From: Planctomycetaceae bacterium | Lineage (GTDB): Bacteria > Planctomycetota > Planctomycetia > Pirellulales > UBA1268 | Assembly (NCBI GenBank): GCA_902629495.1 | Contig: CACORA010000018.1 | Coordinates: forward strand, 1-38,241 | DNA length: 38,241 bases | Direction of reading: 5' to 3' | Shown here: positions 1 to 38,241 of the stretch, piece after piece | Layout of the letters: the number at the start of each line of letters is the position of its first letter | Position numbering within the stretch: the stretch's first letter is position 1 | The notes under the pieces: model-generated | The model's database searches: none | What the model was told of the DNA's origin: nothing | The model's input: only the letters and a program-made list of their open reading frames with translations | Program-made: the position numbers and the translations under genes

Positions 1-423
1 ACGACTGTAAATTATTTCTTCCACGCTATTCACGATTACCCGTCGTATGCCTGACCTGCCCCATGAAACCGCGACATCATTAAGCCAAACGGATATGAAA
101 CTGACGAGAATGGCGAGTGCAATGGCAGGCCAGATGGCGGCTACCGGTGAAATTCCTGCTGCTTTGAGAGCTGTTATTTCATTACTGGCCGACATTCGGC
201 CAAACACACTTGCTACTGCGAAGAGCATGGTGCCGGGAACAGCGAATCGCATTGCCTCCGGTAATACGAATGGAACGAGTCGTGCGATCTGAAGAATACC
301 CAAGCCTTGCTGTTGTGCCTCTTTTACAAGTCCAACAATGAGCATGAAGAGGGTGAGTGCAGAGAGTGACAGAAGAAAAACCTGTAATAACTCAACTAGA
401 ACATAACGGGAAATAATTTTCAT
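1..423 (-). CDS. LptF/LptG (YjgP/YjgQ) family permease, partial
   Basis: The reverse frame is open from an ATG at 423 to the window edge, giving 141 residues with the C-terminus missing. The translation starts MKIISRYVLVELLQVF and has a first membrane helix at about 9-32. The segment with 'LPEAMRFAVPGTMLFAVASVFGRMS' character (about 58-80) is a second helix, followed by 'ASNEITALKAAGISP', the well-conserved cytoplasmic stretch of LptF/LptG permeases. A third helix follows at about 100-118. In this family two such permeases with LptB extract lipopolysaccharide or related lipids from the inner membrane toward the outer membrane. F and G cannot be told apart from this fragment. A short forward frame at 47-292 lies antisense and is a shadow. 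Confidence 0.82.
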   Translation of the reverse strand, partial: MKIISRYVLVELLQVFLLSLSALTLFMLIVGLVKEAQQQGLGILQIARLVPFVLPEAMRFAVPGTMLFAVASVFGRMSASNEITALKAAGISPVAAIWPAIALAILVSFISVWLNDVAVSWGRSGIRRVIVNSVEEIIYSR

Positions 424-446
424 GAGACCAATAGTGTACCGTTGAA

Positions 447-1778
447 TCAGTGGTCATTGTCAGGTCGGTTTTTTAGATCGATTTCATCGTCATGAATTGT
501 CAGAGTGTCTCGTTGCCGCGGTAGTGAGTTTTCAATTCGACAGAGGGCTTGAACCGCTGATGTAATAGCCACGCTAAATCCATGATCAACATTCCCTGAT
601 CTTGCCTTGGAAGCAAGGTCAATAATGCTCTCTCGATCTGAAGGCGGTAAGGAGTTAGATGCACTGTCAATCGTTTTGGCAAGGTTTTCTAAAAGAGCCT
701 CAGTGGGGGTGCAGTCAGCGTCTCGGTAAGGACCATCAGAGCCTTTGATCTGCTGAGAGCCCCGAGCCGTGTCTCCTTGGCTAACGGAAGATAATAAGGC
801 GTAGCAGAGAAAGACAATCGTGGCGAGTGATGTAGTCACAACGCTAATAGCTATCATTGCCTCTAGAAACGGGCTACTTGGTTGCAGGAGGTCGCCTTTC
901 ATAATGAGGCTCAAGAAAAAGCAGATGCCTGCAGCGATAAGTGGTTTCCAGGCGATACGGCGCGTGGTGATATCATCATTAATCGAGTCTGTAAGAGACC
1001 AAGGTTCCTGTTTCGCAAATGTGTTTGTGACCTCCTCAGCGCCTGCTCGAGCCAGTAGAACAGTCGTATTGTCTGGCGCGCCACGCGCTAGTGTCAGCCC
1101 AACAAGAGCTTGAGTTGCTTCACCAAGATTGTGATATGAAGCAAGAAGGCCGATTTCTGCATCACTTAGCTGGCCCGAGAGTCCATCACTACATAGCACG
1201 AAGATATCTCCCTCATGCACAGGCCATGGACCTTCGAGATCTGCATCCACTGCTGGATGTGGTCCCATTGAACGCGTGATAATGTTTTTTGGAATTCCTT
1301 TAGCTTCTTCTCCAGCAAGTCCGCATTCCCATGCCAGTGAGTGATCGCGAGTGAGTTGTTCAATTTGATGACCACGAATTCTGTATATGCGACTGTCTCC
1401 AATATGACCTATGAGTGCTCCTCGCGGTACGATTGTAAGAGCGCTGCAAGTTGTCCCCATGCCATGGAATTCAGGAAACTTTTCTCCCTTTTCAAATATC
1501 TCACTGTTTGCCTTTTGGAATGCCTGCTGGAGAGCCTCAGGTGGAGTCTCTGAGTGTGTCTTTTTGTAAAGCAGCGGAATGCGTTCAGCAGCCATCCGGC
1601 TAGCTTCTTCCCCTGCAGCATGGGCTCCCATGCCATCGGCAACGAGGAGGATCCAGCCGCGCGTTCGAAATGCCTCCAGATCCACAGGTCTGAGACAGGC
1701 GTGTGAATCTTGATTTATAGCCCGTCGGCAGCCTACGTCTGAGCGGCTGCTGAAAGAAAGGGTTGTGCCGTTTCCCAA
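447..1778 (-). CDS. PP2C-family protein phosphatase with C-terminal membrane hairpin
   Basis: This 443-residue protein begins at a TTG with a weak AGGG about 9 bases upstream; no in-frame ATG precedes the first conserved motif. Residues 1-245 are a PP2C/Stp1-like metal-dependent serine/threonine phosphatase: SDVGCRRAINQDS (13-25), VADGMGAH (47-53), GHIGDSR (124-130), CSDGLSG (196-202) and PDNTTVLL (235-242) carry the usual metal-binding aspartates. The second glycine of the common DGMGGH motif is Ala here. Two membrane helices follow at about 276-294 and 304-330, then a soluble tail of about 110 residues. Catalytic domain and tail are therefore inferred to face the cytoplasm with a hairpin between them. 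It probably dephosphorylates targets of Hanks-type kinases, but none is encoded here. It ends 24 bases upstream of the LptF-like gene on the same strand, which may share a transcript. Confidence 0.87.
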   Translation of the reverse strand: MGNGTTLSFSSRSDVGCRRAINQDSHACLRPVDLEAFRTRGWILLVADGMGAHAAGEEASRMAAERIPLLYKKTHSETPPEALQQAFQKANSEIFEKGEKFPEFHGMGTTCSALTIVPRGALIGHIGDSRIYRIRGHQIEQLTRDHSLAWECGLAGEEAKGIPKNIITRSMGPHPAVDADLEGPWPVHEGDIFVLCSDGLSGQLSDAEIGLLASYHNLGEATQALVGLTLARGAPDNTTVLLARAGAEEVTNTFAKQEPWSLTDSINDDITTRRIAWKPLIAAGICFFLSLIMKGDLLQPSSPFLEAMIAISVVTTSLATIVFLCYALLSSVSQGDTARGSQQIKGSDGPYRDADCTPTEALLENLAKTIDSASNSLPPSDRESIIDLASKARSGNVDHGFSVAITSAVQALCRIENSLPRQRDTLTIHDDEIDLKNRPDNDH

Positions 1779-1926
1779 ACGTGGAAGCCCTGGAGGAATT
1801 TAAAAATTACAAAGTCCAGAGATTCTAGCGGGAGATGACAGGTAGGGCGATATGTGTTGTTTTGGGACGTCTCTGAAGTCATCTCTGGTCTGGTGGCCGG
1901 TCCTGAACGTTTCTATGGTTTCAGCC

Positions 1927-2541
1927 ATGCAATCATTTCGAATATTCACCTTTCATGTTTCCGTGCTATTGATTCTTGTCACTTTGCCTAGTGGCTGTGT
2001 GCAGCGACGTATGACAATACGTAGCACTCCCCCAGGCGCACTTGTTTACGTTGATGATTACCAAATAGGCACGACGCCAGTGTCAACTGACTTTGTGTAT
2101 TACGGCACAAGGAAAATACGACTCATAAAGGATGGTTATGAGACTCTTACAGTCAGTCAACCATTCCCTCTTCCTTGGTACCAGCTATTTCCGCTCGACT
2201 TTGTCACAGAGAACATCTGGCCTGGAGAGATCCGTGACGAACGAGTTGTAGACCTTTCAATGATGCCGGCTGCTTCAACACCGCCGGAAGAAGTGGTTGG
2301 CCGTGCTGAAGTAGCGAGGCTTGCAGCTGGTGGAGGTTCCTCTGCTTCTTTGTCAGTGCCTCAGCCAGCACCTGTACCAGCAACACTTCCTCTGCCTCCG
2401 CCCCAACCCAACACGTCTGTTCCTCCGCAGACACCAGCGCCACTGAGTGGCCCGGTCTTTCCGGGAATGCAAAATCCAGGCATGCAGGTGCCAATACAGA
2501 ATTCTCCCCAGCAAGGTGTACCTAGTCTTGGTGTGCCATAA
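1927..2541 (+). CDS. PEGA-domain lipoprotein with proline-rich tail
   Basis: The start at 1927 puts a signal peptide directly at the N-terminus; upstream in-frame starts at 1852 and 1915 only add an atypical leader. The signal sequence ends at PSGC, with Cys24 as probable lipidation site (the -3 residue is Pro rather than Leu). Residues about 25-100 form a PEGA domain: MTIRSTPPGALVYVDD, a GTTPV turn, then a tyrosine-rich strand 'VYYGTRKIRLIKDGYE'. The second half is rich in Pro, Ala, Ser and Gln and looks unstructured, perhaps spanning the cell wall space. PEGA domains occur in surface and envelope proteins; the exact function is unknown. The gene runs divergently from the PP2C gene, with about 150 bp between starts. 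Its TAA stop overlaps the next ATG by one base, so the two are likely translated together. Confidence 0.82.
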   Translation: MQSFRIFTFHVSVLLILVTLPSGCVQRRMTIRSTPPGALVYVDDYQIGTTPVSTDFVYYGTRKIRLIKDGYETLTVSQPFPLPWYQLFPLDFVTENIWPGEIRDERVVDLSMMPAASTPPEEVVGRAEVARLAAGGGSSASLSVPQPAPVPATLPLPPPQPNTSVPPQTPAPLSGPVFPGMQNPGMQVPIQNSPQQGVPSLGVP

Positions 2542-3845
2542 TGCACGAATCGTTCTCACCAGAAGCGAATGACCGACCCACACTCAATCGGCTGAAGATC
2601 ACGCGTTTGCGTGAATTACTTCAAGAGATTCTTCCTCGCAACGACTTCTACTCAAAGAAGTTGGCAGGTGTGCAAAGACCGAAAGATATTCATTCACTCG
2701 AGCAAATAGAAGATTGGCCTTTCACGCTTAAAGAAGAACTTGTTGCGTCAGTTCGAGATGCAAATGAAAAGAGTCCATGTCTCCCAGGGAATCTAACGTA
2801 TCCAGTTGAGAACTATGTGCGATATCACCAAACCAGTGGTACGCATGGTCGACCACTTCCTGTTTTTGATACGGCTGATGACTGGCAGTGGTGGATGGAG
2901 TGTTGGCAAAACGTATTGATTCGCGGTGGTGTTATGGAACACGACCGCGTTTTCGTTGCCTCATCATTTGGTCCATATATTGGTTTCTGGAGTGCGTTTG
3001 ATGCGGTTATCCATTTCGGAGCGACGGCAGTCCCAACGGGTGGGCTGTCATCTCGTGCTCGATTGGAATTAATGCGCTCTGTTGGGGCAACAGTTCTGAT
3101 TGCTACTCCAAGTTATGCTCTTCATTTGATTGAGGTAGCGGGAGAAGTAGGTATTGATGTTAATTCACTAGCAATCCGACTGATAATCGTGGCTGGAGAG
3201 CCTGGAGGATCTTCTCCATCGGTGCGCACCAGACTTCAACAGGCGTGGGATGCAGAAGTTATTGATCATGCAGGTGCGACAGAGGTGGGGCCATGGGGTG
3301 TCGGAGATCAACAAGGAAAAGGACTCAATATTCTTGAACCGTGGTTCCACCCCGAGTTTTTGTCATTGAAAACTGGTGTCCAGGCGACTGATGGAGAATT
3401 GTCTGAACTCGTAATCACAACTCTTGGACGCTCTGGTGCTCCAGTGATTCGATATCGCACAGGTGATGTGGTGCGTCCTCATTGGCCAACAGAAGATCAG
3501 ATTGATGTATGCCCATGGGTACAGCTTGTGGGTGGTGTTCTTGGGCGAGTTGACGAGATGTTTATTGTTCGAGGTGTTAACATATTCCCGCAGTCTATTG
3601 ATGATATTGTTCGAAGTTTTCCTGAAATCTTGGAATATCAGCTCTCGGTATTGAATCAGAATAGTCTTGATATGATGGTGTTAGAGATTGAGGATCAATT
3701 AGATGATCCTGATCGGGTTGCAATAGAACTGCACGTTCGCCTTGGATTGAAGGTTACGGTCACTGTTGTCCCAAGAGGAAGTCTGCCTCGATTTGAGGGC
3801 AAGGGTAAAAGAATCATCCGTAAGCACTCACGTCCGCCTGAGTAA
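2541..3845 (+). CDS. Phenylacetate-CoA ligase-like AMP-forming enzyme (PaaK family)
   Basis: The 434-residue protein has the size and order of PaaK-type adenylate-forming enzymes. Visible motifs are the nucleotide loop YHQTSGTHGRP (about 94-104), HAGATEVG (about 243-250) for the adenine/acyl site, 'VIRYRTGDV' (about 300-310) and 'LGRVDEMFIVRGVNIFP' (about 333-350), which carries the Asp and Lys/Arg hinge region. The family activates an aryl or other carboxylic acid to its CoA thioester through an acyl-AMP. The acid used here cannot be read from sequence, and no phenylacetate degradation genes lie nearby. The ATG overlaps the stop of the PEGA lipoprotein gene by one base. A short DUF971 gene follows 8 bp later. 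Confidence 0.85.
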   Translation: MHESFSPEANDRPTLNRLKITRLRELLQEILPRNDFYSKKLAGVQRPKDIHSLEQIEDWPFTLKEELVASVRDANEKSPCLPGNLTYPVENYVRYHQTSGTHGRPLPVFDTADDWQWWMECWQNVLIRGGVMEHDRVFVASSFGPYIGFWSAFDAVIHFGATAVPTGGLSSRARLELMRSVGATVLIATPSYALHLIEVAGEVGIDVNSLAIRLIIVAGEPGGSSPSVRTRLQQAWDAEVIDHAGATEVGPWGVGDQQGKGLNILEPWFHPEFLSLKTGVQATDGELSELVITTLGRSGAPVIRYRTGDVVRPHWPTEDQIDVCPWVQLVGGVLGRVDEMFIVRGVNIFPQSIDDIVRSFPEILEYQLSVLNQNSLDMMVLEIEDQLDDPDRVAIELHVRLGLKVTVTVVPRGSLPRFEGKGKRIIRKHSRPPE

Positions 3846-3852
3846 ATGAATC

Positions 3853-4185
3853 ATGGACCAGCCAGTTCCTATAGCAATTCGACGACTAGAAAACAGATCG
3901 ATTGAGGTTAAGTGGAGTGATGGAGTTTCAGGTTCGATCACTCCACGTGTACTGCGAGACTCTTGCCCGTGCGCATCATGTCGGGAAAAACGAGTAGTCC
4001 CACAAAATGATACATCCCTGCAGATTCTGAAACCTGAGGAAACAGTCCCTCTCGCTATCAAGGAAATGAAACCAGTCGGACAATATGCCTATAAAATTGA
4101 GTTTTCAGATGGTCATGATAGTGGCATCTACACACTCGATTTTCTCAGGGAACTTATAGTGTTGCAACCGCGGCAGCATTCATAA
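3853..4185 (+). CDS. DUF971 (GBBH-like N-terminal domain) protein
   Basis: This is a 110-residue single-domain protein of the DUF971 / gamma-butyrobetaine-hydroxylase-like N-terminal family. The hallmarks are the 'LRDSCPCASCREKR' segment (about 35-48), with Cys at three closely spaced positions, and the C-terminal 'YAYKIEFSDGHDSGIYTLDFLREL' character. In larger enzymes this domain binds zinc; stand-alone members are often near iron-sulfur assembly genes, and their function is unsettled. It follows the CoA ligase gene by 8 bp. Its 3' end overlaps the convergent AhpD-like gene by 32 bp. Confidence 0.85.
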   Translation: MDQPVPIAIRRLENRSIEVKWSDGVSGSITPRVLRDSCPCASCREKRVVPQNDTSLQILKPEETVPLAIKEMKPVGQYAYKIEFSDGHDSGIYTLDFLRELIVLQPRQHS

Positions 4186-4732
4186 CTGAAGCAATGCGTA
4201 TTGCATCATGACACGTGTCTTCACTTGTGCCAGCAGCTACGAGATGTCCTTCATGGTTTTTGATGCACAGTTCACAACCAGCAAGAGCAGCACAGGCTAA
4301 ACTCATTAATTCAAATGTGATTTTATCAGTGGCGGGCTGGGCCATGCGGCTCATTCGTAGTCGTGGTGGCCGAGCGTCATATGTTTCCTTCGACAGCATG
4401 TGCCGAAATCGATAATACGTAGTGTTCATTGCCATGAGTCCGGCAACTGCAGTAGCATCGGAAATGATGTCCGCAGCACTCTTGGCTTCTGCATCAGTAT
4501 CAGTCGAGTCGCCAAAGTTGTCATGAATATCTTTTGTCAGAGCCAAGGTGAGTGTCTCTGAACGAATAAAGCGAGCCGAAGCAAGGGCTATTCCAAGAGC
4601 AGTCGCAGGGTCGAGATTTTCCCCGGTTAAGACACTTGAAACATTCAGACGGATGTCTTTGAAATCATCGCCCATGGAGTCTCTGAGGGCGTCGATGGCG
4701 GTCAAATTAACAGGCATAGGTGGTATCTCCAT
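4154..4732 (-). CDS. AhpD-like carboxymuconolactone decarboxylase-fold protein
   Basis: This is a 192-residue alpha-helical protein close to AhpD in length (about 175) and layout. Near the C-terminus is GCELCIKNHE: a CxxC pair followed by the His and Glu of the AhpD proton-relay motif, then 'DAIRIASVMNAAAVATL', a typical C-terminal AhpD helix. AhpD proteins reduce peroxiredoxins or act directly as thiol peroxidases. The His that normally lies between the two cysteines (CxHC) is Leu here, so the relay may be altered. No AhpC is visible in the window. The gene is divergent from carB (110 bp between starts) and overlaps the DUF971 gene tail to tail. Confidence 0.8.
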   Translation of the reverse strand: MEIPPMPVNLTAIDALRDSMGDDFKDIRLNVSSVLTGENLDPATALGIALASARFIRSETLTLALTKDIHDNFGDSTDTDAEAKSAADIISDATAVAGLMAMNTTYYRFRHMLSKETYDARPPRLRMSRMAQPATDKITFELMSLACAALAGCELCIKNHEGHLVAAGTSEDTCHDAIRIASVMNAAAVATL

Positions 4733-4842
4733 TTTGGTGAAAGGCAGATTTACGGGAAATTCTAGCGACTCGTTGAAGGTTAAGGCCCCCTCATGCTACC
4801 TTTGGGAAATTTGTTTTTTTCGCCCCACAATGTTGGTACACC

Positions 4843-7800
4843 ATGCCCCGACGTGACGACCTCCACACAATCCTTCTTATTGGCTCCGGTCCTATTGTTA
4901 TTGGACAAGCATGTGAATTCGACTACTCCGGTACTCAGGCGTGCAAGGCACTTCGTGAGGACGGCTATCGAGTCATATTGGTGAATTCAAACCCAGCCAC
5001 CATTATGACTGATCCAAACACAGCCGACCGCACCTACATCGAGCCCCTGACCTGTGAGATGCTAGAAAAAGTGATCGCCGTTGAGAAGCCGGATGCAGTG
5101 CTCCCAACACTTGGTGGTCAGACGGCACTGAATTTAGCTATGGATCTTGAACGACGTGGAATTCTCGCCAAGTACGGCGTGGAAATGATTGGTGCAAAAG
5201 CTGATGCCATCAAACGAGGAGAGGATCGAGAAACATTCAAAGAGACGATGCAGAAGATCGGACTGGATACGTGTCGTGGACGTATCGTTCGGAGTTTAGA
5301 CGAAGCACGAGAAGTGCTTGCTGAAGTTGGACTGCCAGCAGTTATCAGGCCAAGTTTTACACTCGGTGGATCAGGTTCAGGCGTTGCCTTTAACCGCGAG
5401 GAGTTCGATCATAAAGTCCAGCGTGGCCTTGACCTGTCACCAGTGAGTGAAGTGTTGGTTGAGGAGTCAATACTTGGTTGGAAAGAATATGAAATGGAGG
5501 TGATGCGAGACGCTGATGACAATGCAGTCGTGATTTGTTCAATAGAAAATTTTGATCCATGTGGTGTTCATACGGGTGATTCAATCACAGTCGCACCAGC
5601 AATGACACTTACAGATAAACAATATCAGCGGATGCGGGATGCGAGTTTTGCCGTCATAAGATCGATTGGTGTCGAGACGGGTGGTTCAAATATTCAATTT
5701 GCTGTTCATCCAGAGACTGGAAGAATGATTGTCATTGAAATGAACCCTCGTGTTAGTCGTTCCTCGGCTCTTGCCAGTAAGGCGACGGGTTTTCCGATAG
5801 CCAAAATCGCAGCCAAGCTGGCTGTGGGTTGGCGTTTGCATGAACTGCCAAATGATATTACGCGGAAAACAAAGGCGTGCTTTGAACCAGCAATTGATTA
5901 TGTTGTGGTGAAGGTGCCTCGATTTGCCTTTGAGAAGTTTCCTGAGGCTGACAGTAAGCTGACCACTCAGATGAAAAGTGTTGGTGAGACGATGGCCATC
6001 GGCCGGACGTTCAAGGAAGCATTTCAAAAAGCACTACGTGGCCTTGAGGTGGGCTCGTTTGGGTTTGGTTGCGATGGCAAGGATTTATGGGGCACCTCCG
6101 CAGAGCCTTTGCTTGATGACATTCGTGCTCGAGTTGCAACACCAGACCCCGATCGGGTGTGGTATCTTCGTTATGCAATAAAGGCTGGCATGACCATAGA
6201 GGAGTTATATCGATTGACGTCGATTGATCCATGGTTTTTGGATCAACTTTTTCAAATCGTTGAGCTTGAAAATCGGATTCGAACGTCTGGGCCTCTGAAA
6301 TCTATTGAGTCATCACTCTTGCGACAAGCAAAGCAAGCAGGTTTTTCAGATCGGCAACTTGCAGTACTGCTTGGTAGTTCTGAAATTGACGTTCGTGAAG
6401 AACGTAAACGTCATCGAATAGTTGCTACGTATAAATCTGTTGACACATGCGCTGCCGAGTTTGAGGCAGAGACGCCGTACTACTATTCCACGTGGGAAGA
6501 TGAGGATGAGACGCGACCAAAGGATAAATCAAAGAAAAGGGTTATGATTCTCGGTGGGGGGCCCAATCGAATTGGGCAAGGAATAGAGTTTGACTACTGT
6601 TGCTGTCATGCGAGTTTTGCTCTTCGTGACATGGGTTTTGAAAGCATCATGGTGAACTCTAATCCGGAAACTGTGAGTACTGACTATGACACAAGCGACA
6701 TGCTGTTTTTCGAGCCGCTTACGTGTGAAGATGTGCTGAACATCGCAGATCGAATACAGCCTGACGGAGTGATTGTACAGCTTGGGGGGCAGACTCCTCT
6801 GAATCTTGCAAGAGCGCTTGACGCTGCAGGTCTTCCTATTATTGGCACCACTGTTGATACCATTGAGATGGCGGAAGATCGTGAGAAGTTTCGTGAACTT
6901 CTTGATCGCTTGAAACTTAAGCAACCCGCAAGTGGTATTGCGCGTACTCTTGAGCAGGCTCGTCGTGAGGTGCTACGGATTGGTTTCCCGTCACTCGTGC
7001 GTCCAAGTTTTGTGCTAGGTGGTCGTGCCATGGAAATTTGTTACGACCAGGTTCAATTTGAGCGATATGTGGCGGAGGCCTTCGCGGTAGCCCAAGGTCA
7101 GCCAGTCTTAATTGATCGATTTCTTGAAGATGCCATTGAGGTAGATGTTGACTGTATTTGTGATGGAAACGATGTCATTGTGGCTGGAGTGATGGAGCAT
7201 ATTGAAGAGGCAGGAGTTCATTCAGGTGACTCAGCCTGTTGTATTCCGCCCCATAGCCTCTCGCCAGAATCCATTTTAGAGATAAAAACGGCTGCCGTTG
7301 AAATGGCACGAGCTCTCAGCGTTATTGGTTTGATGAATGTTCAATTTGCTGTGAAAAAAGAAGATGGTAAGCCGACCCTTTATGTGATTGAGGTAAATCC
7401 TCGTGCGAGTCGAACAGTACCGTTTGTAGCAAAAGCAACTGGATTGCCAGCGGCGAAAGTTGCCGTAAAGGTTATGACTGGCATGACACTATCTGAGCAG
7501 GGTGTTACTGAGGACCCAGTCCCGGCTCATATGAGCGTGAAGGAGAGTGTTTTTCCTTTTGTGAAATTTGCAGGGGTTGATATTGCCTTGGGCCCGGAAA
7601 TGAGAAGCACTGGTGAAGTAATGGGAATCAGTGAGCACTTTAGTATTGCATTTGCGAAGAGTCAGATAGCCGCTGGAATTCTATTGCCAGAAACTGGTCG
7701 GATATTTGTGAGTGTGGCAAGCCTTCAGGCTAAGTCAGTAATGGTAAAAGTAGCACCAAGGCTCGTGAATCTGGGTTTTGAATTGATTGCAACTGAAGGT

Positions 7801-8109
7801 ACAGCTCGTGCACTTTCAGAGTCGGGTGTACCAGTCAGAACTGTGAAGAAACTTCAAGAAGGTCACCCCAATCTGCTGGATTACCTTATAGACGGCGACG
7901 TTCAATTGATCTTCAATACTCCCCGTGGGAAGGGTGCCCGTACTGATGAGGGTCGTATTCGTGCTGCAAGTGTGCAGTATGGTGTCCCATGCATCACAAC
8001 TTTGCCTGCTGTTGAGGCTTGCGTGAGAGCGATGGAAGCTCGTCAAAAAGAGTCTCTTTCTGTTCAGTCTATTCAGGATCGATTTCCTGAATCGGTTATG
8101 GCTCGGTAG
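4843..8109 (+). CDS. carB: Carbamoyl-phosphate synthase large subunit
   Basis: The 1088-residue protein is full length for CarB (about 1070). It has two homologous ATP-grasp halves: residues about 1-400 start with '[21 protein letters not shown]' and contain the [10 protein letters not shown] motif; residues about 555-940 repeat this with '[18 protein letters not shown]' and [11 protein letters not shown] helical oligomerisation region lies between them. A methylglyoxal-synthase-like allosteric domain closes the protein, including '[20 protein letters not shown]'. It makes carbamoyl phosphate from bicarbonate, ammonia delivered by CarA, and two ATP, feeding pyrimidine and arginine synthesis. 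carA is not in the window. The ATG at 4843 fits the family N-terminus. The gene leads a compact run with a flavin monooxygenase (10 bp downstream) and rlmKL. Confidence 0.98.
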
Positions 8110-8119
8110 CCTATAAGGC

Positions 8120-9667
8120 ATGACAGCAACATCTTCTTTGTCTTCTGCTCATACGCATCACACACGAATTGCCATTTTGGGTACTGGTTTTGGCGGTATC
8201 GGCATGGCAATCTGTCTCAAAAAAAGGGGAGTGAGTGACTTTAAGATTTTTGAAAAAGCGAACGGTATTGGTGGTACATGGCGTGAAAATACATATCCAG
8301 GCTGTGCATGCGATATTGCTTCTCATCTGTACTCATTTTCATTCGATCAAATTTCTACGTGGACACGAACATATGCTTCTCAATCCGAAATACTCCAATA
8401 CCTCAAAGAGCTAGTAAGAAAACATGATCTTGAGCAAAGAATAACGTTCAATACAAAGGTTGTGCAATTAAGGTGGATAGATTCTGATCAACTATGGCGT
8501 ATCGCAACAGAAAATGGAGATGTGTATACGGCTGAGATAGTGATCAGTGCTGTCGGAGGATTGCACGTCCCGCATCGTCCTGAGTTTGATGGTATCAAGC
8601 AATTTGATGGAATGTGTTTTCACTCATCCAGTTGGCCAAAAGACCTCGACTTGAGAGAGAAAAAAGTTGCGGTTGTGGGCACGGGAGCGAGTGCAATCCA
8701 GATTATCCCTGCTATTGCATCTCAAGTGTCACGTCTATTGGTATTTCAACGTACCCCACCGTGGGTACTTCCTCGACACGATAAGAAGGTTCCTCAACTT
8801 GCTCAATGGATATTCAAAAGTATACCGGGCGCGCAGCATTTCTGGCGTAATATGCTTTTTGTTGAATCTGAGTCCATTGCTCTTGGATTTACAGTATGGC
8901 CATGGTTGCTGGGAGCTTGGCAGCGCCAATCACGGTCGTTATTGCGTCGCCATATCCACGATCCGGTATTGCGTGAAACGTTGACACCACACTACACCAT
9001 GGGATGCAAGAGAGTTTTGCTCTCTGATGACTACTATCCTGCGCTAACGCAAAAGAATGTGAGTGTTGTTTCGAGTCAGATTACAGAGATCAAACGAGAT
9101 AACATTTTAACAAAGGATGGGGTGCAATACCCAGTGGACACAATCATATTGGCTACCGGTTTTCGTCCATTCAATCCGGTAGAAGAAATCGACATTCGTG
9201 GTCGTGGTGGTCGCGTATTATCTCATGAATGGGCTGCCGGCCCTTCGGCTTTCAACGGAGTCCTTGTTCACGGATATCCAAATTTTTTCATGCTTATGGG
9301 TCCAAATACTGGCCTCGGTCATAATTCACTTATTTTCATGATAGAGGCACAAATTCGATATATCCTCTCCTGCATAGACATCCTCAAGTTAAGGCAACGT
9401 AAGCTGATAGAAGTTCGGCCAGAATCACAGTGCGCTTTCAATGAAAGTATTCAAAAACGTTTTCAGCGAACAGTTTGGAGTTCTCAAGAATCCTTTTCCA
9501 CCAAGGCATGTAACACGTGGTATCGCAATCCAAGTGGCCGTTTATCAGCTTTATGGCCCGGCTTTGCTTCGTCCTACTGGTGGCGTTTGCGAAAAGCAGA
9601 TATTCAAGATTTTGTTGAGGATTCCATCATGCTGTCCGATACTGCTGATGGGCGAGAGGAGTCATAG
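8120..9667 (+). CDS. Flavin-containing Baeyer-Villiger-type monooxygenase
   Basis: This 515-residue protein has the FAD-binding Rossmann motif GTGFGGIG (21-28), the Baeyer-Villiger fingerprint FxGxxxHxxxWP at 162-173, and a second Rossmann motif VVGTGASA (185-192) for NADPH. 'FQRTPPWVLPR' and 'ATGFRPF' are also typical of the family. Such enzymes use NADPH and O2 to insert oxygen beside a ketone, giving an ester or lactone, or to oxygenate N and S atoms; the substrate cannot be predicted. It sits 10 bp after carB and overlaps the rlmKL start by one base, so it is probably co-transcribed although neither neighbour suggests a shared pathway. Confidence 0.9.
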   Translation: MTATSSLSSAHTHHTRIAILGTGFGGIGMAICLKKRGVSDFKIFEKANGIGGTWRENTYPGCACDIASHLYSFSFDQISTWTRTYASQSEILQYLKELVRKHDLEQRITFNTKVVQLRWIDSDQLWRIATENGDVYTAEIVISAVGGLHVPHRPEFDGIKQFDGMCFHSSSWPKDLDLREKKVAVVGTGASAIQIIPAIASQVSRLLVFQRTPPWVLPRHDKKVPQLAQWIFKSIPGAQHFWRNMLFVESESIALGFTVWPWLLGAWQRQSRSLLRRHIHDPVLRETLTPHYTMGCKRVLLSDDYYPALTQKNVSVVSSQITEIKRDNILTKDGVQYPVDTIILATGFRPFNPVEEIDIRGRGGRVLSHEWAAGPSAFNGVLVHGYPNFFMLMGPNTGLGHNSLIFMIEAQIRYILSCIDILKLRQRKLIEVRPESQCAFNESIQKRFQRTVWSSQESFSTKACNTWYRNPSGRLSALWPGFASSYWWRLRKADIQDFVEDSIMLSDTADGREES

Positions 9668-12012
9668 TGGTTTTTCCAGATATTCCTGACATACCTCGGC
9701 CGTTGACAGCCCCAGGGTATCATGAGATCCCAAAAGTAACTGCCCGGACACTCGAGGGACTTGAGTGGATCCTAAAAACGGAATTGGAAAACCTCGGAGC
9801 GGTTGACTTCCGAGTTGGCCGACGAACGGTTGAGTTCTCTGCACCTCGGGGCCATGAAAGAGAAGTGCTCTATCGTTCTGTGCTTGAGAGTCGGACAGCC
9901 ATTCGTATTCTAGAACCACTTGGTCGTTTTCGTGTGGATTCTCCAGAAGCACTCTATGACGCAGTCAAGAATATTGACTGGGCTGAACAATGTGATCCGT
10001 CAGATTCTCTGCGAGTCGATGCCAGAATTCATGATACATTTCTTACGCATTCTTTATATGCGGCGCAAGTGGTAAAGGATGCGATTGTAGATCAGTTTAG
10101 AGAGCGATTTAGAAAGCGTCCCAGTGTCCAGCTTCGTGGAGCAACGCTTCGGCTTTCAATCCATTTAGTTGGTCATGTTGCAACTGTTTTTCGTGATGCT
10201 GCGGGACGTTCACTTCATCAACGAGGTTGGAGAGTAAAAAGTATTGATGCACCGTTGTCAGAACCATTGGCCGCAGGGGTTCTTGCTTGTGCCGGTTGGT
10301 GGCAACCACATGATTTGAGTCACAGGACCACACATCTTCTTGATCCATTTTGTGGATCAGGAACTTTTCTGATTGAGGCAGCTTCAATATCCGGGAAAAT
10401 AGCTCCTGGTTTGTGGCGTGCACGTGAACAAGGCCATGGTTTTTTTCGATTTAAGGATTTTGATCACGTTCTCGCAAATCGACTTGTTGATACATTGGAA
10501 AGTCGTGTTCAATGCCCCGATCATGTTTTTTATGGAAGCGACCTTGATCCTCAAGCAGTACTTGTTGCAAAAGCAAATGCGCAGGCAGCAGGAGTATTAG
10601 AGCGCATTGTTATTGAGCAAAAAAACTTTGAGGATGTTCGTTCGCAGGCTGCTTCGGGTTTCGTGGTTACGAATCCGCCGTATGGTGAACGACTCCCAGT
10701 ATCGCGTTCGGCTGCTTTATTTCGTCGGATTGGTGATTGGCTCGTGCATCAATGTGGAGGTTGGAACGCTGTGGTGCTGGCTGCTGACATATCAGCCGTG
10801 AAACATCTGGGACTTCGTCCATCATTTCGGTGTCCGTTGAAAAATGGACCAATTCAATGTCGTTTAACAGGGGTTGAAATCAGACGCCGAGTAGGTCGTG
10901 AAGAGAAGTTGACTATTGCGAAAGAATCAAGCGTTTGTGACAGTCAACGAGTACAGCATACAGAATGCAAACAGAGCGAAACCACGTTATCAGATGATAG
11001 AGCATCCTCAGTGGAGGCTGGCATAGGGTCAGCAGGACGACGTCAATCTCGTTCAATCGAACACCAGATAATAGATTTTCGGCGTAGGTTGGCTAAACGA
11101 TTTAAGCATCTTTCTAAGTGGGCGAGACGTCAGGAAATAGAAGCATTTCGACTCTATGACCGTGACATTCCAGAGATACCGTTAGTCATAGAAATATATG
11201 CAGGTTGGTTGCATGCAGCAGAATATGATCGTCCACATGGGCGGACGGACATAGAACATGATGTGTGGCTGTCAAGGATGATGGAAGCTGCCGCTGAAGA
11301 GCTAGGCATAGTACCAAGCCATGTATTTCTCAAGGCACGACGAAGGCAGCGTTTTGGGAATCAGTATGAAAAACTTCAGAGTCGCAAAGTGACTCATGGT
11401 GTGCGAGAAGGAGGGCTCGTGTTTGAAGTAAATCTCTCAGATTATCTTGATACAGGCCTCTTTTTAGATCACAGACAGACTCGAGCGATGATTCGATCCG
11501 AGGCAAAAGGCAAGCGTTTTTTGAATCTTTTTTCTTATACGGGAAGTTTTTCTGTGTACGCAGCTGCAGGAGGTGCGGCTGAAACAACCAGCGTTGATCT
11601 TTCTAATACGTATCTCGACTGGACTCGTACGAATCTGATCACAAACAGTTTTGTGGATACTGAAAAACACCGCCTCGTTCGTGATGATGTTCGTGATTTT
11701 CTGGAGTATCGTCAGTTGCGTGAAGAACCTCCGTTTGACTTGATCGTTGTGGATCCACCAACATTTTCTCGTTCGGCCAAAAGCACAAAAACATGGGAGG
11801 TCGAGCGTGATCATGCTGATTTGCTTGCCTCCGTGGCAAAGAACCTTGTTTCCAGTGGTGTTGTCTTTTTCTCAACAAATTATAAGCGGTTCCATTTTGA
11901 ACAGCATCGCATAGAGAATGATTACACAATTCGTGAAATCACAAGACAAACAATTCCAGAAGACTTTCGAAACCAAAGAATTCATCGTACATGGCGTCTG
12001 ATAAAAAAATAG
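9667..12012 (+). CDS. rlmL: Bifunctional 23S rRNA methyltransferase RlmKL
   Basis: The 781-residue protein fuses two methyltransferases as in E. coli RlmKL (about 700 residues). Residues about 20-190 hold a THUMP/ferredoxin-like RNA-binding region. The RlmL domain (about 195-400) has DPFCGSGT (226-233) for SAM and NPPYGERL (336-343), the N2-guanine catalytic motif. The RlmK domain (about 490-781) has 'FLNLFSYTGSFSVYAAAGGA' and VVDPPTFSRS. The products in E. coli are m2G2445 and m7G2069 of 23S rRNA. A polar linker of about 70 residues (about 405-475), rich in Ser, Glu and Arg, separates the halves and explains the extra length. The GTG start at 9667 overlaps the preceding stop by one base. Confidence 0.95.
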   Translation: MVFPDIPDIPRPLTAPGYHEIPKVTARTLEGLEWILKTELENLGAVDFRVGRRTVEFSAPRGHEREVLYRSVLESRTAIRILEPLGRFRVDSPEALYDAVKNIDWAEQCDPSDSLRVDARIHDTFLTHSLYAAQVVKDAIVDQFRERFRKRPSVQLRGATLRLSIHLVGHVATVFRDAAGRSLHQRGWRVKSIDAPLSEPLAAGVLACAGWWQPHDLSHRTTHLLDPFCGSGTFLIEAASISGKIAPGLWRAREQGHGFFRFKDFDHVLANRLVDTLESRVQCPDHVFYGSDLDPQAVLVAKANAQAAGVLERIVIEQKNFEDVRSQAASGFVVTNPPYGERLPVSRSAALFRRIGDWLVHQCGGWNAVVLAADISAVKHLGLRPSFRCPLKNGPIQCRLTGVEIRRRVGREEKLTIAKESSVCDSQRVQHTECKQSETTLSDDRASSVEAGIGSAGRRQSRSIEHQIIDFRRRLAKRFKHLSKWARRQEIEAFRLYDRDIPEIPLVIEIYAGWLHAAEYDRPHGRTDIEHDVWLSRMMEAAAEELGIVPSHVFLKARRRQRFGNQYEKLQSRKVTHGVREGGLVFEVNLSDYLDTGLFLDHRQTRAMIRSEAKGKRFLNLFSYTGSFSVYAAAGGAAETTSVDLSNTYLDWTRTNLITNSFVDTEKHRLVRDDVRDFLEYRQLREEPPFDLIVVDPPTFSRSAKSTKTWEVERDHADLLASVAKNLVSSGVVFFSTNYKRFHFEQHRIENDYTIREITRQTIPEDFRNQRIHRTWRLIKK

Positions 12013-12026
12013 ATAGATCCTGTCCT

Positions 12027-13271
12027 ATGGAAAGAACACCTCGATTACTCATGAAGTTAAGAGGAGTATGTGCATGTGTATTGATTATCGGTGTCAGTTG
12101 GTTGTGCATCAGTTGCCAATCATCCGATCCTCGAGTCATTCGAATTATTTCCAGCCTTCCAAGGACTGGAGTTGATAAACAGCAGGCAGACTTGATTGTT
12201 CGCGGTATTCGAATGGCAATTGAGGAGATTGAGGGACGGGTGGGAGTGTTCCGAGTTGAGTATCTCGATCTTGATAACTCAACTGCCGCTGCTGGTCAGT
12301 GGACGAGTGAAGCGGAGGCGGCAAATGCCCGTCGAGCTCTCCAGGACCCAAATGTGGTTGCATACATTGGAACCCTCAATTCTGGTGCGGCAAAAGTATC
12401 CATGCCAATCTTAAATTTTGGAGACCTTCTGATGGTGTCTCCTGCTGCAACTGCAGTGGGGCTTACAAAACCAGGTTTGGGTGAGCCAGTTGAGCCAAGT
12501 GTATATCGTCCAAAAGGTACCATCAATTTTGCTCGTGTTGTACCAGCAGACGATCTGCAAGGAACACTTTCAGCTGAGTGGGTAAAACGTCGAGGGTTTG
12601 AAACAGTCTATGTTCTCGATGATGGGCAGGTGTACGGTCGAGGTATTGCAGATTTATTTGCTGCCCGCTGCCGAGAAATTAATGTCAATGTTCTTGGGCA
12701 CGACTCTATTGATCCGAGAGCGCGTGAATTTAAGTCACTCATGACAAGCGTTAAGTCAACATCCCCCGAGCTTATCTATTTTGGGGGTTCTGTACAAAGC
12801 AAGGGAGGTCAACTTGCAAAAGATATGTCCAGCGCTGGAATTGACGTACCACTCTTAGTGCCCGATGGTTGCAAGTCAAAAGCATTCATTGATTCCGCTG
12901 GAGCCAATCTGTTGGAAGGCCGATGTTTCGTCACATTTGGTGGCTTGCCTCCTGAGCGACTTACAGGTAAGGGCGCAGCATTTGTCGAACGCTATCAGCA
13001 TTTGTACAGTGAACTCCCGGAAGGTTATGCAGTGTATGGTTATGAAGCTGCAAGAGTGGTTCTAGCTGCGGTTGAGGAAGTGGGCAGTAAAAATCGATCT
13101 CAAATAACGAAATCAGCGCTCAATATGGAAAACTTTGATGGAGCGCTTGGGGAATGGGAATTTGATGAAAATGGAGATACAACGCTCGATTCACTTTCAG
13201 TAAGCGTTGTGAGGGAGGGTCGCTTTGAGTTTATTGAGACCATTACATCGGATGAAGTGGATAGAGAGTAA
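12027..13271 (+). CDS. Branched-chain amino-acid-type ABC transporter substrate-binding lipoprotein (LivK-like)
   Basis: The ATG at 12027 gives 414 residues; an upstream start at 11991 would overlap rlmKL and put a charged leader before the signal peptide. A hydrophobic signal segment ends at CISC, a lipoprotein-like site. The mature part is a type I periplasmic-binding fold (Peripla_BP_6/LivJ-K): 'VRGIRMAIEEIEG', 'AYIGTLNSGAAKVSMPILNF', a long two-lobe body and 'YGYEAARVVLAAVEE' near the end. It should capture a small solute outside the membrane and deliver it to the LivH/LivM permeases encoded just downstream. Branched-chain amino acids, amides and urea are all possible; the sequence does not decide. 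Confidence 0.9.
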   Translation: MERTPRLLMKLRGVCACVLIIGVSWLCISCQSSDPRVIRIISSLPRTGVDKQQADLIVRGIRMAIEEIEGRVGVFRVEYLDLDNSTAAAGQWTSEAEAANARRALQDPNVVAYIGTLNSGAAKVSMPILNFGDLLMVSPAATAVGLTKPGLGEPVEPSVYRPKGTINFARVVPADDLQGTLSAEWVKRRGFETVYVLDDGQVYGRGIADLFAARCREINVNVLGHDSIDPRAREFKSLMTSVKSTSPELIYFGGSVQSKGGQLAKDMSSAGIDVPLLVPDGCKSKAFIDSAGANLLEGRCFVTFGGLPPERLTGKGAAFVERYQHLYSELPEGYAVYGYEAARVVLAAVEEVGSKNRSQITKSALNMENFDGALGEWEFDENGDTTLDSLSVSVVREGRFEFIETITSDEVDRE

Positions 13272-13306
13272 AAAAAGAGCAAAAGATATTCTGAGGAGAA
13301 AAAGCT

Positions 13307-14233
13307 GTGTCCATTCTGTTCTTGCTTCAGCAGTGTGTGATAGGGCTTACAAACGGATCTCTTATAGCACTTGTGGCTCTCGGTTACACAATGGTTTATG
13401 GAGTTCTTCGCTTCATTAATTTTGCGCACGGTGATTTGATCATGCTCAGTGCATGCCTTGCGCTTTCTCTTGTGGGTCCGATGGGCCTTGTTTCCACAGG
13501 ACAACCACCAAGCCTTGGAACATGGATTGGTATTTACGCACTTGTGATCTTTTGTGGTCTTTTCTGTGGATTGCTAAGCATGGTAGTTGATCTTTTGGTC
13601 TATCAGCCCTTGAGGAATGCTCCACCTCTTGCTCCCCTTGTTTCGGCCATTGGTGTATCCCTAATCGCAATGAATATAGGACTATTCTGGATTGGTGCTC
13701 CAGACAGATCATTTCCTCAGCCCTTACCTTCAGAAAACCTTCTTCGCTTTCAAGAAATTCAATTTACATGGAATGATTTACTTGTCGTGTTAGTGGTCAT
13801 GCCGTTGATTGCTCTCGCCATGGCCTTGATTCGTCTCACTCGCTTTGGGAAAGCCTTGCGAGCAGTGTCAGAAGATCGTACGGCAGCTGCACTCATAGGT
13901 GTCGATGTCAATAAGGTTATTAGGGCTACATTTTTCCTCAGTGGCTTTTTGGGAGGAGCAGCAAGTGTCGTGACAGGATTGTCAGCGAATACCATTAGCT
14001 ATCAGATGGGCTTCCAAACAGGATTTCTGGCAATTACAGCGTCAGTTCTTGGAGGCCTGGGAAGTCTGAGAGGAGCTGTCATTGGGAGTTTCGCGGTGGG
14101 CTTGGTTGGTGCACTTTCAACAGCCTATGTCGGAGAACGTTGGGCCAATGCGTTTGTCTTTATTGTTTTACTGATCGTGCTTGTTTTTCGTCCGGAAGGA
14201 TTGCTGGGACAACGTGCACGGGAGGTGTCCTGA
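13307..14233 (+). CDS. livH: LivH-type ABC transporter permease
   Basis: This is a 308-residue multi-helix permease. A GTG start at 13307 is preceded by a good ribosome site, GAGGAG at 13292-13297. 'GLTNGSLIALVALGYTMVYGVLRFINFAHGDLIML' character at the N-terminus is nearly diagnostic for LivH, and the cytoplasmic coupling loop with 'ASVLGGLGSLRGAVIGSF' is near the C-terminus (about 245-262). It forms half of the membrane channel with LivM. The stop overlaps the livM ATG by one base (TGATG), indicating translational coupling. Confidence 0.94.
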   Translation: MSILFLLQQCVIGLTNGSLIALVALGYTMVYGVLRFINFAHGDLIMLSACLALSLVGPMGLVSTGQPPSLGTWIGIYALVIFCGLFCGLLSMVVDLLVYQPLRNAPPLAPLVSAIGVSLIAMNIGLFWIGAPDRSFPQPLPSENLLRFQEIQFTWNDLLVVLVVMPLIALAMALIRLTRFGKALRAVSEDRTAAALIGVDVNKVIRATFFLSGFLGGAASVVTGLSANTISYQMGFQTGFLAITASVLGGLGSLRGAVIGSFAVGLVGALSTAYVGERWANAFVFIVLLIVLVFRPEGLLGQRAREVS

Positions 14234-15291
14234 TGTCTGATGTGAAAAACTGGTTTCGGGAACATTGGGAGATTTTTGCATTTGTTGCTCTTGCACTTGC
14301 TCCTTTTGGTGTGTCGTCACTTCGTGGTGCGTTAGGAGGCCAAGTCACGATTTTGTTCATATACTGCATTCTTGCATTAGGCTTGAATGTGATGGTTGGA
14401 TATACCGGACTTCTCCATCTAGGCATTGCTGCCTTCTTTGGAATAGGAGCGTATACCATGGCCATTCTCACGGTGCCACTATTCCCGTTTCAGATGGGTT
14501 GGTTAGCGGCAACTATTCTGAGTATTGCTGTTGCAGCAAGTATCGGTTTTGCTTTGGGTACACCGACCCTTCGGCTTCGTGGTGATACGTTAGCGGTTGT
14601 TACATTAGGTTTTGGTGAGTTTGTGACAGCTAGCCTTCGTAACCTTGAACAGGTTACTGGGGGTATGAAGGGTCTGAATCCTGTCCCCCCTCCGGGCGCG
14701 GGTGTCTCGATCATGAATATCGACCTTGGTACAGCCTTTGTTGTAGATCCGAGATGGTTTTACTTTCTTACACTCTCTGCTCTTGCTGGAGTTGTTTGGG
14801 CAATGAAGCGACTAGAAAATTCAAGATTGGGAAGAGCTTGGGTAGCCGTGCGTGAAGATGCTACAGCAGCAGCCTCTCTTGGAATCTCTGCCACTCAAAC
14901 AAAGCTATCTGCTTTTGCTATGTCAGCAGCTGTTGCGGCCTTAGCAGGCTGTCTATACGCCGCGATGTTGTCAACAACAGCTGATCCGAATGCATACAGT
15001 TTCAACCGTTCAATAATGATATTATGTGCTGTCATTCTTGGAGGGCTTGGAAGTGTCCTCGGAACATTAGTTGGGGTAACGATTCTTGTTGGTTTCGATA
15101 CCGTTATTCTTCCTTGGATAGACACACTTCTTCAGCAGCTCCTTAATCATTCTCCCGAAGGAGTTTTATCGTTTGGTGGGTGGAGACTAGCAATGGTGGG
15201 ACTTGTTCTCGTCATGGTGATGCGGTTTCGTCCGGAGGGATTGATACCTTCACGTCAGCTCGCAGCCGAACTCCGTGGAGGACAGCAGTGA
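14233..15291 (+). CDS. livM: LivM-type ABC transporter permease
   Basis: The ATG at 14233 gives 352 residues; a longer frame from 14140 would read back into livH and is rejected. 'YCILALGLNVMVGYTGLLHLG' and 'AFFGIGAYTMA' are hallmark LivM segments, and 'ILCAVILGGLGSVLGTLVG' is the coupling loop that touches the ATPase. The 'TLRLRGDTLAVVTLGFGEF' section is also conserved. It pairs with LivH. The stop overlaps the GTG start of the livG-like gene. Confidence 0.94.
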   Translation: MSDVKNWFREHWEIFAFVALALAPFGVSSLRGALGGQVTILFIYCILALGLNVMVGYTGLLHLGIAAFFGIGAYTMAILTVPLFPFQMGWLAATILSIAVAASIGFALGTPTLRLRGDTLAVVTLGFGEFVTASLRNLEQVTGGMKGLNPVPPPGAGVSIMNIDLGTAFVVDPRWFYFLTLSALAGVVWAMKRLENSRLGRAWVAVREDATAAASLGISATQTKLSAFAMSAAVAALAGCLYAAMLSTTADPNAYSFNRSIMILCAVILGGLGSVLGTLVGVTILVGFDTVILPWIDTLLQQLLNHSPEGVLSFGGWRLAMVGLVLVMVMRFRPEGLIPSRQLAAELRGGQQ

Positions 15292-16604
15292 AGTCAAAAC
15301 TCTCTGCAAAGGCATCAGATATTCCTATTCTGGATATTGATCGAGTATCAATGCGTTTTGGTGGTCTTGTTGCAGTGACCGACCTTGATCTCGATGTTTC
15401 TGATGGACAGTTCGTTGTATTAGCTGGCTCGGAAGGAGCAGGAAAAACAACTGTTTGTGACTGCATCAGCGGTGAATGTGAGCCAACAAATGGTTCCGTA
15501 CGTTTTCGAGGACGAAGGCTTACTCGGTCTTTTGGTCCAGGTGTTTTCTGGATGGCAATAAGCATCGGATTGATTACTGGATTATTAGTAGCAGCAGCAG
15601 CAGTGGATATAGATCGGTTATGGTTAGCAGTTGTTAGGCGGGGTATGGTTTTCGATAGATCATTTACTTTTGATTCCGCACGTCATCGCCTAAGAAGTTA
15701 TTTTCGTGCCGAATTAGCCTTGGATCGATTAGCAGGAAAATGGCGAGTGGTCAGTGCAGACGGCCGAGATGTTCTTGTGGTATGTGATGATTTTGAAGAA
15801 GCAAAGTCCCTAAAAAATCAATTACAAGCTGCTGTAACCGCACGCCGCATCGGTCCGAGTACAGTACCAAATACATCGGATATGGCAGATGCTGCTGAGC
15901 CATCACAGCGACAGCCTCCCATCCCAGATGACACACTCAATCGTCTAGCTGCTGGAAAATCTCGCATTCGTATTCGTGGTTGGTCAGCTCTTTTGGTAGG
16001 TTGGATTATTGGAGCAACTGGTGTCATTGTAATCTGGAGTCGTAGTCGAGGTTCACCGCATATTGCTGCACGTGCAGGAATAGCCCGCACATTTCAAAAC
16101 CCTCGATTATTTGAAAATATGACCGTTCGAGAGAACGTACTTGTTGCCCTTGACCGGATGATTCCGGGTGGTTCCATCGCACTTTTACTTCGAACACCTG
16201 CGAACCATCGTGGAGAACAGCATGCGCACATAAAGGCAAATAAAATACTCAAATTTGTGGGTCTCGGTTCGATGGCAGATCACTTGGCTTGTGATACAAG
16301 TCTTCTTGATCGTAAACGTTTGGAAATTGCACGGGCTTTGGCTACTGGTGCAGATCTCATTTTACTGGATGAGCCAATGGCCGGTCTTGATGAAAAGGGT
16401 GTTGCTGTTGTTATGGAGCTGCTTCACCGCATGAAGGATCAAGGACTTACCTTGCTGATGACAAGTGGTAGTTTGAGTTTCCCAAGTGATATTAGTGATA
16501 AAGTGGTTGTGCTTGATCGAGGGGTGAAAATAGCTGAGGGTGATCTCACAAATGTTCGCCATGACTTGCGAGTAAAAAAACGTCCTGTAACAAGTTTGCT
16601 TTAG
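15288..16604 (+). CDS. LivG-like ABC ATPase with inserted membrane-spanning domain
   Basis: Translation starts at the GTG at 15288, overlapping the livM stop (GTGA) with GGAGG about 7 bases upstream, giving 438 residues against about 255 for ordinary LivG. Residues 12-80 match LivG, with Walker A GSEGAGKT (47-54). At FRGRRLTR the protein departs from the family and re-joins it at ARAGIARTFQNPRLF (261-275), whose Gln270 is the Q-loop. The intervening 175 residues hold a helix at about 85-106, a soluble part of about 120 residues, and a second helix at about 231-250. Walker B LILLDEP (357-363) is intact, but the LSxGQ signature reads TSLLDRK (337-343) and the H-loop His is Gly394. So it probably binds ATP, while normal hydrolysis is doubtful. 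It shares the operon with livK-H-M-F. Confidence 0.88.
   Translation: MKSKLSAKASDIPILDIDRVSMRFGGLVAVTDLDLDVSDGQFVVLAGSEGAGKTTVCDCISGECEPTNGSVRFRGRRLTRSFGPGVFWMAISIGLITGLLVAAAAVDIDRLWLAVVRRGMVFDRSFTFDSARHRLRSYFRAELALDRLAGKWRVVSADGRDVLVVCDDFEEAKSLKNQLQAAVTARRIGPSTVPNTSDMADAAEPSQRQPPIPDDTLNRLAAGKSRIRIRGWSALLVGWIIGATGVIVIWSRSRGSPHIAARAGIARTFQNPRLFENMTVRENVLVALDRMIPGGSIALLLRTPANHRGEQHAHIKANKILKFVGLGSMADHLACDTSLLDRKRLEIARALATGADLILLDEPMAGLDEKGVAVVMELLHRMKDQGLTLLMTSGSLSFPSDISDKVVVLDRGVKIAEGDLTNVRHDLRVKKRPVTSLL
15528..16052 (+). other. Inserted two-helix domain within the LivG-like ATPase
   Basis: These bases encode residues about 81-255 of the LivG-like protein, absent from ordinary LivG. The layout is a membrane helix (about 85-106), an Arg-rich stretch with several aromatic residues, a compact section beginning GKWRVVSADGR (about 150-160) and running through DDFEEAKSLKNQL (167-179), a Pro/Ser-rich linker (about 186-220), and a second helix (about 231-250). 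The frame is open throughout and no flanking repeats were seen, so this is not an obvious recent insertion. The section with W-VV-DGR followed by an acidic helix resembles small unclassified domains of the 'W-V-V-DGR-V' kind, but I do not recognise the family. Confidence 0.8.
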
Positions 16605-16614
16605 GGAGAATCGC

Positions 16615-17274
16615 ATGCCGTTACTTGTCGTGAATCAGGTGAATGTTTCTTTTGGACCAATCGCCAAGGTGATCAACGCTTCTTTTGAGGTGGCTGAGGG
16701 AGAATCAGTGTTGATTACTGGTAAAAGCGGTGCCGGTAAAACGTCACTCATGCTTGCAATACTTGGTGTTGTGCCGATCCAGTCTGGTGACATCTATTAC
16801 CGTCGCCGTGCGCTGGTAGGCTTAATGCCACATGAGATTATCCGATTAGGTATTGGTTTTTGTTCTGAAAAACGAAACCTTTTCTCACGTATGAGTGTTA
16901 AAGAAAACTTGGAGTTAGGAGGATATACCCAGCGTGATCGCTGGCAATTGCGTCGCGATATTGCCGAGGTGTGCGAACTGTTTCCTTCACTTGGTGCTCA
17001 AATGCAGTCCAAAGTTACCGAACTTGCTGGAGAAGAGCAGCAGATGCTCGCGATCGCCCGGGCGTTCGTGAGTCGTCCTCGACTGTTGTTGCTTGATGAA
17101 CCGCTGAGATGTTTGTCTCATTCGAGAGTGCATCAACTTGTTGAGGTAATCGCAGCATTTACAAGGAGAGGAATAAGCAGTGTCATCGTTGAGCAAAATG
17201 TCAGTCCCGTTTTTTCTCAGTCACGAGGTTGGGTTATGGAACAAGGAAGCCTGAGGCAATACGAGGCAGTATAA
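16615..17274 (+). CDS. livF: LivF-type ABC transporter ATPase with altered signature motif
   Basis: This 219-residue protein is slightly short for LivF (about 235). Walker A is GKSGAGKT (36-43), and 'RMSVKENLELGG' (92-103) is strongly LivF-like. Walker B is LLLLDEP (157-163), and VEQN (192-195) is the usual LivF replacement of the H-loop. The signature, LSGGEQQM in ordinary LivF, reads LAGEEQQM (137-144), so its second Gly is Glu. The D-loop, normally SLGLAP, reads LRCLSHS. These are unusual at positions that contact ATP across the dimer and may reflect co-evolution with the odd LivG partner. The gene starts 10 bp after livG, with AGGGAGA upstream of the ATG. It is convergent with recQ. Confidence 0.9.
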   Translation: MPLLVVNQVNVSFGPIAKVINASFEVAEGESVLITGKSGAGKTSLMLAILGVVPIQSGDIYYRRRALVGLMPHEIIRLGIGFCSEKRNLFSRMSVKENLELGGYTQRDRWQLRRDIAEVCELFPSLGAQMQSKVTELAGEEQQMLAIARAFVSRPRLLLLDEPLRCLSHSRVHQLVEVIAAFTRRGISSVIVEQNVSPVFSQSRGWVMEQGSLRQYEAV

Positions 17275-17314
17275 TCGGCACCCCTCAGTCACAATAATCG
17301 TGGCCGACAGTGAA

Positions 17315-19135
17315 CTACATTTGGTTTTTCTCATTCACAATATTAAGGATTGCAGCACCAAAGTCAGCAAGTCGTTTTTCACCAATACCTTTACATTGCA
17401 ATAAGTCGGCAGGAGTCTGTGGTTTTTGGCTGGCAATCGATCGAAGTGACTTGTCATCGAAGATAGTCCATGCCGGCTTGTTTCGCGAGAGTGCAATTTG
17501 GCGTCGCCATACGCGGAGTCGTTCGAATAGATTACGATCAACACCACTCCAATCATCAGAGGCATTTTTTGATGCTTTTGTTTGTGTGGAACTTGGCTGG
17601 AGAAGGATGACCTCTCTTTCACCTCTTAAAACTTCCCATGATTTTGTGTTGAGCATTACAACTGGGCGGTCACCACTACTCCGCTGAAGTAAGTCCTGAT
17701 CGAGCAGTTGGTGCATAAGATTTTCAGTAGTGCGCTGATCCAATTCTGAGAGGAGACCATACGTGGATAAACGTTCATGACTATGACGAATGATCCCAGT
17801 TGTTTGTGCCCCACGAAGAACTTCACAAATATGTCGTACACCGAACCGTTGTTCGGCCCTCGCTACACATGAAATGATCTTTTGTGCGATCAGAGTAGAA
17901 TCTGGGAGGTTTTCTGTCTCACCAAGACAAATATCACAAGCGTTACAGTTTATATTCCTATACGGCTGTCCAAAATACTCTGATAGCGTTGCATGGCGAC
18001 AGCAGGCGGCTTGAGCATACCTTCGAATTGCATGAAGGTGCTGGATTGTCGCGTTGAGGAGTTCGTGTGCTTCAGTTTGCGAAATCTCGGTCTCGGCAAC
18101 ACTTTTCCTAATAAGTGACTCCCAGCTAAATACATCTGCAGATGAATAAAGGAGTACGCATTCGGCAGCGAGCCCATCTCGGCCGGCTCTTCCCGTCTCT
18201 TGTTGGTAAGCTTCTAAACTTTTTGGCAATGACGTATGAAGCACGAGGCGCACATTTGATCGATCGATACCCATGCCAAAGGCAACGGTCGCTACAACAA
18301 CATCTATTTTTTCCTGTGAAAATGCTTCCTGTGTTGCGTGACGTGTTGCGGCATCGAGACCTGCATGATACGGCTGAGCAAGAATGCCAGCATGGGATAG
18401 TTTTGCAGCGAGCCGCTCGGTTTCTCGACGGGAAAGACAATATACAATCGATGCTTCTCCATGGTGACGCCCTAAGATCTCAAGTGTTTGTTTTATTTTG
18501 GATGTTCGAGGTAAGACGCGGTATGTAAGATTTGGCCTATCAAATGTGCCCACAAGGACTTCAGGATCGCGCAAGTGAAGTTGTTCAATAATATCTGTCT
18601 GTACTTTTGGTGTGGCGGTTGCCGTGAAGGCATGGAAGCTTGCTTGAGGAAATCGATCACGGAGCATGGCGAGTTGTCGATATTCTTGTCGAAAGTCATG
18701 CCCCCAATGACTAATGCAATGGGCTTCATCAATCGAAAAACGTTTTACTCCTGCCTCAGCCAGAAGGTCGAGAAGACCAGTATTTACAAGCCGCTCTGGA
18801 GCTGTGAAAAGTAGCCGTAAGTCACCGGCAATTAATCGGTCCTTAATCTGTTGACGTTGGTGTCGCGTCATGCCCGCATATAAGGCAGCAGCTGGATAGC
18901 CAATAGCCTCTAGAGAATCCACCTGGTCCTTCATCAGTGCTACTAGGGGGGATATGACGACATCCGTCGTATTTCCGATCAGTGGAGGGAGTTGGTAGCA
19001 CAGACTTTTGCCACCACCAGTCGGCATCACAACCACAGAATCGCGTCCAGTAATTGCGGAATCGATAGCCTCTTCTTGAAGTGGGCGAAGCGTATCAAAT
19101 CCCCACCAGTGCGAAAGAATATCAGTAAGGTTCAT
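17315..19135 (-). CDS. recQ: ATP-dependent DNA helicase RecQ
   Basis: This 606-residue protein matches E. coli RecQ (about 610) in length and order. Motifs include Walker A MPTGGGKS (37-44), the DEAH box IDEAHCISHWGHDFR (135-149), 'TATATPKVQTDI' and helicase motif VI 'QETGRAGRDG'. The four-Cys zinc site follows (a Cys before RHATLSEYFG, then CNACDIC), then a winged-helix RQC region. A C-terminal HRDC domain with 'LLQCKGIGEKRLADFG' closes it. RecQ unwinds DNA 3' to 5' in recombination repair and fork restart. It ends 40 bp from livF, tail to tail. The 230 bp upstream are shared with the divergent inositol-phosphate synthase gene. Confidence 0.97.
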   Translation of the reverse strand: MNLTDILSHWWGFDTLRPLQEEAIDSAITGRDSVVVMPTGGGKSLCYQLPPLIGNTTDVVISPLVALMKDQVDSLEAIGYPAAALYAGMTRHQRQQIKDRLIAGDLRLLFTAPERLVNTGLLDLLAEAGVKRFSIDEAHCISHWGHDFRQEYRQLAMLRDRFPQASFHAFTATATPKVQTDIIEQLHLRDPEVLVGTFDRPNLTYRVLPRTSKIKQTLEILGRHHGEASIVYCLSRRETERLAAKLSHAGILAQPYHAGLDAATRHATQEAFSQEKIDVVVATVAFGMGIDRSNVRLVLHTSLPKSLEAYQQETGRAGRDGLAAECVLLYSSADVFSWESLIRKSVAETEISQTEAHELLNATIQHLHAIRRYAQAACCRHATLSEYFGQPYRNINCNACDICLGETENLPDSTLIAQKIISCVARAEQRFGVRHICEVLRGAQTTGIIRHSHERLSTYGLLSELDQRTTENLMHQLLDQDLLQRSSGDRPVVMLNTKSWEVLRGEREVILLQPSSTQTKASKNASDDWSGVDRNLFERLRVWRRQIALSRNKPAWTIFDDKSLRSIASQKPQTPADLLQCKGIGEKRLADFGAAILNIVNEKNQM

Positions 19136-19364
19136 GGCTTGAGTGGGATGCTAGGGGGATCATTCAACATGCGGCAGCGCCTAATCAGATGAAGCTCGGT
19201 GGCGTTGCTCACAGTACAAGTGTGTGTTCATTTGGTCGATCATATTGTAGTGATAGAAAATGAAATCATGAAGTTTGTACAGGTTGGATTACATGGTCAT
19301 AGCCCGAACGGAGTTGTTTGTTACCTCTCCTTGACGATTGGTTGGAATCAGAAAAAATAATCAC
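19136..19364. promoter_or_regulatory. Divergent intergenic region between recQ and inositol-phosphate synthase
   Basis: This spacer separates two divergent starts, so both promoters should lie here. A TTGACG at 19331-19336 is followed by an AT-rich run (AAAAAATAAT at 19352-19360). As a promoter it would place transcription almost at the ATG at 19365, so the assignment is weak. No inverted repeat or RNA gene was recognised. Confidence 0.3.
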
Positions 19365-20588
19365 ATGAATAACAATCATTCTTCTTCGCGGGTTGGCATG
19401 TGGCTTATCGGGGCAAAGGGAGGTGTGTCTACTACCGTTATGGTTGGGTTGGCCGCTCTCCAGCAAAAGGCGATCGATCCTGTTGGCCTTATCACAGCAA
19501 CAAAGTCATTTGAGAATTTAGGACTTGTTGATTTCCCGAACATTGTGGTTGGAGGTCATGATATTCGAGGTGGCCATCTCGTGGATGAGGCCAAAAAAAT
19601 GTGGAATGACAGCCGAGCCATCACGCCGCAGCTTCTCGAAGGAGCGGCCACATTGTTTGGAGACATTGAGTCGAGGTTGCGTCCTGGAACGCTTGTGTCG
19701 GCAGGTGATACGATTCGAAGTCTTGCCGATCGTGATAGTGTTCATCTTGTGGAAACGCCACGGCAAGCCATTGATCGAATCCGTGACGATATTCAAGCAT
19801 TTCAGCGAAGCGAGAATCTTGACAATGTAATAGTCGTCAACGTGGCTTCCACAGAGCCCCCTCCAACCATGCCCATTCCTCAAGATTTCAAGGATGTTGA
19901 ACCACTGCTCAATAGTGAGGAAAAGTGCCCATTGCCTGCAAGCAGTTTGTATTATTTGGCTGCTGCCGAAGCAAAAGCGTCATACATCAACTTTACCCCC
20001 TCAGTCGGAGCAACACCTCAATGCATGCAACAAGTAGCGTATGACCAACACATTGCCCATGCAGGATGTGATGGAAAAACAGGTGAGACACTTCTAAAGA
20101 GTGTTCTTGCACCCATGTTTGCTGCTAGAAATCTTGATGTAATGAGTTGGGTGGGGCACAACATTTTTGGGAATATGGATGGGAAAGTACTAGATGATCC
20201 ACTCAATAAGTCAGCAAAAGTTAAGAGTAAAGATCATCTACTTGCTTCCATCCTCGGATACCCGCCCCAGACTCATGTGTCGATCGAATACATCGAGAGT
20301 CTAGGTGATTGGAAAACGGCATGGGACCATATTCATTTTCGGGGCTTTCTTGGAACACCGATGACAATGCAGTTCACGTGGCAAGGATGTGATTCAATTC
20401 TGGCAGCACCACTGGTACTCGATCTAGTGCGTTTAGTAGACCGAGCATCGAGAAATGGTGAATATGGTGCGCTAGAGTGGTTGGCGTGCTTTTTTAAGAG
20501 CCCTATCAACATTGCCGAACAGGATTTTTTTCAACAGCTCACCATGTTGCGTGAATGGGTTGATCGAAGCTTAGACCATACGAATTGA
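19365..20588 (+). CDS. Myo-inositol-1-phosphate synthase family protein
   Basis: The ATG at 19365 gives 407 residues; the upstream TTG at 19338 adds nine residues not expected in the family. A Rossmann NAD site, GAKGGVSTTVMVG (16-28), opens the protein. The middle contains VVNVASTEPP and 'YINFTPSVGATPQCM'. The C-terminal half has 'VLDDPLNKSAKVKSKD', matching the catalytic lysine region of inositol-3-phosphate synthases, then 'IEYIESLGDWKTAWDHIHFRGFLG'. The enzyme converts glucose 6-phosphate to 1D-myo-inositol 3-phosphate with NAD. This points to inositol-containing lipids or solutes, but no downstream transferase or phosphatase is adjacent except possibly the distant PAP2 protein. Confidence 0.88.
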   Translation: MNNNHSSSRVGMWLIGAKGGVSTTVMVGLAALQQKAIDPVGLITATKSFENLGLVDFPNIVVGGHDIRGGHLVDEAKKMWNDSRAITPQLLEGAATLFGDIESRLRPGTLVSAGDTIRSLADRDSVHLVETPRQAIDRIRDDIQAFQRSENLDNVIVVNVASTEPPPTMPIPQDFKDVEPLLNSEEKCPLPASSLYYLAAAEAKASYINFTPSVGATPQCMQQVAYDQHIAHAGCDGKTGETLLKSVLAPMFAARNLDVMSWVGHNIFGNMDGKVLDDPLNKSAKVKSKDHLLASILGYPPQTHVSIEYIESLGDWKTAWDHIHFRGFLGTPMTMQFTWQGCDSILAAPLVLDLVRLVDRASRNGEYGALEWLACFFKSPINIAEQDFFQQLTMLREWVDRSLDHTN

Positions 20589-20664
20589 TGTATGACAAAC
20601 CGTGCTATTTGTAACGGAATGCTGTAGTGTGTGAGTTTCCCTGATTAAGAAATTTTATAAGCTC

Positions 20665-21096
20665 ATGGTGCGATATGCTCCTAGTGCGACATCATCATTC
20701 CTGCAGGCTTTTCAGCACATCCTGCAGGTTGTTCAAAGAAGGCGTTGGGCTATTCTCGCCGCAGCTGCAAGTGGTGTGATGTGGGGATACCTTGGTGCGT
20801 ATTTCTCACATACAGCCTTTGGCTCATTTGTGTGGCAAATCCCACCATACTGCTTTCTCATTGGATTGAGTATTTACGGGTTGAGTTCTCGTTTCTATCA
20901 ATACTCTATTCAATGGCTCATTCCGCTGTCAGTTTGTACCATCGTTATCTCAGTGCTGTTTTTTGGTTTTTTTGTTGGTCTCGCTGACCTTGGGAGGGAT
21001 ATACCAGGTCGCTCTGTATCGGGCGTAATCGTGCAGGCAATTCTTGGTTGCGTCTATGGGTTCTGTTTGAGCGTTATAAGCGTGCCTTCGTTATAG
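20665..21096 (+). CDS. Unknown four-helix membrane protein
   Basis: The 143-residue protein has a short cytoplasmic N-terminus ending in a basic RRR (about 25-27) and four predicted helices at about 28-46, 55-73, 85-107 and 120-140. No motif was recognised. It lies 76 bp after the inositol-phosphate synthase gene on the same strand and 73 bp before another small membrane protein gene, so the three could form one transcript. Frame length and membrane pattern support coding; homology would be needed for a function. Confidence 0.6.
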   Translation: MVRYAPSATSSFLQAFQHILQVVQRRRWAILAAAASGVMWGYLGAYFSHTAFGSFVWQIPPYCFLIGLSIYGLSSRFYQYSIQWLIPLSVCTIVISVLFFGFFVGLADLGRDIPGRSVSGVIVQAILGCVYGFCLSVISVPSL

Positions 21097-21169
21097 GTTC
21101 TTTTCTTGCTCTCCTTCATTAACCATGCGATCATGCGATTTCTTGAACCAAAAGTGGCGGGGAAAAAGC

Positions 21170-21385
21170 ATGATTTTAGATCTGGTCAGTAAAGTTTGTC
21201 TAACAGTGTGTATTGTGTGCATCGTGATGGGGTTGGTGCTGAGCCTTGCAATAATCTGGTTGGAATTATGGGATAACGAGATTGCATGGAAGGCGTGGTT
21301 GTCACTCACTGTTTTCTTTCTTGCCTCAGCCTTAACCATAAGTGTTAATAAAACTTTTGCATGGAAGTCGAAGGATGAAAACTAG
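21170..21385 (+). CDS. Unknown small two-helix membrane protein
   Basis: The start at 21170 gives 71 residues and is preceded by GGGGAAA; an upstream ATG at 21125 would add 15 residues including Cys and Trp. Helices are predicted at about 5-30 and 36-56, with the C-terminus basic (WKSKDEN). No family was recognised. It may act with the four-helix protein just upstream. Confidence 0.5.
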   Translation: MILDLVSKVCLTVCIVCIVMGLVLSLAIIWLELWDNEIAWKAWLSLTVFFLASALTISVNKTFAWKSKDEN

Positions 21386-21475
21386 ACGGTTTTGTTCATG
21401 CAAAGTAATCCGACATGCATGGCACATACGGCACGTCATTTATTGAAAAATAAAAATCAAAGAAAGATATAAGTT

Positions 21476-22963
21476 ATGAGAAGTTTATTATCTGCATGCT
21501 TTTCCCTGATTGTTATGGTGAACCTCAACCCTTGCTTTGCAGAGGTCCAGCCTCCACCGAATATACTTTTTATTATTGCGGATGATGCATCATGTCATTT
21601 TGGGAAGGCATACCATTGTGAATGGGTAAACACTCCACATATTGATCAAGTTGCTCAAGAGGGTATTGTCTTTGACAACTTCTACGTGGTGTCAGCGAAA
21701 TGTGCTCCATGTCGAGCGGCATTATTGACGGGTCGCAATTCTTGGCAAAACGAAGATGCCGCGAATCACCAGAATTTTTTTCCAGCTGCATTACCAGTGT
21801 TTAGTGAAGTGCTCAAAAAAAATGGTTTCGCTGTTGGGAAAAAAGGAAAGGTCTGGGGGCCTGGTCGCGCTACTGATCTTCATGGCCAACCACGAGACTT
21901 TGATTTGCCAGAGGTGCCGGCTGGCAGTAAGGCTACTCCTCACCTCGCATTCGAGGCATTTCTCGAGGATCGAAGCAACAATCAGCCGTTCTTTTTTTGG
22001 TACGGAAGTTCAGATCCCCATCGAGGATATGAATCGGGAGCTGGTCAAAAATCTGGAAAGAAACCAGATGACATTGATCACGTTCCTGCATATTGGCCAG
22101 ACAATGATACTGTTCGAAACGATATGCTTGATTACGCTACCGAGATTGAACGATTCGATAGCCATGTCGGAGAAATGCTCAATGTGCTTGATCAATTTGG
22201 CCTTCGTGAAACGACACTTGTCATTGTGACATCAGATCATGGCATGCCTTTTCCACGAGTGAAGGGGCATACATTCGATGATGCTCACCGTGTGCCTACA
22301 GTCATGCGTTGGCCAAGAGGAATTAAGAATCCTGGTCGCCGCATTTCTGAGCTTCTTAGTTTTATTGATTTTGCACCAACGTTTCTCTCGCTTGCAGGCA
22401 TTCCCTCTGACCACTCCGGAATGGATCTGACGGGTCACAGTTTTGTCGATCTCCTTGATAATATGCCGACCCAAGAACGTTCATTTCTTTTGATTGGTCG
22501 TGAACGCAATGATGTGTATGCACGTCCTGGATCGATTGCTGGATTAGGATATCCTGCCCGCGGCATTCGCTCTGGTGACTATCTGTTTGTGTACAACTTT
22601 TGTCCTGAACGGTGGCCTTGCGGTAATCCAGAGCTTGGTTTGAAAGATACCGATGGTAGCCCAACAAAATCACTGATTATGGATCGTGGTCCCGGCAATA
22701 AATATTGGGAGCATGCATTCGGAAAACGACCTCAAGAAATGCTCTTCAACGTAAAAAAAGATCCAGATTGTGTGATCAATCTTGCAGCAAACGATGCCTA
22801 TGCTGGAATTCAGGAACGTCTAAGACGAACGATGTTTCAGGAACTTGAGCGGCAAGGTGATCCACGTGTGCTAGGGGACGGTCATGTTTTTGATCACTAC
22901 CCTACCGTCAAGAAAGTACCCAAGGGCTGGGATGAGCATGATGAAAAAAATCTACAAAACTGA
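21476..22963 (+). CDS. Secreted arylsulfatase-family sulfatase
   Basis: This 495-residue protein begins with a signal peptide that probably ends at CFA-E (about 20-23). The sulfatase fold starts with 'PNILFIIADDAS' (28-39), whose two Asp bind calcium. The activation site is Cys76 in CAPCRAALLTGR: the family motif is C-x-P-S-R-x3-L-T-G, so here the Ser is Cys79. Cys76 would be oxidised to formylglycine by FGE. 'VIVTSDHGMPFPRVKGHTFDD' supplies the distal metal Asp and His and the active-site Lys. Planctomycetes typically carry many such enzymes for sulfated algal polysaccharides; the substrate is not predictable. A small membrane protein frame follows 33 bp downstream. Confidence 0.93.
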   Translation: MRSLLSACFSLIVMVNLNPCFAEVQPPPNILFIIADDASCHFGKAYHCEWVNTPHIDQVAQEGIVFDNFYVVSAKCAPCRAALLTGRNSWQNEDAANHQNFFPAALPVFSEVLKKNGFAVGKKGKVWGPGRATDLHGQPRDFDLPEVPAGSKATPHLAFEAFLEDRSNNQPFFFWYGSSDPHRGYESGAGQKSGKKPDDIDHVPAYWPDNDTVRNDMLDYATEIERFDSHVGEMLNVLDQFGLRETTLVIVTSDHGMPFPRVKGHTFDDAHRVPTVMRWPRGIKNPGRRISELLSFIDFAPTFLSLAGIPSDHSGMDLTGHSFVDLLDNMPTQERSFLLIGRERNDVYARPGSIAGLGYPARGIRSGDYLFVYNFCPERWPCGNPELGLKDTDGSPTKSLIMDRGPGNKYWEHAFGKRPQEMLFNVKKDPDCVINLAANDAYAGIQERLRRTMFQELERQGDPRVLGDGHVFDHYPTVKKVPKGWDEHDEKNLQN

Positions 22964-22996
22964 GCGTTTTGTAAGCTCAAGAAAAAGGAGATTAGT

Positions 22997-23292
22997 GTGA
23001 CACAGAAGAAAAAGAGCAAGTATGAGATTATGCAAGAAGAACAATTTGAAAAAAGGTTTTCTTCGAAGTGGTCTGAAGTACTTTTTATGCTTCCATCACT
23101 CATGGTTTTGGGTGTTGTTTTTTTATGCTTTGGCTTGGTGCCACTCCCGATGTGCCTGTTTTAATAATTGTTGTGGGCCCGCTGACCCTGATACAAATAA
23201 TATTCACAGCATTTCGAAAGAAAATTCTTTTACAGGAAGAAAAAATCAACATGCTACGGGAACAAATTAACTTGAAAGAAGATGCAACGTAG
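22997..23292 (+). pseudogene. Small two-helix membrane protein, apparent frameshift at a T7 run
   Basis: A GTG at 22997 with an AGGAG about 8 bases upstream opens a frame for a lysine-rich N-terminus and a first helix (LPSLMVLGVVF), then stops early at about 23163. In another frame the sequence from the run of seven T at 23118-23124 continues as MLWLGATPDVPVLIIVVGP, a second helix, then a charged tail rich in Lys, Glu and Gln to a TAG at 23290-23292. Adding one T to the run joins both parts into a protein of about 99 residues with a helix, short loop, helix and coiled-coil-like tail. It may be a pseudogene, a sequencing error in the run, or slippage. The family is not recognised. Confidence 0.55.
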
Positions 23293-23960
23293 TCATCCGG
23301 CACTCCCAGAAAGCTATTTGAATGAGGAGTTTTTGTTATCAGACAGCAGGAAGGGAGACGTACAACATGCCAACCGCGATCCCCCAATCCGGGAACAATA
23401 ATTTTTGATTCGATAGGGTATCGCGTTTCTATTTCAACATGTTGATCACCGATCCTCAGGCCGAGTTCACAATGGATCAGGCAGTATGACTTCTACTGGT
23501 TGGCATAGCGCTCATTAATGCTTTGATAAGCTATAAAAGTGCTGTGTTATGTTGGGTAATGTTGAGAAGTTGCATGTTTGTGTACGTAATGATGTTTTTA
23601 TCTCTCCTGGTTTATCAAGCCTGTCAGAACTTCCAGTCTTCAAGTTAGGAAAAGTTGTACGAATCTAAAAGATGTGTTCAACGAGAAAACGTCATTTTGC
23701 CTAAGAAAATGCGATTTAGGGAGATGAAACATAAGTGTGCATGCTTGTGTGTGGCAAGGCATGTGTACATGTGATGATTTTCATTGTTCCCCATCTTTCA
23801 TAGGAGATATTTAACAGCCTTTTTGGAATTGGCAACGAAACGAAAATAGAAGAGTGTTTTTTGGTCATATCATCGTTGATTTGCCAAAAAAATGCCTTGC
23901 TCCATGACGTGACTGTTGAAACACTCCTGAGGAATATTTTTTTAAGGATAGTGCCACGCT
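23293..23960. other. Gene-poor stretch between the small membrane protein and the PAP2 gene
   Basis: About 670 bp hold no convincing intact gene. On the reverse strand the frame is open from about 23492 to 23100. Its first part reads like protein (LRIGDQHVEIETRYPIESK, then IIVPGLGDRGWHVVRL), but it lacks a good start and runs antisense into the neighbouring gene, so it may be a decayed remnant. The part from 23521 to 23960 is AT-rich with stops in all frames and presumably holds the promoter of the next gene. No tRNA, hairpin terminator or repeat was recognised. Confidence 0.4.
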
Positions 23961-25280
23961 ATGGCTGCTTTACGGTCGTTTATATTCCTTTTCTCGCAAC
24001 TCCGCATCACCATTGTGGTGTCTCTTGTTTGCATTATATCTGCTGTTATGAGCCAAGCAGAGGAGACTCGCCGTAATGGCAGTATGTTTCTGGAGGGACA
24101 TGATGGCGAGCGTGTGTGGAACCAAACGTTGGCTACAGTACGCGCTGATTGGCCTGTTGTTCACGCAAGGCCACCCGTTTTCTTCGGGACTCCACCCCAG
24201 CCCGGGCTTATTGAGTCGGCCTGGGTAGAGCCTCATCTGTCGAATGAATCGGGGGTATGGCCTCCACGGCGTCAACGCGTCGTTGTCAGGGTAGTACCTG
24301 CTCCTGGAGGTGCTTGGATTGATGCAGTTGTTCAAACACAATCGTTGTCAGGGTTCGAGGAAGGAAGTTTGGCATCCAGAGTTGGTTGGCATGTGGATGC
24401 CACGCCACCTTCACAAGAAGATATCACTGTAAAATTGGTGTCTCAAATATCTCCAATCGATGGTTCCTCCTACCAACTTCCCATGCCTGAAGAGCAGCCA
24501 TTGTCGGCTCAGGCACTCCCCCTTCCTCCAATTGATGAACGGCCATGGATAGGAAGCCGTCATCCTCATGTGTCTCGGGCGTGGCATGCTGTCATGAGTG
24601 ACTACAGAAATTTCTACTGTTGTGAAAATCTTGCTTGTCTGTCTGCTGCTCTTGGTGCAGGAGCAATTATGGCAAACACTGGTTTTGATCAGACCATGCA
24701 AGATGCATGGATGAGAGGTGTTGCCCCCACAAGCCTCGGGAAGTTCTTCTCTGGCTGCAATGATATTGGTGAAGGGCGTTATGCTCTGCCTATTTTCGGA
24801 GCGGCGTATGCCACGGGAGTTGCATTTGAAAACTTTCCGGTCGGTGATGCCGTTGGAGAATGGGGTGGTCGGTCCTTGCGCATGTTTGCTGTTGGGGCTC
24901 CACCGCTTTATGCATTGCAGTGGTTTACTGGAGCATCAAGGCCTAAAGAAGAGGCCGGCAGCGCGTGGCGACCATTTAACGATAACAATGGAGTGAGTGG
25001 TCACGCATTTGTGGGCGCCATTCCATTTCTCGCGGCAGCAGATATGGCAGAAAGCCCACTCCTCAAAGGAACACTTTACGTGTGTTCAACATTTGTGGGC
25101 TTTGCAAGAATGACTGAGAACTCACACTATCCATCACAAGCCTTTCTTGGTTGGTATCTGGCATGGGCAAGCTCCCGAGCTGTCAGTCAGACAGAAATTC
25201 AATTCGTGGGGCTTGAGGTTCGAGTCGTGCCAATGCCAATGGCTGACCAGGGTGGTCTTGCTGTTGAGACGCATTGGTGA
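23961..25280 (+). CDS. Secreted PAP2-like phosphatase with extra N-terminal region
   Basis: The 439-residue protein starts with a signal peptide or anchor (about 1-33). An N-terminal region of about 160 residues of unknown fold follows, rich in Pro and Trp. The C-terminal part (about 215-410) resembles type 2 phosphatidic acid phosphatases: a GASRPKEEAG motif (324-333), a SGHAF motif (346-350) matching PSGH, and ARMTENSHYPSQ (382-393) matching SRxxxxxHxxxD. The catalytic His is 389. The Asp that normally follows the HYP is Gln here. PAP2 enzymes remove phosphate from lipids or sugar phosphates at the membrane surface. The gene stands alone and is convergent with aroB 56 bp away. Confidence 0.72.
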   Translation: MAALRSFIFLFSQLRITIVVSLVCIISAVMSQAEETRRNGSMFLEGHDGERVWNQTLATVRADWPVVHARPPVFFGTPPQPGLIESAWVEPHLSNESGVWPPRRQRVVVRVVPAPGGAWIDAVVQTQSLSGFEEGSLASRVGWHVDATPPSQEDITVKLVSQISPIDGSSYQLPMPEEQPLSAQALPLPPIDERPWIGSRHPHVSRAWHAVMSDYRNFYCCENLACLSAALGAGAIMANTGFDQTMQDAWMRGVAPTSLGKFFSGCNDIGEGRYALPIFGAAYATGVAFENFPVGDAVGEWGGRSLRMFAVGAPPLYALQWFTGASRPKEEAGSAWRPFNDNNGVSGHAFVGAIPFLAAADMAESPLLKGTLYVCSTFVGFARMTENSHYPSQAFLGWYLAWASSRAVSQTEIQFVGLEVRVVPMPMADQGGLAVETHW

Positions 25281-25336
25281 TCAAGACGGCGGGCTCACCC
25301 ACAAAATTCATCTAAGAAAAAAGCACTGAGAACCGA

Positions 25337-26434
25337 TCATTGTATCGCAGACTTCACAAGATCGGGATGAATATCAGCAATCATTTCAACGTGCCCTATC
25401 TTGTTTGGCAGGATAAATCGAAGTTGACCATGAACGGATTTCTTGTCACGGGCCATGATTGTGATGAGATCATCTTTGGAAACGTCTAAAGACGGGAGTG
25501 ATTGTGGTAATTGGAATTTTGAGATGAGAGTATTTTGTCGACAGACCATATCCTCCCCGACACGGCCAAGACTGTGTGCTAACCGAGCAGCACATGCCAT
25601 TCCTATCGATACAGCTTCTCCATGCAAAAGTGTCCCGTAGCCTGCCGCCTTTTCAAACGCATGTGCAAACGTATGTCCGTAATTAAGGATTGCCCTCAGG
25701 CCAGTCACCTCACGTTCGTCTTTTTCCACAACGTGAGCTTTCAAGGCAGAGGAACGACTCACAGCATGCATGAGAGCGGAAGATTCTCTGGACAACAGTT
25801 CATCGGTATGGTCTTCGAGCCAACCAAAGAACTCTTCATCAAGGATGATGCCGTATTTGATTACTTCTGCTAAACCGCTTCGGTATTCTCGGTCAGGCAG
25901 CGTGGAGAGTGTTTGGATATCTGAAAAGACGCCTTGTGGTTGCCAGAAACAACCAACAAGGTTTTTTCCTGCATCAAGATTGATGCCGGTCTTTCCTCCA
26001 ATAGCACTGTCGACCTGCGCAACAAGTGTTGTTGGTATGTGCCACAGGGGCAGGCCTCGAGCAAATGTTGCTGCAATAAAACCCGCTAGGTCCCCCACGA
26101 CCCCACCACCAACAGCAATAATATGAGTGCTTCTATCGATTGCTTGCAGGGCCATCTCTTCCCAAATATTCCCAGCCTGACTAAGTGATTTTGAAGACTC
26201 ACCGGAGGGAATGGTTAGTGCTTGGCATGTAACCTTTACCTCTTGTATTGATTTAATGACGTTCAATGCGTGCATATCGACTGAGGCATCGCTTATGACA
26301 AGACATCGCGTTACAGAATTATCTGCAAGTGTCTGACCAATCTGGCCAATAATTCCATCACCAATCAGTATGTCGTACGACTGATCAGTTTGTGCGTCAC
26401 GTGTGAGATGGACTTTGATCGTAGGCACGTTCAA
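25337..26434 (-). CDS. aroB: 3-dehydroquinate synthase
   Basis: The 365-residue protein is standard length for AroB. 'AVGGGVVGDLAGFIAATFARG' binds NAD, and 'HIPTTLVAQVDSAIGGKTGINL' is the signature stretch. Zinc ligands are visible in 'LNYGHTFAHAFE' and 'LHGEAVSIGMA'. It converts DAHP to 3-dehydroquinate, the second step of the shikimate pathway. No other aro gene is present. The ATG at 26434 overlaps the stop of a 75-residue frame by four bases (ATGA), which implies coupled translation. Confidence 0.97.
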   Translation of the reverse strand: MNVPTIKVHLTRDAQTDQSYDILIGDGIIGQIGQTLADNSVTRCLVISDASVDMHALNVIKSIQEVKVTCQALTIPSGESSKSLSQAGNIWEEMALQAIDRSTHIIAVGGGVVGDLAGFIAATFARGLPLWHIPTTLVAQVDSAIGGKTGINLDAGKNLVGCFWQPQGVFSDIQTLSTLPDREYRSGLAEVIKYGIILDEEFFGWLEDHTDELLSRESSALMHAVSRSSALKAHVVEKDEREVTGLRAILNYGHTFAHAFEKAAGYGTLLHGEAVSIGMACAARLAHSLGRVGEDMVCRQNTLISKFQLPQSLPSLDVSKDDLITIMARDKKSVHGQLRFILPNKIGHVEMIADIHPDLVKSAIQ

Positions 26435-26658
26435 GCAACACTTACCCGTTCAAGATCATTCGGAGTAACAGTAATGACACGTGCAAAACCACTGTGCTGA
26501 CGGATGTAGTCAAGGTCATTCGCTTCTGCTGGATTTGCATGCAAAAGCGTTTCAACTCGCAGCTTGTCTGCGGATGACCAGTCTTCGTACTCTTCAGGCC
26601 AAATGGTGTGGTGTTCTACAACAAGAGCTTCACGGTACGGGTCAAGGGCATTCGACAT
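26431..26658 (-). CDS. Unknown small acidic protein translationally coupled to aroB
   Basis: This 75-residue protein has no membrane segment or signal. The first half is acidic and Trp-rich ('TIWPEEYEDWSSADKLR'), the second half contains 'LDYIRQHSGFARVITVTPNDLERV'. I recognise no family. Its stop overlaps the aroB start by four bases, and it is the first gene of the unit, so it was probably kept with aroB. Its promoter should lie in the divergent spacer that holds a perfect inverted repeat. Confidence 0.68.
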   Translation of the reverse strand: MSNALDPYREALVVEHHTIWPEEYEDWSSADKLRVETLLHANPAEANDLDYIRQHSGFARVITVTPNDLERVSVA

Positions 26659-26686
26659 AATATTTGGGCTCCAGAGTATACTAGGG

Positions 26687-26711
26687 AGAGTGCAAATAGA
26701 TTATGCACTCT
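26687..26711. promoter_or_regulatory. Perfect inverted repeat in a divergent promoter spacer
   Basis: AGAGTGCA (26687-26694) and TGCACTCT (26704-26711) are an exact inverted pair with a 9-base spacer. The element lies in the 83-bp gap between the divergent aroB unit and the unknown gene at 26742. TATAAA at 26722-26727 lies 14 bp upstream of that gene and could be a -10 box. TATACT (reverse strand, 26680-26675) lies close to the other start. Placement between two divergent promoters suggests an operator for a dimeric regulator. There is no T run, which speaks against a simple terminator. Confidence 0.5.
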
Positions 26712-26741
26712 AACGGAGTCATATAAAATATAGTAGAGATT

Positions 26742-27269
26742 ATGATACTTTCGGATGTTGAACGAAAAAGTCGGGCTGGATCGTTACTTGTGCTGGCCAT
26801 CCTCCTGTTTGGGGTCGGTGCTGCAATTGTGGCGATCTCGTATCAAAGGACTCAGACACAAAACTGTCTGGAATTCTACGGACCAAAAGTATCTCGGCAC
26901 ATTACAAAAGCTCCAGTGGTGGAACTTTGGAAGTTGTCACTTGACCACAGTGCTCACCATCTTTTGGCAACCCAGAAATGTGAGATAACGAACACCCAAG
27001 GAATTGTGCATCTGCGGCGGGGTTTCGTGGAAGATGCTGGTTTTCGCTGGGGAGTGATGGGCCCTCCAGAGCGTTTGCCGATGGAAATATGGGACTATGC
27101 CTTTGTGTTCAGTGATCCAAACCTGGATGAGCAAATAGCAGTTGTCGTGAATCTTGACGCCCAAGGAGGCTGGATGGCTGTTGTCGGACAACCTGGTCGA
27201 GTTGCCCTTGGTCGACTTGGTAAAGGCCTTCAGGATTGGATTCAGGACGTGAATCCTCTCCATGAATAG
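26742..27269 (+). CDS. Unknown membrane-anchored protein upstream of parA
   Basis: The 175-residue protein has a short cytoplasmic N-terminus, one helix at about 14-33, and an external domain of about 140 residues with no recognised motif. The domain includes 'ELWKLSLDHSAHHLL', 'HLRRGFVEDAGFRW' and 'VVVNLDAQGGWMAVVG'. The gene is followed by parA, whose long-form start would overlap it by eight bases, so the two are likely co-transcribed. Function unknown. Confidence 0.68.
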   Translation: MILSDVERKSRAGSLLVLAILLFGVGAAIVAISYQRTQTQNCLEFYGPKVSRHITKAPVVELWKLSLDHSAHHLLATQKCEITNTQGIVHLRRGFVEDAGFRWGVMGPPERLPMEIWDYAFVFSDPNLDEQIAVVVNLDAQGGWMAVVGQPGRVALGRLGKGLQDWIQDVNPLHE

Positions 27270-27330
27270 CACAAAACCCGTTGAAATCGGCCTGTTGTTT
27301 GTGCGGAACGCTTTCTATCCTCTTAGTATT

Positions 27331-28173
27331 ATGCAAGCAATTGCCGTAGCAAATCAAAAAGGTGGAGTTGGAAAAACAACAACATCCGTCAATCTATCTG
27401 TTGGGCTAGCTCGAGCAGGTCGGCGAGTCCTCATGGTGGATCTTGATTCCCAAGCTCATGCCACTCTTCATATGGGAGTGACACCAGCATCATTTAGCCT
27501 TTCTGCCTATGACGTGTTGGCTAAGGGTGAGTCGTTAGCAGCAGCCACAGTCCCTGCAGGAGATAACCTGTGGGTCGTTCCAGCGCATCTCGACCTCTCT
27601 GCTATCGAAATGCATTTAGCAGGAAATAGCGGTCGTGAATCAATCTTATCGCGCAAACTATTGGAAGATCCTCGTTGTTCAGGTATAGCAGCTGATCCCT
27701 ACGATTATCTTATTATTGATTGTCCACCATCACTCGGACTTCTATCACTCAATGCAATGGCTGCGGTTGATGATGTGATTTTACCATTGCAGCCACACTT
27801 TCTCGCACTGCATGGACTCAGTAAACTTCTTCAGACGATTGAGGCGGTCTCAGAGCATGTAAATGAGAACTTGCGTTTGCTTGGAGTGGTTCTCTGTATG
27901 TTTGAGGCGGGCACACGATTAGCCTCAGAAATTGGACGAGACGTTCAAGAGTTTTTTGAGTCATCCTCAACAAGACATCATTCTTGGGAGGAGGCACGGT
28001 TATTTGAAACAAGAATCAGGCGAAATATTCGGCTCGCAGAGGCACCAAGTTTCGGACAAGCAATATTCGACTACGCATGTGATTCGAATGGCGCTGAAGA
28101 TTATGCGGCATTTGCAGCAGAGGTTGATCGACTTCTCTCAGGTGGGCGTGAACCGGTTCGGTGTGTGGCTTGA
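27331..28173 (+). CDS. ParA-family ATPase
   Basis: The start at 27331 puts the Walker A loop KGGVGKTTTS at 10-19, as usual; an in-frame ATG at 27262 adds 23 residues unlike the family. Further motifs are DLDSQAHAT (Walker A' Asp), 'YLIIDCPPSLGLLSLNA' (Walker B) and 'RRNIRLAEAPSFGQAIFDY'. The 280-residue length without an N-terminal helix-turn-helix is Soj/type Ib-like. Such ATPases move chromosomes, plasmids or large protein assemblies. No parB or parS-like repeat lies nearby, so a cargo other than the origin is possible. The unknown anchored protein directly upstream might be a partner, which is inference. Confidence 0.9.
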   Translation: MQAIAVANQKGGVGKTTTSVNLSVGLARAGRRVLMVDLDSQAHATLHMGVTPASFSLSAYDVLAKGESLAAATVPAGDNLWVVPAHLDLSAIEMHLAGNSGRESILSRKLLEDPRCSGIAADPYDYLIIDCPPSLGLLSLNAMAAVDDVILPLQPHFLALHGLSKLLQTIEAVSEHVNENLRLLGVVLCMFEAGTRLASEIGRDVQEFFESSSTRHHSWEEARLFETRIRRNIRLAEAPSFGQAIFDYACDSNGAEDYAAFAAEVDRLLSGGREPVRCVA

Positions 28174-28551
28174 GCGGATTTCTGTTTTTCCAAAGTTTCA
28201 ACGTTTTCCCATGCGTCGTAGAAACCAGGCATCCACCAGTAGGACGAAGCGTATGAATCAACCCCTACAAGAATATTTGTTGAATCATAATCCTCAGCGG
28301 ATATGAGTTGATCGCCCAACGATTCAACGGCATGAAATGGATAAGCATTCATAATGGAATTGAAAATACGTTCTCTCGTAGAGAGGGAGATTCTTCCCGA
28401 GACACCACTCTTTGTTTTCGGTTGATCGCCGTACCAGAAGCCACTTTTGTTATGAAAAGACTGCTCTTATCGGGATTGTGCTTTGCGAAAGACAGGTAAT
28501 CAAATGGGTAAAAACATTTTTTTTTCTACTCGTCTTCGGCATTTTTGGCAT
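28101..28551 (-). pseudogene. Unknown protein gene broken by two homopolymer frameshifts
   Basis: On the reverse strand three overlapping frames join into one plausible protein of about 150 residues if single bases are added in two runs. The ATG at 28551 opens MPKMPKTSRKK; the frame changes at a run of nine A (28517-28525). It continues as CFYPFDYLSFAKHNPDKSS, then changes again at four A (28445-28448). It then reads as KSGFWYGDQPK, STRERIFNSIMNAYPFH and SYASSYWWMPGFYDAW, stopping at 28101. Adding one A to each run restores it. The last part alone, from the ATG at 28352, is an intact 83-residue frame. The 3' end overlaps parA by 73 bases, tail to tail. No family was recognised. Confidence 0.42.
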
Positions 28552-28633
28552 GTTTCGTATCCTAATATGAGTTTGTCAGCCATTTTGAATGGGTTCTCAG
28601 GCGAGACCATTTTGGCCAGTCTGGAGTTTTGCA

Positions 28634-30229
28634 ATGCCTATGGCATTTCGTAGTTCTATCGTTACCCGTCTCGTAGTTATTCTTCGATTCGGGTTTCTAG
28701 GTGTTGTCATGGCAGGTGTTCCTGCTTTGGCTCAAGAACCAGAGTATCGCGTCCTCGCGCCAGGAACACTTACGGTCATTCAGGCAAATACTGCGAATGA
28801 AGATACATTAAGGCGTGACCGAGATCTTTTAGAGGTTTCAGTAGCGAAGGCTGCAATGGCTTGGACCCCAAAGCAGGCTGCCCAGAACTCAACCCTTCTG
28901 GAGCAATCGAAAGGAAAAGATTTTTCATTTGACACATGGTGCCTCGAATTTGCGTTCAAGATGCCTCGACTTATAAACGTACAAGTGCCGAGTATGGATG
29001 CAACTGGCGCACCAGCGTTACAGATGAAGAAATGTTGGTATCTCATCTATCGAGTAAAGAATGTGGGGTGGCGGCGCACGCTGGTGCAGGCTGATGAAGA
29101 AGCTGAGGTTTCGATCGAAACGTTTGAAAAGCCAATTCGTTTTATGCCTCATTTTGTATTGGAGAGCATTGAAGGTCTTTCAGAGGATGAGGGGCTCACA
29201 TCGTATCGAGCATATCTTGATCGACTTGTGCCCACTGCCATGAGAGAGATCCGGAAAAGAGAGGATCCAGCAAGAAGATTTCTCGACAGCGCTGCTATGG
29301 CAGAACAAGAGCTTGCCCATAACGAAGAGCGATGGGGAGTGGCAATATGGGAGGATGTAGATTCTCGGATTGATTTCTTCTCGATTTATATAAGAGGGCT
29401 CACCAATGCGATCGATTGGAAGGCAGTAGAAAGCCCCCAGTTAGATAATCCAGATTCTTTGGCGAGGCAGACTCTCAAGTCGTTGCGTCTCGATTTTTGG
29501 AGGCCTGGTGATAATAAAGGTGAAGATGAGGAGGAAATGAGTATCGGTTATGCCGGGCTCTTCGAGCGAACAAGCCTTGGGACTGAAATGTTGGAAGCTA
29601 TTCAAAGACCACAGTTAATACGATCGAATCCAGTCGATGGGCTGTCTCTACTCAAGATGGATTGGTCTGATTTAATCGAACCAATTGATGTTTCATCGCC
29701 TCGGTTTGTGCCATTGGCCAATTTCCTTCGGAAGGTAGCCAGTTTGCCAGTGAATGAACAACCCTCAGCCATTAATAATGTTGTTGGTGATCTGGGTGTT
29801 GTCTATCTCGATGAACTGCTTGAGTTCGTCCCAGATGCTGAAAATTCGAATCCTTTGGTATCACTCGCTGAGATTATTGAGTCTATTTCTCAGATAGCCG
29901 GAGAACAGAATCGTCGTCAAAAAATGTTGAGTGTCTTCGGACCATCAGCCCGTCGGCTCGACTGGCTTTCCAGAGAAGCCATCATGGCCCGACAAGTTGT
30001 TGTGCTGGATATGATTGATCTCGATTCCACTGCATTTGTGAGCGCCGGGCCTCAACGGGCATTTGACATTGTCCGTCAGCGTTTGGATGAAATGGAAGAT
30101 GTTGCTGAAAAGCAAAAGCTCATAGTGGGTCTGTTTGGTCCTGAAGGGGGCGGCCTTTACGTGGAAGCCACGAAACAGCACAGGGGCATTGACCACGCCT
30201 GGGTTTTTCGATACGAAATTGATAAATAA
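28634..30229 (+). CDS. Unknown secreted protein
   Basis: The ATG at 28634 gives 531 residues with a clear signal peptide ending at PALA-Q; the ATG at 28589 adds a Trp-rich leader that does not look like part of a signal. The mature protein is soluble and mixed in charge, with no recognised domain. It contains segments with 'WKAVESPQLDNPDSLARQTLKSL', 'GYAGLFERTSLGTEMLEAIQRP', and a C-terminal part 'LDMIDLDSTAFVSAGPQRAFDIVRQRL'. It is probably periplasmic and may be limited to planctomycetes. It lies 56 bp before rpmA. Confidence 0.72.
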   Translation: MPMAFRSSIVTRLVVILRFGFLGVVMAGVPALAQEPEYRVLAPGTLTVIQANTANEDTLRRDRDLLEVSVAKAAMAWTPKQAAQNSTLLEQSKGKDFSFDTWCLEFAFKMPRLINVQVPSMDATGAPALQMKKCWYLIYRVKNVGWRRTLVQADEEAEVSIETFEKPIRFMPHFVLESIEGLSEDEGLTSYRAYLDRLVPTAMREIRKREDPARRFLDSAAMAEQELAHNEERWGVAIWEDVDSRIDFFSIYIRGLTNAIDWKAVESPQLDNPDSLARQTLKSLRLDFWRPGDNKGEDEEEMSIGYAGLFERTSLGTEMLEAIQRPQLIRSNPVDGLSLLKMDWSDLIEPIDVSSPRFVPLANFLRKVASLPVNEQPSAINNVVGDLGVVYLDELLEFVPDAENSNPLVSLAEIIESISQIAGEQNRRQKMLSVFGPSARRLDWLSREAIMARQVVVLDMIDLDSTAFVSAGPQRAFDIVRQRLDEMEDVAEKQKLIVGLFGPEGGGLYVEATKQHRGIDHAWVFRYEIDK

Positions 30230-30285
30230 GTGTCAGGTGTCTTAAGCGATAGTTCGTCAAAATCGATGTTTTAGGGAGCGAAATT

Positions 30286-30528
30286 GTGGCTCACAAAAAA
30301 GGTCAAGGATCTAGCCGGAACGGTCGAGACTCAAACGCCCAGCGGCGTGGTGTAAAGAAGTTTGGTGGAGAGAAGGTTTTGGCAGGTAATATTCTCGTTC
30401 GCCAGGTGGGGACAAAATTTCATCCTGGGCGGAATGTCGGTATGGGAACGGACTATACGCTCTTTGCACTTGTCGATGGTGTTGTTGGTTTTGATCGAAA
30501 AGGGCGTCGAGTAAACGTCACATCTTGA
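30286..30528 (+). CDS. rpmA: 50S ribosomal protein L27
   Basis: The 80-residue protein starts at GTG (30286) with AGGGAGCG upstream. It begins [15 protein letters not shown] and continues '[41 protein letters not shown]', which is plain L27. The N-terminus reaches the peptidyl transferase centre in the ribosome; no cleavable extension is present. In many bacteria rplU (L21) directly precedes it, but here an unknown secreted protein does. obg follows 49 bp downstream, as is common. Confidence 0.98.
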
Positions 30529-30577
30529 CAGTTGCTCTTTCCCATTCATTCCTTGAGAGACGATTTGAGCGGTTCGT

Positions 30578-31573
30578 GTGTTTGTCGACCGCGTTCATGT
30601 TGAAGTGGTAGCTGGCAACGGTGGGCGTGGATGCCTCAGTTTCCGTCGTGAGAAATATGTGCCTCTTGGAGGCCCTGATGGTGGAGATGGTGGAGACGGT
30701 GGGAGTGTCATTCTCAAGGCTGAGGCTGGTGTCGATTCACTTGCACCGCTCTCGCATCGTCGACAATGGCGAGCAAAATCTGGAACTATGGGAAAGCCAG
30801 CCAACTGCCATGGTCGTTCAGGAGTTGACCTGATCCTTAAGGTTCCACCTGGGACGATTGTCATTGACGAGGATAGTGGATTGGTTCTTAAAGATCTTGC
30901 ACGTGCTGGCCTGGAGATTGTGGCAGCTCGTGGTGGAAAAGGTGGTAGGGGAAACCAGCATTTCAAGTCAGCAACGAATCGTGCTCCTCGTGAGACAACG
31001 CCGGGGGAAACGGGAGAAGTTCGTAACCTCACTCTCGAGTTGAAGGTTATTGCGGACGTCGGTCTTGTTGGGAAGCCAAATGCTGGGAAAAGTACACTCC
31101 TTTCACGAGTCAGTCGCGCACGTCCTGCAATCGCAGACTATGCGTTCACCACCAAGTCGCCCATGCTTGGTATGGTTATGATTTCTCAGGATAAAAGTTT
31201 TGTGTTAGCAGACTTGCCCGGTCTTATTGAGGGTGCACACACTGGTGTTGGTTTAGGGCATGAGTTTCTGCGACACGTGGAAAGAGCAGGCATTCTGGTG
31301 CATGTTGTGGAACCCTTTCCGTTGGATGAAAGTGAACCACTTCATAACTATACGCTCATTCGCGAAGAACTTATTCGCTATGATGCGACGCTTGAATTGC
31401 GTCCTGAAATTATTGTTATGAGTAAGATCGAACTTCCAGGTGCGGAGGAGGTGCGGCAGCACCTGAGTGTCTCCCTAAAAAAAGATGTTATTCCAGTAAG
31501 TGCTGTGACAGGGCAGGGACTTGATCAGCTTCTTCGTTCTGTAGTGGCTTTACTTGATGATAACACCCCATAA
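30578..31573 (+). CDS. obg: Obg-family GTPase
   Basis: The 331-residue protein starts at GTG. Residues 1-157 are the glycine-rich Obg fold ('SFRREKYVPLGGPDGGDGGDGGS'). The G domain follows, with the G1 loop GLVGKPNAGKSTLL (about 163-176), DLPGLIEGAH (G3) and a SKIE-type G4 motif. There is no C-terminal OCT extension. Obg proteins act in large-subunit assembly and stress control, fitting the neighbouring rpmA and rsfS genes. The 3' end lies 8 bases before the coaX ATG. Confidence 0.97.
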   Translation: MFVDRVHVEVVAGNGGRGCLSFRREKYVPLGGPDGGDGGDGGSVILKAEAGVDSLAPLSHRRQWRAKSGTMGKPANCHGRSGVDLILKVPPGTIVIDEDSGLVLKDLARAGLEIVAARGGKGGRGNQHFKSATNRAPRETTPGETGEVRNLTLELKVIADVGLVGKPNAGKSTLLSRVSRARPAIADYAFTTKSPMLGMVMISQDKSFVLADLPGLIEGAHTGVGLGHEFLRHVERAGILVHVVEPFPLDESEPLHNYTLIREELIRYDATLELRPEIIVMSKIELPGAEEVRQHLSVSLKKDVIPVSAVTGQGLDQLLRSVVALLDDNTP

Positions 31574-31580
31574 TAAAAGT

Positions 31581-32435
31581 ATGGAAACTCTTAAGCATTC
31601 ACCGTCTCCGATTTGTCTTGGTGACACAATTCTTGTTGCTGATGTTGGAAATTCTCGAATCAAGCTTGGTCTTGTGGCGGATTATGGGAATGGGACAAGA
31701 CTCCCCGTTATTTCAAAACGACAGGATCTTGTAAGCCGATCGTTTCATCCTGATTCGCTAGAGCAATGGTTGCAATCTGTTGCCCCAGGTCCGGCAGTTA
31801 TTCTTGTGGCGAGTGTGCATGATGGTGCTGCAGCACGTCTTGAGGCAGCAATAGCTTCAGTATCTGCGACCCAATATCGACCGCTGCGACAAAGGCGGGT
31901 GAATCATGTTGATATTCCTGTAAGCATCTCTGTGCCAGAACCCCACCGCGTTGGCATAGATCGATTGGCAGGAGCGAGCGCCTCAAAGTTTATTAAGTCT
32001 CAACAGCGACCGGCAATTATTGTTGATTGTGGGACTGCAGCGACAGTGGATATTGTTTCTGAGGAGGGAGTGTTCTTGGGAGGAGCTATTCTTCCAGGCC
32101 CAAAGCTTATGACTCGTGCTCTCGCCGAGGGAACCAATCGCTTGCCTGAGGTATCTGCCTTGGAACAGGGAATTGTGGCAAAGATGCCAGGAAAAACTAC
32201 ACAAGAGGGAATTGCCGCAGGTATTGGCTGGGGCATGCGTGGGGCTATTGCTCGACTTGTAGAAGAGGCAAAAAAATGTCTTCCAGTTAAGCCAGCGCCA
32301 GACATAATACTCACCGGTGGTTGGCGAGCTGCTGTTCGCGATGCTGTGCCAGGAGCAATTGAAGTGCCAGATCTCGTACTTTGCGGAATTGCTCTTGCTG
32401 CTTCTCGAGCCTGTGCTCGCAAAAGTACTTTATGA
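31581..32435 (+). CDS. coaX: Type III pantothenate kinase
   Basis: The ATG at 31581 gives 284 residues; an in-frame start at 31554 would overlap obg. The phosphate-binding motif DVGNSRIKLG (21-30), 'DRLAGASASKF' and DCGTAATVD identify the acetate/sugar kinase-fold CoaX family. 'GGAILPGPKLMTRALAEGTNRLP' is also typical. It phosphorylates pantothenate in the first committed step of CoA synthesis. The stop overlaps an ATG of the rsfS frame (ATGA), so coupling is likely. Confidence 0.95.
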   Translation: METLKHSPSPICLGDTILVADVGNSRIKLGLVADYGNGTRLPVISKRQDLVSRSFHPDSLEQWLQSVAPGPAVILVASVHDGAAARLEAAIASVSATQYRPLRQRRVNHVDIPVSISVPEPHRVGIDRLAGASASKFIKSQQRPAIIVDCGTAATVDIVSEEGVFLGGAILPGPKLMTRALAEGTNRLPEVSALEQGIVAKMPGKTTQEGIAAGIGWGMRGAIARLVEEAKKCLPVKPAPDIILTGGWRAAVRDAVPGAIEVPDLVLCGIALAASRACARKSTL

Positions 32436-32863
32436 ACAGTTATACAGGGATAGACTCATTTGCCATGGAACAACACGATCAATCTCGTCAGAACAGAGAG
32501 CAGTCCCAGCGACTTGCTTTGAGGGTTTCTCAAATCATTGATGAAACCAGAGGATCTCATGTTCAGATACTTGACTTACGTGATGTGACCGATGTGTTTG
32601 ACTATTTTGTGATTGCCACTGGTACAAGTCGTCGTCAAATGCATGCGATGGCTGATGAGATCAAACAGACTATTCGTCGTGACATGCAGGATGAAGTTCG
32701 AGCAATAGAAGGGTATGAAGAAAGCAAATGGATTGTCATGGATTTCGGTAATGTGGTTGTTCATTTGTTTGATGTACAGTCACGATCTTACTGGGACCTA
32801 GAAAACTTATGGGCGGATGCTGGCCGTATTGAGATTCCAGCGACAGGAGCCACGACTGGATGA
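32432..32863 (+). CDS. rsfS: Ribosomal silencing factor RsfS (iojap family)
   Basis: The start at 32432 (144 residues) overlaps the coaX stop by four bases; an alternative ATG at 32465 would give 133 residues, nearer the family norm, and cannot be excluded. 'ILDLRDVTDVFDYFVIATGTSRRQM' and 'EGYEESKWIVMDFGNVVVHLFD' are the defining RsfS segments. RsfS binds L14 and blocks subunit joining in poor conditions. Its stop overlaps the argS ATG by four bases. Confidence 0.95.
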   Translation: MNSYTGIDSFAMEQHDQSRQNREQSQRLALRVSQIIDETRGSHVQILDLRDVTDVFDYFVIATGTSRRQMHAMADEIKQTIRRDMQDEVRAIEGYEESKWIVMDFGNVVVHLFDVQSRSYWDLENLWADAGRIEIPATGATTG

Positions 32864-34704
32864 GTGACGACGATACTGTGGAGAGTGTTTGTTTTCGCTC
32901 TGCCCTAAGACAGATTTTCAAAAAAGCACTTATAAAGCTTTCCGAAGATGGCATTGTAGCCATTCATGAGGATGAACTTCTTTCGCTCATTGATCAAGTA
33001 AGAGAAGCCGCTGACCCAAAGTTTGGTGACTACTCCGGAACAATGGCTATGCCGTTGGCAAAAAAAGCTGGAAAAAAACCAAGAGAGATAGCGGCGGCCA
33101 TTATAGATCGACTCGAAGTCGGGGCATTATTTGAAAAACCACCTGAGCCAGTTGGCCCAGGCTTTATCAATGTGCGTATACGGGATGAGGCTTTATCTCA
33201 GGCGATTGTTACAGCCTCAAAGGATTCGAGATTGGGAATAGAGGAAATCCTACACCCAGAAATAATCATTGTTGATTATTCATCTCCCAATGTAGCTAAG
33301 CCAATGCATGTAGGCCATATTCGTTCGACAGTCATTGGGCATGCCTTAGCGAATCTTTTGAAATTTCGTGGTCATCAAGTCATTACAGATAATCATCTGG
33401 GGGATTGGGGAACTCAGTTCGGTATGATTCTTTGGGGTTGGAAACATCTTCGGAATGAGCGTGCGTTCGATGATAATCCAACCGACGAGTTAGGTCGCCT
33501 CTATCGTCTCGTGCGGAAACTCATTGACAAGGACCCTTCGGAATTTATTGAAGATGAAGAGGCTGCAGGGTTACTGGAAAAATTTCCTGATGTAGGGCAG
33601 GAAGTACTTCTCGAGACGGCCAAACTACACGAAGGAGATGAAGAAAACAGAAGGCTGTGGGAAAAATTTATACCCATATGTCGACACGAAATTGACCGAA
33701 TTTATATGAGACTTGATGTTTCATTTGATCATTGGTTGGGAGAGAGTTTCTTCCAGCCAATGTTAGGTGCTGTTGTTGAGGAACTGTCTGCAAAAGGTCT
33801 GGCAAAAGAGGCGCGTGGTGCACTTGGAGTATTTCTCAACGGCGAAGATCAGCCGCCGTTTTTGGTGCGTAAGGCAGACGGTGCTTTTCTGTATGCCACG
33901 ACAGATCTGGCAACTCTTCAATGGAGACATAGAGAATGGAAGCCTGATCGAATTCTCTACGTCGTTGATCATCGCCAAGGCCAGCATTTTAAGCAATTGT
34001 TTGAGACAGCACGCCGGTGGGGGCTCCCTAATTTAGAAAAGGTCAAACTTGAGCATGTTGCTTTTGGAACAGTTCTGGGAGAAGACGGCAAGCCATTCAA
34101 AACACGTGCAGGTGATGCAGTCGGGCTAGAGCCATTGCTTGATGAAGGCGTTGCTCGAGCATTTGATGTTGTGACTTCTGCAGATTTGGAACGAGGTACT
34201 CATATGTCGGAAGCAGAGCGTTTAGATATTGCTGAGGCGGTTGGACTGGGGGCAATAAAGTACGCAGACCTTTCGCAGAATCGCACGACTGATTACGTGT
34301 TCAGTTTCGACAAAATGCTTGAACTGAAGGGAAATACAGCTGCATACATGCAATATGCGGTGGCTCGGGTAGATGGAATTTTTTCTAAGGGAGGTATTGA
34401 TCGAGAGCAGGTGAGAGACAAGGCATTTTTTAAATGTACCGATAATCGCGAAAGAGCGCTCGCAGTAAAGCTTCTTCGTTTTGGTGAAGTTTTAGAGGAT
34501 GTCGAAAGTGATTATCGTCCTAATCTTCTGACGAGTTGGCTTTTTGAGGTAGCATGCGCATACTCAAGCTTTTATGACGCTCTTCCCGTCTTGAAAGCCT
34601 CAGGTGAACAAAAGTCAACACGTCTGACCTTGTGCGATCTTACTGGGCGATCCTTACGATTAGGCCTTGAGTTGCTCGGTATCCAGGTGCCAAACAGAAT
34701 GTGA
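32860..34704 (+). CDS. argS: Arginyl-tRNA synthetase
   Basis: The 614-residue class I synthetase has an N-terminal additional domain, then the HIGH motif in 'SSPNVAKPMHVGHIRSTVIG' (about 143-162). 'DNHLGDWGTQFGMILWG' and the KMSKS-like 'LGEDGKPFKTRAGD' follow. The C-terminal anticodon-binding DALR domain ends in LGIQVPNRM, a standard ArgS ending. It charges tRNA-Arg with arginine. The ATG overlaps the rsfS stop by four bases, making it the last gene of the rpmA-obg-coaX-rsfS-argS run. Confidence 0.98.
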   Translation: MSDDDTVESVCFRSALRQIFKKALIKLSEDGIVAIHEDELLSLIDQVREAADPKFGDYSGTMAMPLAKKAGKKPREIAAAIIDRLEVGALFEKPPEPVGPGFINVRIRDEALSQAIVTASKDSRLGIEEILHPEIIIVDYSSPNVAKPMHVGHIRSTVIGHALANLLKFRGHQVITDNHLGDWGTQFGMILWGWKHLRNERAFDDNPTDELGRLYRLVRKLIDKDPSEFIEDEEAAGLLEKFPDVGQEVLLETAKLHEGDEENRRLWEKFIPICRHEIDRIYMRLDVSFDHWLGESFFQPMLGAVVEELSAKGLAKEARGALGVFLNGEDQPPFLVRKADGAFLYATTDLATLQWRHREWKPDRILYVVDHRQGQHFKQLFETARRWGLPNLEKVKLEHVAFGTVLGEDGKPFKTRAGDAVGLEPLLDEGVARAFDVVTSADLERGTHMSEAERLDIAEAVGLGAIKYADLSQNRTTDYVFSFDKMLELKGNTAAYMQYAVARVDGIFSKGGIDREQVRDKAFFKCTDNRERALAVKLLRFGEVLEDVESDYRPNLLTSWLFEVACAYSSFYDALPVLKASGEQKSTRLTLCDLTGRSLRLGLELLGIQVPNRM

Positions 34705-34791
34705 TTTCGGAATCATGGCTTAGTCTATCCATCACTCGATAACCTATTGGTTGGCCATTCCGGGGCCTGAGTCATTAGCGAATCAGTAATT

Positions 34792-36891
34792 ATGAAAAAA
34801 AAACTGAAGAACATTCGAAACATCGGCATTGTTGCTCACATCGATGCCGGTAAGACAACACTGACTGAACGCATGCTCTTCTACACGCAAACAAGTCATC
34901 GTCTTGGTGAAGTCGATCGAGGTACGACGATTACTGATTTTGATCCAGAAGAGCAGGAACGAGGAATCACTATCTATTCAGCAGCGGTGTCATTTCAATG
35001 GGATGACATGACAATCAATCTCATTGATACTCCAGGGCATGTTGATTTTACTGCCGAAGTTGAACGGAGTCTGCGCGTACTGGATGGAGCGGTTGTAGTT
35101 TTTAGTGCTCGTGAAGGGGTAGAGGCTCAAAGTGAAACAGTTTGGCGTCAGGCGGACAAATATCATGTGCCTCGTGTCGCGCTTATCAATAAACTTGATC
35201 GAGAAGGAGCAGATTTTTTTGGTGTTATCAAACAGATTGAAAGTCGTCTTTCAGCCAAGCCACTTGTCTTGCATATACCATTAGGCATGGGGCCGCCTCA
35301 TGTGAAGAATCCATTTCGAGGACTTGTTGATCTTATAGAAATGCAGTTATTGATATTTCCTGAGAAAGAGGAAGCATTAGCGGGAAAATCATCTCTATCA
35401 GATATTTTACGAGAACCCATTCCTGATGATCTTGGTGATATCGCTGCTGAGTATCGTGAACAATTGATTTCCACGCTCTTCGATTTTTCTGACGAGATTG
35501 CAGAATTGGCCATTGCTGAAGAGTCGATTCCCACTGATCTGATACGAAAAGTAATCCGGGATGCAACTATTCAACAAAAGGTTGTTCCCGTATTGGCGGG
35601 TTCTGCCTTAGACTGCATAGGTATTCAGCCTGTTCTTGACGCTGTGGTGTCGTATTTGCCAAGTCCAGCTGATGTGCCGCCTGTTGAAGGAATGAATCCA
35701 ACCAAAAAAGGTCCTCATCCAATTTCGAGGAAACCTGATCCGGCAGAACCTTTTTGCGGTCTTGTGTTCAAAATAATTGCAGAAAAACACGGTGATCTGC
35801 ATTTTATGCGAGTTTATTCTGGGACGCTCAAAGCAGGCAGTCGAGCATGGAACCCACTTCAACAAAAAAAAGAAAATATTGCACAACTGTGGCATGTTCA
35901 GGCAGATCGCCGTGAACAAGTCCCCCAGTGTGAAGCCGGCGATATTGTTGGGGTGATTGGCCCGAGGTTGAGTGTGACTGGTGACACACTTTGTGATGCA
36001 ACCCATCCAATTGTTCTTGAAACAATACAGTTTCCTGAGACGGTGATTTCTATGGCGATTGAGCCAGAAACTAGCCTCGAGAGAAAAAAACTTGCCGACA
36101 CACTAGAGATGATGAAACGCCAGGATCCAACCTTTCGTGCTGTTGAAAGCGAAGAGACAGGGCAGACACTTATTTCTGGAATGGGGGAACTTCACCTAGA
36201 GGTTATTCGGCATCGCCTGCAGCGAGAATTTAATCTGCGGTGTCGTGTTCATAAGCCTCGTGTGAGCTACAAAGAGACACTTGAGAAAAAAGTTTCAGCC
36301 ACAGGAAAGATTGATCGTCTTGTGAGTGGACAGCAGCTGACGGCTTCAGTATCAGTGCAGGCAGAACCGATTGATGATCAAACAGGTCCCATTGTTGAGC
36401 AGGGATGGTTTCCCGAAAGTGAATCACTGGCAAGCTTTGCTGCAAACATGACTGAGTTTGTTCGAGAGAGTGCTGAGCGAGGTGGTTTGAGGGGATGTCC
36501 TTTGTGGGGAATAAAAATTGTAGTACTCGAAAGCCCTGTTCCTGATCCTCTCCCTTCTGACGTCGCTATACGAATGGCGTCGGCCGAAGCCATCGATAGA
36601 ATACTTGATGCTGCAGGTACCGTACTGCTGGAGCCAATAATGAAATTAGAGGTAAGTGTTCCTGAGGAGCATCTGGGTGATGTCATTAACGATCTTCAGC
36701 AGCGTCGAGCAATTATCACAGCGACTGAGATTCGCGCCGGGATCAATGTGCTCACAGCCGAAGCTCCGTTGGCGAGTATGTTTGGTTATTCAGCAGCTGT
36801 GCGAAGCGTCAGTCAGGGGCGGGCCAGTTTTACCATGGCGCCTCTGAAATATGGCCCAGCTCCTCAGGAGACAGCGGAGTCGTTTGTTTAG
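34792..36891 (+). CDS. Divergent elongation factor G paralogue
   Basis: The 699-residue protein carries all EF-G domains. The G domain has AHIDAGKTT (15-23), DFDPEEQERGITI, DTPGHVDF and NKLD. Domain II runs from about 320 to 410, domain III includes 'ISGMGELHLEVIRHRLQREF', and domains IV and V close it. In domain IV the usual GGRGQYGHV loop is replaced by VSGQQLTASVSV, and the C-terminus is PLKYGPAPQETAESFV. This places it with secondary EF-G types (EF-G2-like) rather than the main translocase. No rpsL, rpsG or tuf gene is beside it. The role could be translocation under special conditions or ribosome recycling. It ends 3 bp from the convergent chitinase gene. Confidence 0.9.
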   Translation: MKKKLKNIRNIGIVAHIDAGKTTLTERMLFYTQTSHRLGEVDRGTTITDFDPEEQERGITIYSAAVSFQWDDMTINLIDTPGHVDFTAEVERSLRVLDGAVVVFSAREGVEAQSETVWRQADKYHVPRVALINKLDREGADFFGVIKQIESRLSAKPLVLHIPLGMGPPHVKNPFRGLVDLIEMQLLIFPEKEEALAGKSSLSDILREPIPDDLGDIAAEYREQLISTLFDFSDEIAELAIAEESIPTDLIRKVIRDATIQQKVVPVLAGSALDCIGIQPVLDAVVSYLPSPADVPPVEGMNPTKKGPHPISRKPDPAEPFCGLVFKIIAEKHGDLHFMRVYSGTLKAGSRAWNPLQQKKENIAQLWHVQADRREQVPQCEAGDIVGVIGPRLSVTGDTLCDATHPIVLETIQFPETVISMAIEPETSLERKKLADTLEMMKRQDPTFRAVESEETGQTLISGMGELHLEVIRHRLQREFNLRCRVHKPRVSYKETLEKKVSATGKIDRLVSGQQLTASVSVQAEPIDDQTGPIVEQGWFPESESLASFAANMTEFVRESAERGGLRGCPLWGIKIVVLESPVPDPLPSDVAIRMASAEAIDRILDAAGTVLLEPIMKLEVSVPEEHLGDVINDLQQRRAIITATEIRAGINVLTAEAPLASMFGYSAAVRSVSQGRASFTMAPLKYGPAPQETAESFV

Positions 36892-36894
36892 TAC

Positions 36895-38241
36895 CTATTC
36901 CCAGTCTGCCTCGAAAGACGTGATCGTTCCGTCTCCTCCAACAATAATCTCATTGGTGAGTGATGAACTTGAGCGAATGGAATCAAATGATTCGCCCATT
37001 ACCCACGAGCGATATGCAGAGTCAATAAGGCTTTCCGGTGAATTGGTTGCATCATTGGAAAGATCCCAAAACATCATGCCACCAAGGCCAAGTTGTTCTG
37101 CCCATTCAGCTTTGAGAGCAATTGACGTTGGTGTCTCAAAGGAACTGAAAATATCTTCGGATGCATTGTAGAGATACGATGCCTGAGCAGAGTCATCCCA
37201 ATAAAGCTGCCATTGACTATCGGGGCTCTGAACTTCAGCAAGCAAATCCTTGTAGTCATAGTTGCCTGCCTCGAATGTTCCAGGAGCAGCTCCAGACGCT
37301 GTTTCGGCATAGCCGCCATCACCACCATCAGCAACTCCGCTCCATGCTCGCGTGTAAATTGGAGCACCGAGGACAATTTGCTCAGGTGCGACTCCCGCAT
37401 CAAGGTATGCCTTGACTGCAGTTTCGATGTCATAGCCACTTGCGTCGCCTGTGAAGGCTGCTTGGTGACCTGTTGTACTTTCCCACGTGCCGTGGAAGTC
37501 GTACGTCATCACATTGAAGAAATCAACCGAAGGCGTGAGGCCAGCTAAGTTGAAGTTGGCAACTTTATCCAAACCCGCAGGAGATGCAACGGATATTTCA
37601 TATGAACGTCCCCTCGATTCACCGAGTGCATCGATTTTTGCGCGAACGTCAGTCATCAACAGAGCATAATTCAAGCCATCGTTTGGACTGGCTGAATTGC
37701 CAGCTTCTCCACCACCGCCTGGGTATTCCCAATCGAAGTCAATGCCATCAAAGACTTCATATTCTGTGAGGAAGCTCACAATCGAGTCAGAGAATGTCTG
37801 TCGACCAGCTTCTGTTGAAACAACAGTGCTGAAATGATCGGAGAGTGTCCAGCCTCCTACTGCTATGCTTACTTTCAGGTGAGGGTACTTGTCTTTGAGT
37901 TGCGACAGTTGGTTGAAATTCCCCCAAACTGTTTGTTCAGACCGTGGGTCTTCTGGAGGATAGTACCAAAGGTCAGCTTCACCACTCACACTTTCATCAG
38001 CAGAAAATCTTTTTTCAACGGCAGCATAGCTGTCGTACAAAGTCATTTCTCCTGCCTCTGTAAGGTTGGCAAAGGAATAGATCAGATGAGTGAGTTTATC
38101 TCCAGGGACGTCATCAAGTTGGTAGTCACGTCCGTAGATGCCCCATTCAGGAAAGTAGGCTGCAAGCACTTTGTCATGCGTTGCGATCGGTGAATCCGAT
38201 GGCGTGGTTGGTGTAACTGGAGTGGGATCAATCACTACTGG
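36895..38241 (-). CDS. GH18 chitinase-like glycoside hydrolase, 5' partial
   Basis: The frame is open to the right edge, so the N-terminus is missing; the GTG at 38235 is probably internal because no signal peptide follows. The visible protein begins with a Pro/Thr linker (PTPVTPTTPSDSP), implying another domain upstream. The catalytic GH18 barrel starts at VLAAYFPEWGIYGRDY; SIAVGGWT (123-130) is the SxGG motif and DGIDFDWE (163-170) the DxxDxDxE motif with catalytic Glu170. 'GGMMFWDLSND' near the end is also typical. It should cleave chitin or related beta-1,4 GlcNAc polymers outside the cytoplasm. About 20 residues after the barrel contain 'IIVGGDGTITSF', a possible short export or anchoring tail. 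Confidence 0.92.
   Translation of the reverse strand, partial: PVVIDPTPVTPTTPSDSPIATHDKVLAAYFPEWGIYGRDYQLDDVPGDKLTHLIYSFANLTEAGEMTLYDSYAAVEKRFSADESVSGEADLWYYPPEDPRSEQTVWGNFNQLSQLKDKYPHLKVSIAVGGWTLSDHFSTVVSTEAGRQTFSDSIVSFLTEYEVFDGIDFDWEYPGGGGEAGNSASPNDGLNYALLMTDVRAKIDALGESRGRSYEISVASPAGLDKVANFNLAGLTPSVDFFNVMTYDFHGTWESTTGHQAAFTGDASGYDIETAVKAYLDAGVAPEQIVLGAPIYTRAWSGVADGGDGGYAETASGAAPGTFEAGNYDYKDLLAEVQSPDSQWQLYWDDSAQASYLYNASEDIFSSFETPTSIALKAEWAEQLGLGGMMFWDLSNDATNSPESLIDSAYRSWVMGESFDSIRSSSSLTNEIIVGGDGTITSFEADWE

Follow-up and report, generated by a model that had tools for sequence, protein, structure and literature searches.

The ATPases of ABC importers are taken to be soluble, peripheral subunits, and the locus described here raises the question of what an apparently membrane-spanning segment does inside one of them. 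The window, by which we mean the whole stretch of 38,241 nucleotides that was analysed (contig CACORA010000018.1 of a Planctomycetaceae bacterium), contains a livK-H-M-G-F operon where, based upon Pfam matches and gene order, a livG-like gene lies between livM and livF. The genes concerned are:

11991..13271, + strand: livK-like periplasmic binding protein (Peripla_BP_6, E 1.8e-31)
13307..14233, + strand: livH permease (BPD_transp_2)
14233..15291, + strand: livM permease (BPD_transp_2)
15288..16604, + strand: LivG-like ABC protein interrupted by a membrane insert, with its catalytic motifs partly lost
16615..17274, + strand: livF, with an altered signature (LAGEEQ for LSGGEQ, 17023-17040) and an altered D-loop
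17315..19135, - strand: convergent recQ-like helicase gene (named by eye), the syntenic marker for the missing livF of the degenerate clade considered below

The livG-like reading frame is intact and uninterrupted; it begins with a GTG codon, encodes 438 aa and shares a 4-nt overlap with livM, whose stop is at 15291. The PDB relatives of the livK-like protein are Leu/Ile/Val-type and other amino-acid binding proteins. The GC content of the whole window is 47%, compared with 67% in the nearest relative for which DNA was available (L028).

A preliminary description of this sequence had proposed an in-frame insert of about 175 residues with two hydrophobic helices, and both the hydrophobicity peaks and the junctions agree with it. 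The insert ends 10 residues before the Q-loop ARTFQN, and its parts are as follows:

15528..16052, + strand: insert, residues 81-255, following the Walker A half and preceding the Q-loop
15537..15605, + strand: insert helix 1, hydrophobic, residues 84-106 (a helix in the AlphaFold2 models)
15606..15926, + strand: segment between the helices, residues 107-213 (helix, three strands, helix and a disordered linker; AlphaFold2 pLDDT moderate to low)
15978..16037, + strand: second hydrophobic stretch of the insert, residues 231-250, within the predicted helix 214-253

The two hydrophobic peaks have mean Kyte-Doolittle values of 2.21 (19 residues from 86) and 1.94 (from 231), and a third, weaker peak (1.43, from 283) belongs to the C-terminal ABC half and not to the insert. 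Pfam recognizes ABC_tran in two stretches of the protein, the better one at residues 31-80, and for the insert itself it gives no match, even with E as high as 1. In the AlphaFold2 model (mean pLDDT 75 overall, and 43-80 per ten-residue block, that is low to moderate, in the insert) helices at 84-119 and 214-253 flank a small helix/three-strand/helix unit, and no fold match was found for this moderately confident insert model.

A database search listed 120 homologues of the window protein (identity 54-98%, coverage 94-100%), and all 121 of the aligned proteins have the insert, at a length of 170-181 aa. With the insert region of a relative as the query, 288 clusters were found at E 0.001 or better among 7996 candidates. 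When one genome per species was scanned (84,980 species), 51 loci were obtained, including two pairs in the same assembly; 50 of these are under planctomycete names and one is titled 'bacterium isolate bin72'. The insert was matched in 61 of 98 genomes among the relatives of one carrier, in 77 of 396 genomes drawn from the order of the carrier (profile A4) and, by means of the long-insert profile, in 5 of 392 genomes in a phylum-wide draw. The placement of the insert in a livK-H-M-G-F operon is supported by the 51 contig loci, where LivM precedes livG in 49 and LivF follows it in 47; the other contigs start or end inside livG. L062, L066 and L070, three distant carriers whose ABC motifs are intact, have neither a livK nor a liv permease or livF in the stretch that was read, and thus the insert is not always found in a liv operon.

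The same position in LivG is occupied in several different ways in the phylum. A LivG with a short hairpin, used as the query in the phylum-wide draw, detected LivG in 79 of 392 genomes at E 1e-50 or better, and 65 of these loci were read for the spacing between the Walker A and the Q-loop. This spacing was the ordinary 37-43 residues in 49 of the 65 and 65 residues without any hydrophobic peak in one, and the remaining 15 contained a membrane insert: short in 12, long in G008 and L089 (363 residues between Walker A and Q-loop in the latter), and of an unrelated-looking kind with four peaks in L149. Altogether, 13 genes have at this site a short hairpin whose helices are separated by few residues, and other Planctomycetota have membrane inserts that are shorter (about 80 aa) or longer (about 320 aa) at the same point. 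According to the preliminary description, the same insert in many ordinary LivG proteins would make it a known family variant. This holds by half: the insert is widespread, but it belongs to one planctomycete LivG subfamily, and most of the LivG read have ordinary spacing. Based upon these sequence comparisons, the insert is a mark of a planctomycete LivG subfamily with a predicted membrane hairpin before the Q-loop. As for the origin of the hairpin LivG, a free quick tree requires two changes; when these proteins are placed in a single clade the score is higher, and with an AU p of 0.865 this tree is not rejected. The four-peak LivG of L149 (G433) groups with ordinary LivG and is perhaps an independent gain, and the LivG of L121 (G457) has an insert of about 25 residues, without a hydrophobic peak, near the same point, so that the site seems to be insertion-prone. 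In some distant relatives, reading by eye indicates seemingly two copies of a W-V/D-G strand unit. The LivG of L069 (G077, 5018-6415, - strand) shows by eye a second stretch with two hydrophobic segments behind the Q-loop, besides the usual hairpin, and this protein may have four membrane helices.

The ABC domain in which the insert resides has changed considerably in the window protein, as seen from its motifs:

15426..15452, + strand: Walker A GSEGAGKTT, residues 47-55, kept
16083..16100, + strand: Q-loop, residues 266-271, kept
16296..16319, + strand: degenerate ABC signature TSLLDRKR, residues 337-344 (LPYGDQRR in intact relatives)
16356..16376, + strand: Walker B LILLDEP, residues 357-363, kept
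16458..16475, + strand: degenerate H-loop MTSGSL, residues 391-396 (LIEHHM in intact relatives)

In the window and its closest clade, TSLLDR stands in place of LPYGDQ in the signature, MAGLDE in place of AAGMNP in the D-loop and TSGS in place of IEHH in the H-loop. The signature Tyr and the H-loop His are kept in 114 of the 120 listed homologues; the other six (P0002-P0007), together with the window and L028 (which may be the same as P0006), have lost the signature and the H-loop and have kept the Walker A and the Q-loop Gln. P0007 has an Ala for the Walker B Glu, unlike the window, P0002-P0006 and L028. The LivG C-terminal domain PF12399 is absent from the window protein and P0002-P0007 and is listed for P0008-P0121. 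The NCBIfam LivG model, whose cut-off is 362 bits, gives a score of 177 bits to the window protein, 307 to an intact insert-bearing relative and 76 to a degenerate one. The preliminary view that the rest of the protein is otherwise LivG-like does not hold, since its signature, D-loop, H-loop and LivG C-terminus have been lost. In our tree the window groups with L028 in a supported clade, next to which stands the intact L036. The LivF signature is also altered in L028 (LSAAEQ), the intact relatives that were read having LSGGEQ. As the signatures of both LivG and LivF are altered in the window, it follows from the general ABC mechanism, with its composite ATP sites, that both composite sites of a LivG/LivF dimer would be affected. 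Considering the genes within the window only, ATP hydrolysis by LivG/LivF of this lineage is probably weak or absent, but some ATP binding or hydrolysis may be left in LivG because its Walker A, Walker B and Q-loop are kept.

This decay has gone much further in a second clade, consisting of nine draft genomes (loci L071-L074 and L076-L080), which is either sister or parallel to the window clade. The consensus GxxGxGK[ST] is matched by none of the nine Walker A stretches. In all eight readable proteins the signature is absent and an Arg occupies the position of the Q-loop Gln, and all seven proteins that are readable at the H-loop have lost it. No LivF was detected in these nine draft genomes, where identity is 28-34% for the matches with an E of at most 1e-15, versus 47-59% for LivF in five controls, and no second LivG either, the matches other than the genome's own being 29-36% identical versus 55-58% in three intact controls. 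In all eight loci with sequence at this place, the recQ-like gene comes after livG, in the slot of livF; the distance between these two genes is 18-44 bp in seven of them and 349 bp in L073, where the gap holds one 110-aa ORF that is too small for livF. In the window, 711 bp holding livF separate the same two genes. LivK, LivH and LivM are present in the seven degenerate loci that reach upstream (L079 shows LivM alone and L080 ends inside livG). No stop codon was found inside the insert frame in any of the nine genomes, and by its coordinates the single TGA in the livG of G049 is the stop at the frame end. The dN/dS values for two degenerate pairs are 0.046 and 0.051 for LivK, 0.069 and 0.032 for LivH, and 0.061 and 0.079 for LivM, which indicate purifying selection, and the stretch 60-150 of the degenerate LivK keeps 89-94% of its invariant residues. 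The GC content of the degenerate loci is 48-50% in six and 64% in two.

The evidence that the insert has outlasted the motor comes from comparing it with the C-terminal ABC half of the same proteins. Among intact proteins, the insert is the more conserved of the two in 137 of 6441 pairs when 114 database entries are compared and in 1 of 1035 when 46 loci are; it is so in 15 of 15 pairs of the window clade (with the near-copy P0002 omitted) and in 28 of 28 degenerate pairs; because the pairs share ancestry and are not independent, these counts are a description and not a test. The dN/dS values are 0.035-0.067 for the insert versus 0.12-0.39 for the ABC half in four degenerate pairs, three of which share members, and 0.065-0.22 versus 0.05-0.06 in three intact pairs. 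With 47 intact proteins as the reference for invariant columns, the window protein keeps 69/81 in the insert, 68/108 in the C-terminal ABC half and 27/37 in the N-terminal one, and eight degenerate proteins keep 64-67 of the 81 insert columns and 38-50 of 98-108 in the C-terminal ABC half. Since the insert is kept under stronger purifying selection than the decayed ABC half, it seems to have some work that is independent of ATP hydrolysis. This suggests that the predicted membrane-crossing segment, retained while the motor decays, does a job of its own.

The permeases provide further insight into the partners of the two ATPases. In the segment of LivH which we take, by its motif and its expected site, to be the coupling helix, 4 invariant columns are kept and 15 lost in the livF-less clade, compared with 129 kept and 72 lost elsewhere (p 3.6e-4, a value that does not come from a blind test, as the segment was first singled out by a window scan). 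For the corresponding LivM segment the numbers are 16 kept and 7 lost, versus 169 and 63 elsewhere (p 0.81), and this segment thus behaves as does the remainder of LivM. In the window itself the LivH segment is largely kept (14/19 invariant columns). The decay of the LivH segment, with that of LivM spared, is most simply explained by docking of LivF on LivH and of LivG on LivM. The selective decay of one coupling helix thus suggests that LivH is paired with LivF and LivM with LivG, and that the dead LivG is still situated on LivM.

Based upon these observations, we propose that the hairpin is an additional membrane and periplasmic subunit of the LivK-LivHM complex, more than a tether, and that in the livF-less clade the complex is motor-less; this proposal appears to us about evenly poised between right and wrong. 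The two hydrophobic helices would pack in the membrane beside LivM, where LivG docks, and the exposed alpha/beta middle segment would be placed on the periplasmic side, where LivK binds, and would participate in assembly, gating or sensing of the ligand state. In intact relatives, the hairpin could couple LivK binding to the nearby Q-loop. In the livF-less clade, the complex most likely would lack an ABC motor of its own and could function, e.g., as a gated channel, an exchanger or a receptor, with LivG as the carrier of the insert. A broader version, which is plausible and to which we give somewhat less than even credence, is that the motor was shed twice, or by one graded route with the window midway, leaving LivK, LivH, LivM and the hairpin as an ATP-independent amino-acid receptor, channel or exchanger for which the dead ABC domain is a frame. 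The positive-inside rule favors a topology with the middle segment outside in all 13 short forms; for 69 long forms the rule speaks for this topology in 17 and against it in 33, with 19 ties including the window, and the segment before helix 2 of the long inserts is strongly basic, contrary to what this rule expects. Helix 2 is under a Kyte-Doolittle value of 1.3 in 9 of the 69 long inserts.

The alternative that fares best is that of a pure tether, by which the hairpin fastens LivG to the membrane or to LivHM and takes no part in sensing or gating. A membrane anchor for the ATPase, as envisaged in the preliminary description, is the simplest reading of a two-helix insert, and it is in keeping with the 13 genes that have short hairpins at this site, as a conserved soluble part is not required for anchoring and is scarcely present in the short forms. 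However, the insert persists where the ABC domain has decayed and LivF is gone. Further, conservation of the middle segment in the long family equals that of the ABC halves (mean entropy of 0.41 bits at residues 107-194 in 114 intact proteins, compared with 0.41 and 0.39 for the ABC parts), and it persists even after the decay of the ABC motifs. The conserved residues of this segment include K151-W152-R153 and D158-G159. We consider a pure anchor unlikely, but a contender of some weight. It is less probable that the decayed complexes are driven in trans by an ABC motor from elsewhere in the cell. ATPases are shared between sugar importers, and other ABC ATPases about 30% identical are present in the degenerate genomes; nevertheless, a partner of LivF or LivG grade is lacking in 9/9 of the draft genomes, and the LivH docking segment is decayed in the seven members with LivH. 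That the window and livF-less clades are simply losing the transporter, the insert being slower to decay, would account for the loss of LivF and of the ABC motifs and for the long LivK, LivH and LivM branches in these clades, but it is quite improbable in view of the uninterrupted insert frames, the low dN/dS values of LivK, LivH and LivM and the well preserved LivK stretch. Lastly, that a frameshift, chimera or misassembly at 15528 or 16052 produced the insert, a possibility raised at the outset, is hardly conceivable, for the same junctions occur in the 120 listed homologues and in the 51 contig loci of planctomycete assemblies and nothing was found in its favor.

In comparison to the LivG of high-affinity branched-chain importers (NCBIfam NF008449; PDB 1g6h, MJ1267), the window protein is alike in its livK-H-M-G-F operon, in the alignment of both ABC halves and in having a Walker A, Q-loop and Walker B; it differs in that a hairpin splits the ABC domain and in the loss of the signature, D-loop, H-loop and PF12399. 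The earlier statement that no LivG with such a layout has been described agrees with the literature searched, mostly without subscription papers, where neither a membrane-spanning insert in an ABC importer ATPase nor a motor-less Liv system was found. The SMC and Rad50 ATPases also contain an extra domain inside the ABC ATPase domain. We know of no membrane-spanning insert in either SMC/Rad50 or CFTR NBD1. The regulatory insert of CFTR NBD1 is reportedly likewise an extra domain within the ABC ATPase domain (PMC3776845), and this inserted position is the feature that these proteins share with the window LivG. ABC exporters with one degenerate nucleotide site resemble the window in having lost catalytic residues in an ABC dimer; they reportedly keep one working site, whereas in the window the signatures of LivG and LivF are both altered and in the other clade LivF is missing (PMC12038006, PMC7756269).

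A membrane hairpin beside the LivG Q-loop would break the rule of the peripheral ATPase across a planctomycete lineage, and through it the periplasmic side could be in direct connection with the coupling site. A natural experiment on an ABC importer after the loss of its motor is provided by the livF-less clade. Regarding the binding proteins, a further strong Peripla_BP_6 gene besides livK was present in 13 of 14 genomes searched, the exception being G025, and in the four degenerate genomes that were looked at in this respect (L099, L100, L101 and L106) the extra gene is without an adjacent liv permease or ATPase.
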